Part shown: piece by piece, positions 1 through 64,000 of the stretch | How positions within the stretch are numbered: the stretch's first letter is position 1 | How the letters are laid out: each line of letters begins with the position of its first letter | NCBI GenBank assembly: GCA_947477885.1 | Contig: CANJUD010000006.1 | Span: 124,001-188,000, forward strand | Length of the DNA: 64,000 nt | Origin: Bacteroidota bacterium | GTDB lineage: Bacteria > Bacteroidota > Bacteroidia > UKL13-3 | Reading direction: 5' to 3' | The notes under the pieces: model-generated | Seen by the model: the letters and a program-made list of their open reading frames with translations, nothing else | What the model was told of the DNA's origin: nothing | Databases searched by the model: none | Translations under genes and position numbers: made by a program

Positions 1-606
1 CATAGTTTTCCCGATAGTCCAGTACCCTTGATTTGCGATATGAGTTCCGATATTTTTAGTCGCCCGATAGATATTAATAAATTCGATATGATATATGCAG
101 GTGCTCAAAAAAATATGGGAGCCGCAGGCGTAACAGTTGCTATAATAAAAAATAGTTTATTGGGAAATGTAAAACGCAAAATCCCAACCATGCTCACCTA
201 CCAAGTTCATATAGATAATGGAAGTATGTATAATACACCTTCAGTATTTGCTATATATGTTGCACTGCAAACTTTGAAATGGGTGAAAGAGATGGGAGGC
301 ACAGCTGCCATGGAAGGTCGCAATACTGCCAAAGCAGAACTATTATATAATGAAATAGACCGCAATAGTTTGTTCAAAGGAACTTGCGAAGTGGAAGACC
401 GCTCAAAAATGAATGTATGTTTTGTAATGACCAAACCCGATATGGATGATGCATTTTTAGCTGCGGCAAAAGAAGCAGGAATTTCAGGTATCAAAGGCCA
501 CCGTTCAGTAGGAGGTTTCAGAGCATCATTATATAATGCACTGCCGATAGAAAGTGTGCAGGCTTTGGTTGATGTGATGCAGAAATTCGAAAACAGTAAT
601 CAGTAA
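1..606 (+). CDS. serC: Phosphoserine aminotransferase, C-terminal part
   Basis: PLP enzyme of serine synthesis that converts 3-phosphohydroxypyruvate and glutamate to phosphoserine in the cytosol. The frame is open from base 1 with no start in view, so the N-terminus lies outside the window; about 201 of the usual ~355 residues are here. The motif AGAQKN (visible residues 34-38) carries the lysine that binds PLP in this family. The C-terminal part ends in a [15 protein letters not shown] stretch typical of SerC. The final codons (ENSNQ) and the TAA stop are made by the repeat that begins here. serA follows after that repeat, so the two are probably co-transcribed. Confidence 0.95.
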
Positions 607-764
607 ACAGTAATCAGTAATCAGTGCCATTCGGACGCTATCAGGCGTCAGCCACTGACCACTGACCACTGACCACTGACCACTGACCACTGACCACTGA
701 CCACTGACTACTGACCACTGACCACTGACTACTGACCACTAATTACTAACCACTAACTACTATA
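592..764. repeat. Heptamer hairpin repeat, copy 1 (tandem CCACTGA array)
   Basis: The left arm (592-625) is built of CAGTAAT/CAGTAAA words. The core (626-651) holds GACGC-N6-GCGTC. The right arm starts at 652 and is 15 heptamers: seven exact CCACTGA, then CTACTGA and CCACTGA variants, decaying to CCACTAA/CTACTAT. The array runs up to the serA start codon at 767 and the left arm overlaps the serC stop. The two arms are inverted relative to each other, so a transcript could fold across the core. Confidence 0.85.
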
Positions 765-766
765 AA

Positions 767-1735
767 ATGATAAAGATTTTAGCAAACGACGGAATAGACA
801 GCACCGGAAAAAAAATGCTGGAGAAGGCTGGATTCAGTGTGGATACAAATAAAATTCCACAAGAAGAATTGGCAAAAAAATTAAATGCTTACGATTGCAT
901 CACTGTGAGAAGTGCAACAAAAGTTCGCAAAGAATTGATGGATGCATGTCCCAATTTAAAATTGATTGGTCGTGGAGGAGTGGGATTGGATAATATAGAT
1001 ATTGACTATGCAAAACAAAAAGGTATTCGTGTAATTAATACACCGATGTCATCATCAGCTTCGGTGGCTGAATTAGTTTTCGCACATATATTTTCGATGG
1101 CGAGATATATAAATCATACCAATAGAGAAATGGCGATTGATGCGCCCGGAAAATTTAACGAACTTAAAAAGTTTTGTAGCAATGGAGTTGAACTTCGTGG
1201 CAAGACTATGGGTATTATAGGTTTTGGTAGAATAGGACAAGAAGTAGCAAAGATTGCATTGGGCATGGGCATGGATGTATTAGCTTACGATCCATATGTT
1301 GATGATGTAACTATCAGTTTTTATTTCCATCAAAATTTAAGAGACAAAGCTGTTAAGATTCCATTGAAAACAGTAACGAAATTAAAAGTATTAAAGAAGG
1401 CAGATTTTATATCATTACATGTTCCATTTAATGAAGGCGATACTGCTGTTATAGGTGAGAAAGAAATAGAAATATTAAAACCCGGAGTAGGTTTAATAAA
1501 CTGTGCTCGCGGCGGTGTGATAGATGAAAAAGCATTATTGAAAGCATTAAAATTAAACAAAGTAGCATTTGCAGGACTGGATGTTTTTGAAAAAGAACCA
1601 CCCGTAAAATCAGAATTATTTTCATTGCCCAATGTATCGTTAAGTCCTCATATTGGCGGTTCTACTATGGAAGCACAAAATAGAATAGGAATAGAATTGG
1701 CAGAGAAAATTATAGAGTTTTTTAGAAAGAAATAA
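767..1735 (+). CDS. serA: D-3-phosphoglycerate dehydrogenase (short form)
   Basis: NAD-dependent 2-hydroxyacid dehydrogenase that starts serine synthesis by oxidising 3-phosphoglycerate. The 322 residues hold a substrate-binding domain with [10 protein letters not shown] and [11 protein letters not shown], then a Rossmann motif [13 protein letters not shown] (about 148-160), and the catalytic region [13 protein letters not shown] and SPHIGGST with its histidine. The C-terminal ACT regulatory domain of long SerA forms is absent, as is common in Bacteroidota, so feedback inhibition by serine through ACT is unlikely. The ATG at 767 follows the heptamer array directly; no Shine-Dalgarno sequence is seen. 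It sits between serC and a DUF1015 gene, all on the same strand. Confidence 0.95.
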
Positions 1736-1737
1736 TA

Positions 1738-1899
1738 TAGTAGTCAGTAAACAGTAGTCAGTGCCTCCCGATAGTTATCGGGACGGCGGCTTTATATATG
1801 CTAATACAAATAACTGACAACAAATAGCAAACAACACTTAATTCATCATATATACCATACTAACTACTGTTTACTGACCACTGAACACTGACTACTAAA
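1738..1899. repeat. Heptamer hairpin repeat, copy 2 (split)
   Basis: The left arm TAGTCAGTAAACAGTAGTC follows the serA stop. It is followed by a perfect hairpin CCCGATA-GT-TATCGGG near 1767-1783. About 75 bp of unrelated AT-rich sequence then separates this from the right arm (1861-1897, ACTACTGTTTACTGACCACTG and ACTGACTACTA words), which ends 4 bp before the DUF1015 start codon. The core and left arm match copy 5 at 34.5 kb. Confidence 0.8.
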
Positions 1900-1901
1900 A
1901 C

Positions 1902-3128
1902 ATGGCTACCATCAAACCCTTCAAAGCTATTCGCCCTGCTAAAGATATAGCAGATATTGTTTCCGCTTCATCAGAATCGGGGCATAGGGAAGAGGCTAAG
2001 ATACATATCAAGAAAAATCCAAATAGTTATTTGAATGTTGTAAAACCATTTTTGCATTTTGATGATGAGAAAAAAATCCCTGAGAAACATTATACTTTTG
2101 GGAGGCAGTATTTAGAAAAATTATTACAAGAAGGTATATTAATAAGAGAAGAATTGCCCTCTTATTATATATATAGAAATATTGTTGGGTCCAAAGCATA
2201 TACTGGAATTATAGCAGCAGCATCAGTTGATGATTATTTGAATGGTATTATATTGAAGCATGAAAATACATTAACCGAAAAACAGAATGAGTTAATGGAA
2301 CATGTGCAATATATAAAAACAATTGGTTGTCCTGTATTACTTACCTATCCTGATAATGCTGCGATAGAACGTATTGTGGCAAAAGTTGCTAAACGTAAAC
2401 CAGAGTATAATTTCATTAGCGACGATCAGATAAAACATAATTTATGGCCTGTGGATGATATAGCAGAGGTAGAAGAAATATCTGCCCAATTTGCAGACAT
2501 GCCGCAATTATATATTGCCGATGGACATCATCGTTCTGCTGGGGCTGCCGCGTATAGTTTGCAGCGTAGGATTGCAAGTGATGATAGAGAAGCTGCATTC
2601 AATTTTTTTCCAGTTTGTTTAATTCCTTTTTCCAAATTAACAATCTATGAATACCACCGTTTGGTAAAAGATTCTGAAGTTCACGAAAGAGAGTTTTTAG
2701 ACAATGTGAAAGTATTTTTTAATGTTTTTCGTTGCGGACATTTACCTTTTCAGCCCCTACAAAAGGGCGAGTTTGGATTATATATAAAAGGCCATGCTTA
2801 TCAACTTACTTTGAAAGATGAATATATTCCAGAAGATATCTTAGGTTCGTTGGATGTGAGCATCGTTGAAAAATATATACTTAATAATATATTGAAGGTA
2901 ACTGACAGCAAAACGGATCCCCGACTTACCTTTTTGGACGGCGGAAAAGGAATCGGCACCCTCCAACATTTGGTTGATGATGGCACTGCTGATTTGGCAA
3001 TTACATTGTATCCAACTTCTATAGAAGAATTAAAAGCAGTAGCTGAAAATAATTTGATTATGCCTCCTAAATCTACCTGGATAGAACCGAAGTTGAGAAC
3101 AGGTTTGGTGGTGTATGAAATGGGTTGA
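1902..3128 (+). CDS. DUF1015 family protein
   Basis: 408-residue cytosolic protein of the DUF1015 family, recognised by the N-terminus ATIKPFKAIRPAKDIA and the motif IADGHHRSAGAAAYS (about 203-217). No signal peptide or membrane segment is visible. The family has no function that I can state as proven. It is often found beside serA and serC in Bacteroidota and other bacteria, as here, which points to a role around phosphoserine or serine. The DGHHR motif resembles the one in ParB-fold enzymes such as free-serine kinases; that link is inference. The start is ATG at 1902 directly after repeat copy 2. Downstream, another repeat copy begins at the stop codon. Confidence 0.85.
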   Translation: MATIKPFKAIRPAKDIADIVSASSESGHREEAKIHIKKNPNSYLNVVKPFLHFDDEKKIPEKHYTFGRQYLEKLLQEGILIREELPSYYIYRNIVGSKAYTGIIAAASVDDYLNGIILKHENTLTEKQNELMEHVQYIKTIGCPVLLTYPDNAAIERIVAKVAKRKPEYNFISDDQIKHNLWPVDDIAEVEEISAQFADMPQLYIADGHHRSAGAAAYSLQRRIASDDREAAFNFFPVCLIPFSKLTIYEYHRLVKDSEVHEREFLDNVKVFFNVFRCGHLPFQPLQKGEFGLYIKGHAYQLTLKDEYIPEDILGSLDVSIVEKYILNNILKVTDSKTDPRLTFLDGGKGIGTLQHLVDDGTADLAITLYPTSIEELKAVAENNLIMPPKSTWIEPKLRTGLVVYEMG

Positions 3129-3275
3129 TAGTAGTTAGTAAACAGTAGTTAGTAATTAGTGCCATTCGGCTGCTGGCCACGCTTTTACTTGCTGCCTATG
3201 ATTATATAAATAGAAAACTAAAATTAGTGATCAGCTTTTATGCTGCGTCAGCGACTACCGACTAACGACGGCGTA
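3127..3275. repeat. Heptamer hairpin repeat, copy 3 (degenerate)
   Basis: Starts at the DUF1015 stop with TAGTTAGTAAACAGTAGTTA, a variant of the left arm of copies 2 and 5, then GCCATTCGGCTGCTGG as a core like that of copy 1. A remnant right arm with GCGTCAGCGACTACCGACTA lies near 3245-3265. This fills most of the 296-bp gap before the TonB receptor gene. Confidence 0.6.
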
Positions 3276-3286
3276 TTTTTTTCTCA

Positions 3287-3316
3287 TTGAGCATCAGTCA
3301 CAAACAAATACCTTTG
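3287..3316 (+). promoter_or_regulatory. Bacteroidota-type promoter for the TonB receptor locus
   Basis: TTG at 3287-3289, a 19-bp spacer and TACCTTTG at 3309-3316 match the Bacteroidota housekeeping consensus (TTG-N19-TAnnTTTG). It lies about 110 bp before the receptor gene at 3425, giving a leader of roughly 100 nt. Confidence 0.65.
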
Positions 3317-3424
3317 CAACCCAACCCAACTATTTTCGTTTAAAAGTATACTTATCGTTTATAACTCAGAATTAGTAATAATATTTCTCAAATCATTATA
3401 ATATAATAAACACAACTATAATAT

Positions 3425-5785
3425 ATGAAGATTAAAAATCTCGCACTATTATTATCCTTTATCCCCATCCTGTGCTTTGCACAAAAACAATATTCTGTAA
3501 GCGGTTATATATATGAAAAAGGCAGTCGAGAACCCTTGACTGGCGTGAATGTGGCCGTGCCCATGCTTTCCATTTCGGTGCAAGCAAATAAGTATGGGTT
3601 TTATTCCGTTCTACTGCCCATTGGGCAACATCAATTGGTATTTACTTTTAGCGGTTTCGAAAAAGAAATTATCGATATCAATATACAAAAAGATACGGAG
3701 CTGATTGCAGAAATGATAATACAATCCGCCAAACTGGAAGGGGTAAATGTAAAAGGAAAAAAGGAACCCAAGGTGAGCGAAGATGCGCAGATGAGCCAAA
3801 TAAGTGTGCCTGTGCAAACTATTAAAGACTTGCCCGCACTGCTTGGCGAAAAAGATGTATTAAAAGTATTACAATTATTGCCGGGCGTGCAAAAGGGAAG
3901 TGAAGGAAGTAGCGGTATATATGTTCGTGGCGGTGGTCCCGACCAAAATTTAATTATATTGGATGATGCACCAGTATATAATGCCAATCATTTATTTGGA
4001 TTTTTTAGTTTGTTCAATGGCGATGCTTTAAAAAGTGTAGAACTTACCAAAGGAGGTTTCCCTGCAAGATATGGCGGCCGCCTAAGCAGTGTGATAGAAA
4101 TGCAAATGAAAGAAGGAAATAAAACCAAATTTCACGGCGAGGGTGGTATAGGGAGTATATCATCACGGTTTACTATAGAAGGTCCGCTATTGAAGAATAA
4201 AGCCTCGTTCCTCATATCTGCTCGTCGCACTTATCTAGATTTAATATTAGGACCCATCATTCGGAACTCAGCACCCGGAGTCGATGGCGGATATAATTTT
4301 TACGACCTCAATGCCAAAGTAAACTATGATATAAATAAAAAAAATAGAATATATTTAAGTGGTTATTTTGGTCGTGATGTGTTTTTTACTAGTTACAAAG
4401 AGCAGGATTTTAAATTGAGTGCGGGTCTTAACTGGGGCAATGCTACTGGTACTTTAAGGTTGAATCATTTATATAATCGTAAATCTTTTAGTAATACTTC
4501 ATTCATATTTAGCAATTATAATTTTAAAGTTTACGAACAATTTAATTTTGGCGTAGACTATTATAAACTTGATTATGTTTCCGGCATTCGTGATATGAAT
4601 TTAAAGCACGATGTTGACTATTTTCTTAACAACAAGCACCATCTAAAATTTGGATTGTTAGCCACTTTTCATCATTTCACACCGAGTGCCGTTGTTGTAA
4701 AAACATCTATTGATCCTTCCTTAAATAGCAACAATAAAAAATTCACCAATGCACTGGAATCTGGAATATATATAGAAGATTATTGGAAACCAAATAGCAA
4801 GTGGAAAGTGAATGGTGGACTTCGTATATCAAGCTTTGTATTAAAAGATAAAACATATATAAAACCCGAACCACGTATTTCTGCTGCATACACATTAAAA
4901 ACAAATCATGCCTTTAAAGCTTCGTATGCCATGATGAATCAATATATACATTTGTTGTCGAACACGGGAATTGGTTTGCCCACCGATTTGTGGATACCAA
5001 CCACCAGTTTTCTCAAACCCCAACAATCGCAGCAGGTGGCTATTGGTTATGCACGCGATATTCCAAAACATAATTTGGCACTTACAGTTGAGGGTTATTA
5101 TAAAACTATGCAGAATATAATAGGTTATAAAGAAGGTGCATCGTTATTGGGTATCGGTGATATATTTGACGACCCTAGCCAGGCAGGAAAAGATAAATGG
5201 AAAAAGGTAGTAACACAAGGCAAGGGATGGAGCTACGGCACCGAAGTTTTATTACAACGCAAGGTAGGTCAATTTACAGGTTGGGTCGGCTATACATTGT
5301 CATGGACCCAACTACAATTTGCGGAATTAAACTTTGGCCAAAAGTTTAATGCACGTTACGATCGTAGGCACGATATGTCAGTAGTAGGTATATATAAACC
5401 CAATGGCGATTGGACCTTTTCTTTTGTATGGGTATATGGAACAGGGAATGCAATTACGCTGCAAAATGCGCAGTACGATCTCGTACTTCATGAACCCAAC
5501 ACCAGTGTTAAATCGAATGGGCCAACCAATGTATTTTCAGCAGAATCATATGGTGCTAAAAACAGTAGCAAAATGGGGGCATACCATAGGATGGATATAG
5601 GAATCAAGCATTTTAAAAAGCATAAACGATATGATTCCTATTGGGATTTTAGTGTATATAATGTATATAACCATTACAATCCATTTTTCTATTTTACGGA
5701 GACGGATATGAATGGAAAAGTTCAGCTCAAACAAATTACGTTGTTTCCTATTCTGCCAACAATTACTTATGGTTTTAAATTTTAA
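3425..5785 (+). CDS. TonB-dependent receptor with CarboxypepD_reg-like N-terminus
   Basis: 786-residue outer-membrane receptor. A signal peptide (residues 1-19, ending CFA/Q) is followed by a carboxypeptidase regulatory-like domain (YSVSGYIYEKGSREPLTGVNV), then a plug domain with GIYVRGGGPDQNLIILDDAPVY and FPARYGGRLSSV. The rest is a beta-barrel ending TYGFKF, with an aromatic last residue as expected for outer-membrane proteins. The ligand cannot be told from sequence. It heads a same-strand group with a DUF4249 lipoprotein 12 bp downstream and a second TonB receptor, and has its own promoter at 3287. DUF4249 pairing is typical of this receptor class; no FecI/FecR regulators are present. Confidence 0.92.
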   Translation: MKIKNLALLLSFIPILCFAQKQYSVSGYIYEKGSREPLTGVNVAVPMLSISVQANKYGFYSVLLPIGQHQLVFTFSGFEKEIIDINIQKDTELIAEMIIQSAKLEGVNVKGKKEPKVSEDAQMSQISVPVQTIKDLPALLGEKDVLKVLQLLPGVQKGSEGSSGIYVRGGGPDQNLIILDDAPVYNANHLFGFFSLFNGDALKSVELTKGGFPARYGGRLSSVIEMQMKEGNKTKFHGEGGIGSISSRFTIEGPLLKNKASFLISARRTYLDLILGPIIRNSAPGVDGGYNFYDLNAKVNYDINKKNRIYLSGYFGRDVFFTSYKEQDFKLSAGLNWGNATGTLRLNHLYNRKSFSNTSFIFSNYNFKVYEQFNFGVDYYKLDYVSGIRDMNLKHDVDYFLNNKHHLKFGLLATFHHFTPSAVVVKTSIDPSLNSNNKKFTNALESGIYIEDYWKPNSKWKVNGGLRISSFVLKDKTYIKPEPRISAAYTLKTNHAFKASYAMMNQYIHLLSNTGIGLPTDLWIPTTSFLKPQQSQQVAIGYARDIPKHNLALTVEGYYKTMQNIIGYKEGASLLGIGDIFDDPSQAGKDKWKKVVTQGKGWSYGTEVLLQRKVGQFTGWVGYTLSWTQLQFAELNFGQKFNARYDRRHDMSVVGIYKPNGDWTFSFVWVYGTGNAITLQNAQYDLVLHEPNTSVKSNGPTNVFSAESYGAKNSSKMGAYHRMDIGIKHFKKHKRYDSYWDFSVYNVYNHYNPFFYFTETDMNGKVQLKQITLFPILPTITYGFKF

Positions 5786-5797
5786 TTTTTAATAAAG

Positions 5798-6721
5798 ATG
5801 AAAAAATATAGTATCATATTATCTGTTGTTATTATAGCACTTGCTTCTTGCCAAAAGAATGCAACCGGTGTAAAATTGCCACCGGCAAAGATTCAATTGG
5901 TCGTTCAGTCATTTATATCTCCGCAAGATTCTTTAATAAAAGTAAATGTTTCGGAATCAACACCAATATTTGGCCAAACACAACAAAATAATTTAGGAAG
6001 CTCAACTTTGCTTGATGCAAAAGTAGAGATTACTCATAATTCAGTTATATATAATTTATTGTATGATGCCAAAGAGTTAGCCTATATAATTGACAGCAAT
6101 CATCTGAAAATAATAGCGGGTGAAACTTATAGTATTAAAGTGACTAGAGGGAGTGAAACTGTAACTGCCAATTGCACCGTTCCTTTTGCTGTTCCATTCG
6201 ATTTAAGTCTAGATAAAATAGAATTGAAGGCTGAGATTGATCCTCAGTCAAAAGATACTTTAACTAAATATTATCGTTTAACAACTTCATTTACTGATCA
6301 ACCAAGTCCATCAGACTATTATCGCTTATATATTAATAGCAATTCAACAACATGGGAATATTTATATAATAATCAAGGCGGTATTATTGATTCTGTATTA
6401 AGCAGCCATCCAAATTTTACATCTTTTGAAAAGGAAGAACAAGAATATGTAACAGATGTTGATCAAAATGGACAAAGAATATTTCAAAACTCAACAATTT
6501 ATTTGGGTACCAGCAGTATTAGCAATATTGTTAGTTCAGAAATTACTCTTGGAATAATGCATACCGATATTAATTATTATAAATACCATACTTCGGCTTT
6601 GGCACATTTGAATAATCAGGGAAACCCTTTTGCAGAACCTTCATTGGTGTTTACCAATATTCAAGGAGGGTTGGGTATATTTGCAGCATATAACTATAGG
6701 TATTGGACAAAAAATCTATAA
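5798..6721 (+). CDS. DUF4249 lipoprotein
   Basis: 307-residue lipoprotein of the DUF4249 family. It has a lipoprotein signal with the lipobox LASC (cysteine 18), then the family start IQLVVQSFISPQDSLIKVNVS, and extracellular-looking beta-rich sequence. Such proteins are partners of TonB receptors in Bacteroidota and are probably surface-exposed. It starts 12 bp after the upstream receptor gene and ends 28 bp before the next one, so all three probably share a transcript. The substrate is unknown. The C-terminus FAAYNYRYWTKNL looks complete. Confidence 0.88.
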   Translation: MKKYSIILSVVIIALASCQKNATGVKLPPAKIQLVVQSFISPQDSLIKVNVSESTPIFGQTQQNNLGSSTLLDAKVEITHNSVIYNLLYDAKELAYIIDSNHLKIIAGETYSIKVTRGSETVTANCTVPFAVPFDLSLDKIELKAEIDPQSKDTLTKYYRLTTSFTDQPSPSDYYRLYINSNSTTWEYLYNNQGGIIDSVLSSHPNFTSFEKEEQEYVTDVDQNGQRIFQNSTIYLGTSSISNIVSSEITLGIMHTDINYYKYHTSALAHLNNQGNPFAEPSLVFTNIQGGLGIFAAYNYRYWTKNL

Positions 6722-6749
6722 CAAGTTACCCATACCCATAAAAATATAC

Positions 6750-9353
6750 ATGCAATCAAATACAGCAAACCCGGCTCTTTCTAAGGTTTCGAGCATGCAT
6801 TCCTCTCTGCGGTATTTGTTGCTTGGGGTATGTATCATCATCGGTTTTAAATCGCAATCGCAACAAGTGGCAGTATTGCAGGGTCTTGTATTAGATTCAT
6901 TAAACAGGCCCGCCAAAAATCTGATGGTAGTTGATGATATCACCCGAAAATTTGTGAGAACAAATGATACCGGTTTTTATCGAATAGCTGTGGGTGCTGA
7001 AAGATATAATACTTTAATCTTTCGCACTGATGATTTAAGTTTTATACAAACCCAAAAGGTAAAGCCGCTTGAAGTAGGTAAAATATATAGACTTGATGTG
7101 CAGCTACAGCCACTTGGAGTAGGAGGGGATACGATGACAGAATTTAAATTCAAATCGCAAAAGGAAAGAGAAAAAACTATCGTAGAATTAGATCCACACG
7201 TTGTTGAAATGGTAGTTGGCTTTGGCGATTTCAATACCATATTAAAAACATTGGGGCCAGTGGCTTCTAATAACGAACTAAGCAGCCAATACAATGTGCG
7301 GGGAGGAAACTTTGATGAGAATTTGGTGTATGTAAACGATATAGAAATATACCGCCCACAGTTGGTGCGAAACGGCCAGCAGGAAGGACTTAGTTTTATA
7401 AATGGCGATTTGGTGAAATCGGTAAAATTTTCAGCAGGTGGATTCGATGCCAAGTATGGTGATAAAATGTCGAGTGTATTGGATGTTACCTATAAGGATC
7501 CAGATACTTTTAAAACATCAGTAAATATAAACCTGATGGGTGCTTATTTATCGGCGGAAGGCATTAGCAAGAATAAAAAGTTTTCTTATCTAACTGGATT
7601 TCGTTATCGTAATACTGCCTATATATTAAATTCACTAGATACAAAGGGCGATTATAAACCGCGTTATACCGATTTGCAGGCATTGCTTAAATATAATATA
7701 TCGAGCAATTGGAATATATCTTTTTTGGGTAGCTTGGCACAAAATCGTTATTTATCAATTCCACAAAACCGCACAACTAATTTTGGAACAGTGAATCAGG
7801 CCATGCAATTAAATGTAGGTTTTGATGGCAGTGAGTTGATGCGTTATAATACCATGATGGGTGGATTAACTTTAGGTTGGACATCGGATAATAATAAATG
7901 CAAACTCAAATTTATTGCATCCGGATATCAAAGTGAAGAGAATGAATATTATGATGTAGTGAGTGGTTATCGCTTAAGTGATTTGGAAACAAATTTGGCA
8001 TCCGAGAATTTTGGAAAACCAAAATCATTAAGAGGGCTGGGCGTTTATTTTACCCACGGAAGAAATGATTTGAATATACAAGTTTTTTCACTACAGCATA
8101 AGGGAAGTTATCTCACTAGAAAAGTGAATATATTATGGGGTGTTAATTTGCAAAGAGAATATATAAAAGATGCATTATACGAATGGAATTTTTATGATTC
8201 ATCCGATTTTATAGTGCCCTTCAAACCCGGGCCTCAACTGCAACTAAGAGATTTTCTAAATGCAACAAATACACTTACTACCAATCGTGGCACAGCATAT
8301 ATACAGAATACTACAAAGATAAATGATGCAAATAGATTTATGCTTACTTATGGGGTACGTTTGGGATATAATGATGTCACAAATCAAACTATTATAAGTC
8401 CCAGAGCGAATTTATCGTATGAGCCTAACAGGAAATATAATCGATCATTGGTTAATGGAGGAAAACGCAAAAAAGATATATTACTTCGGGCATCAGGTGG
8501 TCTGTATTATCAGCCTCCTTTTTATAGAGAATATCGTGATAAATTTGGTGTGTTAAATTTGAATTTACAAGCACAACGTTCTATTCATTTGGTAATGGGC
8601 AGTGATATGAATTTTAAAGCTTGGGGTAGGCCGTTCAAATTTGTAGCAGAAACTTATTTTAAGAAATACGATGATTTAATTCCTTACGATATAGATAATG
8701 TAAAGATAAGATACTTCGCTAAAAATGCTAGCCATGGCTATGCCACTGGTTTGGACATGCGTGTAAACGGAGATTTTGTAAAAGATATGGAATCGTGGGC
8801 CAGCCTTAGTATTATGAAAACTGCCGAAGATATAGATAATGATGACTATTATAGATATAGAAATGCAAAAGGTGAAACAGTATATGATCCCAATCCCAAC
8901 GATCCTGCAACTACTGTAGTTGATAGTATATATATTCATCAAGGATATTTGCCTCGCCCAACAGATCAGAGGTTTAATTTTAATATATTTTTCCAAGATT
9001 ATTTACCCAAATTTCCAAGCTATAAAATGTCACTCAATTTGGTGGCAGGTGGAGCATTGCCTTTTGGCCCTCCGGGAAATTATAAGTTTCGTAATTTCTT
9101 CAGGCTGCCTCCTTATCGCAGGGTTGATATAGGTTTCAGTAAGATGATAGTAGATGAGAGCAAGCCTAAATCAAAGCCAGTATGGGCAAAAAATATTCGG
9201 AGCATGTGGGTAGCATTAGAGGTTTTTAATCTATTGCAATTTAATAATTCCTCATCCGTTTTCTGGGTAAAAGATTTACAAAATCATCAGTATGCAGTAC
9301 CCAATTATTTAACGGGGAGAAGATTGAATTTGCATTTTGTAATTAAGTTTTAA
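6750..9353 (+). CDS. Second TonB-dependent receptor of the locus
   Basis: About 867-residue outer-membrane receptor. The open frame begins at 6630 inside the DUF4249 gene, but a start there would put unrelated residues ahead of the signal peptide. ATG at 6750 or, better for the signal peptide, ATG at 6795 (MHSSLRYLLLGVCIIIGF...SQSQ) is more likely. A regulatory-like domain (VAVLQGLVLDSLNRPAKNL) is followed by a plug with YNVRGGNFDENLVYVNDIEIY and FDAKYGDKMSSV, then a barrel ending LNLHFVIKF. It is a different, longer receptor than the one at 3425, with low similarity apart from the plug, so this locus carries two receptors around one DUF4249 protein. Confidence 0.9.
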   Translation: MQSNTANPALSKVSSMHSSLRYLLLGVCIIIGFKSQSQQVAVLQGLVLDSLNRPAKNLMVVDDITRKFVRTNDTGFYRIAVGAERYNTLIFRTDDLSFIQTQKVKPLEVGKIYRLDVQLQPLGVGGDTMTEFKFKSQKEREKTIVELDPHVVEMVVGFGDFNTILKTLGPVASNNELSSQYNVRGGNFDENLVYVNDIEIYRPQLVRNGQQEGLSFINGDLVKSVKFSAGGFDAKYGDKMSSVLDVTYKDPDTFKTSVNINLMGAYLSAEGISKNKKFSYLTGFRYRNTAYILNSLDTKGDYKPRYTDLQALLKYNISSNWNISFLGSLAQNRYLSIPQNRTTNFGTVNQAMQLNVGFDGSELMRYNTMMGGLTLGWTSDNNKCKLKFIASGYQSEENEYYDVVSGYRLSDLETNLASENFGKPKSLRGLGVYFTHGRNDLNIQVFSLQHKGSYLTRKVNILWGVNLQREYIKDALYEWNFYDSSDFIVPFKPGPQLQLRDFLNATNTLTTNRGTAYIQNTTKINDANRFMLTYGVRLGYNDVTNQTIISPRANLSYEPNRKYNRSLVNGGKRKKDILLRASGGLYYQPPFYREYRDKFGVLNLNLQAQRSIHLVMGSDMNFKAWGRPFKFVAETYFKKYDDLIPYDIDNVKIRYFAKNASHGYATGLDMRVNGDFVKDMESWASLSIMKTAEDIDNDDYYRYRNAKGETVYDPNPNDPATTVVDSIYIHQGYLPRPTDQRFNFNIFFQDYLPKFPSYKMSLNLVAGGALPFGPPGNYKFRNFFRLPPYRRVDIGFSKMIVDESKPKSKPVWAKNIRSMWVALEVFNLLQFNNSSSVFWVKDLQNHQYAVPNYLTGRRLNLHFVIKF

Positions 9354-9380
9354 GTATATCTTTTAAAAGTTAGCACGGAA

Positions 9381-9776
9381 GTGAATAGTAAGATACAATC
9401 GGTTTCATTCAGAAACGTGGATGAGTTCTTAGATTATTTAACTGTAGACGAATTGAAAATTGTAAAACTATTACCCAATATCATTTTTGAAGGCAGTCCG
9501 CACATTGCAGAAAAGTTATCATATAATGTTCCTTTTTACAAGATTAATAAAACTATATTTTCTATGTGGCCTACTTCAATTCTGTGGGGCAAGACTAAAT
9601 CGTATGAATTTGTAAGGCATTGATTTGCGAGCGGTTATCTGATGCAGGATGAATTAAAATATCTAGACAAAGGGAATAGAAAAATAGCCTATTATAGAGA
9701 TTTTAGGGTTATGAATATATTAAAAGAACAATCGCAGCACAAAATAAAACTGAACGCACACTGGGTTCGGCTTTAA
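9381..9776 (+). pseudogene. DUF1801 (YdhG-like) gene broken by an in-frame TGA
   Basis: The reading frame from GTG 9381 encodes a DUF1801-type protein (FRNVDEFLDYLTVDELKIV, EKLSYNVPFYKINKTIF, MWPTSILWGKTKSYEF), with a TGA stop at 9621-9623. The same frame then continues with family sequence (FASGYLMQDELKYLDKGNRK, YYRDF) to TAA at 9774-9776. The homologous position normally has glycine; GGA to TGA is one base change. The far C-terminus looks unlike the family, so a second lesion near 9730 is possible. Total coding length of 132 codons fits the family. The function of DUF1801 proteins is not known to me. Confidence 0.75.
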
Positions 9777-9867
9777 TAAAAGCAATTCGGGAGCAGGCAG
9801 CGGTGAAGGGATTTAGATTTACTGAATAGACAAAGGATATAAGACTGTAAACAATATTCAATAAACA

Positions 9868-9904
9868 TAAAAGACAAAAAGCAAAATCCATCTTTTGTCT
9901 TCTT
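9868..9904. terminator. Possible hairpin terminator
   Basis: AAGACAAAAAG at 9871 pairs with CTTTTGTCTT at 9892-9901 around a 10-nt loop, with T-rich sequence on both flanks. It lies between the DUF1801 remnant and the convergent T9SS gene ending at 10013, and could serve either strand. The stem is AT-rich and weak. The rest of 9777-10012 shows no gene I can support. Confidence 0.35.
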
Positions 9905-10012
9905 CTGAAATATGATATTTTTTGGTTTTAAGGAATAGGTACTTCTATTAATACAAAAAAAATTTTATGTTATTTGGCATCACCCTCATTATAATTATGA
10001 GTAAATAGTTTG

Positions 10013-11926
10013 TTAATTCTTCACTACTTTCTTAATACAAACATTCCCTTTGCTATCGCTAAAGCGAATATAATAAATACCTGGAGTATAATTAGAGATA
10101 TTAATAGTGTTTCCTTCTAATTTTTGGTAAGTAATCAGTTTACCTTGGCCATCTAAAACTGTATAATATAAATTGGAATAATTCTGTGTATTCCCAACTT
10201 GTATATATTCCACTACCGGATTGGGGAATATATTTAATTCTAACATATTTTCAAATTTAACAGTTTGTTTAATCCCTAGATAAGGATTTGTAGGAAACGG
10301 TACTTCACTACCAAGATATGCCCGAATCATTGGTGTTCCGCCTAAATCTGTTTTATTGGTTTTATGCCACTTGTTCATTACATTATAATATAAATGTTGG
10401 TTGCCTTGGTCGGTTTTATAGTTTCTATCAAAACCAACATTTAGAACAAAATCCGAAGTTTGCGACCAACCGATAAAAAATTTTCCAGCAGGTAAAAATA
10501 CAGGCGTATCTAATATATAATTGGTGAATGTATTTTGACCCAATTGGTATTCTGGTCCATTGGGCATGTCAATAGTTTTATATAGGGTATCATATTGTGT
10601 TCCTTGTGTCACACTTTTCCATATATTTATTTTAAAAGGTTTGCCTTTTACACTGGTTGAACTTTGATTGTAGAAAAAACTAACTGCCCATAAAGTATCT
10701 GGCTGGTTCAAATTGAATTCGAGTGCTACTTTACCACCTCCATTCTCTATGCCGTATCCACATTCTGCAGTGCCATCATCGTATGCCAAATAATTTGCAA
10801 ATACAGTTTGTGTATTTACCGTGTCATTTTCAGCATGTTTATCGCCAGTGAGGTTATGTGTCCATAAGCGGTTTATAATAACGGTATCTGTATTTTTCGG
10901 GTAAAAAGTTTTAATGTCTTTCCATCCATTCGCAATATTTTTTTTAAGATTTTGGGCGAAACCAGGTTCCAAATCAGTTTTTAAATATAGTGACTTATAG
11001 TTTTTATCTCTATAATTTTCAGCCCGATTAAAGTATAAAGGAACCTTATTAAAACTTTTAATGGTGCATCTCGAACTATCCACAATTTCGTTAAAAAAAT
11101 TATCATATACTTGATCCCAAGGCATGGAATAATAATCGTTTAATAAATTATTAGGGGGCGTAACAAATGCCACATCTTCTTGATTTGAATCATTTACAAA
11201 TTGATGATAATCCAATAATACATAATCCAAATGCCAATGGTTTGAATTTCCTGTTTGCAAGGAATAGTTGATAAATCTAAATCTAAAACCTCCATGCAAA
11301 AAAACAGGGTCATCCAAATGTATAAAATAGTGATTGAAATTAACTGGCAAACCTTTGCCACCAATTTTCCATACTCTTTCCCAAATCCCATTCTTATCAT
11401 AAAACTCTAGCACCAAACTATCCTGTGGGTCTCTGGGGTTATATAAGGGATCTATATCGAGTCCTTGTGGTTGCATATAAAATGAAAGATATAATGAATC
11501 ATTTTTGGGAAATTGGTATTTTTTCAAATCAATCCCTTGCGACTCCAAAGTATCCGAGCTACCATAAGCTAAGCTAATACCAGTATAGGGCTGCCCTTGG
11601 TTATTTAGATTGTCGAAAGTAGCTACACCGTATGTCGGTGGATTGATGGCTGCATCATTATTAATAAATACATAATTATTAGTCCAGCGTTTTTGATTGG
11701 GATATATTTTTGAGGTAGTAAAATCGTCGAAGAAGGGGAGGGCGAGGGTGTCAGTTGCTGCACCACGTTCTTTTATTTGCTTGGGCCAAGCATTATTTGG
11801 ATGATTAAATAGATGTTGCTGTATCACCGCATTTCTTTCCAATTGCTTATATGTTTGTTGTTGTGCATTAACGGCAATTGCAATTAAACAATTTAATATA
11901 ATAATAGTTATTTTTTTCAAATTCAT
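10013..11926 (-). CDS. Secreted protein with T9SS type A sorting domain
   Basis: 637-residue exported protein of unknown function. A signal peptide (residues 1-21, ending VNA/QQ) is followed by a large beta-rich region (FFDDFTTSKIYPNQKRWTNN near residue 67 resembles the opening of lectin-like surface proteins), and the C-terminal ~80 residues are a type IX secretion sorting domain: LNIFPNPVVEYIQV, LDGQGKLITYQKLEG, TPGIYYIRFSDSKG, ending in CIKKVVKN. It should be exported by Sec, crossed by the T9SS, and attached to the surface or released after removal of the domain. Its start overlaps the end of the PASTA gene by 4 bp (ATGA), so the two are translated from one mRNA. Confidence 0.85.
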   Translation of the reverse strand: MNLKKITIIILNCLIAIAVNAQQQTYKQLERNAVIQQHLFNHPNNAWPKQIKERGAATDTLALPFFDDFTTSKIYPNQKRWTNNYVFINNDAAINPPTYGVATFDNLNNQGQPYTGISLAYGSSDTLESQGIDLKKYQFPKNDSLYLSFYMQPQGLDIDPLYNPRDPQDSLVLEFYDKNGIWERVWKIGGKGLPVNFNHYFIHLDDPVFLHGGFRFRFINYSLQTGNSNHWHLDYVLLDYHQFVNDSNQEDVAFVTPPNNLLNDYYSMPWDQVYDNFFNEIVDSSRCTIKSFNKVPLYFNRAENYRDKNYKSLYLKTDLEPGFAQNLKKNIANGWKDIKTFYPKNTDTVIINRLWTHNLTGDKHAENDTVNTQTVFANYLAYDDGTAECGYGIENGGGKVALEFNLNQPDTLWAVSFFYNQSSTSVKGKPFKINIWKSVTQGTQYDTLYKTIDMPNGPEYQLGQNTFTNYILDTPVFLPAGKFFIGWSQTSDFVLNVGFDRNYKTDQGNQHLYYNVMNKWHKTNKTDLGGTPMIRAYLGSEVPFPTNPYLGIKQTVKFENMLELNIFPNPVVEYIQVGNTQNYSNLYYTVLDGQGKLITYQKLEGNTINISNYTPGIYYIRFSDSKGNVCIKKVVKN

Positions 11927-12705
11927 TTTATATAAACATCTATCTCAGTTCCGGGTGCAATTACTTTCTCTTTTTTATAAGAGGGTTTTTGTTTCCAAAT
12001 GGTTGCATCAAGTGTATCGGTTTTACTATTATTCTTAATCACGCTTCCCAAAGTCAATCCCCGTTGGTTCAGTTTGTCTCTCGCTTCACTCAATGTTAAA
12101 TCGCTTAAGTCAGGCACCTCAACATCATCATTTAGGCCAATGTTTTCTCCGGATTTACTTAGCTTGGTTACTTCTACTACCAAATCTATTTTACTACCTT
12201 TGGGCAATTCAATATCTTCCGAAATTAGACGTCCTCTGTATAATGCTTCCATTACTACATCTTCATATGTTCCTTTGCGTTCTATTCGCTTGCCCAATAT
12301 CATTCCCATTCCCTCCAAATACATTTTCACTTCGCGACTGCTACCTTTCAATTGTTCAATTTTTAGCATCACTTGGGGTACATCCAAGGCATTCACGGTA
12401 AGATATATAATTCTACCTTTTTTTACTTTTTCATCTGCCAATGGGCTTTGTTCCACAATACTCATACGTGGCATATTGTCCATAAACACTGAATCGCGTA
12501 TTTGGTATTTCAATCCGTTTTGTTCTATTATTTCAATTGCTTTTTTTAAGGTGACGCCTTTCAGGTCGGGCACTTTCATTTCCTCTCCATGACGTGTAAC
12601 ATAGCTTAAAGTTATATTGGCGATAAAACCTATTACCACCAAAACTATTAAAGCCAATAGTAGGTTTATCCAAAAGTAACGGGTAATGAAAAACTTAAGC
12701 CACAT
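11923..12705 (-). CDS. Membrane-anchored PASTA-domain protein
   Basis: 260-residue protein with an N-terminal membrane segment (about residues 13-33) followed by three PASTA repeats: MKVPDLKGVTLKKAIEIIEQNGL, a middle diverged one starting DVPQVMLKIEQLKG, and VEVPDLSDLTLSEARDKLNQRGL. PASTA domains bind peptidoglycan fragments or beta-lactams in other families, and here they would sit in the periplasm. No kinase domain is attached. Bacteroidota commonly carry such stand-alone PASTA proteins. It overlaps the downstream T9SS cargo gene by 4 bp. The role is unclear; a cell-wall binding or sensing role is inference. Confidence 0.88.
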   Translation of the reverse strand: MWLKFFITRYFWINLLLALIVLVVIGFIANITLSYVTRHGEEMKVPDLKGVTLKKAIEIIEQNGLKYQIRDSVFMDNMPRMSIVEQSPLADEKVKKGRIIYLTVNALDVPQVMLKIEQLKGSSREVKMYLEGMGMILGKRIERKGTYEDVVMEALYRGRLISEDIELPKGSKIDLVVEVTKLSKSGENIGLNDDVEVPDLSDLTLSEARDKLNQRGLTLGSVIKNNSKTDTLDATIWKQKPSYKKEKVIAPGTEIDVYIK

Positions 12706-12846
12706 ATTTTATTCTCATATGCAAAAAAGAGGACAAATATCCAAATGTCATTGTCCTAAATTGTTGAAAGCGTAAATATTTAACCACAACAAACAAAAAA
12801 ATGTTGATTATCAATGCACAAAATGCTTGATATGGAATAATAAGTA

Positions 12847-13191
12847 TTATAAATGCAGAGTTTCTTTGCGTGCCAGTAATTGCTCTTGTGTTTCTGCATG
12901 TTCAGGGTCGGGAATGCAGCAATCAACGGGGCAAACGGCAGCACACTGGGGCTCTTCATGGAAACCAACACACTCGGTACATTTGTAAGGCGTGATATAA
13001 TAAGTATCATCAGATACAGGATTGAATCTATGACCTACTTCCACATCCTCACCATCTTTAGCAATGGTGCCAGCTACTGAAGTGCCATCGGTAAAGGCCC
13101 ACTCAGCACCTGATTCGTATATTGCATTGTTAGGACACTCGGGCTCACAAGCTCCGCAGTTGATACATTCGTCAGTAATTTTAATTGCCAT
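12847..13191 (-). CDS. Ferredoxin, 2[4Fe-4S]
   Basis: 114-residue electron carrier. The first cluster motif is [12 protein letters not shown] (C-x2-C-x2-C-x3-CP) near residues 9-20. The second is [18 protein letters not shown] with the longer eight-residue spacing of Alvin-type (Allochromatium-like) ferredoxins. The start was moved from an upstream ATG at 13233 to ATG 13191 because family members begin [20 protein letters not shown] and a strong promoter lies just upstream of 13191 (13212-13241). It is divergent from an acyl-CoA reductase gene 80 bp away, a pairing that I recall as common in Bacteroidota near serC-serA-DUF1015. The likely redox partner is therefore the reductase, but this is inference. 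Confidence 0.93.
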
Positions 13192-13211
13192 GGTTGTAAA
13201 AAATATTTTTG

Positions 13212-13241
13212 CAAAATTACCCAATTTTTTCATTTAACCAA
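13212..13241 (-). promoter_or_regulatory. Bacteroidota-type promoter for the ferredoxin gene
   Basis: On the minus strand TTG (13241-13239), a 19-bp spacer and TAATTTTG (13219-13212) match the TTG-N19-TAnnTTTG consensus exactly. The start site would fall about 10-15 bp before the ATG at 13191, giving a very short leader. This also argues against the upstream ATG at 13233, which lies inside the promoter. Confidence 0.7.
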
Positions 13242-13270
13242 CACCGTATTTTGTAATTCCAAAAAAATAT

Positions 13271-14284
13271 ATGAATCCACAAACACAAATATCCAAATTT
13301 TATGCACTGGGCAAAGCAATGGCGGCAGTTGAGTCTGACAAATTAGAGGCGATATTCCAGCAAGCTTATATCAAAAATCAGTGGTTCACGCCGGTCAATG
13401 TGCACATGGCTTGGCAATCGTATATTGATATGTTGCAAAATGATATGGATGAATGGTTATCCAAATATGATTTTTCAGCCGAAAAAAAAAGTTTGAAAAT
13501 TGGAATTGTGATGGCGGGAAATATTCCGATGGTGGGTTTGCATGATTTGATTTGCGTGCTTTCATGCGGACACAAAGCATTGGTGAAACTCAGTTCGAAT
13601 GATGAAGTGTTGATTCCATTTATTATAACATTGCTTAAAGATATTTCGCCTGAGTTGTATGCAAATGTTTCCTTTGTTGAAAAACTGGAAAAGTATGATG
13701 CTGTAATTGCTACTGGCAGCAACAATACTGCTACCCATTTCGAATATTATTTTAAAGACGTCCCCCATATCATCCGCAGAAATAGAAATGGTGTCGCTAT
13801 TATGTATGGCGATGAAACCATTGAAGAAGTTGCCAACCTCGGCCATGATATATTCGATTATTTTGGGATGGGCTGCCGCAATGTTTCCAAAATTTATTTG
13901 CCCGAAGGATATGATATCAAATATCTATATGAACCCATTGAGCAATATGCAGATATTGTTAATCATAATAAATATGCAAATAATTATACTTATCAAAGAG
14001 CGATACATTTGATGAACTTGGTGCATATATATGATAATAATTTCTTGCTCCTAAAACAACACGAACAAATAGCCAGCCCAATAGGAACCTGTCACTATGA
14101 GTATTATACCGATTTGCGAAAACTTGAATCTGAGCTCACAGAAAAGCAAAACGAAATCCAATGTATTATATCAACCAAGCCACTCTCCCTCTTACCAAGT
14201 TTCAAACCTGGTCAAGCACAAAACCCAAAGCCATGGGATTATGCAGATGGAGTTGATACGATTGGGTGGTTGTTGGGATTGTAG
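13271..14284 (+). CDS. Acyl-CoA reductase (LuxC-like family)
   Basis: 337-residue protein of the acyl-CoA reductase family found widely in Bacteroidota. It has a nucleotide-binding start (KIGIVMAGNIPMVGLHDLICVLSCGHKALVKLSSND) and the segment VIATGSNNTATHFEYYF, then RRNRNGVAIMYGDET and DYFGMGCRNVSKIYLP, in which the cysteine matches the catalytic cysteine of aldehyde-dehydrogenase-fold reductases. It would reduce an acyl-CoA to an aldehyde with NADPH. No other lux genes are present, so luminescence is not implied; lipid metabolism is more likely. It is divergent from the ferredoxin gene, and its end lies 9 bp before the next gene. Confidence 0.82.
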   Translation: MNPQTQISKFYALGKAMAAVESDKLEAIFQQAYIKNQWFTPVNVHMAWQSYIDMLQNDMDEWLSKYDFSAEKKSLKIGIVMAGNIPMVGLHDLICVLSCGHKALVKLSSNDEVLIPFIITLLKDISPELYANVSFVEKLEKYDAVIATGSNNTATHFEYYFKDVPHIIRRNRNGVAIMYGDETIEEVANLGHDIFDYFGMGCRNVSKIYLPEGYDIKYLYEPIEQYADIVNHNKYANNYTYQRAIHLMNLVHIYDNNFLLLKQHEQIASPIGTCHYEYYTDLRKLESELTEKQNEIQCIISTKPLSLLPSFKPGQAQNPKPWDYADGVDTIGWLLGL

Positions 14285-14293
14285 TATATTTGT

Positions 14294-14962
14294 ATGGTAA
14301 GGTTCAGTTATTTAATATTATTTCTACTTTTAACCTTTTTCAATAGCTTTGAAAACAATGCTAGTTTGGTGATTAGAATGATTGATACTAGGTTTACCAA
14401 ACATGGTCCTACTCTTAAGCATTTTAAGGTAATTAAAGATAATAAAATATTTTTTGAACTGAATGATAATTTTGCTACAAAACGAGTTCAAAAAATAAAT
14501 AAAATTGATACGGGAACTTATACTTTTACCTATTCGACCTATTTCAAAAATGATGTTTCAATTAAAGTTCATCTCAATGAATTTAGAAAATATTATATTG
14601 ATACAATCCAAAAGGATTTTCAACCTATAATAGATAAGCTAAAGGACAATGAAAGCTACCAGATCATCATTAGACATGATGATTGTGTAGCAGCTATGAT
14701 AGATACACTTAAAATTGAAAAAGAGAATGGTAATTATACTGCAGCTTTTAGGTTGGTTAAGAAAAAACTTGGTTTGAAAGAGATTAAAATAATTCAGCAA
14801 TTTGAACTTGAGCTCAACCATATGCCAAACGGAGGTGCATGGACTACTACCGATACTTATTATATATCTTATAAAGATACTTTGGAAGAAGTATTTGATG
14901 GCAAGAACAAATGGCATGGATATGGACATTTAAAGAAACAGTTATTTAATATTGATTGGTAG
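14294..14962 (+). CDS. Secreted protein of unknown function
   Basis: 222 residues; I do not recognise a family. The N-terminus (MVRFSYLILFLLLTFFNSFEN) is a signal peptide or anchor of about 20 residues. The rest is hydrophilic, rich in Lys, Asn, Asp and Tyr with alternating beta-like pattern and no cysteine pairs beyond one. It starts 9 bp after the acyl-CoA reductase and may be co-transcribed with it. Its codon use is more AT-rich than the reductase. A hairpin repeat with core CACCAACC follows at 14975. Confidence 0.6.
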   Translation: MVRFSYLILFLLLTFFNSFENNASLVIRMIDTRFTKHGPTLKHFKVIKDNKIFFELNDNFATKRVQKINKIDTGTYTFTYSTYFKNDVSIKVHLNEFRKYYIDTIQKDFQPIIDKLKDNESYQIIIRHDDCVAAMIDTLKIEKENGNYTAAFRLVKKKLGLKEIKIIQQFELELNHMPNGGAWTTTDTYYISYKDTLEEVFDGKNKWHGYGHLKKQLFNIDW

Positions 14963-14974
14963 TTACTCTCCATA

Positions 14975-15006
14975 TTTTGGTTTTTGAAAACACCAACCAA
15001 AGGCAA
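14975..15006. repeat. CACCAACC hairpin repeat, copy a
   Basis: TTGGTTTTTG, then AAAA, then CACCAACCAA at 14977-15000, followed by AGGCAA. Eight of ten stem positions pair. The 20-bp segment GAAAACACCAACCAAAGGCA is shared, in the same orientation, with copies at 15.7 kb (one mismatch) and 17.7 kb (one mismatch). Confidence 0.7.
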
Positions 15007-15021
15007 TGATACAAAACTAGT

Positions 15022-15570
15022 TTAACTATTTGCTAATTTATATCCAATCCGTTTTCTTGGTTCTGGCGGTGGTGGATTCAAAAGTTGTTTCAGAGCATTA
15101 AATACAATTTGTATTTCTTCTTCTTGCTTATTAGCTTTTTCATCGTGTTTGAGTATTTGTTTTTCTAACTTTTCTAGTTTCAATAATATATCTTTATTGG
15201 TGAGCAACATCTCACGAAGTTTGGTATAAACCCTCATAATTTTTATATTTACTTGTACGGCTGTTGGGCTATTCAATACACTTGATAACATTAGCACCCC
15301 ATGCTCAGTAAAAGCATAAGGTAATTTGCGGCGGCCTCCCCAACTTGAAGTCGCAATTTGCGACTTCAAGTTGCTTAAGTCTTTAATAGTCAGCTGGAAC
15401 ATGAAGTCTTCCGGAAACCTATCTATGTTTCTTTTTACCTGTTCATTCAGTCTTTTTGTTTCAACTCCATACATTTCAGCTAAATCATCATCAATCATCA
15501 CCTTCTGATTTCTTATCATATATATTTTGCTTATTACAAAATTCTCATTTACTAATATTTCCTTTTTCAT
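15022..15570 (-). CDS. ORF6N domain protein
   Basis: 182 residues. The N-terminal ~95 residues match the ORF6N domain (MIRNQKVMIDDDLAEMYGVETKRLNEQVKRN, RFPEDFMFQLT, then the LPYAFTEHGVLMLSSVL segment), which is found in phage anti-repressor-like and mobile-element proteins and is thought to bind DNA. A coiled-coil follows (about 120-165, LEKLEKQILKHDEKANKQEEE), ending in a proline-rich LNPPPPEPRKRIGYKLANS tail. No other phage genes are nearby. The gene is bracketed by two copies of the CACCAACC hairpin repeat at about 15.0 and 15.7 kb, both in the same orientation, so it may have been inserted or moved as a unit. Confidence 0.85.
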   Translation of the reverse strand: MKKEILVNENFVISKIYMIRNQKVMIDDDLAEMYGVETKRLNEQVKRNIDRFPEDFMFQLTIKDLSNLKSQIATSSWGGRRKLPYAFTEHGVLMLSSVLNSPTAVQVNIKIMRVYTKLREMLLTNKDILLKLEKLEKQILKHDEKANKQEEEIQIVFNALKQLLNPPPPEPRKRIGYKLANS

Positions 15571-15711
15571 ATTTTTCTATAATTCAGTTGGATAAAATGT
15601 TTTAACAAAAAACGATTATAGGGGAATAAGCTTTTCCACGGAATATCCAAAAGTTAACCACATAATGAAATTGTATGATAGTTAGTATAGATTTGCAGTT
15701 TACTCCTGTCA

Positions 15712-15741
15712 TTGGTTGGTGAAAACACCAACCAAAAGCAG
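15712..15741. repeat. CACCAACC hairpin repeat, copy b
   Basis: Perfect hairpin: TTGGTTGGTG (15712-15721), AAAA, CACCAACCAA (15726-15735), then AAGCAG. It lies in the 228-bp gap upstream of the ORF6N gene; the rest of the gap (15571-15711) is AT-rich with no gene seen. Before the next ATG the words CATTAAATCATTAAATA (15772-15790) resemble a block at about 20.25 kb. Confidence 0.8.
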
Positions 15742-15798
15742 AAAGGTAGCACGATAAAAATCATTCAATCACACCTCATTAAATCATTAAATATATAA

Positions 15799-16323
15799 AT
15801 GCAAATCGGCCTCATCTCAGACACCCACGGTTATATAGACCCCAAACTGGAAAGAATATTTGCAGGATGCGATGAGATATGGCATGCGGGCGATTGGGGA
15901 AATTATGAAGATACCGTTGTTAAATTAAAAGCTATATGCCCAATTGTAAAAGGTGTTTTTGGCAATATTGATGGGCAAGATATAAGAGCTGAATTTCCTG
16001 AATATATATGTTTTTTTGCAGAGAGATTGAAAGTTTCTATGATACATATCGGCAACCCCAGAGGAATATATACTGCTACTTTGAACGATTGGTTGCGTAA
16101 GGATAAACCCAAACTTTTTATTTGTGGTCATTCGCATATTTTAAAAGTTGTTCAAGACAAGAAATTCAATCACCTGCACATGAACCCGGGTGCTGCGGGC
16201 ATGCATGGGTTTCATCATGTGCGAACGGTTTTGCGATTTCAAATCAATGAAGGAAAAATCAGTAATTTGGAAGCGGTGGAACTAGGCCCCCGCACTGCTG
16301 AAAATTTTCCTTCTGCTACTTAA
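15799..16323 (+). CDS. YfcE/MJ0936-type metallophosphoesterase
   Basis: 174-residue calcineurin-like phosphodiesterase. Metal-binding motifs are visible in order: GLISDTHGY (residues 4-12, D-x-H), AGDWG (about 31-35, GD), GNID (about 54-57, GNxD), and CGHSHI (about 110-115, GHxH). It would hydrolyse a phosphodiester in the cytosol; YfcE-like enzymes act on small artificial diesters and the true substrate is not known. No signal peptide. Its length is close to the family's ~165-180. It is monocistronic on this strand with a separate likely promoter for the next gene. Confidence 0.88.
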   Translation: MQIGLISDTHGYIDPKLERIFAGCDEIWHAGDWGNYEDTVVKLKAICPIVKGVFGNIDGQDIRAEFPEYICFFAERLKVSMIHIGNPRGIYTATLNDWLRKDKPKLFICGHSHILKVVQDKKFNHLHMNPGAAGMHGFHHVRTVLRFQINEGKISNLEAVELGPRTAENFPSAT

Positions 16324-16347
16324 GGTTTGTGGCTTAATTTTGCCACA
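16313..16347 (+). promoter_or_regulatory. Possible promoter with inverted repeat over the -7 box
   Basis: TAATTTTG at 16335-16342 fits the -7 consensus, with CTG (not the ideal TTG) 19 bp upstream. The box lies inside the inverted repeat TGTGGC-N8-GCCACA (16328-16347), so a regulator bound there would block the promoter. It would serve the acyl-CoA dehydrogenase gene. Between it and the ATG lie two copies of the word ACCTGATACTA (about 16380-16405). Confidence 0.4.
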
Positions 16348-16411
16348 TATTATAATACCGACAAACAAAAGTACTTGATACCTGATACTAGCTACCTGAT
16401 ACTATTACAAC

Positions 16412-17611
16412 ATGGAAAATATAAAACGCAGCAACAAACAAGACAATTTCCAAGCACCAGATTTTTATCAATTGGATGACTTATTTAGTGATGAACATAA
16501 ACTCATTCGTGATTCAATTCGCCAATGGGTGAAACAGGAAGTATCGCCTATTATAGAAGATTGCTGTCAGCAGAATTATTTTCCGCAACATATCGTAAAA
16601 TCAATGGGCGAAGTGGGACTGTTCGGCCCGCAACTTCCGGCGGAATATGGCTGCGGCGGACTAGACTATATAGCATACGGATTGATGATGCAAGAGCTTG
16701 AGCGTGGCGACAGTGGTATGCGTAGCACTGCTTCTGTACAAGGAAGTTTGGTAATGTATCCTATATATAAATTTGGAAGCGAAGAACAAAAACACAAATA
16801 TTTACCCAAGCTTGCCAAAGGCGAAATGCTCGGTTGTTTTGGTTTAACAGAACCTGACCATGGCAGTGACCCAAGCAGTATGGTAACAAATTTTAAAGAT
16901 GATGGTGACCATGTGATATTGAATGGAGCGAAGATGTGGATTTCAAATTCTCCCTTTGCTGATATCGCAGTTGTGTGGGCAAAAAATGAACAAGGTATTA
17001 TACAAGGTATTATAGTAGAACGTGGAATGGAAGGTTTCTCAACTCCTGAAACCCACGGAAAATGGAGCCTCCGTGCAAGTGCAACCGGCGAATTGGTTTT
17101 CGATAATGTGCGTGTTCCCAAAGCAAATATATTTCCTGGAGTAACCGGATTAAAAGGCCCATTAACATGTCTCAACTCTGCCCGTTATGGAATTAGTTGG
17201 GGAGCAATTGGTGCTGCTATGGATTGTTTCGATTCAGCAAAAAGATATTCAATGGAGCGTCAACAATTTGGTAGGCCGATTGGTGGTTTCCAATTGCAAC
17301 AAAAAAAGTTGGCCGAAATGCTTACCGAAATTACCAAAGCACAATTAGTATGTTGGCGACTCGGACATTTAATGAACGAAGGAAAAGCGACACCTGCACA
17401 AATATCATTAGCGAAAAGAAATAATGTTGATATGGCTTTACATATAGCCCGCGAAGCACGCCAAATACACGGCGGCATGGGCATCACGGGCGAGTACCCA
17501 ATCATGCGACATATGATGAATCTTGAATCTGTAATAACTTACGAAGGAACCCACGATATACATTTATTGATTTTGGGTATGGAGATTACGGGGGAGAATG
17601 CATTTGTATAA
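16412..17611 (+). CDS. Acyl-CoA dehydrogenase, glutaryl-CoA dehydrogenase-like
   Basis: 399-residue FAD enzyme. It has the acyl-CoA dehydrogenase layout: helical N-domain, the FAD-binding middle domain (CFGLTEPDHGSDPSSM, about 148; KMWISNSPFADIAVVW), and the C-terminal domain with QFGRPIGGFQLQQKKLAEM and the end ITYEGTHDIHLLILGMEITG. The glutamate in YEGTHDIH (about 377) corresponds to the catalytic base of glutaryl-CoA dehydrogenases, and RYGISWGAIGAA is also typical of that branch. It probably acts in lysine/tryptophan breakdown, but other short acyl-CoA substrates cannot be excluded. Monocistronic; a weak terminator follows. Confidence 0.88.
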   Translation: MENIKRSNKQDNFQAPDFYQLDDLFSDEHKLIRDSIRQWVKQEVSPIIEDCCQQNYFPQHIVKSMGEVGLFGPQLPAEYGCGGLDYIAYGLMMQELERGDSGMRSTASVQGSLVMYPIYKFGSEEQKHKYLPKLAKGEMLGCFGLTEPDHGSDPSSMVTNFKDDGDHVILNGAKMWISNSPFADIAVVWAKNEQGIIQGIIVERGMEGFSTPETHGKWSLRASATGELVFDNVRVPKANIFPGVTGLKGPLTCLNSARYGISWGAIGAAMDCFDSAKRYSMERQQFGRPIGGFQLQQKKLAEMLTEITKAQLVCWRLGHLMNEGKATPAQISLAKRNNVDMALHIAREARQIHGGMGITGEYPIMRHMMNLESVITYEGTHDIHLLILGMEITGENAFV

Positions 17612-17642
17612 TATTGGGTTTATTATATAATAATAAAATAAA

Positions 17643-17675
17643 AAACCCACACAAATTTCTCTGCATGGGTTTCTA
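17643..17675 (+). terminator. Possible terminator after the acyl-CoA dehydrogenase gene
   Basis: AAACCCA (17643-17649) pairs with TGGGTTT (17666-17672) around a 16-nt interior that can add CA/TG pairs. Only a short T-run follows. It lies 32 bp after the stop, between convergent genes, so it may act for both. Confidence 0.45.
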
Positions 17676-17689
17676 TATATCGTAATTTA

Positions 17690-17717
17690 TGGTCGGTGAA
17701 AACACCAACCATAGGCA
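17690..17717. repeat. CACCAACC hairpin repeat, copy c
   Basis: TGGTCGGTG, AAAA, CACCAACCA (17690-17711), then TAGGCAA. One stem mismatch relative to the perfect copy b at 15.7 kb. It sits just past the 3' end of the peroxiredoxin gene. A much weaker GTTGGTG-N3-CCCACC remnant lies at about 18425 on the other side of that gene. Confidence 0.7.
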
Positions 17718-17733
17718 ACCGGACCGGGCATAT

Positions 17734-18372
17734 TTAGTGACTTGTCAAATAACTGGCAATTCCCTCCGCGTTATCAACCAATCCCTCTTTGCCTTGGCTC
17801 CAGTCAGCAGGGCAAACTTCGCCGTTTGTTTCGTTGAATTGGAGTGCATCAACCATACGCAATGTTTCATCAATGCTGCGGCCTAGTGGAAGGTCGTTGA
17901 TTACTGCATGGCGAACTACACCATCTTTGTCTATTAAAAACAAACCACGGTATGCAACGGCGTCATGCCCCAAATCACCAACCCATATTTGGTTTCCTTC
18001 ATCATCATAATCATAATGACCGGCAAGTATACCAAAATTGCTAGTGATTGTTTTATTGATATCAGCAACCAATGGGTAAGTAACACCTTGAATTCCTCCA
18101 TTATTTTTGGGCGTATTTAACCAAGCCCAATGACTAAATTTTGAATCGACAGAACAGCCTACTACTGCTACATTGCGTTTTTCGAATTCAGCTAATTTGT
18201 TTTGGAAAGCATGCAATTCTGTGGGGCACACAAAAGTGAAATCCAAAGGATAAAAGAAAAATACCACATGCTTTTCGCCGAGGTATTGATCGAGTGAGAA
18301 GTTTTCAATGAAGTCGCCGCCTTGCACAGCATCAGCGATAAAATGGGGAGCTTTTTTTCCTACGATAGACAT
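17734..18372 (-). CDS. 2-Cys peroxiredoxin (AhpC/Prx1 type)
   Basis: 212-residue thiol peroxidase that reduces hydrogen peroxide and organic peroxides in the cytosol. The peroxidatic cysteine is C49 in YPLDFTFVCPTE; the resolving cysteine is C187 in GEVCPADW. The catalytic arginine region appears as LPLGRSIDETLRMVDALQ. The length is near the ~190-210 typical of the group; the insertion DEGNQIWVGDLGHDAVAYRG near residues 123-142 is longer than in E. coli AhpC. No reductase (ahpF) is adjacent, so thioredoxin is the likely donor. Monocistronic. Confidence 0.94.
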   Translation of the reverse strand: MSIVGKKAPHFIADAVQGGDFIENFSLDQYLGEKHVVFFFYPLDFTFVCPTELHAFQNKLAEFEKRNVAVVGCSVDSKFSHWAWLNTPKNNGGIQGVTYPLVADINKTITSNFGILAGHYDYDDEGNQIWVGDLGHDAVAYRGLFLIDKDGVVRHAVINDLPLGRSIDETLRMVDALQFNETNGEVCPADWSQGKEGLVDNAEGIASYLTSH

Positions 18373-18488
18373 AATGAGATATTTTTAATTTTAGAATTGA
18401 TATTTTTTATTTTGGTTTGCCTGAAGTTGGTGTCCCCACCATCATCAAACTAGCTGATATTATAGACAAACAATTACTACAATTGTTT

Positions 18489-19232
18489 TTAAGAATTCAG
18501 ATTATTTTTTAGTTTAACAGGTTTGCTCTTTTTACGCATGATAATGTTTAAGCTTTCCACTGCTAGGGAGAACGCCATCGCAAAGTATATATAACCTTTC
18601 TCAATTTCTTTGTGGAAACCCTCCATTACCAGCATAAAACCAATGAGCAATAAGAATGATAGAGCCAACATTTTCATGCTGGGGTGACGGTTAATAAACT
18701 TGCTCACCACACCGCTGAATGCTAGCATAATCAACATCGATATAGCAACTGCTGCAATCATAATTTCAATTACTCGCGAAAGCCCAATCGCTGTTACAAT
18801 AGAATCGAATGAGAATACTATATCAATAATAACAACCTGCAGTACAATTGCTGAAAATGCATTTTTGGCAGTGCTACTATGGTCTTCATTTTCGCCTTCT
18901 AGTTTATTATATATTTCCATGGTGGTTTTGTATATTAGGAACAAGCCTCCACCCAATAGTATTAAATCACGGGCACTGAAATCAATATCGGATACAGAAA
19001 ATAAAGTAGCAGTCATCCCTGCTAAATAACTGATAAATGCAAGCAAGACAACCCTAATTATCAAAGCCAGAGAAAGCCCAATAGCACGACCTTTAGCTTG
19101 CTGATGCAAAGGCAATCGGCTTGTTACTATTGATACGAAAATTACATTGTCAACGCCTAAAATTATTTCCATACCTGTGAGGGTAAGTAGCGTAAGCATG
19201 TTGTCGGTATTAGTGAATACGGATAAGTCCAT
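18489..19232 (-). CDS. TerC family integral membrane protein
   Basis: 247-residue inner-membrane protein with about seven hydrophobic segments. The TerC signatures are present: GMEIILGVDNVIFVSIVTSRLP (about residues 20-41) and IVLQVVIIDIVFSFDSIVTAIG (about 128-149), with acidic residues inside the membrane that are thought to bind metal. Members are linked to tellurite resistance or manganese efflux; Mn2+ export is the more general role. The C-terminus is a basic tail (MRKKSKPVKLKNN). It lies 36 bp downstream of miaA on the same strand. Confidence 0.9.
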   Translation of the reverse strand: MDLSVFTNTDNMLTLLTLTGMEIILGVDNVIFVSIVTSRLPLHQQAKGRAIGLSLALIIRVVLLAFISYLAGMTATLFSVSDIDFSARDLILLGGGLFLIYKTTMEIYNKLEGENEDHSSTAKNAFSAIVLQVVIIDIVFSFDSIVTAIGLSRVIEIMIAAVAISMLIMLAFSGVVSKFINRHPSMKMLALSFLLLIGFMLVMEGFHKEIEKGYIYFAMAFSLAVESLNIIMRKKSKPVKLKNNLNS

Positions 19233-19268
19233 TTTTATACTGCAAATTAACAGGATTTTTCTCTATAC

Positions 19269-20177
19269 TTATTTTAAATTTTGTTGCAAAAAGTCAACAT
19301 ATTTGAGTGAATCATCCACAGCGAACCATTGAATGTTTTTTTCTCGCCGCAACCAAGTCAATTGTTTTTTGGCATAGTTGCGGGTATGCTGTTTAATATG
19401 GTCAATGGCAGTTGGCAAATCTATGGTGCCTTCTATATATTCAAATAGTTCTTTATACCCAACAGTTTGCAAGGCATTGATATGCTTGAGCAGCAAGGGT
19501 AATTGCCTCACTTCATTTTCAAGTCCTTCCAGCATCATTTGGTTTACTCGGGTATCGATATTTTTATATAATACTTCTCTTTCGGGCGATATAGCAGTGT
19601 ATATAATATTTACCTGTTGTTTGTAATCACGCCAAGGGTTTGGCTTATCCTCAGGCAGAACTGTTTGTGGCAATTCAGCAATCTCAATATGCCGCATCAA
19701 CCGCTGCGGGTTCATCTTGTCGCTGCCATTCAAAGTATTATATATTTCTTGGGGAAGCCTGTCAATCAATGCTTGCAGGCCTTTTGTTTGAAACAATTCG
19801 ATCAATGAATTTCTAAATGTTTCATCTTTTTCAGGATAAAAATCCAATCCATCCAACAAAGCTTTTATATATAAACCCGAACCGCCGCATACAATTACCA
19901 AATTATGTTTTTTAAATAATTCAATATTTTTGCTTCCAGCTTCCCTCTCAAATTGTCCGGCACTCATCTCTTCCTGCAAACTTAAATTCGCCACAAAATG
20001 GTAATCAAATTTTTCTAAACTCTCCCTGCTTGGCTGAGCAGTACCAATAGGAATTTCCTCATAAAACTGTCTACTATCTGCAGATATAATTGGGCAATTA
20101 TATATTGTGGCAATTTGCTCGGCCAATGCGGTTTTGCCACTTGCTGTCGGCCCAGTTATTACCAAGAGATTTTTCAA
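19269..20177 (-). CDS. miaA: tRNA dimethylallyltransferase
   Basis: 302-residue enzyme that adds a dimethylallyl group to A37 of tRNAs reading UNN codons. The P-loop GPTASGKT is at residues 9-16, followed by ISADSRQFYEEIPIGTAQPS, the DYHFVANL segment and the conserved RRLMRHIE-like PQRLMRHIEIA. The start is TTG at 20177: a TGA lies two codons upstream in frame, so no earlier start exists. Length is typical (about 300). terC follows on the same strand. Confidence 0.95.
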   Translation of the reverse strand: MKNLLVITGPTASGKTALAEQIATIYNCPIISADSRQFYEEIPIGTAQPSRESLEKFDYHFVANLSLQEEMSAGQFEREAGSKNIELFKKHNLVIVCGGSGLYIKALLDGLDFYPEKDETFRNSLIELFQTKGLQALIDRLPQEIYNTLNGSDKMNPQRLMRHIEIAELPQTVLPEDKPNPWRDYKQQVNIIYTAISPEREVLYKNIDTRVNQMMLEGLENEVRQLPLLLKHINALQTVGYKELFEYIEGTIDLPTAIDHIKQHTRNYAKKQLTWLRREKNIQWFAVDDSLKYVDFLQQNLK

Positions 20178-20268
20178 AAAGTCAAAATATTAATTGATTT
20201 AGGAACAAGGAATGAAGATTTCTGATTTTAGAAGTGAATTAATCTTGAAATCAAACCTCATTCAATCA

Positions 20269-20877
20269 TTAAATAGAATCATCCAGTCCTTGCTCGTCCA
20301 CACCCAATTCCGAATCTTCTGTTTCTTCTTCTCCATCCACTAGTGTATCACCATCCACGCCTTCGCCTACATCCAAATGCTCGCCCAAGAAACCTTCTTT
20401 TAAATCCTCAAACTCTTCATCTTCTACTACCACAAATTTTTTGTCGGAATACTGTTTCGGTGCAACACCTTCACTGCGAACCATAACTGGGTAAGTAGCT
20501 TTTGGATCTTCCTTCATAATTATTCCCGTAAGCTCCACATGGAAACTCCACATTTCTAAGAAGTCATATACATATAAGAATTTTTGGTGTGGGTCTTCAA
20601 TAAAATCATTGAGAAAAGATTTCTTCATAATCGGAATTTTCTTAATCTCCGGATTTTTCAATTCCTCTTTCGTCAGCATATTTTCCAAAGTAATTTCATC
20701 GCCTTTGCGCCACTGGTCGTTGCTCAGGTAAAACGAGGCCATATGTTTTTGGTCGAACTTGATAGAGTCGAGAATGGCTTTGTGCAATTCCAAAAACGAC
20801 TGCGAAGATTGTATATCTATCACCCGACTAATATCGTCGTAATCTTCAAACGTAACGGTAAATCTATATAAGGCCAT
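20269..20877 (-). CDS. pRiA4b ORF-3/IS1096 TnpR-like family protein
   Basis: 202 residues. The N-terminal ~130 residues match the family named after plasmid pRiA4b ORF-3 and the IS1096 passenger protein (YRFTVTFEDYDDISRVIDIQSSQSFLELHKAILDSIKFD, HMASFYLSND, FLYVYDFLEMWSFHVELTGI). Despite the name it is a common chromosomal gene in Bacteroidota and no transposase is near. The C-terminal ~50 residues are strongly acidic (for example GEEETEDSELGVDEQGLDDS). The function is unknown. It is monocistronic, 91 bp upstream of miaA on the same strand. Confidence 0.82.
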   Translation of the reverse strand: MALYRFTVTFEDYDDISRVIDIQSSQSFLELHKAILDSIKFDQKHMASFYLSNDQWRKGDEITLENMLTKEELKNPEIKKIPIMKKSFLNDFIEDPHQKFLYVYDFLEMWSFHVELTGIIMKEDPKATYPVMVRSEGVAPKQYSDKKFVVVEDEEFEDLKEGFLGEHLDVGEGVDGDTLVDGEEETEDSELGVDEQGLDDSI

Positions 20878-21041
20878 AAGCAGCTTTTGTATTTTGCTAC
20901 AAAAAACGGGGAAATGCGTTGATTATGGAATAAGTATTTTAAAAAAGTTAGTTATATATAATCATGATAGAGTATTTTTCAAAAATGTAAATCCCACTAT
21001 AATTATTATTTAAGATATAATGACTCCCCAAAAAAACTTTC

Positions 21042-21071
21042 TTGTCATTCCAACCCCCACTACGATTTTTG
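21042..21071 (+). promoter_or_regulatory. Probable promoter for the sigma factor cassette
   Basis: TTG at 21042-21044, a 19-bp spacer, and GATTTTTG at 21064-21071 (one mismatch to TAnnTTTG). It lies 30 bp before the sigma gene at 21101. The rest of the 223-bp gap (20878-21041) is AT-rich with no gene seen. Confidence 0.5.
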
Positions 21072-21100
21072 CATCTAACAATTAAAGTGACTCAGTTCGG

Positions 21101-21664
21101 ATGGGAAATTATAGCACAACGGTAGATTATGAGCAGCAGAAACACTTGTTGGAGACTTGTGCTAAAGGAGACCAACGGGCTCACAAAAAGTTCTATGACA
21201 TGTTTGCCCCAGTGATGTATGGTATATGCCTACGATATGCTGATAGCAATGAAGAAGCAAAAGATTGGTTACAGGAAGGATTCATTAAAGCATTTGCTAA
21301 GTTGAATATTTTTAGGAACGAGGGTTCATTAGAAGGTTGGCTCAAACGCATTTTTGTGAACCACGCTTTAGAGCAGGTTCGACATAAAAAAATCCTTTTT
21401 AAAACAGAGTCTCTTGAAAATGCAGCGCAGGCTCCCTATAATTTTAACTTCGATAGTAAGATGGACCAAAAGCAAATACTTGCACTCATTAGCACATTGC
21501 CTGCAGGTTGCCGTACCGTTTTCAATTTATTTATCATAGAAGGATACAGCCACCAAGAAATAGCAACGATGCTTGATGTAACCGAAGGAACCTCAAAATC
21601 ACAACTCGCTAGGGCCAGGCAACTCATGCAACAAAAACTAACAAATACAGAAATTGCACAATGA
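21101..21664 (+). CDS. ECF-type RNA polymerase sigma factor
   Basis: 187 residues. Region 2 is seen at about 25-95 (FYDMFAPVMYGICLRYADSNEEAKDWLQEGFIKAFAKL, then GSLEGWLKRIFVNHALEQVR), and region 4 at about 125-178 (LPAGCRTVFNLFIIEGYSHQEIATMLDVTEGTSKSQLARAR). It would direct RNA polymerase to a dedicated set of promoters. Its stop overlaps the start of the next gene by 4 bp (ATGA), and that gene encodes a membrane-anchored protein with an anti-sigma-like N-terminus, so the pair is probably translated together. In Porphyromonas an ECF factor (SigP) controls T9SS genes; a similar role here is inference. Confidence 0.92.
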   Translation: MGNYSTTVDYEQQKHLLETCAKGDQRAHKKFYDMFAPVMYGICLRYADSNEEAKDWLQEGFIKAFAKLNIFRNEGSLEGWLKRIFVNHALEQVRHKKILFKTESLENAAQAPYNFNFDSKMDQKQILALISTLPAGCRTVFNLFIIEGYSHQEIATMLDVTEGTSKSQLARARQLMQQKLTNTEIAQ

Positions 21665-22887
21665 ACAATTTTGAACAACATATAAAAGATCAGATGCAAA
21701 ATTTTGCACCTATGCCGCCGCCCGCAGCTTGGGCAGGTGTTTCGTCGGGTATGGGCACGAGTACTGCTGCCAAAGTTGGAGGTAAATTATTAATGAAATG
21801 GATAGCGGGTGTTTTAATAACAGGTGGTGTTGTATCTACTGCGGTTATATATACACAATCTGATTCAACACAGCAAAAAAATCAAGTACAGCATAAAGAA
21901 ACTATTATAACTAGTCCAGAAAAAGCAGCTCCATCGAATTCAAACGAAACTCTAGTTAATTCAAACGAAAACGGATCATCTGGTTCTCAAAATTTAAATA
22001 GCAATAGCAAACAAACTCAAATAAACCCCAACATTAGCGATGGTGCTAGTATTTCAGCTTCTTCTCCAAAAGGATACACCGAATATATATCGGCCCAAAA
22101 TTCTTTAGTGAACGCAGATTTGGCTGATATTGCTTCGCAAAAAAATAAAAATAGTTTAACTTTATTGCCTCCAGCAAAAATCAATTTATTAGAAAACTTA
22201 ATTTGCCCTGAGCGGGTGCTGAGTGTAAGGTTGGAAAATTGCCAAGGTTTCAGAATTAATTGGGGCGATGGAGAATCAGAACCTGTGAATGCCTCGGAAA
22301 TAAAACATAGTTACCACAAAGAAGGTAAATATATAATTGGTGTTAAAGGAACGAGTGAAATAGTAACCGTAAAAAAATCTACTTTTAATGTGGATGCAAG
22401 TTTGATTAATTCAACAACAGTATTATATAGAATCAGCAATCCTGATAATTTAGATTTGACAGTGCAATTTGATAACGGACCTGCAGAAACAGTCAATAAA
22501 AAGGAAATCAAACACACCATATCGGAAGGCGAAATCAATGCGAAGTTTTCAACAAATTCTGCATGTGCTGAGCCTATATTAAAGCCTATCAAATCAAATA
22601 TTGCACAACCTTTGGTTCCCAATGTGTTTACTCCCAATGGCGATGGCAGTAATGACAAGTACGAAATAGATTTTAAGCACATGGTCTTAAAGTTCTTCCA
22701 TATAGAAGTAATAGATATCAAAGGTCAAACCGTATTTGAAAGTTTCTCACCAACTGAAGGTTGGGATGGTACATACAAAAATGAAGTAATGCCCGAAGGA
22801 ACCTATACTATGCAGTTGATGTATCAGTTTGAACAGTTTAGGGAGCCAGAGAAAGCGATTAAAACCCAAATTTTGTTAAGAAAATAA
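21661..22887 (+). CDS. Membrane-anchored anti-sigma-like protein with gliding-type (T9SS type B) C-terminus
   Basis: 408 residues. Residues 1-40 are cytosolic and resemble the short anti-sigma-like head common after ECF genes in Bacteroidota (MNNFEQHIKDQMQNFAPMPPPAAW). One membrane helix lies at about 44-65 (LMKWIAGVLITGGVVSTAVIYT). A Ser/Asn/Gln linker (66-140) and two diverged beta domains, one with FRINWGDGESEPVN like PKD, lead to a C-terminal gliding-motility domain (PNVFTPNGDGSNDKYEID, GWDGTYKNEVMPEGTYTMQL). It has no cleavable signal peptide, so the type B domain would sit on an anchored protein in the periplasm rather than on a released one. It overlaps the sigma gene by 4 bp. Confidence 0.85.
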   Translation: MNNFEQHIKDQMQNFAPMPPPAAWAGVSSGMGTSTAAKVGGKLLMKWIAGVLITGGVVSTAVIYTQSDSTQQKNQVQHKETIITSPEKAAPSNSNETLVNSNENGSSGSQNLNSNSKQTQINPNISDGASISASSPKGYTEYISAQNSLVNADLADIASQKNKNSLTLLPPAKINLLENLICPERVLSVRLENCQGFRINWGDGESEPVNASEIKHSYHKEGKYIIGVKGTSEIVTVKKSTFNVDASLINSTTVLYRISNPDNLDLTVQFDNGPAETVNKKEIKHTISEGEINAKFSTNSACAEPILKPIKSNIAQPLVPNVFTPNGDGSNDKYEIDFKHMVLKFFHIEVIDIKGQTVFESFSPTEGWDGTYKNEVMPEGTYTMQLMYQFEQFREPEKAIKTQILLRK

Positions 22888-22929
22888 ATTATCACTATAA
22901 AATAAAAACCACTAATTTCGCCAACAATT

Positions 22930-25900
22930 ATGATTATGCGACATATAAAATCAAAACTAACAATGCTTTTTGCATTCATCTTACTCGGATGGGGTGCACA
23001 AGCTCAAATCACATGCAGCTTCTCGGTTGACAAGGTGAAGGTTTGTTTGGGTGACCAGCTTACTTTTACGCCAAGTCCGAGCAAAGCTCAGAATGCCAAC
23101 ATCAAAGGTTACCGCTGGTATTATGGTGATGGATCTACCAACACACAGGACAATCCGAATTTTCAGTACACTAAGCCCGGAATTTATTCGCCAAAGCTTG
23201 TTATCTATCTGAACAATGGCGACAGTTGTGTTACAGGTAGCACCATGCCAATCATTACAGTGTTCCCCAAACCTAGGCCTAGTTACAAATTAAGTAATGG
23301 GCATCTGAGGGATACACAATGTTATGAAGGGAATAACTTCTGTTTAACAGATTTATCATTGCCCGACTCAGTAACCAATGCGAAAATTATTCGCCGTGTG
23401 ATACTGTGGGACGACGGTTCTTATGATTCAACAGGTGCTGATTGGGTAAGCAATAAATATGTTTGCCACACCTATCAGGATTCTGTGGGTCGTTGGCGTT
23501 CACCCAAACTTATTATAACCGATACCAATGGTTGTATTGCCGAGTACAAGTTGGACTCCGACTTTTTGGTGCTGGATAAAATAGGGGCGAGGTTCTCCAC
23601 ACAATACACCGTTAAGTGCGATTCAACCCCAGTAGTCTTTAGCAATGGGTCAACAATAAATCCAAATAATATTGAGTTTTTTGAATGGGATTTTGGTGAT
23701 GGCACTACTTTCAAATCAAGCTCACCACCAACGGGTGCTGAGAAAACCCAGTATTGGAAAAAATTTGTACATACGTATTATAAGTCGGGGCCTTTTGCAG
23801 CTACTCTGCGAATCAAATCGAAGTACGGATGTATAGATCAATTCACCAATCCTTATGCAGGTGATAATATCAATTTGCAATTAGACCCAACTGTAAAAGA
23901 TGATACCATGTGTTTCGGTGGTCACTTAATGGAGTTTAATAGTACACCTTTATTTACTCCCATACCAGGTCAACAGCAGGTCTATTGGTTCTACCTGCAT
24001 CCACCTCCGAATAATGTGGACTCAGGTACTTGGCAGCCATCGCACGTGTATCCAAGTTGCGGTCCTAAAAAAGTAATTATGTTAGTATGGCAGCCACCTT
24101 GCCAAAAAATTGACAGTGTGGATAGTATGATGCTTTATGGACCTGGTGCCACTATAGAAAAACCACCCGGTGAAATTGCAGATACTGAAAGGCACCAATG
24201 CCGTGTAATCAATACCGTGCATTTCCCCAACCACTCTGAAATTTGCGACGCAATTCATATACAATTTTATTGGGACTTTGATGATAAAGGCAATGCCTTG
24301 TCGCTCGCTGATACTGCTATTTGTGCATGGGCAAATTTAAAAGATACGTTAACGTACCATTATGACGGGAATACGAAAAAGTATGATACTACTAGTACTT
24401 GTTTTGTGGGGATACCGATGCCGTTTCTGGTCAATGCATTTGTTTACGTCAATACGGTCACGCAGAAAAATGCGGTCGATCAAACTAAGACTGATACCTT
24501 TATTAATTACCGTATATATTACAGACACAAAAATTGTGATTCAACCATTGTTGGTAATGACACTATTTGGACAGCACAGAATACCAATTTTAGCTACGAT
24601 TGGAAACCTGAACACAAGTATGACACGACGCACAAAAAAGAACGTTGCCATACACCAAAATTTGTGATGAAAGGCGAATGGTATAAATATGATACAAACA
24701 TCAATATGGCTTATGCGGTAGAGTGTAATAGTATGGCTCAGGTTCCTTTTGCATTGATGAATCCTGATGCGAGTTATCTGAAAACAGAAGGTAAAAACTG
24801 TTATACAGTATCACCTCCTCCTTATAATATTACCTTTAAATGGGACAAATCCAAACCTGGTTGTACCCAGCAGTTTGTATCCATATGTTTCGACTCTAAT
24901 TGTTGTGCTTATCCGGCCGATCCTAATTGTTGGACGCCACAATCATCGTTCAATATACCACCTTGGAGCCCGCTACCACCATGGCCTACACAATATAAAA
25001 GATTCTATAGTCCTAAAGTGTGCGACTCAAACGGATGGGTAACCTTGGGATTTGCAATTCAAAACAGAAAAGGTGAGTACGACTCAACTATCCGCCGCTG
25101 GTGTTCAGATACTTTCTGGTTCCACCACCGCTTAAGATTCGTACCCAATAACGCATTGTTCTATACCAATCAAAATATCAGTGGTAATTATGACTGTGTT
25201 TGGTCGTATGTAATGATACACATGGTTGATACTACTCAAGATAGTATCGTTTCGATTGCTTGGAACTGGGGCGATGGAACAATCACTGCAGATTCAATTT
25301 CAAGAAGACCCTATCAGCGTATTAGATACGAATTTGACAAGTTGGGCGGAGTAACTAGTAAAGATATTACTGCAATACTGCCCGATACTATAGTCCCTAC
25401 GATGTATCATCAATACCCTAGAAGAGGTGTTTATTATTTATCAGTTACAATGACTAATACTGATAGCTGTTATAACTCAGTGAGGAAGAATGGTCGAATA
25501 CTGATTGGGAATATGGCTGAATTATATACCGATGATACTATTATATGTAATTCGCATAATGCAACGCAGTTCACACATTTCATTCGCTATTGGGATCCAC
25601 TAGGTCCTCCATTCTCTTACTTTGAGTGGAATGAATGGGATTATTGGGCTGATCCAACAATTTCTCCCAATCCTCCATTTACCAGACCCACACCTGCCGG
25701 GGGTTATGAAACTTTCCTTTGGTTATTTGGCGACCCTATCAATCCTTCATCAAAAGCAGATACAGCCTATCATACTTTCTCCGATACAGGAGTATATGAT
25801 GTGAGATTGTTAACTAAAGACTCATTAGGTTGTAGAGACACTATCCACCAAAATATATATGTAAATGATGTGACTGCTGATTTTAAAACATCGCGTGATA

Positions 25901-27384
25901 CATTATACTGCGGTCAATTAATCAACTTCCTCGATTTATCATTTACTTGGGGACCTTGCAAAAGCAGAGGAGCCTGCAAGGATGTTATTGCCGCTTGGTT
26001 CTGGGAATTTGGCGACAAAACCAATCCAAGTATTCTGCAAAATCCTACCCATCAATATAGTTCAAACGGACTCTTTACGGTCAAGCTGATAGTCAAGTCA
26101 ACTACAGGATGTTGGGATACAGTAATTAAACAAATAAGAGTGATAGGCCCATTGCCCAAGTGCAAAGTATTAACTGATACAATTGGTTGTGCCGCTTTTT
26201 CTGTAACTTTTGATAACTTATCAGATACTATTTCTAAAAACTTTATCTGGCGTTTCAATCAATTGCAACCTAACGGAACTTTCAAAACTATTTCGGAAGC
26301 TACACAAAGTGATACAAACTTCACACACGTATTTACAGAGCCTGGAGTTTATCATATAACTATTACTTCATCAGGAGCAATATACGATCCTACCACTGGA
26401 ACAAATAGAATATGTGAGGCCACATATCCCGATACCGTCAATGGATTCCAGAGACCCATAGTTGTTTATGTATTGAGAACACCTCAAGCAAGATTCTTTA
26501 ACCAACCCTTAGCTTGTGTGGGCGACAAAGTGCCATTCATCAACTTCAGCGATACAGAACTTGTATTCTTGAACTATGATTTTGGCGATGGTTTCACAGC
26601 TCACGATACGAGTATCAGATATAGAGATTCAACTAAAGTGCATAAAGTAAGTGAAGACACTACTTGGCATGTGTTTACCAAAGCAGGAACTTATAAAATC
26701 CTATTTACTCCAAAGTACCATATGTGTCCTGATGATACTTTTGGTACCATTACAATTGACAGTGTGAAAGCTAATTTTGGATGGGACCCAACAGTAGAAA
26801 TACCTAAGTTCCAATTCCTCGACAGTAGCTCAGGCAATGTAACCACATGGCGTTGGGATTTCGGCGACCCTAAACTAGGAAGTGCCAATAAATCCACTTT
26901 AAAAAATCCAGATGTAGATTATGGTAATGATACAGGAACTTTCCATGTATGCTTATATGTTACCAATGGACGATGTACGGATTCAATATGCAAGGATGTG
27001 GTAAACAACTTTGATGTGAATGTAATTATACCGAACAGTTTTACACCTGATGGTGATGGAATTAATGATGGATATTTCTGCGAAACCAAAGGACTATCTA
27101 CCAAAGATTCTACACCATACGAACTCTGGATTTATAACCGTTGGGGTGAGCGTGTATTCCATACAACCGATCCAAAGGAACAGTGGAATGGTAAGAACCA
27201 AAACGATGGTGCTACTTGCCCTGAAGGTACTTACTATTTCATTTTCAAATGGAAACTACGTGCTTGGAAAGAACCCAAACTTGCAGAGAACTACTTCGAA
27301 CAAACAATCATTGAGCCCCATAAAGCAAATGACAAGCCCTGGGGATCTGCAAAAGGTAGTATTACACTTATTAGAAAAAATTAA
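22930..27384 (+). CDS. Giant PKD-repeat surface protein with T9SS type B C-terminus
   Basis: 1484-residue exported surface protein. A signal peptide (about 1-25, ending GAQA/Q) is followed by many PKD-like beta domains, seen as repeated WxFGDG/DGxT motifs (RWYYGDGSTNTQDNP, FFEWDFGDGTTF, IAWNWGDGTITADS, AWFWEFGDKTNPSILQNP, TWRWDFGDP). The end is a gliding-motility C-terminal domain (VIIPNSFTPDGDGINDGYF, WIYNRWGERVFHTTDPKEQWNGKNQNDGATCPEGTYYF). Cysteine content is high for such proteins. It is likely a T9SS-exported adhesin or matrix protein, and the PorP/SprF gene 176 bp downstream fits the usual pairing. A strong terminator follows. ATG 22936 is an alternative start. Confidence 0.9.
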   Translation: MIMRHIKSKLTMLFAFILLGWGAQAQITCSFSVDKVKVCLGDQLTFTPSPSKAQNANIKGYRWYYGDGSTNTQDNPNFQYTKPGIYSPKLVIYLNNGDSCVTGSTMPIITVFPKPRPSYKLSNGHLRDTQCYEGNNFCLTDLSLPDSVTNAKIIRRVILWDDGSYDSTGADWVSNKYVCHTYQDSVGRWRSPKLIITDTNGCIAEYKLDSDFLVLDKIGARFSTQYTVKCDSTPVVFSNGSTINPNNIEFFEWDFGDGTTFKSSSPPTGAEKTQYWKKFVHTYYKSGPFAATLRIKSKYGCIDQFTNPYAGDNINLQLDPTVKDDTMCFGGHLMEFNSTPLFTPIPGQQQVYWFYLHPPPNNVDSGTWQPSHVYPSCGPKKVIMLVWQPPCQKIDSVDSMMLYGPGATIEKPPGEIADTERHQCRVINTVHFPNHSEICDAIHIQFYWDFDDKGNALSLADTAICAWANLKDTLTYHYDGNTKKYDTTSTCFVGIPMPFLVNAFVYVNTVTQKNAVDQTKTDTFINYRIYYRHKNCDSTIVGNDTIWTAQNTNFSYDWKPEHKYDTTHKKERCHTPKFVMKGEWYKYDTNINMAYAVECNSMAQVPFALMNPDASYLKTEGKNCYTVSPPPYNITFKWDKSKPGCTQQFVSICFDSNCCAYPADPNCWTPQSSFNIPPWSPLPPWPTQYKRFYSPKVCDSNGWVTLGFAIQNRKGEYDSTIRRWCSDTFWFHHRLRFVPNNALFYTNQNISGNYDCVWSYVMIHMVDTTQDSIVSIAWNWGDGTITADSISRRPYQRIRYEFDKLGGVTSKDITAILPDTIVPTMYHQYPRRGVYYLSVTMTNTDSCYNSVRKNGRILIGNMAELYTDDTIICNSHNATQFTHFIRYWDPLGPPFSYFEWNEWDYWADPTISPNPPFTRPTPAGGYETFLWLFGDPINPSSKADTAYHTFSDTGVYDVRLLTKDSLGCRDTIHQNIYVNDVTADFKTSRDTLYCGQLINFLDLSFTWGPCKSRGACKDVIAAWFWEFGDKTNPSILQNPTHQYSSNGLFTVKLIVKSTTGCWDTVIKQIRVIGPLPKCKVLTDTIGCAAFSVTFDNLSDTISKNFIWRFNQLQPNGTFKTISEATQSDTNFTHVFTEPGVYHITITSSGAIYDPTTGTNRICEATYPDTVNGFQRPIVVYVLRTPQARFFNQPLACVGDKVPFINFSDTELVFLNYDFGDGFTAHDTSIRYRDSTKVHKVSEDTTWHVFTKAGTYKILFTPKYHMCPDDTFGTITIDSVKANFGWDPTVEIPKFQFLDSSSGNVTTWRWDFGDPKLGSANKSTLKNPDVDYGNDTGTFHVCLYVTNGRCTDSICKDVVNNFDVNVIIPNSFTPDGDGINDGYFCETKGLSTKDSTPYELWIYNRWGERVFHTTDPKEQWNGKNQNDGATCPEGTYYFIFKWKLRAWKEPKLAENYFEQTIIEPHKANDKPWGSAKGSITLIRKN

Positions 27385-27400
27385 TATTATCAATAATATA

Positions 27401-27434
27401 AAAAGCCGCCCAACTAGATTGGGCGGCTTTTTTT
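27401..27434 (+). terminator. Strong rho-independent terminator
   Basis: AAAAGCCGCCCAA (27401-27413), 5-nt loop, TTGGGCGGCTTTT (27419-27431) and a run of T. It ends the sigma/PKD transcript 17 bp after the stop and separates it from the PorP gene. Confidence 0.93.
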
Positions 27435-27560
27435 GTGCTGTAATTTTATTATATTGTGATAGTACAATTACTATAATACCTACCCACAATATGTAATAGT
27501 CCTATTTTTGTTTTACATTTGTAGCAAATTTTATTGTTGCTTGGCTACAAAGAATTGAAT

Positions 27561-28541
27561 ATGAAATTAAGAAAAAAAATAAACACTACCCTGTTTTTTG
27601 CATTGATCATTTTAAGTGCTCATGCTCAAGATCCTGAATTGTCGCAGTATTATAATTCGCCTTTATATACCAATCCAGCATTTGCAGGCCTCAGTGGGGG
27701 TAATAGAGTAGCTTTGAATTACCGCAACCAATGGCAAGGCACTTTTAATAGTTATGCTGCAGCCTTCGATGCAAACTTGCCTAGGATAAATAGTGGATTG
27801 GGTGTATTGGTTTTTAGCGATCAAATAGGACAAGGCACCATACAAACCAATTCAGCTTTGCTTAGCTATGCTTTCCATACCAAAATAAACTACGATTGGA
27901 CTATGAGTTTTGGCTTACAAGCAGGAATTCAGCAGCGGCAAGTAGATTGGAATAAGTTGATATTTGCCGACGCACTTAATCCTATTAATGGCGTAATAGG
28001 TGCTACCAAAGAAAAAACCCCAGGCAATGCAACTGTGCTATATCCTGATTTTAATACCGGTGCAATTGCTTATTCAGATAATGCTTTTGTAGGACTAGCA
28101 GTTCACAATCTTAACAGACCCAACAACTCATTTAATGGATATAATGGTGATGGCTCAAGGTTGGGAACACGCATCACTTTGCATGGAGGAACTGTTTTAA
28201 AACCCAATCCCAAAATTAAGGACTTATTAATTTCGCCCAATATATTATTGATGTTTCAAAGTTCTTTTACGCAACTAAATTTGGGATTTTATATAAGCAA
28301 ACATAATTTTCTTACAGGACTTTGGTACAGGCAATCAACACACAACAGCGATGCACTTATTGCGATGATTGGATTTAAAAAGAATAATTTTAAGTTCTGC
28401 TATAGCTATGATTTTACAATAAGCAGCCAGCAATTTTATAATCCAGGCTCACATGAAGTAAGTTTGATATGGGTGTTTTTTAAAGGTGACCGCTATGGTC
28501 AAAAAGATTTTAGTAAAATTAGCTGTTACGGGTTTAGGTAG
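27561..28541 (+). CDS. PorP/SprF family T9SS outer-membrane protein
   Basis: About 326 residues. ATG 27561 is chosen rather than the upstream 27534 codon because it gives a clean signal peptide (MKLRKKINTTLFFALIILSAHAQ). The mature N-terminus DPELSQYYNSPLYTNPAFAGLSGGNRVALNYRNQW is diagnostic for the family. The rest is a beta-barrel, with GLGVLVFSDQIGQG and LNPKIKDLLISPNILLMFQ. Such proteins help export or anchor type B cargo on the surface and often lie next to their large cargo gene, as here. Sequences resembling -7 boxes (TATTTTTG 27503, TACATTTG 27514) precede it, and the terminator upstream indicates separate transcription. Confidence 0.92.
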   Translation: MKLRKKINTTLFFALIILSAHAQDPELSQYYNSPLYTNPAFAGLSGGNRVALNYRNQWQGTFNSYAAAFDANLPRINSGLGVLVFSDQIGQGTIQTNSALLSYAFHTKINYDWTMSFGLQAGIQQRQVDWNKLIFADALNPINGVIGATKEKTPGNATVLYPDFNTGAIAYSDNAFVGLAVHNLNRPNNSFNGYNGDGSRLGTRITLHGGTVLKPNPKIKDLLISPNILLMFQSSFTQLNLGFYISKHNFLTGLWYRQSTHNSDALIAMIGFKKNNFKFCYSYDFTISSQQFYNPGSHEVSLIWVFFKGDRYGQKDFSKISCYGFR

Positions 28542-28648
28542 AATAATAATATAATTCCTTCCGGATTTTCCTCATAGAGGATGATTTTCGCCGAGTCGAG
28601 CAGCGCCACGGGCGGGGATTGGTTTAAAGTATGAATGAGCTATATTAT

Positions 28649-28668
28649 AATAGTTCTTTAGAACTATT
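28649..28668. terminator. Bidirectional hairpin between porP and the RND gene
   Basis: AATAGTTCT-TT-AGAACTATT (28649-28668) is a perfect inverted repeat that overlaps the stop of the RND gene (28664). The short 123-bp gap before it also holds a GC-rich stretch at about 28588-28620 that I cannot assign. Confidence 0.45.
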
Positions 28669-31033
28669 CCTCCAGTTCTATAATACCGCTGTTCATTTCC
28701 TTTTTTGTATTCATTATTTTCTCTAGCCACATAAGCATAGCTGGAAGTAATAATAAGTTTAGAACCATGCCTATCAAAAGCGTGATGGATGTTAGCACAC
28801 CCAAGGCAACTGTACCGCCGAATGTACTAAAAGCAAATATAATAAATCCGCAGAATAAGATAACCGAAGTATATACAATACTCACTCCCGATTCTATAAT
28901 AGTTTCGGTAACTGCTGGGCCAATAGCCCAATTATTTTTCTTTAAGAAATAGCGATACTTGGCCAAGAAATGAATCGTGAAATCAATAGATATTCCATAG
29001 GTAATACTAAAGATTATTATAGTACTTGGCTTTAAATGAATATCAAAAAAGCCCATAATACCAAGGGTCATAATAAGGGGAAGTATATTAGGGACTAATG
29101 AAATTAATATCATACGCCAACTAAAAAACAATAAAGCCATTAGCAAACTATTTATAAGCAGTGCCAATGCCATGGAGCCTGATAAGTTGTTTATCAAATA
29201 AGAATTCCCTTTCAAGAAAATAAGACTGGTACCAGTTAGTTTTACATCATATTCTTTAGGGTTGAAAATAGAATCAACACGTAGTCGTAATTCATTGCGT
29301 AGTTTTTCGGTTTCCACACTGCCTATATCCGCCATCTGCACACTCACACGTGCAGTTTGCCAAGTACTATCTACTAAGCCTTTCATTAATTGGTTATTGC
29401 CGCTTTTTTTGTTGAGTTTTAGATAACTTCTTAATGCTACAAATTCTTCTTGGGGTGGCAAACTATAATTCTGTGGATTGTAATTGTGAAATGCCTGGCT
29501 TGCAAATTTGATCATCTCTAATAACGAAACCGGCTTACTTAATTGTGGATATTCGCTTAGTATTTTTTGCAAGCTATCCATTTTTTCAAATGAACTTATT
29601 GAGTTTTTAAATGTAGCTTTTTTACGACTATCAATCGAAATTTCTAAAGGCATAACTCCCTTGAAATGGTGTTCGAAAAATCTTAAATCAGTATATACTT
29701 TGTCTTTTTTTGGAAGGTCATCTACGATATAACCAATTGCTTTTACTTGCATAAAGCCCCATATAGAAACAATTGTGAGAACGGCTACAATTCCATATAT
29801 CCATTTGCGGTGGTTCATCACTATGCGGTTGCACCAGTGCATCAGTCCGCTCATGTGTACATTGTCTAAATGTTTGGTTTGTTTATGCGTAGGTGCTGGT
29901 AAATAACTATATACAATCGGGAGAAAAATGGCTGACAAAACATATATCACCATAATATTAATTGCCGACACAATCGAGAAATCATCGAGCAAAGAACTGC
30001 CAGTAAAATTGAATACGCCAAAACCAACTGCTGTGGTAACATTGGTAAGAAAGAGTGCAAGTCCATTCTTAGCAGTAACGCGGGTAATGGACAACATTTT
30101 ACTTTTATTTTTTCGATATTCTTGATGATAAACATTGAAAAGATATATACAATTTTGAATACCTATAATAACAATCAAGGGCGGCACTAATCCTATCAGT
30201 GCTGACACTTTGTAGCCCATTAAACCTACTGTACCCAATGTAAAAACCACACCAAGTATTACAACAATCAATGAATACCCAACTGCCACTAATGAGCGGA
30301 AGAAAAACCACATAATCACCATCGTGATAAGTACACTCAGTACAGTAAACATTTGCAATTCATTCCTGATTTTGGTAGCATAAATAGTTCTTATATATGG
30401 CAGCCCTGAGAAGTGTACTACTGTATTTTGTTCTGCACCAAATGCATTTGCCATTCTTTCTATTTCCGCAACAAGTGCTATACGGTCTTTCGAATCGAGT
30501 TGTTCTTTTTTGAGGGTGATGCCCATCAAGGTTACATCGCCTTTGTCATTTATTAGAAGACCTTTGTAGAAACTTAAATCATTAATAACCTTGGCCAAGC
30601 TATCAAGTTCTGCCTGTGTTTCAGGAGCTTTTTGAAACATACGGCCAATAGCAAAGTGGCCATTGTCGTCGCCATATTCATCTTTGCTTTCTACTTTATC
30701 AATTTTATATATATGACTAATAGAAACTACCTTTTCAATACCGTTTAATTTTTGTATACTTTCAGTTAAATTATACCAAGCCTTGAAATAGGGGAGCTGA
30801 AAAAGTTTATCACTCTGCACTCCAATTACCATTACACTGCCATCCTCACCAAATTTTTGCTTGAAGTCCACGTAATCCAAATAGTCGCTATCGTCTTTGG
30901 GAATTACTTTGGCAAAATCGTAAGCTATGGAAACCTTGCGTGCCTCAAAGGCCATCCAGCCTGTAAGCAATCCTAACACTATAAGTAACAGTACTCTTTT
31001 CCTAACCAGGAAAGCTGCTATTTTGAGCCACAT
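28664..31033 (-). CDS. RND/MMPL superfamily exporter
   Basis: 789-residue inner-membrane transporter driven by proton motive force. Layout: one membrane helix at about 12-27, a periplasmic loop (30-220), a block of five helices (about 225-385, including VVILGVVFTLGTVGLMGYKVSALIGLVPPLIVIIGIQNCIYLFN), a helix near 415, a second periplasmic loop, and a second five-helix block (about 625-775, with SITYGISIDFTIHFLAKYRYF and the acidic residues). No fusion or outer-membrane partner lies nearby, so this is a stand-alone MMPL-type exporter, perhaps of lipids or hydrophobic compounds. A -7-like box TACATTTG lies at 31070-31063 on the minus strand. Confidence 0.88.
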   Translation of the reverse strand: MWLKIAAFLVRKRVLLLIVLGLLTGWMAFEARKVSIAYDFAKVIPKDDSDYLDYVDFKQKFGEDGSVMVIGVQSDKLFQLPYFKAWYNLTESIQKLNGIEKVVSISHIYKIDKVESKDEYGDDNGHFAIGRMFQKAPETQAELDSLAKVINDLSFYKGLLINDKGDVTLMGITLKKEQLDSKDRIALVAEIERMANAFGAEQNTVVHFSGLPYIRTIYATKIRNELQMFTVLSVLITMVIMWFFFRSLVAVGYSLIVVILGVVFTLGTVGLMGYKVSALIGLVPPLIVIIGIQNCIYLFNVYHQEYRKNKSKMLSITRVTAKNGLALFLTNVTTAVGFGVFNFTGSSLLDDFSIVSAINIMVIYVLSAIFLPIVYSYLPAPTHKQTKHLDNVHMSGLMHWCNRIVMNHRKWIYGIVAVLTIVSIWGFMQVKAIGYIVDDLPKKDKVYTDLRFFEHHFKGVMPLEISIDSRKKATFKNSISSFEKMDSLQKILSEYPQLSKPVSLLEMIKFASQAFHNYNPQNYSLPPQEEFVALRSYLKLNKKSGNNQLMKGLVDSTWQTARVSVQMADIGSVETEKLRNELRLRVDSIFNPKEYDVKLTGTSLIFLKGNSYLINNLSGSMALALLINSLLMALLFFSWRMILISLVPNILPLIMTLGIMGFFDIHLKPSTIIIFSITYGISIDFTIHFLAKYRYFLKKNNWAIGPAVTETIIESGVSIVYTSVILFCGFIIFAFSTFGGTVALGVLTSITLLIGMVLNLLLLPAMLMWLEKIMNTKKEMNSGIIELEE

Positions 31034-31062
31034 ATATTTTTATTGAGGGATAAAAAAGGCCA

Positions 31063-31070
31063 CAAATGTA
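31063..31070 (-). promoter_or_regulatory. Possible -7 box for the RND gene
   Basis: TACATTTG on the minus strand, 30 bp before the start codon at 31033. No TTG is found at the expected upstream distance, so support rests on the -7 box alone. Confidence 0.35.
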
Positions 31071-31123
31071 CGGGTAAAATTGGGTTCGATTACCGAGGCC
31101 GCTCGATATTTTCGCGCAGCCTA

Positions 31124-31846
31124 TTAGCCATTCATTCGCTCAAAAGCTTTTTTCAAATCTTCAGGCCCAGCTTTCAACATACCTTCACTGAAACCAAAAG
31201 TAAGTTCTGTTTTTCCTTCTTTCATCTGCTCAAAAACAGATTCTATAAAAGCACTTACAGGCGGAGCTGTGTCGTGCAAGCCTTTGCCACCTAAGTCCGT
31301 ATTGAGTGCGGGTGGAATCATCTCAATGACTTCTATATTTTTTGATTTCAATAACTGACGTAAAGAAAGTGTGAATGAATGGAAAAATGCTTTGGTAGCG
31401 GAGTATACCGGCACTTTGGTAAGTGGTACAAATGACAATCCCGAAGTAACATTTATTATAGTATCAAGCGAGTTCAAATTTGAAAACAGAGATGACAAAT
31501 GAATAGGAGCTTCTATATTAATTGCGATTTCATCTTTGGCACGCACGTAAAAATCGGCATCGGTAACATGCATCCATTGCTGCATACCGGCATTGTTTAG
31601 TAATACATTCAAATCAGTGTGATTTTCTGAAATCCATTTATATAGTTCTTCTCTTTCATTGGCTATTGACAGGTCGCAAACTTTGGTAATTACTGATGGG
31701 AATTTCTCTTGTACTTCTTTCAAAACCGATTCACGTCTTCCGCAAATAATCACCGTATTGTTTTCTTAAATAAATTTTTCGGTAAGCCCAAGGCCAATGC
31801 CTGTAGCACCGCCAGTAATTAAAATTTTGTTATTGGAGATTTTCAT
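31124..31846 (-). pseudogene. Short-chain dehydrogenase/reductase (DltE-like) with an in-frame TAA
   Basis: Reading from ATG 31846, the frame gives MKISNNKILITGGATGIG (cofactor motif TGGATGIG) and LGLTEKFI, then TAA at 31768-31766 (codon 27). It continues in the same frame with ENNTVIICGRRES, LNVLLNNAGMQQWM, and the catalytic tyrosine-lysine pair VYSATKAFF, to a stop at 31124, for 241 codons, close to the SDR norm of 240-250. The homologous position usually codes for lysine or similar (AAA to TAA is one base). A GTG at 31753 could restart translation, but that product lacks the cofactor motif and should not be active. Either a fresh nonsense mutation or an assembly error. Confidence 0.8.
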
Positions 31847-31922
31847 GTATATATTTTCATATGATATTGAAATGGTATTTTATTGTTCGGTGCACGATGG
31901 CAAAGATATATAATTTATCGGG

Positions 31923-32759
31923 TTAAATTTTACTATCACAAGAGAATAAATAATTGCATGAATTATCGCCTGCCAATTTTGTATTTATGGGCGAACTCCT
32001 TTCATCTAAATAATACTTTTTGTATCCCATTTCAAATAATAAACTTTCCAAAATATTCTCGTCGTAAGGTGCATCTGGATTGATTTCTATCAATAGGGTA
32101 GGTTTATATTTCTTTAAGATATTTTGCATTCCAATTACAGCATTATATTCTCCTCCTTCAATATCTATTTTAATTAATTTAACAGCACTTATATCTTTAT
32201 TTGCAAAATAAAAATCGAGCGAAGTGCAAGGGACTGTTTCGTTATAAGTAAAAGTATCGGCATAAGCTGTTGCCATGCCATTGTTCTTTTCGTTCTCATC
32301 TAAATACAATATGAGGTTTTTTTCATTATCAGAAACAGCAAGTTTTTCTACTATAATATTTATGGGCTTGTTTAGTTTGATATTATATAATAAACTATCA
32401 GAATTCTTTTTTATTGGTTCAAATGCATATACTTTACCACCTTCAATTTGCTTAGCAGCTACCAAGGAATACAGGCCAATATTGGCTCCCACATCAATAA
32501 ATACATCGTCTTTTTTTAAATATTTTTCAACGAATTTAATTTCCTTTTCTTCGTATTCGTTTAGGAAATATAGGTTTTGTTGTATCCAATCATCTATATG
32601 TAAATTCAATTTAATTTGAGTGCGATATAATACTTTTACTGTAACACCTTTAAACAAATTAAACGGTTCAAATATTTTTTTATAAAAACCGAAATATGTA
32701 GCTTTCAAATATTTTATTTTGAAGAGCTGACGGAAGAAAACGGCTATAATAGTTCTCAT
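31923..32759 (-). CDS. FkbM family methyltransferase
   Basis: 278-residue SAM-dependent methyltransferase of the FkbM family. Motif I is VFIDVGANIGLYSLVAAK (about 86-103), followed by VYAFEPIKKNSDSLLYNIKLN and the conserved IKIDIEGGEYNAVIGMQNIL (about 194-213). Such enzymes often methylate hydroxyls on polysaccharides or secondary metabolites; the substrate is unknown. Its start overlaps the end of the GyrI-like gene by 4 bp. The gene is strikingly AT-rich (Lys/Asn/Ile heavy) compared with its neighbours, which hints at horizontal gain. Confidence 0.88.
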   Translation of the reverse strand: MRTIIAVFFRQLFKIKYLKATYFGFYKKIFEPFNLFKGVTVKVLYRTQIKLNLHIDDWIQQNLYFLNEYEEKEIKFVEKYLKKDDVFIDVGANIGLYSLVAAKQIEGGKVYAFEPIKKNSDSLLYNIKLNKPINIIVEKLAVSDNEKNLILYLDENEKNNGMATAYADTFTYNETVPCTSLDFYFANKDISAVKLIKIDIEGGEYNAVIGMQNILKKYKPTLLIEINPDAPYDENILESLLFEMGYKKYYLDERSSPINTKLAGDNSCNYLFSCDSKI

Positions 32760-33235
32760 TTTTTCAACTTAATCGGTATCCAAATTTCTTCCTCAGAATT
32801 CGGGTCATTATTCTGACACTTATCTCCCAATATTTCAAAGTGTGGTCCGTTATCCAAAATATATATAGAGTTGGGTATCCAAGTTCCGTATATATATTCA
32901 AATATTTTTGTATCAGTATTTAATCCTATATAATGAAAATTGGCATAAAGTCCGCTTACTAATATATAAGTTTCCATGCCGTCGGGTACTATATTGAAAT
33001 CGCTAACCTCAATAGCAGCAAATTTCTCAAAGGTATTATTCGGATTAAAATTTTCAAAATATAAGTGACCATAATTTCGCACGGAATAAAATTCAGTTCC
33101 AATATTTTTTTTAATTTCATTTCGCCTCGGCATAAAGTTTTGCCAAAGTTCACCTGTTCTATTATTAACCAACGACATGGTGATTCGCGTTCCAATTAAT
33201 TTTTTCTCTAGTAGTATTTCTATTTTTGGATCCAT
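32756..33235 (-). CDS. GyrI-like (AraC effector-binding type) domain protein
   Basis: 159 residues resembling the stand-alone GyrI-like/effector-binding domain (KKLIGTRITMSLVNNRTGELWQNFMPRRNEIKKNIG, then VSGLYANFHYIGLNTDTKIFEYIYGTWIPNS, ending PHFEILGDKCQNNDPNSEEEIWIPIK). Members bind small molecules and lack a DNA-binding part. It overlaps the FkbM gene by 4 bp and probably shares its transcript, an unusual pairing. ATG 33235 is the first start after the repeat at 33238. Confidence 0.82.
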   Translation of the reverse strand: MDPKIEILLEKKLIGTRITMSLVNNRTGELWQNFMPRRNEIKKNIGTEFYSVRNYGHLYFENFNPNNTFEKFAAIEVSDFNIVPDGMETYILVSGLYANFHYIGLNTDTKIFEYIYGTWIPNSIYILDNGPHFEILGDKCQNNDPNSEEEIWIPIKLKK

Positions 33236-33237
33236 AT

Positions 33238-33310
33238 GTTTTTGCTGTCTGTTACCAGTTATCTGTTGTCAGTGCCTCGATAGTTATCGAAATGGCTGAT
33301 AACCGATAGT
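33238..33310. repeat. Heptamer hairpin repeat, copy 4 (diverged)
   Basis: GTTACCAGTTATCTGTTGTC followed by AGTGCCTCGATAGTTATCGA and GGCTGATAACC. The core hairpin CGATA-GT-TATCG is kept, and the flanking pair is T:A where copies 2 and 5 have C:G, a compensatory change. It abuts the start of the GyrI-like gene. The remaining 33311-33401 shows no gene. Confidence 0.65.
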
Positions 33311-33401
33311 AATTTTACTTTGCAATGATACGAAATTAAATTCAAGAAATATTAAAGGTAAGTGTTTGCTATATGTTATAGTAAAAATAGACAATATGGT
33401 T

Positions 33402-33860
33402 TTATTTAAATATCCGCTTATCAAAAGGAAACTTACTCGTCGATATTATTTTAATTTTGGAAAAATCTGTATGATTGGGATTGATGAGAATATTATAATC
33501 ACCCTGCGTTACTGCAGAGGGAATTTGCATCACACAATATTTATTGGCCAATGCAAACTTATCGCCAATAGATTGCGCAGAGCCAGGATGCGGGAAGGTA
33601 TTCCACTCTTTCGGCAATGCAGACTCATTCAGTTTTTTAATAGCTATATTATCGGGAATATATATAGTATGCATCACATAATCGCTGGGGATTGTGGCCA
33701 AGGTGAAATGCACCGCAACCTCTGCCATGGCAAGCGAACGATTAGAAGCCAAATATATTAACTCAACACCAATCGAGTTCCACCTCGCACCTTTAATGGC
33801 AGCACCTTTCCCTGAAAGGGGTGTGGTAAATTTCGCACGAGATAATTTACAAGCCTCCAC
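33402..33860 (-). CDS. RES-domain toxin (MbcT type)
   Basis: 152-residue RES-domain protein, the toxin of Xre-RES systems; known members degrade NAD+. The open frame runs further upstream, but homologues begin near (Y)RLSRAKFxTPLSGKGA and here GTG 33860 gives MEACKLSRAKFTTPLSGKGAAIKGARWNSIG. The key residues arginine (ARWNSIG, about residue 26), tyrosine (LIYLASNRSLAMAEVAVHFTL, about 36) and the later serine/histidine stretch are visible. The start lies 2 bp after the antitoxin stop, so the two are coupled. Confidence 0.88.
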   Translation of the reverse strand: MEACKLSRAKFTTPLSGKGAAIKGARWNSIGVELIYLASNRSLAMAEVAVHFTLATIPSDYVMHTIYIPDNIAIKKLNESALPKEWNTFPHPGSAQSIGDKFALANKYCVMQIPSAVTQGDYNILINPNHTDFSKIKIISTSKFPFDKRIFK

Positions 33861-33862
33861 CT

Positions 33863-34363
33863 TTATGAGAGGATACCGTAATTGATTCGGGTGAGCTCGC
33901 ACAATATTAATTCTTTCCCGTAGGAATCTCTGAGCAATTCCATCGGTTTTATATTGCCTAAAGAAAAATTGGGTGTATCGAGCCAAAGCTTAAATTTATC
34001 CATATCGCCAAATACATCGAGCCCAACATTGGTAACTTCGGCAATCTCAATAATTTTTTCTGATTGGCTCGGCTTAAAGTGCTTTGATGATTGTTTATAT
34101 CGTTGCAATGATTTGGTGGAGATATCTAAAAAACTGGCCCAATCGCTTTCGCTGAAAGGAGCTTGGTGTTGTATCAAATCAAAAAAAGAATAAGGAATAC
34201 CTATTCTGATTGCTATAATAATAAGCATCTTATTCGAAAGAAAATCATCATAAGTAACGTTGCTTTTGCCTTGAACAAATTTATAATTGGTAGTTGAACT
34301 CTTGAATAGGGTTGAAACTTCCTTGTTCAATTTCTGCTCGATATTTAATTTAAAAGTAGCCAT
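33863..34363 (-). CDS. Xre/MbcA-type antitoxin with DUF2384 toxin-binding domain
   Basis: About 166 residues. An N-terminal helical region is followed by a Xre-like helix-turn-helix (IRIGIPYSFFDLIQHQAPFSESDWASFLDISTKSLQRYKQSS) and the C-terminal toxin-binding domain of the Xre-MbcA-ParS family (EKIIEIAEVTNVGLDVFGDMDKFKLWLDTPNFSLGNIKPMELL). ATG 34363 is chosen because GAAGGA lies 8-13 bp upstream; an ATG at 34417 in frame is less likely. It should bind and silence the RES toxin and repress the shared promoter. Confidence 0.88.
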   Translation of the reverse strand: MATFKLNIEQKLNKEVSTLFKSSTTNYKFVQGKSNVTYDDFLSNKMLIIIAIRIGIPYSFFDLIQHQAPFSESDWASFLDISTKSLQRYKQSSKHFKPSQSEKIIEIAEVTNVGLDVFGDMDKFKLWLDTPNFSLGNIKPMELLRDSYGKELILCELTRINYGILS

Positions 34364-34474
34364 AATATTTCCTTCGACATTTGTCCACAAATTTAAGACA
34401 TTTTTCCCAATCTCCAAAAATAAAAATATTTTTATATTTTTATTTAACCCCGATACAATCCCAAAAACTTCCCA

Positions 34475-34482
34475 TACCTTTG
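34475..34482 (+). promoter_or_regulatory. -7 box upstream of the SNF2 helicase gene
   Basis: TACCTTTG matches the -7 consensus, but no TTG stands 19-20 bp upstream. Used as a promoter, it would place repeat copy 5 inside a leader of about 155 nt. Confidence 0.4.
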
Positions 34483-34544
34483 CCCGATATTAATTCGAGT
34501 AATAGTATTATTTGAATTAAATTAAAAAGAAAAAGTATTTATAA

Positions 34545-34641
34545 TAGTAAACAGTAGTCAGTAAACAGTAGTCAGTGCCTCCCGATAGTTATCGGGACGG
34601 CGTCAGCTACTGACCACTGTTTACTGACTACTGACCACTAA
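34545..34641. repeat. Heptamer hairpin repeat, copy 5 (best preserved)
   Basis: Left arm AGTAAACAGTAGTCAGTAAA then CAGTAGTCAGT (34546-34577); core with CCCGATA-GT-TATCGGG (34580-34597) and GACGGCGTCAGC; right arm CTACTGACCACTGTTTACTG and ACTACTGACCACTA (34607-34640). The arms are near-complementary over about 25 bp, so the whole unit can form a long hairpin with a stable tip. It ends one base before the helicase ATG (34642). Confidence 0.88.
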
Positions 34642-37600
34642 ATGCAAGTAGTAACCACACAACCCTATACCCTGGTATTCTCACTCATCGAGGATAAAGA
34701 TTTGGGTTGGACTATTGAGCCACATGTGGTGCAGGTAAATGCAAAGGGGCAACTTACTTTAACACATCAAAAAGTATATGCCAACACATTGTCCAATTTC
34801 CCCAAAGTGGATAATGCTGAAACACGTAAAATAATTTCATATTTGCATGAGGTAAGTCATGATGCTATTTTTCATCAATTTGCTGATGCCAAAAGTAAAA
34901 AGAAAATAAAGCCTCACGATTTTTTTGAGAAGCATATCACACCTGAGTTTTTGAAAAAGCAAATCAGGCCTTATGTGGAACGTAGGATTGGCAACGTTCT
35001 AACCATATTAAAAGGAATGAATTTTTATATGAAAGGGAATAATGATAATCCTGCTCATCATAAACTGGAAATAGCTGAAGGAAATGCAACGGTACTTTTC
35101 CATTTCAAAAAAGGGATTGAAGGATTGCGATATTTTGCTACCATTAAACATGATAATAAACGCGTAGATTTTATCAATCAATTTTCACGAGTTATATGTC
35201 AGCATCCAGCCTTTATGATGGTGGATAATATAGTGTATACTTTTGGTGAAGAAGTGGAAGGAGTAAAGCTTACTCCGTTCCAAACCAAAAAATATATAGA
35301 AGTGCCACAAACTGCTGTGGACAAGTACTTGCGAACGTTTGTAGTGCAGTTGCTTGAGCATTATGATGTATATGCAGATGGGTTTGAAATTGTGAACGAA
35401 AAATTTGTTGCACAACCCATAGTAACCTTGCAACAATGGGCTGATAAATATTATTTATTGTTGTCATTCAAATATGGCAATTCCGATTTTCATTATCACT
35501 CGACTAAAAAAACCCATGTAAAAATTGACAAAGAAAATGGGCAATATATATTCCGCAAAATAAAAAGGGCGGGGGAGTGGGAGCAATTCAAATATCAGGT
35601 TTTGATTGATGGAGGATTGGCGAATGAGAATGGTTCTTTGTTTAGTGCAGGCAATGGGCAATTAATAGATACTATTACTTGGCTCAATGCAAATAGAGAA
35701 TCATTACGTAAAGCAGGGTTTGAAATTGTACAACAACTCAATCGAAAATATTTTTTGGGCGAGCAAACATATAGTATCGATTTGGCTGAAGGAACCGATT
35801 GGTTCGACCTATTAGTGAAAGCTAAGTTTGGCGAATACGAAATGCCATTTCATGTGCTGCGTGATCATATATTAAAAGGCCACCATGAATTTGAATTACC
35901 CAATGGCGATGTGGCTGTGATACCCGATGAATGGTTCGAAAAATTCGGGAATATTATGGAAATTGCTGAGCACAGTGATGGGCAATTGAGATTGAAAAAA
36001 TACCATTTCGGTTTGCTAGAATCATTGTGGAGCAACCAAGAAAACAGACGACAACACTGGGTTGACAAACTTAAAGATATGGTGGCAACAGATTCAGAAA
36101 AGAAAGAATCATTGCCTATAGATTTTAATTGCAATTTGCGTGAATATCAAGAGCACGGTTTTCAGTGGTTTTATTATTTGCAAAGCAATGGCTTTGGTGG
36201 AATTTTGGCTGATGATATGGGGCTTGGAAAAACTATACAATCACTTTGTTTATTACAAAAGGAAAAAGAAATTAATGGGGCAGACAAAGAACTCGTATTT
36301 GAAAAAACTATACAATTGCCACTGAAACAAGGTTCATTATTTGAGCAGGGAATTACTGATGATATTATATTAGAAGCAAATACTAAAACTCCTTCTGCAA
36401 AACCTCGCAAAACTTCGTTAATTGTGGCACCCACATCGCTTATATATAATTGGTTGTCGGAAGCAGAAAAGTTCACACCGGGTTTAAAAATTTTAGTACA
36501 TAGTGGGCAAAATCGGAACAGGGATATATTACATAAATTCCCTTTATATGATGTGATAATTACTACTTATGGAACCATGCGTGCCGACGATGATTTATTT
36601 AAAGAATTCAAATTTCATTATATCATATTAGACGAAAGTCAAGCGATAAAAAACCCTTCATCGGTTACTGCAAAATCCATTTTTAAACTAAGGTCGCAAC
36701 ACAAACTAACTTTAACGGGAACACCTGTTGAGAATAGCATAACAGACTTATGGAGCCAAATGAATTTTGTAAATCCAGGTTTGTTGGGCAGCTTCCATTA
36801 TTTTAATGAACATTATGTGGTGCCAATAGAAAAAGGGAAAGATGAAAGCAAATCGCAAAAACTACAATTATTGGTAAAGCCATTTATATTGCGAAGAACC
36901 AAAAGTATGGTAGCAACTGATTTGCCTTCAAAAACTGAGCAGATAAGATATTGTGATATGCACGAAGGACAGAAGAAATTATATGAAAGCACAAAATCTG
37001 CTTATAGAAATGAGTTGTTAAAAAGTTTGGGAGATAGAAGTTTTACCAAAAATAGATTTTCATTTTTCCAAGGACTTACTAAGTTACGTTTACTAGCCAA
37101 CCACCCTTATATGGCAGACAATGCGAATACAGAAACATCGGGTAAGTTTGAGGAAGTAATCTATTTGGCACAGAAAGCTTTGTCGCAAGGGCACAAAATT
37201 TTAATGTTCAGTCAATTTGTAAAACAACTCGATATTTACAAAAAACATTTCGACGAATCTGAAGTAAAGTATCTTTATTTGGACGGATCAACTGCAGCCC
37301 TCGACCGCAAAAAATTGGTAAAAGAATTTCAGGCGAATGATGATATCAAACTTTTTTTGATCTCATTAAAAGCCGGAGGATTTGGACTGAACCTCACCGA
37401 AGCCGACTATGTGTTTTTGCTCGACCCATGGTGGAACCCAGCAGTAGAGCGGCAAGCCGAAGATAGGAGCCACAGGATTGGGCAAACAAAAAATGTATTT
37501 ATATATAAATTTATCAGCCGCGATACGATAGAAGAAAAGATATTGGGACTGCAAGAACGCAAAAATATTTTGGCCCAAAGTATCATTCAAGTGGATGAAG

Positions 37601-37650
37601 GAGGTTTTAAACAAATAAAGGCTGAGGATATGTTGGAACTTTTTAGTTGA
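34642..37650 (+). CDS. SNF2-family DEAD/DEAH-like helicase
   Basis: 1002-residue ATPase of the bacterial SNF2 type. The N-terminal ~480 residues are an accessory region without a zinc-binding SWIM motif that I can see. The helicase core has Walker A ILADDMGLGKTIQ (about 517-529), LIVAPTSLIYNWL, motif II as DESQ (about 662), TLTGTPVEN, and in the C-lobe SQFVKQLDIYKKHF, FLISLKAGGFGLNLTEADYVFLLDPWWNPAVE and motif VI RSHRIGQT (about 941). It is probably a DNA translocase that remodels protein-DNA complexes. No methyltransferase or nuclease partner lies nearby, so a phage-defence role is not supported here. The start is one base after repeat copy 5. Confidence 0.93.
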   Translation: MQVVTTQPYTLVFSLIEDKDLGWTIEPHVVQVNAKGQLTLTHQKVYANTLSNFPKVDNAETRKIISYLHEVSHDAIFHQFADAKSKKKIKPHDFFEKHITPEFLKKQIRPYVERRIGNVLTILKGMNFYMKGNNDNPAHHKLEIAEGNATVLFHFKKGIEGLRYFATIKHDNKRVDFINQFSRVICQHPAFMMVDNIVYTFGEEVEGVKLTPFQTKKYIEVPQTAVDKYLRTFVVQLLEHYDVYADGFEIVNEKFVAQPIVTLQQWADKYYLLLSFKYGNSDFHYHSTKKTHVKIDKENGQYIFRKIKRAGEWEQFKYQVLIDGGLANENGSLFSAGNGQLIDTITWLNANRESLRKAGFEIVQQLNRKYFLGEQTYSIDLAEGTDWFDLLVKAKFGEYEMPFHVLRDHILKGHHEFELPNGDVAVIPDEWFEKFGNIMEIAEHSDGQLRLKKYHFGLLESLWSNQENRRQHWVDKLKDMVATDSEKKESLPIDFNCNLREYQEHGFQWFYYLQSNGFGGILADDMGLGKTIQSLCLLQKEKEINGADKELVFEKTIQLPLKQGSLFEQGITDDIILEANTKTPSAKPRKTSLIVAPTSLIYNWLSEAEKFTPGLKILVHSGQNRNRDILHKFPLYDVIITTYGTMRADDDLFKEFKFHYIILDESQAIKNPSSVTAKSIFKLRSQHKLTLTGTPVENSITDLWSQMNFVNPGLLGSFHYFNEHYVVPIEKGKDESKSQKLQLLVKPFILRRTKSMVATDLPSKTEQIRYCDMHEGQKKLYESTKSAYRNELLKSLGDRSFTKNRFSFFQGLTKLRLLANHPYMADNANTETSGKFEEVIYLAQKALSQGHKILMFSQFVKQLDIYKKHFDESEVKYLYLDGSTAALDRKKLVKEFQANDDIKLFLISLKAGGFGLNLTEADYVFLLDPWWNPAVERQAEDRSHRIGQTKNVFIYKFISRDTIEEKILGLQERKNILAQSIIQVDEGGFKQIKAEDMLELFS

Positions 37651-37677
37651 CAATTTTATTTTAAAACCTTATATTTG
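37647..37677 (+). promoter_or_regulatory. Bacteroidota-type promoter for the T9SS cargo gene
   Basis: TTG (37647-37649), a 20-bp spacer and TATATTTG (37670-37677), within 1 bp of the consensus spacing. It begins within the stop region of the helicase gene and lies about 32 bp before the start codon at 37709. Confidence 0.6.
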
Positions 37678-37708
37678 CATCTCAAAATTTAACAACTCAA
37701 AAAAAACA

Positions 37709-38443
37709 ATGAAAAAATTAGTACTTATTTTATCCATGGTTACTGCATTTACCTTCGTAAATGGTCAGGGCCGTAAAGTAGATTTAGCAGTTAGCAGCAT
37801 TGGCAGTCCTGAAAGAATTGCTCAAGGAGTGCCTATAGCTTTCGCTTTCACAGTAAAAAATGGTGGTAGCGATAAACTAAAAGCAGGTGATAGTATTTTT
37901 TATCAAATAATAATTAATAAACAAATTGCAATACCTAATGGAAGTTTCTTTGCTTATGTTCTTACTGCTGGTGTTGACTCTGGAGCAACTGCAAATATTT
38001 CTGGTAATATAAATGTTAATTTGAACATACCAAGTAGCTTTACGAGCACTTTTTGTGTAGGTGCATTTGCAATAAACAGAAGCGATGACTCTATCAAATT
38101 TGAAGAGGCCGCAACCACTACCGACAATTTCGCATGCCGTGATACACGCTTTGGTGATTGGGATGCAGGTGTAAGTGATATTAGCAATTTAACCGCTTTA
38201 ACTGTGTATCCTAACCCTGCAAATAGTCAATTCTATATTTCGTATACTACCGAAAAAGCTGCTGATGTAACTATTCGTTTAATGGATTTAACTGGTCGTG
38301 ATGTGATGCCTACTGCTAAGCAAAGACAACAAGCTGGTGCTAATGTTGAAACAATCAATACCGAAAATTTAGCTGCAGGTGTATATATATACCAAGTTAA
38401 TGTAGATGGTCGTACCCAAACAGGTAAAATAACTGTAGAGTAA
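37709..38443 (+). CDS. Secreted protein with T9SS type A sorting domain
   Basis: 244-residue exported protein. A signal peptide (about 1-19, ending VNG/Q) precedes a CARDB-like beta domain (VDLAVSSIGSPERIAQGVPIAFAFTVKNGGSDKLKAGDS). The C-terminal 75 residues are a typical type A sorting domain (LTVYPNPANSQFYISYTTEKAADVTIRLMDLTGRDV, ENLAAGVYIYQVNVDGRTQTGKITVE). It is likely carried to the surface by the T9SS. It has its own promoter and terminator, so it is monocistronic. Function unknown. Confidence 0.88.
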   Translation: MKKLVLILSMVTAFTFVNGQGRKVDLAVSSIGSPERIAQGVPIAFAFTVKNGGSDKLKAGDSIFYQIIINKQIAIPNGSFFAYVLTAGVDSGATANISGNINVNLNIPSSFTSTFCVGAFAINRSDDSIKFEEAATTTDNFACRDTRFGDWDAGVSDISNLTALTVYPNPANSQFYISYTTEKAADVTIRLMDLTGRDVMPTAKQRQQAGANVETINTENLAAGVYIYQVNVDGRTQTGKITVE

Positions 38444-38467
38444 TTTATATATTATAACAATTTTCAC

Positions 38468-38505
38468 AAGCCCAGAAGTTCGACAAGAGCTTCTGGGCTT
38501 TTTGT
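38468..38505 (+). terminator. Rho-independent terminator
   Basis: AAGCCCAGAAG (38468-38478), 11-nt loop, CTTCTGGGCTT (38490-38500), then T-rich sequence. It lies 24 bp after the T9SS cargo gene. Confidence 0.92.
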
Positions 38506-38610
38506 TTTTGATGTAGCGAATAAATATTGGATAACTTTTTCAAATAATTTTCCCCTTCAATTTGCCCAGTCGCAAAACAAATAGTAATTTGCAAGCGTTT
38601 TATAAAGACA

Positions 38611-38651
38611 GTTATAAAACTTTTGGAAAGTTTTATAACTTACCAAAAGTT
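38611..38651 (+). promoter_or_regulatory. Overlapping alternative hairpins in the gltA leader
   Basis: GTTATAAAACTTT (38611-38623) and AAAGTTTTATAAC (38627-38639) are a perfect 13-bp inverted repeat with a 3-nt gap. AACTTTTGG (38618-38626) is also perfectly complementary to CCAAAAGTT (38643-38651). The two pairings share bases and exclude one another. The element ends 16 bp before the gltA start. It may be an operator or an RNA switch; upstream, TAATTTG near 38586 is an imperfect -7 box. The rest of the 223-bp gap shows nothing else. Confidence 0.6.
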
Positions 38652-38666
38652 AAAATTAAATAGAAA

Positions 38667-39980
38667 ATGGATTCACTAAAAAATAAATTTGCAGAGAAAG
38701 CTCTGCCAGAAGTAATAAAAATTAAAGAATTTGCTAAAGCTCACGGCGACAAAGTAATTGGCACTTACACCATTGATGATATATTTGGAGGTATGAAAGG
38801 TATTACCGGATTGGTTACCGAAACCTCATTGCTCGATTCAAATGAAGGTATTCGTTTCCGCGGATATTCAATTCCTGAGTTGCGTGAAAAGTTACAACAT
38901 TTTGTTGAAGGTGGCAGCGAGCCTATTCCCGAAGCTATATTTTATTTAATGTTGATGGGCGAACTCCCTTCGAACGAAGATGTACAGAACCTTACCAATA
39001 ATTGGGCTCGCCGTGCTATTGTTCCCCGTCATGTATTTAATGTATTGGATTCATTGCCTCGCACAACACATCCCATGACGCAGTTCACTATTGGTATTAT
39101 GGCTATGCAAACTGAAAGTGTTTTTGCTGCATCATACCGCAAAGGAATTAACAAAAAAGATTATTGGGATCCAACTTATGAAGATGTGATGAATTTGATT
39201 GCACGCTTGCCCCGCGTTGCAGCATATATATACAGGCGTACCTATAAAAATGATGAGCATATAGAACCCGATCCAAAACTTGATTGGGCTGGCAACTTCG
39301 GCCACATGCTGGGTTATGATGAACCTGATTTTGCTGAGTTGATGCGTTTATATATGACCATACACAGCGATCATGAAGGTGGAAATGTATCAGCACACAC
39401 AACCCATTTGGTTGGTTCGGCATTGAGTGATCCTTATCTCGCATTTGCAGCCTCTATGAACGGACTTGCTGGGCCATTGCATGGATTGGCAAACCAAGAA
39501 GTGATACGTTGGTTGCAAGGAATGTGCGATTCATTAAATACAAAACGTCCAAATAAAGAACAGATTGCACAATATGTGAAAGATACTTTGGCACAAGGCC
39601 AAGTGGTTCCTGGATACGGTCATGCAGTATTGCGTAAAACCGATCCAAGGTTTATTTCACAAATGGGTTTTGCGAAAAAACATATGCCCGATGATGATAT
39701 GGTAAACACCGTTTGGAATGTATATGAAGTAGTGCCTCCAATTTTAGAATCATTGGGAAAAGTAAAAAATCCTTGGCCCAATGTTGATGCACATAGCGGA
39801 GCATTATTACAACATTATGGAATGGTAGAAGAAGATTTTTATACTGTCATGTTTGGCGTGAGCCGTTCACTAGGTGTAATGGCTTCTTTATGCTGGGATC
39901 GTGCCCTAAGTTTACCACTCGAAAGACCAAAATCTATTACCACCGAGGCTTTAATGAATATAGTAACCAGTAAACAGTAG
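38667..39980 (+). CDS. gltA: Citrate synthase (type I, mitochondrial-like)
   Basis: 437-residue enzyme that joins acetyl-CoA and oxaloacetate to citrate. It is of the eukaryote-like type I branch (DDIFGGMKGITGLVTETSLLDSNEGIRFRGYSIPE). The catalytic histidines are in the SDHEGGNVSAHTTHLV segment (about 232-247) and PGYGHAVLRKTDPR (about 313-326), and the aspartate in NVDAHSGALLQHYG (about 371-384). Length fits the branch. The last residues VTSKQ and the TAG stop are encoded by the heptamer repeat that starts here. Likely monocistronic, with a structured leader. Confidence 0.96.
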   Translation: MDSLKNKFAEKALPEVIKIKEFAKAHGDKVIGTYTIDDIFGGMKGITGLVTETSLLDSNEGIRFRGYSIPELREKLQHFVEGGSEPIPEAIFYLMLMGELPSNEDVQNLTNNWARRAIVPRHVFNVLDSLPRTTHPMTQFTIGIMAMQTESVFAASYRKGINKKDYWDPTYEDVMNLIARLPRVAAYIYRRTYKNDEHIEPDPKLDWAGNFGHMLGYDEPDFAELMRLYMTIHSDHEGGNVSAHTTHLVGSALSDPYLAFAASMNGLAGPLHGLANQEVIRWLQGMCDSLNTKRPNKEQIAQYVKDTLAQGQVVPGYGHAVLRKTDPRFISQMGFAKKHMPDDDMVNTVWNVYEVVPPILESLGKVKNPWPNVDAHSGALLQHYGMVEEDFYTVMFGVSRSLGVMASLCWDRALSLPLERPKSITTEALMNIVTSKQ

Positions 39981-40096
39981 TCAGTAATCAGTTGCTGACG
40001 CCGTCTGCCTGACCACTGTTTACTGACTACTGATTACTGACTACTGATTACTGACCACTGTTTACTGACTACTGTTTATTGACCACTGATTACTAA
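39962..40096. repeat. Heptamer hairpin repeat, copy 6 (core inverted)
   Basis: Left arm AGTAACCAGTAAACAGTAGT then CAGTAATCAGT, core GCTGACGCCGTC, which is the exact reverse complement of GACGGCGTCAGC in copy 5, and a long right arm (40010-40095) of ACTGTTT, ACTGACT, ACTGATT and ACTGACC heptamers. It begins inside the gltA stop region and runs to within 9 bp of the FKBP start codon. Confidence 0.85.
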
Positions 40097-40104
40097 AAAA
40101 AAAT

Positions 40105-40602
40105 ATGAAATATATATATATACTCGCACTAGCAACTACTATCATGTTTGCTTGCAAAAACAGTCGTACCGCTGAGGTTAAAATGGATGGTGGGGAAAGA
40201 CAAAATTTCAAAACACAAAATGAAATTGATGCCGAAATAATCACTAAATATGTGGCTGAGAAAAAACTAAATGGCAGCTATATCAATGGTGGAATTTATG
40301 CTGTGATTTCGGATAGTGGCTCAGGAGAAAAACATCCTACCGTAAAAGATACTGTGGTGGTAGAGTATCATGGTTCATTTTTAAATGGAACGATATTCGA
40401 TGAAACCAAGCCAGGTAAAACTATTAATTTCCCATTATCAAATTTAATTGAAGGTTGGAAAATAGGAATCCCGTATCTGAAAAAAGGAGGGAAAGCTACA
40501 TTTGTAATTCCATCTGCATTAGCTTACGGGGCACAAGGAAGCGGGCAAATACCTCCCAATTCTGTTTTGTCTTTTGATATAGTATTGTTGGATTTTAAAT
40601 AA
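40105..40602 (+). CDS. FKBP-type peptidyl-prolyl isomerase lipoprotein
   Basis: 165 residues. A lipoprotein signal ends at the lipobox IMFAC (cysteine 17). The FKBP domain fills the C-terminal ~100 residues: DTVVVEYHGSFLNGTIFDETKPGKTINFPLSNLIEGWKIGIPYLKKGGKATFVIPSALAYGAQGSGQIPPNSVLSFDIVLLDF. The conserved substrate-pocket residues (Y, F-D, I-W, Y) are present. It would help proteins fold in the periplasm, anchored to a membrane. radA starts 7 bp downstream, so the two may be one transcript. Confidence 0.92.
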   Translation: MKYIYILALATTIMFACKNSRTAEVKMDGGERQNFKTQNEIDAEIITKYVAEKKLNGSYINGGIYAVISDSGSGEKHPTVKDTVVVEYHGSFLNGTIFDETKPGKTINFPLSNLIEGWKIGIPYLKKGGKATFVIPSALAYGAQGSGQIPPNSVLSFDIVLLDFK

Positions 40603-40609
40603 AAATCCT

Positions 40610-41959
40610 GTGGCTAAACAAAGCACTGTATATGTTTGTCAGCAATGTGCTTTTGAGGCTCATAAATGGTTGGGTAAATGCCCGTCATGCAATAGCTGGA
40701 ATTCATTTGTTGAAGAATATAAAGCCAAAGCAAAACCCGGGCAGACGGCTCCAAGCAGCGATCACAAGCCCGTTCCCTTACCACAGATTTCTACCACAAG
40801 CAACGAACGTATTATAACACCTGATGAAGAATTTAATAGAGTTCTTGGAGGTGGAATAGTTCCCGGTTCATTAATATTAATTGGTGGCGAACCAGGCATT
40901 GGCAAAAGTACTTTAATGCTGCAAGTTGCCACACAATTTACTACAGGAAATGTATTATATATATCAGGAGAAGAAAGTGGTTCGCAAATAAGAATGCGTG
41001 CTGAACGATTGAATAAATTGCCTGATAATTGTTATATATTAACGGAGACTGTCACCAACCAAGTCATTAAGCAGATTAAGGAGTTGCAGCCATCGCTTGT
41101 TATAGTCGATTCAATTCAAACCATGCGGAATGAATATGTAGAAAGTGCTCCCGGAAGTGTATCGCAAATAAGAGAAACTGCTGCCGATTTTATGCGGTTG
41201 GCCAAAGACGAAGACATACCTATTATATTAATCGGACATATAACAAAAGATGGATCACTTGCGGGTCCAAAGGTATTGGAGCATATGGTTGATACTGTAT
41301 TGCAATTTGAAGGTGATAAACATAATTTATATAGAATACTTCGCACTATTAAAAACCGTTTTGGCAGCACCAGTGAAATAGGAATATATGAAATGCAAGG
41401 CACAGGATTACGCCAAGTAAGTAACCCATCTGAAATATTAGTTTCGCAGCACGATGGGCCAGTGGCGGGCATTGCCATCGGTGTAACATTGGAAGGTATG
41501 CGTCCTTTATTAGTAGAGACACAAGCACTTGTTAGCCCTGCAGTATATGGAACTCCGCAGCGAACTACAACAGGTTATGATGCAAAAAGATTGAATATGC
41601 TGTTAGCAATTCTAGAAAAAAAAGCAGGACAAAGACTAGGCACTCAAGATGTATTTGTGAATATAACAGGCGGACTAAAAGTTGATGATACCGGAATCGA
41701 TTTAGCAATTGTGGCAGCTATCATAAGTTCGTTTACTGATATACCTTTACCTGCTAAGGCAACCTTTGCTGGCGAGCTTGGACTAAGCGGCGAGATACGC
41801 CCAGTGAACCGCATAGAGCAACGCATAGCCGAAGCAGAAAAATTGGGCTATAATGAAATTTTTATTGCCAAAGGAAATTATCAAAAATCAATCAAGTCGA
41901 AAATTAGTATCAATCCAGTAAGTAAAATTGAGGAGTTGATGGGGTTGCTTTTTGGGTAG
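40610..41959 (+). CDS. radA: DNA repair protein RadA
   Basis: 449-residue branch-migration ATPase of recombination. An N-terminal zinc finger (CQQCAFEAHKWLGKCPSC, C-x2-C and C-x2-C), a RecA-like core with Walker A GGEPGIGKSTLML (about 91-103), the RadA-specific KNRFGSTSEIG (about 248-258), and a C-terminal Lon-like domain (about 280-449, with VNITGGLKVDDTGIDLAIVAAI and GELGLSGEIRPV). Start is GTG at 40610, giving M-AKQSTVYVCQQC as in homologues. All expected parts are present. Confidence 0.96.
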   Translation: MAKQSTVYVCQQCAFEAHKWLGKCPSCNSWNSFVEEYKAKAKPGQTAPSSDHKPVPLPQISTTSNERIITPDEEFNRVLGGGIVPGSLILIGGEPGIGKSTLMLQVATQFTTGNVLYISGEESGSQIRMRAERLNKLPDNCYILTETVTNQVIKQIKELQPSLVIVDSIQTMRNEYVESAPGSVSQIRETAADFMRLAKDEDIPIILIGHITKDGSLAGPKVLEHMVDTVLQFEGDKHNLYRILRTIKNRFGSTSEIGIYEMQGTGLRQVSNPSEILVSQHDGPVAGIAIGVTLEGMRPLLVETQALVSPAVYGTPQRTTTGYDAKRLNMLLAILEKKAGQRLGTQDVFVNITGGLKVDDTGIDLAIVAAIISSFTDIPLPAKATFAGELGLSGEIRPVNRIEQRIAEAEKLGYNEIFIAKGNYQKSIKSKISINPVSKIEELMGLLFG

Positions 41960-42007
41960 TGAATGTATATGTATATAGAGTGACAACAGTCATCATCCTA
42001 TACAAAT

Positions 42008-42150
42008 CGTCATGCTGTCCCGAATTCATTTCGGGATCAGCATCTATGAATGCATACTAGAGAGGCTGAAATAAATTCAGCAAGATGGGCGATGGAGTAT
42101 TCATACTATTGTATTATGGTCTGTTCACCCTTCGATAAACTCAGGATGAC
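42008..42150. repeat. Mosaic of palindromic intergenic repeats
   Basis: Hairpin 1: ATGCTG (42012), CCCGAA, 5-nt loop, TTCGGG, CAGCAT (ends 42043). Hairpin 2: GCTGAA-ATAAA-TTCAGC (42065-42081). Then CCCTTCGATAAACTCAGG (about 42129-42145), which reads on the minus strand as the end of maf: its last codons (LSS) and stop come from this repeat. A 76-codon open frame on the plus strand here (42050-42280) is only repeat and maf antisense. Confidence 0.7.
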
Positions 42151-42704
42151 AAACCCTGCAATTCCCCATAAACCCTGCTCAAAGGTAATCCCATCACATT
42201 ATAATAGCACCCAACTATTTTCTCAACACCTATATACCCTATCCATTCCTGTATACCATAAGCACCAGCCTTGTCCATAGGTTTGAAAATGTTTATATAA
42301 TAATCGATTTCAGAAGTTGTTAAAGGCTTAAAATATACTTCTGTTTTTTCTGCAAATGTAATAGTGTCAGAATTTGTTTTTAAGGTAACACCTGTATATA
42401 CTTCATGCATCTCGCCACTTAATACATTTAACATTTGCCTAGCCTCATCCAATGTTTCTGGTTTGTTCATCACCGTATCATTAATCCATACAATGGTGTC
42501 GCAGGTAAGTAATACTTCTCCATCATTTATATTTTTATGATAGTGGTCGGATTTCTTTTTAGATAGATAGCTGGCAATTTCTCCTGCCTTTAATTCTGAA
42601 GGGAACGACTCGTCAGCATCAATGGGGTCAATGGTTACAGGGTAGCCAAGTTTTGAAACCAACTCTTGCCTGCGTGGAGATTTTGAGGACAGAATAATTT
42701 GCAT
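42141..42704 (-). CDS. maf: Maf-like nucleotide pyrophosphatase
   Basis: 187-residue house-cleaning enzyme that hydrolyses non-standard nucleoside triphosphates (dTTP/UTP type). The family motif ILSSKSPRRQELVSKLG (residues 3-19) and the catalytic CDTIVWINDTVMNKPETLDEARQML (about 69-93) are clear, as is DKAGAYGIQEWIGYIGVEKIVGCYYNVMGLPL. Length is normal. The final three codons and stop fall within a dispersed repeat. It is the last gene of a minus-strand group with ubiA-type and rsmG genes, 4 bp after the prenyltransferase. Confidence 0.94.
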   Translation of the reverse strand: MQIILSSKSPRRQELVSKLGYPVTIDPIDADESFPSELKAGEIASYLSKKKSDHYHKNINDGEVLLTCDTIVWINDTVMNKPETLDEARQMLNVLSGEMHEVYTGVTLKTNSDTITFAEKTEVYFKPLTTSEIDYYINIFKPMDKAGAYGIQEWIGYIGVEKIVGCYYNVMGLPLSRVYGELQGLSS

Positions 42705-42708
42705 TTTT

Positions 42709-43581
42709 TTACAGCGTTAAAAATATCAAACTCAATATGCCGGACAGCATAATTAATTTATTTAATTTGCTTAGGTAGCCAAATTCATCCAACTTCCTAG
42801 CCGCAATTAATTTGAATATCATATAAAACATGGGTGCTATAATAAAAAAAAGAGCATATATAAATGCAAAATAATTCACATAGTTGTTTTGGTAATGATG
42901 CATCTCGAAAAGTTGGTAGAAATATATAATACTTGCAGTCAAGATTACAGCATTCAATATATATAATAAGTTCTTAGTTTTGCTGATACCATATACAACT
43001 GGAAACGTTTGGCATTGCTGCATCCTGTCGCCTTTTATGTCTTCCGTGTCTTTAATTATTTCTCGGTTCAATGTGGTGATAAATGCAAAAACTGAATAGG
43101 CAATTACATGGTTAAAGTGTATATTCGAATTCCATATATATAATATAAAAATAGTCATACTGCAAAATAGGGAAACAAATATATTGCCTATCAATACCTG
43201 CTTTTTAAATGTTGACGAATATTTGATGAGCAGCAATCCAATGGCTAATACCAATATGGCAAGTTTGTATGATACTACAGCCATACTCAAAACTGCAATC
43301 ACACTTAAAGCAATATGTATTAAAATAGCATGTTTACGTTTAATGCTTGTTCCTATAATAACTTTATCGGGCTTGTTAATTTCATCAATATTCACATCCA
43401 AATAATCATTAATTATATATCCAGCGGCCGCAGTGAGAAGTGTAGAAAGTATGATAATCCCAAAGTGAAAATCTTTTAATATCTCTATTCCCAATGGGTA
43501 TAGGCAAATGCCCGCCAATACTTGTGTGAACGCAATGATTAGGATATTGGGTAGCCTAATAAGTCTGATAAAAGATATCAT
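42709..43581 (-). CDS. UbiA-family prenyltransferase
   Basis: 290-residue inner-membrane enzyme with about eight or nine helices. The first Asp-rich motif is NDYLDVNIDEINKPDK (about 58-73) and the second NREIIKDTEDIKGDRMQQCQT (about 169-189). In Bacteroidota this branch is annotated geranylgeranylglycerol-phosphate geranylgeranyltransferase-like; the acceptor here cannot be told from sequence. It overlaps rsmG by 4 bp and precedes maf by 4 bp, so the three are one operon. Confidence 0.88.
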   Translation of the reverse strand: MISFIRLIRLPNILIIAFTQVLAGICLYPLGIEILKDFHFGIIILSTLLTAAAGYIINDYLDVNIDEINKPDKVIIGTSIKRKHAILIHIALSVIAVLSMAVVSYKLAILVLAIGLLLIKYSSTFKKQVLIGNIFVSLFCSMTIFILYIWNSNIHFNHVIAYSVFAFITTLNREIIKDTEDIKGDRMQQCQTFPVVYGISKTKNLLYILNAVILTASIIYFYQLFEMHHYQNNYVNYFAFIYALFFIIAPMFYMIFKLIAARKLDEFGYLSKLNKLIMLSGILSLIFLTL

Positions 43582-44222
43582 TTCTGTACGCTATGATATA
43601 TTAAAAATTTCGTTTCGAAATAGGGTTCTTTAAAATATTTTTCGAGTGGAATTTGTCTAACTTTTACTTTATTATAAGGTAAATGTTTGAGGTCATTAAT
43701 TTCAGCAGCTAAATTCCCACCTTTTAATGATATAATACCATTAGGTTCATCGTTGAACCAACTTTTGTTGATGAGTTTGGCAGTATGCTTATGAATGTCA
43801 GTAAGCGTTTCAACGGCACGATTTACGACAAAGTCAAATGTGTCTTTTATTTGCTCGGCTCTTATGTTTTTTGCTGTAATGTTTGTAAGTCCCAATTCAT
43901 TTGAAATATTTTCGACTACTGTAATTTTTTTTCCGATAGAATCTGCCGCTACCATTTGTATTTCGGGAAACATAATAGCTAATGGAATTGCAGGAAAACC
44001 GCCACCAGTCCCGATATCCAAAATCTTTGTATTGGGTTTGAATTTTATAAATTTGGCAATAGCTAATGAATGTAAGACATGTTTCTCGTATAAAAAATCT
44101 ATATCTTTCCTACTGATTACATTTATTTTCTCGTTCCAGTTTGTATATAAATCTTGCAACATGCCAAACTGCTTCTGTTGCTCTGCGGTAAGGTTCGGGA
44201 AATAATGATGGATTAACTCCAT
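43578..44222 (-). CDS. rsmG: 16S rRNA (guanine-527-N7) methyltransferase
   Basis: 214-residue SAM-dependent enzyme methylating G527 of 16S rRNA. The conserved LYTNWNEKINVISRKDIDFLYEKHVLHSLAIAKF and the SAM motif ILDIGTGGGFPAIPLAI (about 67-83) are diagnostic; NRAVETLTDIHK and SLKGGNL follow. Length is typical. It overlaps the upstream glycosyltransferase gene by 10 bp and the downstream prenyltransferase by 4 bp. Confidence 0.95.
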   Translation of the reverse strand: MELIHHYFPNLTAEQQKQFGMLQDLYTNWNEKINVISRKDIDFLYEKHVLHSLAIAKFIKFKPNTKILDIGTGGGFPAIPLAIMFPEIQMVAADSIGKKITVVENISNELGLTNITAKNIRAEQIKDTFDFVVNRAVETLTDIHKHTAKLINKSWFNDEPNGIISLKGGNLAAEINDLKHLPYNKVKVRQIPLEKYFKEPYFETKFLIYHSVQK

Positions 44223-45373
44223 GTTTTTGGTTTCGAAAATAGACCAGCCAATCCAAAAGCAAACAAGTAAAAACTATACATCAAATCGAGCACTGGTAAT
44301 AAGAAAATTAACTGTGTATCGTTCATTTTTTTCATATTGGGGTAATAGATACAAAGCTGCACGAGCAGTCTGAATCCGTAAGCACCGCATATCATATATA
44401 ATAATTGTTCGGGATGCACATAAATGCCATCAGTATATATAAATATGAAAGGTAGTAATGCAAGAAATGATATATTAAAAAGTATGTGTGAAACAGAAAA
44501 TACGCCTAACCAAAATTGGTGACGACCTTTATAATATTTTCCTGTACTCATATGCCTGCTTTTTTGTTTACGCCAGCTCGCCCAGTTTTCTTTGGGCTCG
44601 CTCACCATAAAACTATCTTTACGAATCTCAATAGCTACGTTATTTTGACTAGCAGTTTCGTTCACAAACAAATCATCATCGCCTGATAATAAATGGTTGT
44701 GCGATGCAAATCCTTTGGTATTAAAAAACAAACTTTTGCGATAAGCCAAGTTTCTGCCTACACCCATGTATGCATCTTTCAATAGTGCAAATGATAAATA
44801 ACTCTGGCCTGTCATAAAGGTTTCGAAACGGATAAACATATTGAGTAGGCCACTCATTTTTTTATACGGCGAATAACTGAGTATAATATGTTTGTTTGGT
44901 GTAAAGCGTGTTTGCATATTGCGTAGCCACATATTGCTCGCAGGTTTGCAATCGGCATCGGTGAAAACCAATAATTCGTGCTCCGAGGCTTTGATGCCCA
45001 GGGTAAGGGCGAATTTTTTGCCTTTCGGATATTTCTCTTGCTCAAGCAAGGTTACCACTTTCAAATGCGAATAACGGATTTGCAAACGCTCAAGCAGCGT
45101 AGCTGTTTGGTCCCATGAGCAATCATTAACCACTACTACTTCAAACTTGGAATGATTTTGTTCCAGTATCAATTCCAGATGCTTTTCCAGGTTATCGTAC
45201 TCATTTCTAGCAGCTATAATTACCGAAACAGGTTGTATAGTCGCAGGTTCTCCCGTTGGGTTCTTATATATTGCCAGCCTAATAAACATAAAGCAATGAT
45301 ATAATACCTGCACCAACAGTGCGTTAGCAAGCAATGCCAACAAAATAATTACGATGATTTCTATTATCTCCAC
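44213..45373 (-). CDS. Membrane glycosyltransferase, family 2
   Basis: 386-residue GT-A fold enzyme. An N-terminal membrane helix (about 5-28) is followed by the catalytic domain: VSVIIAARNEYDNLEKHL, VVVVNDCSWDQTATLL, the metal-binding FTDADCKPAS (D-x-D, about 136), LLSGDDDLFVNETAS, and a WRKQKSRHMSTG segment in place of the usual Q-x-x-R-W. Two or three membrane helices end the protein. It probably adds a sugar to a lipid or polysaccharide at the inner membrane. It starts an operon with rsmG. Confidence 0.88.
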   Translation of the reverse strand: MEIIEIIVIILLALLANALLVQVLYHCFMFIRLAIYKNPTGEPATIQPVSVIIAARNEYDNLEKHLELILEQNHSKFEVVVVNDCSWDQTATLLERLQIRYSHLKVVTLLEQEKYPKGKKFALTLGIKASEHELLVFTDADCKPASNMWLRNMQTRFTPNKHIILSYSPYKKMSGLLNMFIRFETFMTGQSYLSFALLKDAYMGVGRNLAYRKSLFFNTKGFASHNHLLSGDDDLFVNETASQNNVAIEIRKDSFMVSEPKENWASWRKQKSRHMSTGKYYKGRHQFWLGVFSVSHILFNISFLALLPFIFIYTDGIYVHPEQLLYMICGAYGFRLLVQLCIYYPNMKKMNDTQLIFLLPVLDLMYSFYLFAFGLAGLFSKPKTWS

Positions 45374-45486
45374 AAGTCTGCAAAATTAACACTATAGCAG
45401 GTTGTGATTGTTCATTGTGAATAATTCGTGGCAAACTTCGCGGTATTCCCTCAGCCTTTATCAATCAAGGGTTTTAGATTTGTGGC

Positions 45487-46626
45487 ATGTTATCATTTTG
45501 GGAAATCAACACTTTTGGTCAGTATGATGTGGCCATAATTGGGTCGGGAATCACAGGTTTGTCGCTTGCATGTTCTCTGAAGGAAAAAAATCCAAAGTTA
45601 AAAATTGTGATTATTGAACGCGGCACATTCCCTGCTGGGGCAAGTACTAAAAATGCTGGATTTGCCTGCTTTGGAAGTGCCTGCGAGATTCTTTCTGATA
45701 TTAAATTGATGGGCGAAGAACAGGCACTAGCTTTGGTTGAAAAACGGGTGAAAGGATTGCATATGCTGCGTGCCCGATTGGGTGATGACAAATTGGATTA
45801 TTTGGAACAAGGCGGTGGCGAATTATTATTCAAAAACGAATCTGTAGAACCAGACCAAATAGAATATTTAAACAAACTATTATATAATATACACCTGAAA
45901 GAAGTTTTTAAGTTTGACACAGGGAAAATAAATTCATATGGTTTCAATCAAGATTTATTTTCTGGATTTATAAGTAATAGTTGCGAAGGACAAATTGATA
46001 CCGGACTTGCCATGCACAATCTGTGGCAATATACTGTATCGTTGGGCGTTGATATAATGAATGGAGCCAATGTAGACGAAATAGATGCTCACAATGATGA
46101 GGTACATATTATTGTAGACTTGCAACCGAGCGGTCGTTATATATTAAAAGCAAAAAAAGTAGCAGTATGCACCAATGCCTTTACTGGTAAGTTCTTTCCC
46201 GATTTAGATATCGCTCCAGGCCGTGGACAAATATTAATTACCCAACCCATTCCAAATCTCAAATTCAAGGGAATTTTTCATTTCGATGATGGTTATTTTT
46301 ATTTTAGAGATTATTATGATAGAGTAATATTTGGAGGTGGCAGAAATATGGATTTTAAGATGGAAACTACCACAGATATTGCACTCAATGAAGATATACA
46401 ACAACGATTATCCTACTATTTAAAAGAATTAATTTTACCTCATCAAGCTTTTGAAATTGACCATCGTTGGGCAGGTATTATGGCTTTTGGAAAAGATAAA
46501 ACTCCCATTGTAAAGCAAGTAGACAAAAATATATATGCCGCTTGCCGCCTCAACGGAATGGGCATCGCTATTGGTAGTTTGATAGGGGAGGAGTTGGCGG
46601 ATTTAATGATGAATGATAAATTGTAA
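45487..46626 (+). CDS. FAD-dependent oxidoreductase (DAO/DadA-like)
   Basis: 379 residues. The FAD motif is DVAIIGSGITGLSLACSL (about 14-31, GxGxxG), with KIVIIERGTFPAGASTKNAGFACFGSACE, typical of the glycine/D-amino-acid oxidase family. Later motifs are APGRGQILITQPIP, FRDYYDRVIFGGGRNMD and the C-terminal CRLNGMGIAIGSLIGEELADLM. The substrate, probably an amino acid or amine, is not known. TAGATTTG at 45474, only 6 bp before the ATG, resembles a -7 box and would imply a nearly leaderless mRNA. A 14-bp direct duplication (AATGATAAATTGT at 46612 and 46626) carries the stop codon. Confidence 0.86.
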   Translation: MLSFWEINTFGQYDVAIIGSGITGLSLACSLKEKNPKLKIVIIERGTFPAGASTKNAGFACFGSACEILSDIKLMGEEQALALVEKRVKGLHMLRARLGDDKLDYLEQGGGELLFKNESVEPDQIEYLNKLLYNIHLKEVFKFDTGKINSYGFNQDLFSGFISNSCEGQIDTGLAMHNLWQYTVSLGVDIMNGANVDEIDAHNDEVHIIVDLQPSGRYILKAKKVAVCTNAFTGKFFPDLDIAPGRGQILITQPIPNLKFKGIFHFDDGYFYFRDYYDRVIFGGGRNMDFKMETTTDIALNEDIQQRLSYYLKELILPHQAFEIDHRWAGIMAFGKDKTPIVKQVDKNIYAACRLNGMGIAIGSLIGEELADLMMNDKL

Positions 46627-46919
46627 ATGATAAATTGTGTCCGAGAAATTCCAATATTATCATACGAATCAGTTACAAACTTTAATTCATAAAAGTAAAA
46701 AGCGATATATAAATGACAAAATTTCAATATTTAATGTTTAGAATTATAGTGAGTCTACTTTTTGTTCGCCCACCAACGATTGCGATCGCACTATTTGAGG
46801 CAAATTTATTAATATAACTACTAATGTTACAATACTATATTTCATATAAATTGTTGTTAGTTATATACTATGACTGTAAAGAAAATAGCAATGGGTAAAT
46901 GTAGTCGTTTTGTATCGTA
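46627..46919. other. Gene-free gap between convergent genes
   Basis: 293 bp, AT-rich, with no frame that I can support. It holds the second unit of the AATGATAAATTGT duplication, and GCGATCGC inside CGATTGCGATCGCAC at about 46779-46793, the only GC-rich palindrome in the gap. No clear terminator is seen for either convergent gene. Confidence 0.5.
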
Positions 46920-48002
46920 TCACCCAAATTTTTTCACCCCCAACAAATACCGCTTCTGCCATAAAAAAGCCCAAAAGTATAGAACATTATACTTCATCTT
47001 TTTCAGTATACCAATATTTGTATAAGCAATGTTGTATGCATCCAAATTGTTAGCTTTAAAGCCTCGATGGTTGAATATATAATGTTTGCGAATGGCATAT
47101 ACATCGCTTTTAAATTGCTGCTGTTTGCCTCCGCCTGCATGGTCTATCATCGTTTGTAAACGATGGGCGTAGGTATGCTTGGTACTTACCAATTCATATC
47201 CAGCCCGTGCAATGGATGCTATTAACTCAGGATTTTTCTGATAATATTTGATAATATCAGCCGCGTTTTTTAAATTATGTATTACAATATTTTTTTCTGG
47301 TTCAAACAAATCCCGCAACCCATTTTTTATATCTTGGGTAATCAGCAAGCTCCCGCAGGCCATAGCTTCAAAGGTTCGCATATTCAAGTCGCCACGCATC
47401 GAAATATTGAAAACAGATTTGCACGTATTATAATAGTCCGCCATTTGGCACGGGTTCAATCCATTTACTATTTGTATATTGGTTTTCGTTTTTAATTCAT
47501 CAAAATATCGCTGACGATACTTATTCATATTGCCCACAAATCCAAAATCAACAGTTCGTTCAAGGTTTTTATTTATATGAATGCTTGGGTCGCAAGCCAA
47601 TGTCAACCAAGATATATTTTTGCCAGAATATTTAGATGCAGCTTCAGTGAAGTCTTTTTGTGCGAAAAATACATAATCAAAAAGCACTGCAAACTCTTTA
47701 TGCCATCTGTAGTTTATATGATTATCGATCGCCCACCAAGCAGTAACACAATCTAGTTTTTCTATATTTAACGGAACAAGCAGTGGATGCACACTTGACT
47801 CGACCACAATCAATAAATCGGGTTTTAATTGGTGATCATTTAAAAATTGGGGGACATTTATAATGGCATCGCACAACATAAAATTTTCTAATCCTGCTTG
47901 CGGACTCACAAACGTAACACTATGCCCGAGCTGCTGCAAAGCTCGGTAAACATATCCCGAAAGGGATGTGGCGTTATAATTGGCCAGTAAAACAATGTTC
48001 AT
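46920..48002 (-). CDS. CgeB-like glycosyltransferase
   Basis: 360-residue GT-B type protein of the CgeB/DUF3880-like group. Start set at ATG 48002 (MNIVLLANYNATSLSGYVYRALQQLGHSVTFVSPQ), not at 48026, because homologues begin at this beta strand. The C-terminal half has INGLNPCQMADYYNTCKSVFNISMRGDLNMRTFEAMACGSLLITQDIKNGLRDLFEPEKNIVI, typical of the donor-binding side with the E-A-x-A-C-G motif. Sugar and acceptor are unknown. No signal peptide. It is divergent from the secreted protein gene at 48072 with a 69-bp gap. Confidence 0.82.
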   Translation of the reverse strand: MNIVLLANYNATSLSGYVYRALQQLGHSVTFVSPQAGLENFMLCDAIINVPQFLNDHQLKPDLLIVVESSVHPLLVPLNIEKLDCVTAWWAIDNHINYRWHKEFAVLFDYVFFAQKDFTEAASKYSGKNISWLTLACDPSIHINKNLERTVDFGFVGNMNKYRQRYFDELKTKTNIQIVNGLNPCQMADYYNTCKSVFNISMRGDLNMRTFEAMACGSLLITQDIKNGLRDLFEPEKNIVIHNLKNAADIIKYYQKNPELIASIARAGYELVSTKHTYAHRLQTMIDHAGGGKQQQFKSDVYAIRKHYIFNHRGFKANNLDAYNIAYTNIGILKKMKYNVLYFWAFLWQKRYLLGVKKFG

Positions 48003-48071
48003 CACTGTGCAAATATATAGATACAATATTTGGTTTTTCGATGCATCTTTGCAAAAGATTTAATATATTTC

Positions 48072-49337
48072 ATGTATAACCGATTTCTCATAATATTCTT
48101 GTCAATTCTCCCTCTTAGTCTACTGGGGCAAACCAAACTCGCATTGGATAATTTTTCCAAAGACCAAAAATTCGACAAGAGTTTGATCGCTGCACCCATT
48201 TGGCGTTTGCGTGGTAGTGTGATTAATATAGATAAGGATTATGTGGGCGAAACACCAACTACCCAGAATGTAAATATTAAACTACCTGATATGACAGGTT
48301 GCTTGGATAGTGCTTATACGTTTCTCGATTTTAACGGCGTGGCAGGTATATATAATAAAAGTTACGTTGCAATTATAATTGCAAATGCAAGCCTGCGACA
48401 ACCAATGAAAATTTGGGTTGACTATAATAAAAATCTCGACTTTACTGATGACGGAAACCCCGTAACAGTTGATCCCAATTTTAAATATATAGAATTGACT
48501 TTTGCCAACGAAAAAGACACAATGGGCACAATTATATACCGCCTTAGCCGTTTCGATTTTAATAATAACAATGCTAAATATCCTATTTTATTGCGTGACT
48601 ATTATACCAAAACTTTTCCCGAACGAAAATTAGTTTGGATGGTAGATATAGGTTTTCGCTTGCAAATATTTAAAGCTCGTACAACAGATTTTATCTGGGA
48701 AAAAGATAGTTTTACTTTGGGATTATATGACGGAAATTTGAATGGAATTTATAATGAACCTGAAGAAGATATGATTGTGATGGGGGATTATAAATCGGGC
48801 TATATAAGCAGTGCTGATGAGGGTGGGGCTGCAGAAATAGGGCCTAATGAAAATTATATTATACATAACGGTATACGCTACACTGTAAAAAACATTGCGG
48901 AATCAGGTAGAAGTATAGAATTAATATATAATAGTTCTACGGGCAACGAAAACACATTAAAGGCAGGTACCAAACTCCACAAGTTCAAATACAAAGCCGC
49001 CGACCAAAACACCCGTCATTTCCGCAAACTTAGATGGCGTAAAAAAAGTATTATATATTTCTTCAATTTCGAAAACGAAGACCAACTAAAATCTGATACA
49101 GCTATTCTTGCAAAACTAGTAAGAGAAAAACATTATAAAGTTGTATGTTTATACTATGGTAAAACTCCCCAACGTGTAAAAAATTTAGCTTTCAATACCA
49201 AAGGATTATTTACCGTAGGCTACTCCAAAAAGGAAATAAACCACAATATCCCGATTGATAGAATACCTACTGCTGTGGTGCTAGGCAGGTGGCTGAAGGT
49301 GAAAAAGGTGGTGAATAGTTTGGAGGAATTTAGGTAG
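48072..49337 (+). CDS. Exported protein of unknown function
   Basis: 421 residues. ATG 48072 gives a clear signal peptide (MYNRFLIIFLSILPLSLLG/Q); the earlier in-frame ATG at 48030 lies in the intergenic region. The middle is beta-rich with calcium-loop-like acidic motifs (VDYNKNLDFTDDGNPV, LYDGNLNGIYNEPEEDM). The last ~100 residues (KSIIYFFNFENEDQLKSDTAILAKLVREKHYKVVCLYYG...IPTAVVLGRW) have the layout of a thioredoxin-like fold but no CxxC pair. I do not recognise the family. No T9SS sorting domain. Confidence 0.65.
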   Translation: MYNRFLIIFLSILPLSLLGQTKLALDNFSKDQKFDKSLIAAPIWRLRGSVINIDKDYVGETPTTQNVNIKLPDMTGCLDSAYTFLDFNGVAGIYNKSYVAIIIANASLRQPMKIWVDYNKNLDFTDDGNPVTVDPNFKYIELTFANEKDTMGTIIYRLSRFDFNNNNAKYPILLRDYYTKTFPERKLVWMVDIGFRLQIFKARTTDFIWEKDSFTLGLYDGNLNGIYNEPEEDMIVMGDYKSGYISSADEGGAAEIGPNENYIIHNGIRYTVKNIAESGRSIELIYNSSTGNENTLKAGTKLHKFKYKAADQNTRHFRKLRWRKKSIIYFFNFENEDQLKSDTAILAKLVREKHYKVVCLYYGKTPQRVKNLAFNTKGLFTVGYSKKEINHNIPIDRIPTAVVLGRWLKVKKVVNSLEEFR

Positions 49338-49349
49338 AGTGATGAGTGG

Positions 49350-49363
49350 TTCGCCGTGGCGAA
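49350..49363. repeat. TTCGCC palindrome at the 3' end of queA
   Basis: TTCGCCGTGGCGAA, preceded by GTGG, directly next to the queA stop codon. A near-identical copy lies at 50624 upstream of the same gene. Confidence 0.6.
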
Positions 49364-50581
49364 TTACTCTTCACTCTTGAATAATATAGAGCCATCCCCA
49401 TAACTCAAAAACCGATAATCATTCTCCAATGCAGATTTATATATATCTCGCCATTGCCCGCCCGTAAAGGCAGATACGAGCATAAGCAGCGTACTTGACG
49501 GTTGGTGAAAATTGGTGATTAAAATATTTGTAAGTTTGAAATTATATCCAGGAACTATCATCATTTTGGTATTGCCTTCTATATATTGTATATCATTTTT
49601 TTGCATATATAATATAATAGCTTCCAATGATTTTATAGGTGCGATAGTATTATCCAATTGGTAAGGTTCCCATTGGTCGAGAAGTAATCCGTGGTTTTCA
49701 AATTTGTTGTTTAGTATTTTTATTCCTATCCAGTATAAACTCTCCAAAGTTCTACAGGCAGTGGTGCCTGTGGCAGCTATAGGATATTGGTAATCGAGTT
49801 GATGTATAATATTGTTGATATTTTTTGCAGTAACAATAATTTTTTCTGGGTGCATAATATGCTCGTTGGCAGTATCATGTTTCATGGGCATAAACGTACC
49901 TGCACCCACATGCAAAGTGAGCTCATCTATAATACATTTTTTCTCTGTAAGTTTATGTAATATATCATCGGTAAAATGCAAGCCAGCTGTGGGTGCAGCC
50001 ACAGAGCCATTTTGTTTGGCATACACAGTTTGGTAGCGTTTTCTGTCGCTTATTTCGTTATGTCTTTTTATATAAGGTGGTAGGGGAACTAGTCCAAACA
50101 TTTCCAACAATTCATAAAAACTATGATTGGAATTCCACGTAAATTTTACGATAAAATAGTTGTCTACTTTCTTAATAAAGTTGGCTTCTAATTTTATCTT
50201 GGCATTATATAATAATGTTTCTCTAACAAGTGTTTCTTCTATTCTCCATTTTTTGACGTTACCAATGAGGCAGTACCAATAGCTTTCATTATATTTGGTT
50301 TCGTATTCTTCTGCTTTATTTACACAAAATATCTCTATCTCAGCACCCGTTTCTCTTCTGAAGTTTAATCGGGCATTTACAACTTTGCTGTTGTTAAATA
50401 AAACTAAAGTCTGTGTAGGTAAATAATTTGCGATATCATAAAAATGTTCATGTATAATATTCCCATCTTTATATACCAATAATTTTGAGTCTTCCCTTTT
50501 GGGCAAAGGGTGCATCGCTATTCGGCTATCAGGCAAATCGTAGTCGAAATCGGCTACTTTTATTTCGGGTATTATCGTCAT
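49364..50581 (-). CDS. queA: S-adenosylmethionine:tRNA ribosyltransferase-isomerase (QueA)
   Basis: 405-residue enzyme of queuosine synthesis; it transfers ribose from SAM to 7-aminomethyl-7-deazaguanine in tRNA. Family motifs: FDYDLPDSRIAMHPLPKREDSKLLV at the N-terminus, TLVLFNNSKVVNARL, GSVAAPTAGLHFTDDIL, LTLHVGAGTFMP, and ITNFHQPSSTLLMLVSAFTGG. It is about 55 residues longer than the E. coli enzyme, as in other Bacteroidota. Flanked on both sides by a TTCGCC palindrome. Confidence 0.93.
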   Translation of the reverse strand: MTIIPEIKVADFDYDLPDSRIAMHPLPKREDSKLLVYKDGNIIHEHFYDIANYLPTQTLVLFNNSKVVNARLNFRRETGAEIEIFCVNKAEEYETKYNESYWYCLIGNVKKWRIEETLVRETLLYNAKIKLEANFIKKVDNYFIVKFTWNSNHSFYELLEMFGLVPLPPYIKRHNEISDRKRYQTVYAKQNGSVAAPTAGLHFTDDILHKLTEKKCIIDELTLHVGAGTFMPMKHDTANEHIMHPEKIIVTAKNINNIIHQLDYQYPIAATGTTACRTLESLYWIGIKILNNKFENHGLLLDQWEPYQLDNTIAPIKSLEAIILYMQKNDIQYIEGNTKMMIVPGYNFKLTNILITNFHQPSSTLLMLVSAFTGGQWRDIYKSALENDYRFLSYGDGSILFKSEE

Positions 50582-50623
50582 TGTGAGGAACTAGTGGTAA
50601 ATGGTGTTTTAAGATGACGTGGC

Positions 50624-50637
50624 TTCGCCGCGGCGAA
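50624..50637. repeat. TTCGCC palindrome between queA and the M3 peptidase gene
   Basis: TTCGCCGCGGCGAA, a perfect 14-bp palindrome preceded by GTGGC, 7 bp past the M3 gene stop. A near-identical copy stands at 49350. Confidence 0.65.
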
Positions 50638-50644
50638 TCATTTT

Positions 50645-52351
50645 TTACGAAAGACTTTTCATTTGCTCATTCACAAATGCAACAAGTTCGCCTATATAGT
50701 TTTCGCTGAAATCAAATTTAACACCAGCAGTTTTATATATATCAGGAATTGATTTGGTATATCCCAATGATAATGCTTCTTTATATTGTAGCAAAGTTTG
50801 TGTTGGGTTTTGTAAGTAGTTACGCCATACGCCTACAGCACCAAGTTGTGCGAAGCCATATTCTATATAATAAAATGGGACTTCAAATATATGTAATTGT
50901 TTGTGCCAACCATAAGGTCTGAACTTTTCATAGCCTTCCCAATCTATCACATTGCCCGAAAATTCTTGACTTATTCTTAACCAAGCATCACCTCTTTCAG
51001 CACGTGTATGATTGGGATTTGTATATAACCAATGTTGGAATTTATCAACTGTAGCAACCCAGGGAAGCACTTCTATAATACCTTCCAAATGTTCCAATCT
51101 TGCACGTTTGTGATCATCAGGATTTGTATAAAATACATCTTGCGAATGCGATGAAATCAGTTCCATACTCATACTTGCCAGTTCTGCAATTTCACTTGTT
51201 AAAGCTTTTTGGGCATTCAATTCCAAATCTTTGGTAAGTACGGAATGGAAAGCATGGCCTGCCTCGTGTACCATTGTTTCCACATCACGGGTATTACTTG
51301 CAGCATTCATAAAAATAAATGGATAACCATTCACGGGCAAGGGATAATTATATCCTCCCGGTGCTTTCCCAATTCGTGATTCCACATCAAAATGACCTTG
51401 TGTGATCATCGTTTCAATCACACCTTTGAAGAATGGATCTATATGAGAAAAACATTGTATAGTTTTATCCAACAAATCTTTGCCATCACCAAATGGTTTT
51501 AAGGGTTGGTGACCATCCAAATCCACTTCTGTATCCCATGGACGAAGTTTATTTAATCCCAATTTTTCTTTGCGATGTAATAACATTTTACTTACAATAG
51601 GCACCACTTTGTTTTTTACTGATTCATGAAATAGTTCACAATCTTTTACGGTGTAATCGAACCTGCCCATGGCTGCAAACATATAATCTCTAAAATTGGC
51701 AAAGCCAGCATTCACGGCTACTTGGTGACGAAGTTGAAGTAATATATCAAACAAATCTTCCAATGCTTCCGCATCTTGATATCGGCGATTTACAATCAAT
51801 TCATATACCTGCTGGCGTTTGTTTCTATCATTACTTTTATAATAGTTTGCTGCTTGTTGTAATGTTTGTTCTTTGTCGTCAATAGTCACTGTCATTGCAC
51901 CACTGATGGATGCATATTTTTGTTGCTCGGTTTGTATTTCTGTTTGCAAAGGAATATTTTCTTCCCTGAAAATTTTAATTTCTTCTTTTACCGAACGTAT
52001 ATAATTATGATACTCCGGTTTATCCAATTCTGCAAGAAAAGGAGACTCTGCCATTTTACGATTTAACAAATCATGATAAGGAGCAATTTGTGGTTCAATT
52101 TCGCTCACAAAAGTTAAGTATTTTTTCTCGCGGTCTTTGTCGGTCGTATCACAAGTCATGCGTATATAACGCCATCCCATATCCTCTTCCAGCATCGATT
52201 CCAGTAGGCTTCTATCAAGAAGCCATTGGTGCAATTCATCACTGTTATGAAGTTCTCTTGCATTGAGATTTTCGAAATAAGGTTTTACATCGTCCCATGA
52301 ATTAATCTGTAATTCAGAAGATATAAATGTGTTTGATTTTGTATTTTCCAT
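50645..52351 (-). CDS. M3 family oligoendopeptidase
   Basis: 568-residue cytosolic zinc metallopeptidase (pepF/oligopeptidase-F-like). The zinc motif is MVHEAGHAFHSVL (H-E-x-x-H, about 350-362) with the third ligand in SEIAELASMSMEL. The rest is mostly helical, as in the M3 fold, including the late QLHIFEVPFYYIEYGFAQLGA segment. It would cut short peptides. It is followed downstream by queA and preceded by a repeat and coaE, all on the minus strand. Confidence 0.93.
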   Translation of the reverse strand: MENTKSNTFISSELQINSWDDVKPYFENLNARELHNSDELHQWLLDRSLLESMLEEDMGWRYIRMTCDTTDKDREKKYLTFVSEIEPQIAPYHDLLNRKMAESPFLAELDKPEYHNYIRSVKEEIKIFREENIPLQTEIQTEQQKYASISGAMTVTIDDKEQTLQQAANYYKSNDRNKRQQVYELIVNRRYQDAEALEDLFDILLQLRHQVAVNAGFANFRDYMFAAMGRFDYTVKDCELFHESVKNKVVPIVSKMLLHRKEKLGLNKLRPWDTEVDLDGHQPLKPFGDGKDLLDKTIQCFSHIDPFFKGVIETMITQGHFDVESRIGKAPGGYNYPLPVNGYPFIFMNAASNTRDVETMVHEAGHAFHSVLTKDLELNAQKALTSEIAELASMSMELISSHSQDVFYTNPDDHKRARLEHLEGIIEVLPWVATVDKFQHWLYTNPNHTRAERGDAWLRISQEFSGNVIDWEGYEKFRPYGWHKQLHIFEVPFYYIEYGFAQLGAVGVWRNYLQNPTQTLLQYKEALSLGYTKSIPDIYKTAGVKFDFSENYIGELVAFVNEQMKSLS

Positions 52352-52369
52352 TTTGTTAATAGTATATAG

Positions 52370-52440
52370 TAGTTAGTATAAAGTATATCAGGCGTCAGCT
52401 ATTAACCATTAACCATTAATCATTAACCATTATCATGCGT
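52370..52440. repeat. Heptamer hairpin repeat, copy 7 (TTAACCA variant)
   Basis: AGTAGTTAGTATAAAGTA then the core word ATCAGGCGTCAGC (identical to the core end of copy 1), then TTAACCA heptamers (52403-52430) and ATGCGTCAGCC. The coaE stop and its last codons (LTHDNG) are read from it on the minus strand. Confidence 0.65.
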
Positions 52441-53031
52441 CAGCCCCCCGAATCCCAATTCCTCATGTATCTCCATAATCCTAGGCAATATCTCATCACC
52501 CTCATTATTCCATATTACATAGTCACTTCTATATATTTTTTCTTCTTGGAGCATTTGATTGTCTAATCGTGCAGTGATGTCTGTAATGTTTTTTTCGTCT
52601 CTTTCTGATGCACGTTTAATAGCAGTTTCTCTATCACAAGCTACCGTAATTATTTTGTCGCACGATTTATAACTTCCGCTTTCAAATAATATAGCAGCTT
52701 CTTTAATGGTATATTTTTCATCAACATATTGTTTGCACCATTCTACATAACATTTCTCAATAGCAGGATGTACTATATTATTTAATTTCTGTAAAATATC
52801 AGCATCATTAAATACAATTTCTGCTATATAGCTTCTATCTAATTCTCCGGATTGAAAATAAGCTTTTTCACCAAATAATTCTTTAATTTGGGATACAAGA
52901 TCTTGGTCACTAACCATTATATGCTTCGCTTCTGTATCAGCAATAAATACAGGTATTCCCATCGTTTCGAATACACGAGCGACAGTAGTTTTCCCACTTC
53001 CTATATTGCCAGTTAATCCTACTTTTATCAT
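52423..53031 (-). CDS. coaE: Dephospho-CoA kinase
   Basis: 202-residue kinase for the last step of coenzyme A synthesis. The P-loop is GLTGNIGSGKTTVARVF (about 5-21), followed by IADTEAKHIM, the DRSYIAEIVFNDADILQKLNNIVHPAIEK segment and ERDEKNITDITARLDNQM. Its C-terminal residues and stop are encoded by repeat copy 7. It overlaps ribF by 4 bp and closes a minus-strand operon that begins with ftsX. Confidence 0.95.
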   Translation of the reverse strand: MIKVGLTGNIGSGKTTVARVFETMGIPVFIADTEAKHIMVSDQDLVSQIKELFGEKAYFQSGELDRSYIAEIVFNDADILQKLNNIVHPAIEKCYVEWCKQYVDEKYTIKEAAILFESGSYKSCDKIITVACDRETAIKRASERDEKNITDITARLDNQMLQEEKIYRSDYVIWNNEGDEILPRIMEIHEELGFGGLTHDNG

Positions 53032-53972
53032 ATAGTATTTGCAAATATTTTTTCTGCTACTTCTATATCTTTTCCTATTTGAATTTTTAAAGCATCTAGG
53101 CTTTCAAATTTTTGTTCATCACGCAATCGTTCAATAAATTCTAATTTTAATTCTTCTCCATACAAATCAGCATCAAAGTTTAATAGGTGAGCTTCAACCA
53201 CAACTCCTGTTAAATTAAATGTGGGACGGTTGCCAATATTTATGACTGCATTTAATTGCTTCCCAGAAACGATTGCTAAAGCTACATAGACACCATTTGC
53301 AGGAACAAGTTTATTGGTATCTTCTATATATAAATTGCAAGTAGGGAATCCCAGTTTTCGTCCATTTTTATTTCCTTCAACCACATTCCCAGTTAGCGAA
53401 TATTTGCGACCGAGCAAATGATTTGCTTTTTGTAAATCTATATCAATAGTTAAAGCATTTCTAATTTTGGTTGAGCTCACTGTAATACCCTCAACCAAAA
53501 AAGGAGGAATTTCTTCCACAACAAAATGATATTCTTCTGAAAGGTGCAGCATGGTATTAAAATCGCCTTTTCTGTTTTTGCCAAAACGATGGTCATGGCC
53601 TATTACCAAATGTTTTGCACCAATCGCATTCACTAGAATATCTTTCACAAAATCTTCAGGTTCTAGTTCGGAAATTTCTTGTCCGAATGCCAAAACTAAA
53701 ATATGTTCAATTCCTATTTGTTCAAACAATTGTAGTTTTTCATCAAATGTAGTAAGCAGTTTCAAAGTATCATCATCAGGGTATAATACTTTGCGGGGAT
53801 GGGGGTGAAATGTGATTATAACTGTTTCGCCATTTGCAGTTGATGCAATTTTTTTGAGTAATTCCAATATTTCAATATGGCCACAATGCACACCATCGAA
53901 GGTACCAATAGTTACTACTGGGTTATTAATAATTTCAAGTTCTTCTATATTATAATAAACCTTCAACGCCAA
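53028..53972 (-). CDS. ribF: Bifunctional riboflavin kinase/FAD synthetase
   Basis: 314-residue enzyme that makes FMN and FAD. The N-terminal adenylyltransferase has GTFDGVHCGHIEIL (about 22-35) and the VIGHDHRFGKNRKGDF loop (about 124-139); the C-terminal kinase has GNKNGRKLGFPTCNLYI and VVEAHLLNFDADLYGEELKLEFIERLRDEQKF. Length is normal. It overlaps truB by 23 bp and coaE by 4 bp, so all are translated from one mRNA. Confidence 0.96.
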   Translation of the reverse strand: MALKVYYNIEELEIINNPVVTIGTFDGVHCGHIEILELLKKIASTANGETVIITFHPHPRKVLYPDDDTLKLLTTFDEKLQLFEQIGIEHILVLAFGQEISELEPEDFVKDILVNAIGAKHLVIGHDHRFGKNRKGDFNTMLHLSEEYHFVVEEIPPFLVEGITVSSTKIRNALTIDIDLQKANHLLGRKYSLTGNVVEGNKNGRKLGFPTCNLYIEDTNKLVPANGVYVALAIVSGKQLNAVINIGNRPTFNLTGVVVEAHLLNFDADLYGEELKLEFIERLRDEQKFESLDALKIQIGKDIEVAEKIFANTI

Positions 53973-54693
53973 AATTTATTTTCTGCAAAAATAATGCATC
54001 TTGAATATCATAAACTTTATCTTTTATTTTATTGCCACGGTGTATAGTTGAGGTGTCAATTTTTGCAGCATTTTCTACATTGTAATCTCCAATCATGGTG
54101 CGCCTCAATTCAATAAGCACTGCACCACAGCCAAGCTTTGCACCAAGGTCGTTAATTAAACTTCTTATGTAGGTTCCCTTACTACAACGAACTTCAAAAG
54201 TATATATATTATCAGTCGAGTTTTGCACCTCAAATTTGTATATCGTCGCAGCCCTTGGTTTTATTTCCAATTCAACGCCTTTTCTAATCATTTCATAACT
54301 CCTTACACCGTCAACTTTTACTGCAGAATGTGCAGGAGGGGTTTGTATGATATCTCCTTCAAAAGTTTTTACAGCTTCTAAAATATTGGTATCATCGATT
54401 TTAACATTTGATGATGAAATAAGTTCAGTTTCTAAATCGTATGAGGCAGTTGTGCAGCCTAAAATAAATCGGCCAGTATATACTTTTGGCATTTGTTGTA
54501 TGGTAGAAATCTCTTTTGTTTTTTTACCAGTACATAATAAAAGTAAACCTGTTGCTAGTGGATCAAGTGTACCAGCATGACCAACTTTAATGGGTTTTAA
54601 TAAATGCTTATAGTAATCTACCACAGCAAAGGATGTCCAAAATAAAGGCTTATCAACCAATATAATTTCACCCAGGTTTTCTGTACTGCTCAA
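53950..54693 (-). CDS. truB: tRNA pseudouridine-55 synthase
   Basis: 247-residue enzyme making pseudouridine 55 in the T-loop of tRNAs. The catalytic aspartate is D44 in VGHAGTLDPLATGLLLL; the PPAHSAVKVDGVRSYEM and EVRCSKGTYIRSLINDLG segments are family signatures. It lacks the long C-terminal PUA domain of the E. coli form, as in other Bacteroidota. It overlaps uppP by 4 bp. Confidence 0.96.
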   Translation of the reverse strand: MSSTENLGEIILVDKPLFWTSFAVVDYYKHLLKPIKVGHAGTLDPLATGLLLLCTGKKTKEISTIQQMPKVYTGRFILGCTTASYDLETELISSSNVKIDDTNILEAVKTFEGDIIQTPPAHSAVKVDGVRSYEMIRKGVELEIKPRAATIYKFEVQNSTDNIYTFEVRCSKGTYIRSLINDLGAKLGCGAVLIELRRTMIGDYNVENAAKIDTSTIHRGNKIKDKVYDIQDALFLQKINFGVEGLL

Positions 54694-55478
54694 CTTTTAA
54701 GAGCAAATATCAAAAACAATATGCCGATAGCAATTCTATATATACCAAATACCTTGAAGCCAATTTTATTGATAAAGTTAATGAATGTAGAAATGGTAAT
54801 TAAAGCAATAACAAATGATATGGCATTACAAATTGCTAAATCTCTAACAAAGTTTGGTATTTCAGTAACCTGCTCCCAATTTTTATAAAGTTTATAAATT
54901 GAAGCTGCAAAAATTGTTGGCACAGCTAAAAAGAATGAAAATTCAGTTGCTTGTTTCCAATTTAGTTTTTGAGCAAGCCCGCCAAAAATGGTAGCGGCAC
55001 TTCTGCTAACACCAGGTATCAATGCAATACATTGGAACAAGCCAATTCTAAAAGATTGCATATAAGTGATATCAGTACGGATGAATTTTTTATTTTTATG
55101 ATACCAACTATCAATATTCAACAATACAAAACCTACAATAATTAATGATAATGATATTACTACTCCAGGCATTGTACCAGTACTTCCAAGCAATTTATCA
55201 ATATATTTTTCAAGAGCTAGACCCAATAATCCGAATGGAAGAACTCCAATCGCTAATTTGATATATAAATTAAAACTCTCGAAAAACTTTTTCCAATAAA
55301 CTACCAATACGGCAAGGATTGCCCCAAACTGAACAGCAACTAAAAATGTTTCTAGTTCAATAGTGCTTTCTGTTTTTAAAAGCAATGAAGCCATTTTCAT
55401 ATGAGCTGTAGAAGAGACAGGTAAAAACTCTGTCAAGCCTTCAATGATGGCTAAAATAATTTTTTCGATAATATTCAT
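54690..55478 (-). CDS. uppP: Undecaprenyl-diphosphate phosphatase
   Basis: 262-residue inner-membrane enzyme that recycles the undecaprenyl carrier of cell-wall synthesis. Motifs: EGLTEFLPVSSTAHM (about 14-28) and PGVSRSAATIFGGL (about 154-167), with eight predicted helices. Neighbour order ftsX-DUF3098-uppP-truB is one I recognise as common in Bacteroidota. It is 6 bp from DUF3098 and overlaps truB by 4 bp. Confidence 0.96.
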   Translation of the reverse strand: MNIIEKIILAIIEGLTEFLPVSSTAHMKMASLLLKTESTIELETFLVAVQFGAILAVLVVYWKKFFESFNLYIKLAIGVLPFGLLGLALEKYIDKLLGSTGTMPGVVISLSLIIVGFVLLNIDSWYHKNKKFIRTDITYMQSFRIGLFQCIALIPGVSRSAATIFGGLAQKLNWKQATEFSFFLAVPTIFAASIYKLYKNWEQVTEIPNFVRDLAICNAISFVIALITISTFINFINKIGFKVFGIYRIAIGILFLIFALKS

Positions 55479-55484
55479 AAGATT

Positions 55485-55724
55485 TTATTCAGCAGATTTT
55501 TTCATAATTGCATATGCCTGAATAGCAAAGCCAACTAATACCACAACAGGTGCAACGATTATTTTGCGTGTATCGTAGATATCTTCTTTACCATACATCA
55601 GAATAAATCCAAGCACTATTACAGCGAGGCCAATTAACATCCAACGATAATTGTCTTTACCAAAGGCGAAGTAGTTTGGAAAATCAGTATGTTTTGTAGT
55701 TGTTTTCTGTGTAGTTTTTTGCAT
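55485..55724 (-). CDS. DUF3098 small membrane protein
   Basis: 79 residues with two membrane helices (about 29-46 and 57-73; RWMLIGLAVIVLGFILMYG and KIIVAPVVVLVGFAIQAYAIM). It matches the DUF3098 family, usually found between ftsX and uppP in Bacteroidota, as here. Function unknown; a link to cell division or envelope growth is only from position. It starts 6 bp after the ftsX stop. Confidence 0.88.
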   Translation of the reverse strand: MQKTTQKTTTKHTDFPNYFAFGKDNYRWMLIGLAVIVLGFILMYGKEDIYDTRKIIVAPVVVLVGFAIQAYAIMKKSAE

Positions 55725-55730
55725 AACTGT

Positions 55731-56672
55731 TTAATATAATTCGTCTATTTTTGATTTTAAATATCTGCGTGTTGCAGTCCAAGTGCAAATGGTTGAAACC
55801 AAAACACCGCACAAAGATAAGACAACAAACAATATCAGCAATAAGGTAATGTTAATGTCTGTTCTGAAATCTGGTAAAACAGCTCTAAGGTCAGGAATAA
55901 AATAAAGGGCAAAGTATGCGGTATTAAAGATGAGTAAAGAAGAAAATACACCTGCAAGTACCCCATTAATAATGGCCCTTTTAATAAAAGGTTTAATTAT
56001 AAAAGATTTGGTTGCGCCCACCATTTGCATGCTTTTTATTAAGAACCTTTGGGAAAAAATATTCAATTTAACATTGTGGTTTATTAAAGTAATTGCTACA
56101 ATCGCTAGTATAATGCACAATATTAAAAGCATAGGGGCAATCATTGCAAAGCGTTCTTCAATAAGGTCAGCAATATTTTTCGGGAAACTAATTTCATCTA
56201 CCATATCGCTTGCCTTTATCCAAGACTCGACTTTGGTAACGCGATCTTCTTCATTTTTGCCTGCATTTAAATAGACCTCATAATTCGGGTTAAAAGGGTT
56301 TGAGTCCAACTCTGAAACTAAGTCCTCTCCAATACTTTCTTTTGCTTCCCTTAATGATGTTTCAGGCGATTTATACGTAAATGATTTAATAAAATCTTTG
56401 CTTAAGTACTCAGTCTCAAATTGTTTTAATTCGTTGCCGGAATAGTTTGACTTCAGGTAAACGTGCAATACGATATTCTCTTTCAGATGCTTTTCAAGAT
56501 TATTGCCTACATAGATAAACAGCCCAAATAACGAAAACATGTATAACACTGTGGTGGTGCTAACTACAGAAGTAATAAAATGGGTACGTTTTGATGAAGA
56601 CAATTTTTTGAATTTTAAATCGCTTGCAAAAATATCAACTATCATGTCTTTTGCTCGATTTTTTTTATACAT
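55731..56672 (-). CDS. ftsX: Cell division protein FtsX-like permease
   Basis: About 313 residues. An N-terminal cytosolic tail, a first helix (FITSVVSTTTVLYMFSLFGLFIYVG), an extracytoplasmic domain with ENIVLHVYLK and SPETSLREAKESIGEDLV, and three C-terminal helices make the FtsX layout; the partner FtsE is not in the window. The FtsEX complex activates cell-wall hydrolases at the septum. An ATG at 56738 is too far upstream for the family and overlaps the rpsF promoter region; ATG 56672 or 56645 is more likely. First gene of the operon down to coaE. Confidence 0.88.
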   Translation of the reverse strand: MYKKNRAKDMIVDIFASDLKFKKLSSSKRTHFITSVVSTTTVLYMFSLFGLFIYVGNNLEKHLKENIVLHVYLKSNYSGNELKQFETEYLSKDFIKSFTYKSPETSLREAKESIGEDLVSELDSNPFNPNYEVYLNAGKNEEDRVTKVESWIKASDMVDEISFPKNIADLIEERFAMIAPMLLILCIILAIVAITLINHNVKLNIFSQRFLIKSMQMVGATKSFIIKPFIKRAIINGVLAGVFSSLLIFNTAYFALYFIPDLRAVLPDFRTDINITLLLILFVVLSLCGVLVSTICTWTATRRYLKSKIDELY

Positions 56673-56716
56673 CGAATGTGCAAAAGCCCAAACTGTAAAA
56701 ATATTTTCACAAACGA

Positions 56717-56747
56717 TTGTTTGTTTTGAGCTAGGCACTTACCTTTG
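56717..56747 (+). promoter_or_regulatory. Promoter of the rpsF-rpsR-rplI operon
   Basis: TTG (56717-56719), 20-bp spacer, and TACCTTTG (56740-56747), matching the Bacteroidota consensus. The leader to the rpsF ATG is about 30 nt. Confidence 0.7.
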
Positions 56748-56782
56748 CAGCCCGAAATTTTTAACAGAAATTAAAAAATACA

Positions 56783-57157
56783 ATGACACAATACGAATCA
56801 GTAATCATCATCACACCAGTCCTCAGTGAGGAGCAGGTGAAAGATTCCATTGCCAAGTTTAGGCAGTTGATTACAAGCGAAGGTGGAAAGGTGATGTTTG
56901 AAGACGCATGGGGACTAACCAAAATGGCTTACTCCATCGACAAAAAAAATTCAGGCTTTTATCATCTTTTCGAGTTTACAGCCAAGGACGACTTTGTTTC
57001 CAAATGGGAGCTTACTCTAAAACGTGACGAACGTGTTCTACGCTACATGACTATAGCTTTAGATAAGCATTCAATTGCTTATAATCAACGTCGCCGCAAT
57101 GGAGAACTTAACTCTCAAAAGGCGAAGAAAGCACAATCTGAAACACAAACCGCTTAA
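56783..57157 (+). CDS. rpsF: 30S ribosomal protein S6
   Basis: 124 residues. [37 protein letters not shown] and [25 protein letters not shown] are typical, ending in a charged tail ([12 protein letters not shown]). First gene of rpsF-rpsR-rplI; no ssb gene lies between rpsF and rpsR. The tail after residue 110 is longer than in E. coli S6 before its glutamate extension and carries no polyglutamate. Confidence 0.97.
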
Positions 57158-57168
57158 TAATTAACAGT

Positions 57169-57444
57169 ATGGGTGCCCCAAAATACAACAAAAATCAATT
57201 TGTCTTCAGCAACCAAAATGCTGAACCACAAAAAAAGAAATATTGCCGCTTCAAAAAGAATGGCATTAAATATATTGACTATAAAGATGCCAACTTTTTA
57301 ATGAAGTTTGTGAACGAGCAAGGCAAAATCCTTCCACGTCGCATTACTGGCACATCACTAAAATATCAACGTAAAGTAGCTCAAGCTATCAAACGTGCTA
57401 GGCATATAGGATTGTTGCCTTACGTTGCTGATGGTTTGAAATAA
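57169..57444 (+). CDS. rpsR: 30S ribosomal protein S18
   Basis: 91 residues with a basic start, the signature [64 protein letters not shown]. Starts 11 bp after rpsF. A cysteine is kept in YCRF. Confidence 0.97.
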
Positions 57445-57464
57445 TACAAAAAGGAAATACAGTT

Positions 57465-57908
57465 ATGAAAATTATTTTAAGAGAAGATATTAAATCCCTG
57501 GGTTATAAAGACGATGTTGTTTCTGTGAAAAACGGATACGCAAATAACTTTTTAATTCCACGCGGTATGGCCTCCATGGCTACTGTATCAAAATTGAAAG
57601 ACCTTGCTGAAGATATCAAGCAGGCCTCATTCAAGTTAGATAAAATTAGGAACCAAGCCAATCAGCTTGCCGAAACACTTAAAGATTTCTCAGTTACTGT
57701 GGGAGCTAAAGTTGGAAGCAATGACAAAATATTTGGTTCAGTTACCCCATTACTTATTTCTCAAGCTTTAAAAGCTAAGGGTCATGAAATCGACCGACGC
57801 AAGATTGTTTTGGACTCAGATATAAAATCAACGGGTAGCTATTCAGCAACAGTCAATCTTTTTAAAGGTATTAGTGTAAAAATCGGTGTTGAGGTTATTG
57901 CTGAATAA
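57465..57908 (+). CDS. rplI: 50S ribosomal protein L9
   Basis: 147 residues: MKIILREDIKSLGYKDDVVSVKNGYANNFLIPRGMA at the N-terminus, a long central helix (LAEDIKQASFKLDKIRNQANQLAETLKDF) and a C-terminal domain (KVGSNDKIFGSVTPLLISQAL...KSTGSYSATVNLFKGISVKIGVEV). Last gene of the operon, 20 bp after rpsR. Confidence 0.97.
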   Translation: MKIILREDIKSLGYKDDVVSVKNGYANNFLIPRGMASMATVSKLKDLAEDIKQASFKLDKIRNQANQLAETLKDFSVTVGAKVGSNDKIFGSVTPLLISQALKAKGHEIDRRKIVLDSDIKSTGSYSATVNLFKGISVKIGVEVIAE

Positions 57909-58207
57909 GCAGACCAAATTTCAACAATTCTGTAAGCTATATATTTGCAAATATTTGTCATATTTGTGTCATATGAATTTTTAAATTAAAATGATATTTG
58001 TCATTTTATTGGTCTGACGGCCTGTGTGTAAAAGGCTTGTCTAATCTTACATATTTAATTTACAAGCTTTTGTGTAAGTTCGTGTTTGAGACTGTATCTA
58101 TTATTGTTTTCATTTGTATCAAGATTAAAATAGACGCTCAAGCAACCTTTTTAAACTTGATGTTGTTCTTATAATCAGAATACAAAATAATTAAATTAAT
58201 TACAGAC
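57909..58207 (+). promoter_or_regulatory. Long structured leader before a small membrane protein gene
   Basis: 299 bp with no gene. TATATTTG (about 57942-57949) resembles a -7 box. AAAGGCTTGT at about 58028 can pair with ACAAGC-TTT near 58062. A second inverted repeat, ATCAAGATTAAAA (58118-58130) with TTTTTAAACTTGAT (about 58148-58161), one mismatch inside, ends 46 bp before the ATG. These may form a regulatory leader, or terminate rplI. Confidence 0.4.
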
Positions 58208-58423
58208 ATGAAAACCATCATCAACAAAGCCTTACGCGTTAAGGATCTAGCTAAAAAAGCTACCGCAATTGCAGTACTTATGCTATTCATCGGTTTACAA
58301 GTGCAAGCAGTCGGAGCTGAGGGAATGCAAATTGCCTTAATCACTGTCGGATGTTTGTTCCTAATAATAGCAGGTGTGTTTGTTTGGGCAAAAAAACATC
58401 ATGAGTTTGGAGAAGACGCATAG
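58208..58423 (+). CDS. Small membrane protein of unknown function
   Basis: 71 residues. A basic N-terminus (MKTIINKALRVKDLAKK) precedes one hydrophobic helix (ATAIAVLMLFIGLQVQAV), then EGMQIALITVGCLFLIIAGVFVWAKKHHEFGEDA with a second. The first could be a signal sequence cut after VQA. I do not recognise the family. It has its own terminator and a long leader, so it is probably a real gene. Confidence 0.6.
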   Translation: MKTIINKALRVKDLAKKATAIAVLMLFIGLQVQAVGAEGMQIALITVGCLFLIIAGVFVWAKKHHEFGEDA

Positions 58424-58451
58424 TCATCCAAACCCTTTACTACCCATATTA

Positions 58452-58495
58452 AACCTTATTGGTGAGCAAATATATTGGTCACCAATAAGGTTTTT
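58452..58495. terminator. Shared terminator between convergent genes
   Basis: AACCTTATTGGTGA (58452-58465), 13-nt loop, TCACCAATAAGGTT (58479-58492), then a T-run on the plus strand; on the minus strand the same hairpin is followed by TTTAATA. It ends the small membrane protein gene and overlaps the stop of the S8 peptidase gene. Confidence 0.92.
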
Positions 58496-60174
58496 TTGTT
58501 TTTATCTATAAGTTCTAGAGTATATTTTTTCCCTTTCTTCAATCGTTTTGATAGGTTCAATTTATAAACTGTGAAAATGTGATTCGAATTTTGAATTTCT
58601 AATTCATTTACAATCTTATTTCCTTGTTTTAAAATTATTTTCACAGTTTTCCAATCATTCAATTTTCTAATATCAATCCCGTCGGTGGTTTTATTTATCT
58701 CAAAGATAACCCCAGTAAAATTTGAAGTTTGAAATAGATTTAAAAGCTTTGCAGCATTAAGGTAACTAGGAATTCCATACCCTATTTTATTATTGGGTTC
58801 ACTGGCATTACTCGATGAAAACTTTATAGCGTCAATCAAAACACTGTCGGCAATAAGTGGAAAATCTTGTTTGAGGTGAGCAACAAAACCAGCCATTAGC
58901 GGCGTGGAAAAGGAACTCCCATTTGCTTGTGTATATTTTCCCAATGGACTACAAACTACAGTTTCATAACCCATAGTTACTACATCGGGTTTAATTCTGC
59001 TATCAGAACTTGGGCCCATAGAGCTATAATATGCATATTCTCCTTTTTTATCACAAGCTCCTAAAGTTAATGCGTATTTTGAATCGCCAGGAGAGGTGAT
59101 ATAATGCCACGATTTGTCTCCTTCATTCCCACTACTTGTTACTACTGTAATGCCTTTTGAAGCGGCTATTTTAACAGCTTTTGCTATTATAGTATGATTC
59201 CCATCCATATCCAAATAGCTGTGGCTATGTTCAGGATCATCGAAATAATTATATCCAAGTGAAGAACTAATTAATTCGCAGCCCACACTATCAGCCCACT
59301 CTGCTGCTAAGCACCACAATACTTCTTCTGCAAGTGTTTCACCAGAACTTTCTTCACTGCGAAGTAGCCATATTTTTGAGTATGGTGCTGAACCGGAAAA
59401 GTTTCCTTGATCGAAACCAGCCAAGCATGAAAGCACTTTTGTACCGTGGTCATCATCATCAAAAACTAAAGTATCATTGGATGAAAAATCGTAAGTACCT
59501 TGTAAAAGTTTATTGGCAAATAAATGTTTGAAACAAGGAAGCAAATTTACATTCTTGAAACCCGCATCAATAACTGCTATTGGGAAATCAATTTTTTCGT
59601 AGGGAGTTTTATCAACCAAAGTATCAAAAATCATTTTTAATTGCTCATAAGCAAAACCTTGCTTGCGCGGATGCTTGTGATCTTTATCATAATAAGCTCT
59701 TTGAAAACCAGTATATTCTTCAGTCTTGCTTTGTATGTTTCCTGGATCAAAGGTAGCAGGACTCATGTCATCAGGAGGCAATTTGCCTAGGTATAAAATG
59801 TTTTTTACAAATGCTAATTTGCCAATTTGGTTCACAATACTTGTATCATCAATCACTACCAAAACCCCATTTAGCCAGCGGCTTGAGCGAACTATTTGAA
59901 CTTTGTATTTTGATAAACTATCCTCTAAAGTTTTATATGGGTAAAAGTCCTTTTTATCAAGTTCAATATTTGCTTTTTTTCTTCGCTCGATGCTCAAATT
60001 TGAAAGTTGTGGATCACTTGTAAATGAAGGCGTATGATTAACTTTATAAAATACATCTTCAAAACTAAAATATGCAAATTCCACCAAATATCTTTTAGGC
60101 TGGGCATGCAAAGAATTGAAAGCTAGAAATAGAAAAGGAATTATATAATATTTATTGAAGACAGAAATTCTCAC
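58456..60174 (-). CDS. Exported subtilisin-like serine peptidase (S8)
   Basis: 572-residue secreted protease. Signal peptide about 1-24 (LFLAFNSLHA/Q). The S8 triad is visible: aspartate in FPIAVIDAGF (about 204), histidine in FDDDDHGTKVLS (about 243), with SSGNEGDK as the oxyanion region, and serine in ANGSSFSTPLMAGF (about 420). The C-terminal ~80 residues are a beta domain (TTDGIDIRKLNDWKTVKIILKQGNKIVNELEIQ) that lacks the signature motifs of a T9SS sorting domain, so its route past the outer membrane is unclear. It lies 13 bp after the lipoprotein gene on the minus strand. Confidence 0.9.
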   Translation of the reverse strand: MRISVFNKYYIIPFLFLAFNSLHAQPKRYLVEFAYFSFEDVFYKVNHTPSFTSDPQLSNLSIERRKKANIELDKKDFYPYKTLEDSLSKYKVQIVRSSRWLNGVLVVIDDTSIVNQIGKLAFVKNILYLGKLPPDDMSPATFDPGNIQSKTEEYTGFQRAYYDKDHKHPRKQGFAYEQLKMIFDTLVDKTPYEKIDFPIAVIDAGFKNVNLLPCFKHLFANKLLQGTYDFSSNDTLVFDDDDHGTKVLSCLAGFDQGNFSGSAPYSKIWLLRSEESSGETLAEEVLWCLAAEWADSVGCELISSSLGYNYFDDPEHSHSYLDMDGNHTIIAKAVKIAASKGITVVTSSGNEGDKSWHYITSPGDSKYALTLGACDKKGEYAYYSSMGPSSDSRIKPDVVTMGYETVVCSPLGKYTQANGSSFSTPLMAGFVAHLKQDFPLIADSVLIDAIKFSSSNASEPNNKIGYGIPSYLNAAKLLNLFQTSNFTGVIFEINKTTDGIDIRKLNDWKTVKIILKQGNKIVNELEIQNSNHIFTVYKLNLSKRLKKGKKYTLELIDKNKKTLLVTNIFAHQ

Positions 60175-60187
60175 TATACTAAATCTA

Positions 60188-60871
60188 TCAAGGTTTATGA
60201 TTTATTAGGGTCATACGATAGAGTATGCCATATGGATATTGGCTAGGTTGGTAATCTACGGTATCGGTTTGCTTATATAGCATTCCGATATTTTTACCCC
60301 AAATTTCGCTGCGGTATCGTCGTTCTATTTGGTTGGTATCGTCTTGCACTAGCACAGTAACGGTTGAATCATATGAAAAATTACCTACTTTTTTAGGTTC
60401 ATAAATATTGATATAAGTAGCATAATCAGAACCTAAAGTATTATATTTATTTCTGTCCCAAGGTCTGTTTTCAGTTATTGGGAAAACAAGTTTCATTATA
60501 TTTTGGTTGTCTTCGCCACGAAATAGTTCATAAGCAGTTTTTTGGGTGGTAAAAACAGAGCGGATTTCCCAAAACCCTGTATCTGATTTACTTTGATATA
60601 ATATAATACGATTTGTAGTTTTGCCTGCATTGTCGAGATATTTTGATTCAATTACTTCGCGAAGGAAGAATTGGAAAGTATCAGTCTTACTTTTAAAGCG
60701 GTCAATACGAATGGAGTCGACTTGATAAATAAGTTCACGCCCAACTTCATCGGGGTATAACGAAGTGCCAGTTTCTAATACTGGTTCGTCTTTTGAACGA
60801 CAGCTAGCTAGCACGAATATTAGTAAAACAAATCCGATAATTTTCGAATGTATTGTATTCTTTATGCCCAT
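60188..60871 (-). CDS. Lipoprotein of unknown function
   Basis: 227 residues with a lipoprotein signal (IIGFVLLIFVLASC, lipobox cysteine at about 24). The rest is a beta-rich sequence with YPDEVGRELIYQVDSIRIDRFKSKTDTFQFFLREVIES and WDRNKYNTLGSDYATYINIYEP. No known domain is recognised. Its start overlaps the mnmA stop by 10 bp, so it is co-transcribed with mnmA. Confidence 0.78.
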   Translation of the reverse strand: MGIKNTIHSKIIGFVLLIFVLASCRSKDEPVLETGTSLYPDEVGRELIYQVDSIRIDRFKSKTDTFQFFLREVIESKYLDNAGKTTNRIILYQSKSDTGFWEIRSVFTTQKTAYELFRGEDNQNIMKLVFPITENRPWDRNKYNTLGSDYATYINIYEPKKVGNFSYDSTVTVLVQDDTNQIERRYRSEIWGKNIGMLYKQTDTVDYQPSQYPYGILYRMTLINHKP

Positions 60872-61998
60872 TCAGATTGGCTATGTTGTAAAGATTTTTC
60901 TATATCAAAAGCAGATTTAATCCAACCTCCACCTACTACATCATTCCCTTCATAAAAAACAGCAGATTGACCTGGAGCTATTGCATTTACTTTACTATGG
61001 AATTTCACTTCCATAAAATCATCCACTTGGTTTATAGTAGCCAAAGTGCCAGGGTCTTTATAGCGTACTTTGGTAATAGTCTCCAAAGGTTTTTCTAAAC
61101 GACTATATTTTTGTATGTTGATATCGCCTACCCACATTCCGTTTTGCTCTAATTCTTCTTTTTTGCCCAATGTCACTGTATTTGTTTTTGAATCTATTGC
61201 CAGTACAAAATAAGGTTCACCAAAAGCTAATTCCAATCCTTTTCTTTGCCCAACTGTGTAAAACGGATAACCTTTGTGCTTGCCAACCACTGTTCCATTA
61301 GATAATACGAAGTTCCCACCGTCCACTTGAGCTTCTAATCCTGGGATTCTGTTTTTAAGAAAACCACGGTAATCATTATCAGGCACAAAGCAAATTTCAT
61401 AGCTTTCACTTTTAGCCACCATTTCTTTAAAGCCACGCTCTAAAGCCATTTCCCTGATTTGACTCTTATGCAAATTGCCAATTGGGAACACCGTTCTAGC
61501 CAAACTTTTTTGGCTCAGTCCCCACAATACATATGATTGGTCTTTGCCAGCGTCCAGACCTTTCGACACTATATATCTTCCATTCTCAAAACGGGTTTGG
61601 GCATAGTGTCCTGTTGCTATATGCTCACAGTCTAATTGGTCAGCACGTTTTAATAAGGCTTCCCATTTAATATGGGTATTGCATAGCACGCAAGGGTTTG
61701 GTGTGCGGCCTGCCAAATACTCATCAACAAAATTATCAATTACATAATCGCCAAATTCATCTCTGATATCCAAAATCATATGGTGAATACCGTGCTGAAC
61801 AGATATAGCACGTGCATCATTTATACTATCTAATGAGCAGCAACCTGTCTCTTTACCAGAAGTATTAGAGGTGGCATAATCCCATGTTTTCATAGTAATG
61901 CCCACTACCTCATAGCCTTGCTCCCTGAGCATTACAGCTGTAACGGTAGAATCTAATCCTCCGCTCATAGCGACCAATATCTTGCCGTGTTTGCTCAT
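60862..61998 (-). CDS. mnmA: tRNA-specific 2-thiouridylase
   Basis: 378-residue ATP enzyme that thiolates U34 of Lys, Glu and Gln tRNAs. The P-loop is SGGLDSTVTAVML (about 13-25). The catalytic cysteine pair is in NPCVLCNTHIKW (about 101-112) and SYEICFVPDNDYRGFL. C-terminal QRKGLELAFGEPYFVLAIDSKTNTV and PGQSAVFYEGNDVVGGGWI are typical. Upstream, a -7 box and a 9-bp inverted repeat are seen. Confidence 0.95.
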   Translation of the reverse strand: MSKHGKILVAMSGGLDSTVTAVMLREQGYEVVGITMKTWDYATSNTSGKETGCCSLDSINDARAISVQHGIHHMILDIRDEFGDYVIDNFVDEYLAGRTPNPCVLCNTHIKWEALLKRADQLDCEHIATGHYAQTRFENGRYIVSKGLDAGKDQSYVLWGLSQKSLARTVFPIGNLHKSQIREMALERGFKEMVAKSESYEICFVPDNDYRGFLKNRIPGLEAQVDGGNFVLSNGTVVGKHKGYPFYTVGQRKGLELAFGEPYFVLAIDSKTNTVTLGKKEELEQNGMWVGDINIQKYSRLEKPLETITKVRYKDPGTLATINQVDDFMEVKFHSKVNAIAPGQSAVFYEGNDVVGGGWIKSAFDIEKSLQHSQSEWA

Positions 61999-62005
61999 AT
62001 AATTA

Positions 62006-62042
62006 CAAAGATAAGTTGTGTTTTACGTAATTGAAAACACAA
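62006..62042 (-). promoter_or_regulatory. mnmA promoter region with inverted repeat
   Basis: TATCTTTG on the minus strand (62013-62006) lies 7 bp before the mnmA start. A perfect inverted repeat TTGTGTTTT-N9-AAAACACAA spans 62016-62042, where the -33 region should be, and ends 4 bp from the upstream gene's stop at 62047. It could be an operator or a terminator lacking a T-run. Confidence 0.5.
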
Positions 62043-62046
62043 TCTA

Positions 62047-62585
62047 TTAATAAGGTGGTAATAAATAAACTGAACTAGTTTCCCAACCTAAAACTTCTAC
62101 AACCATTAGTTTAAGTATGATAGTATGGGCTATTGCTATAACTATAGCATATCCTGCCATTTGCACCATTAGTTTATAACGTTTTGCATCGCTACTCAAT
62201 TGACGGAATATAAGAATACGGTGAATGATATTCTCCATTCTATGAAAAGCCCTTGGTGTTTTAGTAACATAGTCAAATGCTCCGAAACGCATGGTTTCAA
62301 CCGCTACTTCTATATTGTCTTGACCACTAATCATGATTACTTCAATGCCATCATCTATTTTCTTTATTTCTTGCAGTATATCAATGCCTTCCATTGCATC
62401 TTTGTCAGCCGTGTCGAGATTGTAGTCTAATATGATGATGTCTGGTTTTTAGATATTTTTTTCAGTAGCTTTTCGCCAGTAGCAAAAGTTTGGAAAGTGA
62501 AATTTTTGAATTTTCCAAGGTAGTTAGTAATCATTTCCAATTGGATAGGGTCATCGTCAACAACAAATATTTTTAATGGTTTCAT
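62047..62585 (-). pseudogene. Response regulator with membrane tail, frameshifted
   Basis: Reading from ATG 62585: MKPLKIFVVDDDPIQLEM and FQTFATGEKLLKKIS, then the frame runs to a stop (NQTSSY). One base lower, the sequence continues KPDIIILDYNLDTADKDAMEGID, EVIMISGQDNIEVAVETMRFGAFDYVTK to the C-terminus. The switch lies at a run of five A on the coding strand (62450-62446), consistent with loss of one A. The receiver domain has its acidic pocket, the phosphate-accepting Asp (LDYNL) and lysine. After it come a coiled segment and one hydrophobic helix (AGYAIVIAIAHTIILKLMVV), a layout I recall from some Bacteroidota regulators. May be a pseudogene or sequencing error. Confidence 0.75.
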
Positions 62586-62805
62586 TTTCTATTTTTATAA
62601 ATACAGAATCAGGGGGCAAATTTATATCGCTTAATATAATCAGTGGTCTTTCTCTGTTTATTTTTTCGAGCATCTTCAAAGCTTCTAACCCACTCATGAC
62701 TATAGGTAAATTCATTGCAACATTTCGCACATCTTTACGAAACTGCTGTCTATAGAGGCTGCTAGCATCCGCTTCATCCTCTGCAATCATTACATTGGTC
62801 ATCAT
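62557..62805 (-). pseudogene. Truncated receiver-domain gene
   Basis: 82 residues: MIAEDEADASSLYRQQFRKDVRNVAMNLPIVMSGLEALKMLEKIN, RPLIILSDINLP. This is the first half of a CheY-like receiver up to the phosphate-accepting Asp, then sequence unrelated to receivers (PDSVFIKIENETIKNICC) where the conserved glycine-rich turn and lysine strand should follow. It overlaps the start of the next regulator by 29 bp. A deletion that fused the first half to the upstream region of the second gene explains this best. Confidence 0.7.
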
Positions 62806-62883
62806 ATTTTTACTAAATATTTAGAAGTGCAAGAAAAACGATTTTTTTTAAGAGATGTATAATGTTATCAAAAAAATATAAAA

Positions 62884-62917
62884 AAAATCCCTCAACTATT
62901 TCTAATTGAAGGATTTT
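62884..62917 (-). terminator. Terminator of the DegP/HtrA protease gene
   Basis: On the minus strand AAAATCCTTCAA pairs with TTGAGGGATTTT (one mismatch) around a 10-nt loop, followed by a T-rich tract below 62884. It stands 76 bp past the protease stop. Confidence 0.75.
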
Positions 62918-62936
62918 GGATTTATAAATTATTAAA

Positions 62937-62979
62937 GGATTCGGGGATTGTTGCCGCATTGCCGTTGAATCTTGAATCC
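62937..62979. repeat. GGATTC inverted repeat
   Basis: GGATTC and GGGATT at the left pair loosely with GAATC and GAATCC at the right, around GTTGCCGCATTGCCGTT. It lies just downstream of the protease stop; the 187-bp gap 62806-62992 has no gene. Confidence 0.4.
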
Positions 62980-62992
62980 CGACTCTAAAATC

Positions 62993-64000
62993 CTATTCCA
63001 TGGGTACTGCATAATATCCTTTAGTGCCATCAGCATTTACGCCTTTTATTACCGCTACTTCTTTCTTTTCGCTCAATGATTTTTTTACATCGGCTGGTGT
63101 GAACATTTGTTTACCATCGATATGTGTTATAATAAAACCAGCAGGTAAATTTACTTTTTTCAAAGCATCTCCTGATTTGAGAACTTTAACCCCATTTGCA
63201 ACTTTTGCTTGCAGTTTTTCTTCACGGGTTAATGCCGAAAATTCAGAACCTTTAAGATTTGCTTTTTCTATTTTTGAACGTGCAGCGGGTATGCTAATTT
63301 GTCCATCTTTTCCTTTAAGTGTTACATTGAATACTTGCTCACTCCCTTTGCGAAGTGCAGTTACATTTAGTTTTTCTCCAGGCCGGTGGCGGCTTACTTG
63401 CTCTTGCAATTCAGCAACTGAGTTTACTACTACTTCATTTATTTTAGTAATGATATCGCCTTTTTCTATCCCTGCTTTTCCAGCAGCAGAGCCATCGGTC
63501 ACTTCGGCAACATATACGCCTTTGCTTACTTTCAAACCTTCTTTATCGGCAAGTTCTGCATCTATATCGCGAATTTGTATACCCAAGAAACCACGTTGCA
63601 TTTCACCAAATTCTTTAAAATCATTTACTGCTTTTTTTACCAATTCAACGGGAACTGCAAATGCATATCCGGCATAACTCCCTGTTTGAGATGCAATAGC
63701 TGTATTAATTCCTATAAGCTCGCCTCTACGGTTCACCAATGCTCCGCCTGAGTTTCCTGGATTTACCGCAGCATCGGTTTGTATAAATGCTTCGATAGGT
63801 GCATCGCCTTCAATCAATCGAATATTACGGCCTTTTGCACTTACAATTCCAGCAGTAACAGTCGATGTTAAATTAAATGGATTTCCAACCGCCAATACCC
63901 ATTCGCCCACTTTAGTTTCATCACTATTTCCAAAGGCTATAAAGGGTAAACTCTTTTCTTCTATTTTAAGTAATGCCATATCCGTGTTAGCATCTTTACC
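62993..64000 (-). CDS. DegP/HtrA-type serine protease, C-terminal part
   Basis: Periplasmic protease and chaperone; its frame runs off the window end, so the N-terminal signal and the histidine of the triad are not seen. The visible ~335 residues begin [13 protein letters not shown], with the aspartate of the triad in TDMALLKI, then [28 protein letters not shown], and the serine in [34 protein letters not shown] domain follows ([52 protein letters not shown]) and a second, degenerate PDZ ends at YYAVPME. The assignment to DegP or DegQ cannot be settled. Confidence 0.93.

Follow-up and report, generated by a model that had tools for sequence, protein, structure and literature searches.

An ECF sigma factor cassette of Bacteroidota with a candidate membrane anti-sigma factor bearing a type 9 secretion signal

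FlgM, of the FlgM/FliA flagellar checkpoint, is an anti-sigma factor that governs the late genes of an export machine and itself bears the export signal of that machine, CnrY is a membrane-anchored anti-sigma factor with a head of about 45 residues, and the PorXY-SigP regulators act on the machinery of the type 9 secretion system (T9SS). CnrY embraces its ECF sigma factor, CnrH, with two helices (PMC4598750). In the PorA-PorXY-SigP pathway of Porphyromonas gingivalis, a protein with a C-terminal sorting domain (CTD) influences a T9SS-tied ECF sigma factor (PMC7712824). In Flavobacterium johnsoniae, there are SprB/SprF and other pairs of type B CTD protein and shuttle, in which porP/sprF comes after the gene for a giant type B protein (PMC12618676), and in F. 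psychrophilum an ECF/anti-sigma pair (THC0290_1774/1773) is found among the T9SS-linked ECF promoters designated SM6 (PMC9723704). As class I anti-sigma factors adjoin only 6% of the ECF sigma factors of Bacteroidetes (PMC7406223), another class of anti-sigma factor is to be expected there.

The locus described here resembles each of these systems in part. As in FlgM, an export signal is proposed to reside on an anti-sigma factor; however, FlgM is a soluble protein whose entire chain passes out through the flagellar type 3 system, whereas our protein is membrane-anchored and bears a type 9 signal. Its head is predicted to be cytosolic and to have two helices, as does that of CnrY (PMC4598750), but no sequence match was found. 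The outer part is a T9SS signal here, and not a partner for a metal sensor. PorA differs in being a separate surface protein that acts via a two-component system; in addition, SigP drives machinery genes and porA is confined to Porphyromonas (PMC7712824). The order of a giant type B gene and porP/sprF is the same as for SprB/SprF, but no sigma or anti-sigma gene is described with those pairs in the accessible part of that report (PMC12618676), and the SM6 promoters differ in having a CGT -10 box and targets that include the T9SS components GldN and PorU (PMC9723704). Among the open-access papers searched, one, the PorA paper (PMC7712824), joined anti-sigma factor, T9SS, CTD and sigma factor, and no earlier description of an anti-sigma switch bearing a T9SS signal was found among them.

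The window, i.e., the whole stretch of 64,000 nucleotides that was analysed, carries the cassette and its neighbour as follows:

21048 to 21078, plus strand: ECF-type promoter, TTCCAACC-N16-CATCTAA, 5' of the sigma gene and fitting the class-wide motif
21101 to 21664, plus strand: ECF sigma factor, 187 aa (Pfam Sigma70_r2 and Sigma70_r4_2; NCBIfam sigma70-ECF)
21661 to 22887, plus strand: candidate membrane anti-sigma factor with a C-terminal T9SS signal, 408 aa (hereafter the sensor)
21661 to 21795, plus strand: sensor residues 1-45, an anti-sigma-like and predicted cytosolic head with two short helices (AF2)
21796 to 21858, plus strand: sensor residues 46-66, its only hydrophobic (membrane) segment (hydropathy)
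22615 to 22833, plus strand: T9SS type B sorting domain of the candidate anti-sigma factor, residues 319-391 (CHU_C, TIGR04131)
22930 to 27384, plus strand: PKD protein of 1484 aa, a giant T9SS type B cargo with an N-terminal signal sequence (six PKD_4 stretches, CHU_C)
27400 to 27438, plus strand: intrinsic terminator at the end of the cassette (hairpin of 14 bp with a T-run; -23.7 kcal/mol, z -6.0)
27561 to 28541, plus strand: PorP/SprF-like outer-membrane protein (TIGR03519, PF11751)

The original prediction of a 4-bp overlap between the ECF sigma gene and the sensor gene was correct, the TGA of the former sharing ATGA with the ATG of the latter. The sigma factor consists of regions 2 and 4 only, with PF04542 and PF08281 above cut-off in Pfam and 83.1 bits against a cut-off of 42.9 for sigma70-ECF in NCBIfam. 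Pfam, NCBIfam and the hairpin likewise agree with the proposed succession of a 1484-residue PKD protein, a terminator and a PorP/SprF protein. The last of these exceeded its cut-offs widely (TIGR03519, 230 bits vs 90.55; PF11751, 202.4 vs 22.3 bits); it more likely starts at the ATG at 27561 than at the TTG at 27534, and it is likely a shuttle or anchor for the PKD cargo, made from a separate transcript. No match was obtained in an Rfam search of the window. Elsewhere in the window, a RES toxin/Xre antitoxin pair lies at 33402-34417, and the 637-aa protein encoded at 10013-11926 ends in a type A sorting tail for the T9SS.

Our preferred explanation, to which we give about an even chance, is that the cassette works as a sigma/anti-sigma switch for T9SS cargo that also regulates itself, and in which engagement of the signal by the T9SS frees the sigma factor. 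The head of the second protein would hold the ECF sigma factor at the inner membrane, and the hydrophobic segment together with a long low-complexity linker would place the type B signal in the periplasm, within reach of the secretion machine or of a PorP/SprF-type shuttle, either of which may engage the tethered signal like cargo. When T9SS capacity is free, the signal would be captured and pulled, and the anti-sigma factor would be cleaved or distorted; the freed sigma factor would then drive transcription of the operon that encodes it and, in certain lineages, of further cargo genes. When the machine is full of real cargo, the signal would remain uncaptured and cargo synthesis would halt. 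The gene order, the architecture, the intact signal, the conserved promoter and the cargo-rich regulon are observed; sigma binding by the head, T9SS engagement, proteolysis and the direction of the response are what we infer here.

The family was searched with the second protein as query and then with a 6-row profile, and five and then twenty further loci were read. Each of the 25 other family loci read has a sigma gene followed by a type B protein with one membrane segment, and the next gene on the same strand always encodes more than 900 residues, with a type B domain recognised in 24; in the 25th, from the same-genus genome G033, a contig boundary interrupts the giant gene, whose end lies beside PorP on a different contig. 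The only named relative is a metagenome-assembled 'Flavobacteriaceae bacterium' contig. Among the loci read, PorP stood directly behind the cargo only in the genus of the window and at one distant locus. Thus, of the four genes that were expected to occur together in relatives, the sigma factor, the sensor and the giant cargo do so and PorP does not; PorP as a core member was rejected, and it is best described as a genus-level neighbour behind the terminator. The broader claim of a self-regulated unit is partly supported: cassette conservation, the ECF promoter and the cargo-rich regulon favour a sigma/anti-sigma pair tied to T9SS cargo, in which the head would bind the sigma factor and the outer part would sense the signal. 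Behind several cargos, 317-aa proteins are encoded that look like MetF from their alignment consensus.

The sensor has the make-up first proposed for it, as AF2, hydropathy and curated cut-offs support an anti-sigma-like head, one membrane segment and a type B C-terminus. Its head is modelled with helices at residues 2-13 and 21-30 (block pLDDT 79-86), and P20 is invariant and K9 and W24 nearly invariant in 24 homologues. Two helices are predicted rather than the four-helix domain of class I (ASDI/ZAS), the zinc motif HxxxCxxC occurs in 0/71 sensor homologues, and a sequence search of the head against solved anti-sigma factors (PDB) gave no match; Foldseek with the sensor model returned generic beta-sandwich matches only, whose low TM-scores made them uninformative. 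Exactly one hydrophobic segment is present in 70 of the 71 homologues. In the candidate anti-sigma factor, this sole segment is internal, behind the 45-residue head, rather than an N-terminal cleavable Sec signal peptide, and the net charge around it in the homologues averages +1.6 before and -0.8 after, so hydropathy and charge predict an N-in/C-out protein. AF2 confidence is low for the segment, which counts against the proposed switch.

The type B domain of the window sensor scored 51.9 bits for CHU_C (cut-off 27) and 44.3 for TIGR04131 (cut-off 35), and the residue blocks from 311 on have pLDDT values of 76-98. An intact signal, judged by matches to whole signal models, was found at E<=0.001 in 45/46 sensors with TIGR04131 and in 46/46 with CHU_C, the window included. 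All five type B motifs tested in SprB were required for secretion (PMC12618676). The signal lies at the extreme C-terminus, with a median of 1 residue after it, and is separated from the membrane segment by a stretch of 108-276 residues; in most genera of the family the sensor is shorter (approximately 290-330 residues) and comprises only head, membrane segment, linker and signal. An alternative hypothesis is that the T9SS threads the outer part of the anti-sigma factor to the cell surface, with the head remaining cytosolic, and that the protein senses ligands or contact there and induces adhesins. The adhesin-like PKD giant as cargo, the PKD domain in 23 of the 46 sensors and a linker long enough to cross the periplasm are consistent with such a trans-envelope sensor. 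However, half of the sensors have no recognised domain besides the signal, and the translocon should become jammed by a substrate that stays tethered; we consider this hypothesis unlikely.

The original prediction also regarded a type B domain on an anchored protein as unusual. This does not hold as worded, since PorP-like proteins usually retain type B proteins on the surface of the outer membrane (PMC9143113); it is an uncleaved inner-membrane anchor that would be unusual. In the tree of signals, those of the anti-sigma factors group in a clade apart from the cargo signals (5 label changes, against 31.4 when shuffled), so repurposing or loss of T9SS engagement is possible. The type B domain could be a beta-sandwich ligand domain of the periplasm that has been repurposed and has ceased to engage the T9SS, with an unrelated envelope signal driving the switch, and the uncleaved anchor, which would prevent normal secretion, points the same way. 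Against this, the signal remains recognisable at the very C-terminal end of nearly all sensors, and T9SS cargo is over-represented in the regulon; we regard such repurposing as rather improbable. Cognate mimicry, in which the anti-sigma signal would have been copied from its own cargo, was rejected, as the two sets fall into separate clades and the anti-sigma signals were no closer to the signal of the cognate cargo (identity 0.32 vs 0.30).

The promoter motif [GC]CAAC[CT]-N16-C[AG]TC[TA], in short form GCAACC-N16-CATCT, was found 5' of 47/69 sigma genes in signal-bearing cassettes, as compared with 5/551 other ORFs and 74/5000 random segments, and the spacing is 16 in 46 of the 47 motif-bearing upstream regions. 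A looser form of the motif precedes 58/69 sigma genes, and a related site lies close to the sigma start in 5/17 signal-less cassettes. In the genus of the window, the promoter is kept in three species and the DNA further upstream is not. The 24-nt leader from promoter to sigma start (21077-21100) is nearly identical in the three species, with one extra base in G033, and keeps AAAGTGA, in which the GTG looks like the sigma start of other family genera. The cassette promoter is the sole exact match in the window genome (3.1 Mb); sites with 2 mismatches were equal in number to the reversed control, and the looser pattern gave seven other matches, six inside opposite-strand ORFs and one overlapping the start of a same-strand ORF. 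This motif search thus revealed no further sigma targets above background in the window genome, which counts against the free-capacity switch, and the window cassette is probably a one-target autoregulatory unit.

Across 16 class genomes, the motif occurred 50 times against 4 for the reversed pattern. Sixty non-cassette sites were read (18 genomes), of which 15 were dropped as lying inside genes or without a downstream ORF of 100 aa, leaving a regulon set of 45 sites in 17 genomes. A type A or B CTD protein lies behind 27/45 sites vs 29/450 control ORFs (odds ratio 21.8, p = 1.6e-17), the controls being drawn from other regions and unmatched by genome and the sites of related genomes being not fully independent. 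As the in-house type A profile was built from 13 of the same regulon proteins, NCBIfam served as an independent check, with 16 type A and 13 type B matches. None of the genes behind the 45 sites was recognised as T9SS machinery, which argues for demand matching over machine repair. The anatomy, promoter and regulon of the cassette are well supported. Sites were observed between the anti-sigma and cargo genes (G137) and, in three genomes of genus g2 of the window family, before a secreted protein of 227-228 aa whose tail resembles a type A CTD (L286:401-1084, L288:8237-8917 and L289:2062-2745); at 922302-927363 of G062 contig 1, four identical motif copies, three of them approximately 846 bp apart, suggest a repeat array. 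In family f15, non-secreted topA (L201, L262) and ClpC-like (L267) genes lie behind the motif, possibly regulated or there by chance.

With cargo as the targets and no machinery recognised, a homeostatic circuit should turn on at free capacity, which would favour capture of the tethered signal as the activating step, resembling FlgM export, over a jam alarm. A secretion-stress response similar to those of sigma-E/RseA or SigP, in which a blocked T9SS or a build-up of cargo activates the sigma factor, has precedent in the ECF control of T9SS machinery by SigP (PMC4800418) and at the SM6 promoters of F. psychrophilum (PMC9723704), but the regulon is made up of cargo rather than machinery or folding factors, with only the two topA genes and one ClpC-like gene as exceptions, and extra cargo would aggravate a blockage; we consider such a response quite unlikely.

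A profile of the head and membrane segment alone gave matches in 147/296 class genomes at E <= 0.001, and 60 of the stronger regions, three of them from the family or genome of the window, were read. These contain 62 head genes, 45 with and 17 without a type B domain. A sigma gene lies directly upstream of 43/45 type B head genes and 17/17 signal-less ones (60/62 overall), and together with the 25/25 family loci, the 43/45 indicate that the pairing of a sigma factor with an anchored type B protein is not due to chance. That the second protein is instead a membrane-tethered T9SS accessory or adhesin co-transcribed with the sigma gene, as the failure to find a solved anti-sigma factor by sequence might suggest, is very improbable, since the head stays fixed to the ECF sigma gene while the outer part varies between signal and barrel. 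The next gene encodes a type B protein for 23/45 signal-bearing heads vs 0/17 signal-less heads; approximately half of the class-level loci thus lack adjacent cargo, which also counts against the preferred explanation. In a phylum sample, in which the listed genomes all belong to the same class, 4 genomes had matches at 1e-7, and well-cultured lineages may therefore seldom carry the cassette. SprA is present in 288/296 class genomes, and a contrast of T9SS-bearing with T9SS-less genomes is thus without power.

The 17 signal-less heads are homologous to the signal-bearing ones (hhalign probability 98). Many of these 17 proteins have an outer-membrane barrel as their terminal part (OMP_b-brl_2 in 10, OMP_b-brl in 7); the link of the head to the T9SS is thus not exclusive, a further point against the preferred explanation. 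Two more ECF sigma/head pairs were observed in the window genome (L129:12592-14010 on G000 contig 3 and L134:1998-3536 on G000 contig 4); their outer parts look like an outer-membrane barrel, which Pfam matched weakly in L129, and two tandem copies of the head motif are present. These pairs possibly represent a parallel class of envelope-sensing anti-sigma factors. Extending the preferred explanation, with somewhat less than even confidence, we propose that an anti-sigma factor bearing a T9SS signal reports free secretion capacity, as a membrane-tethered, FlgM-like switch for cargo, and that the barrel-ended parallel class would report on the barrel-insertion machine.

For the adjustment of T9SS cargo supply to secretion capacity in Bacteroidota, where the known regulators act on the machinery, the cassette offers a sigma factor, a candidate cargo-tagged sensor, a short promoter and a list of targets. 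It could also help to explain the scarcity of recognised class I anti-sigma factors near the ECF sigma factors of Bacteroidetes (PMC7406223). Taken together, our analyses suggest that bacteria carrying this switch tie the synthesis of secreted proteins to their ability to secrete them.
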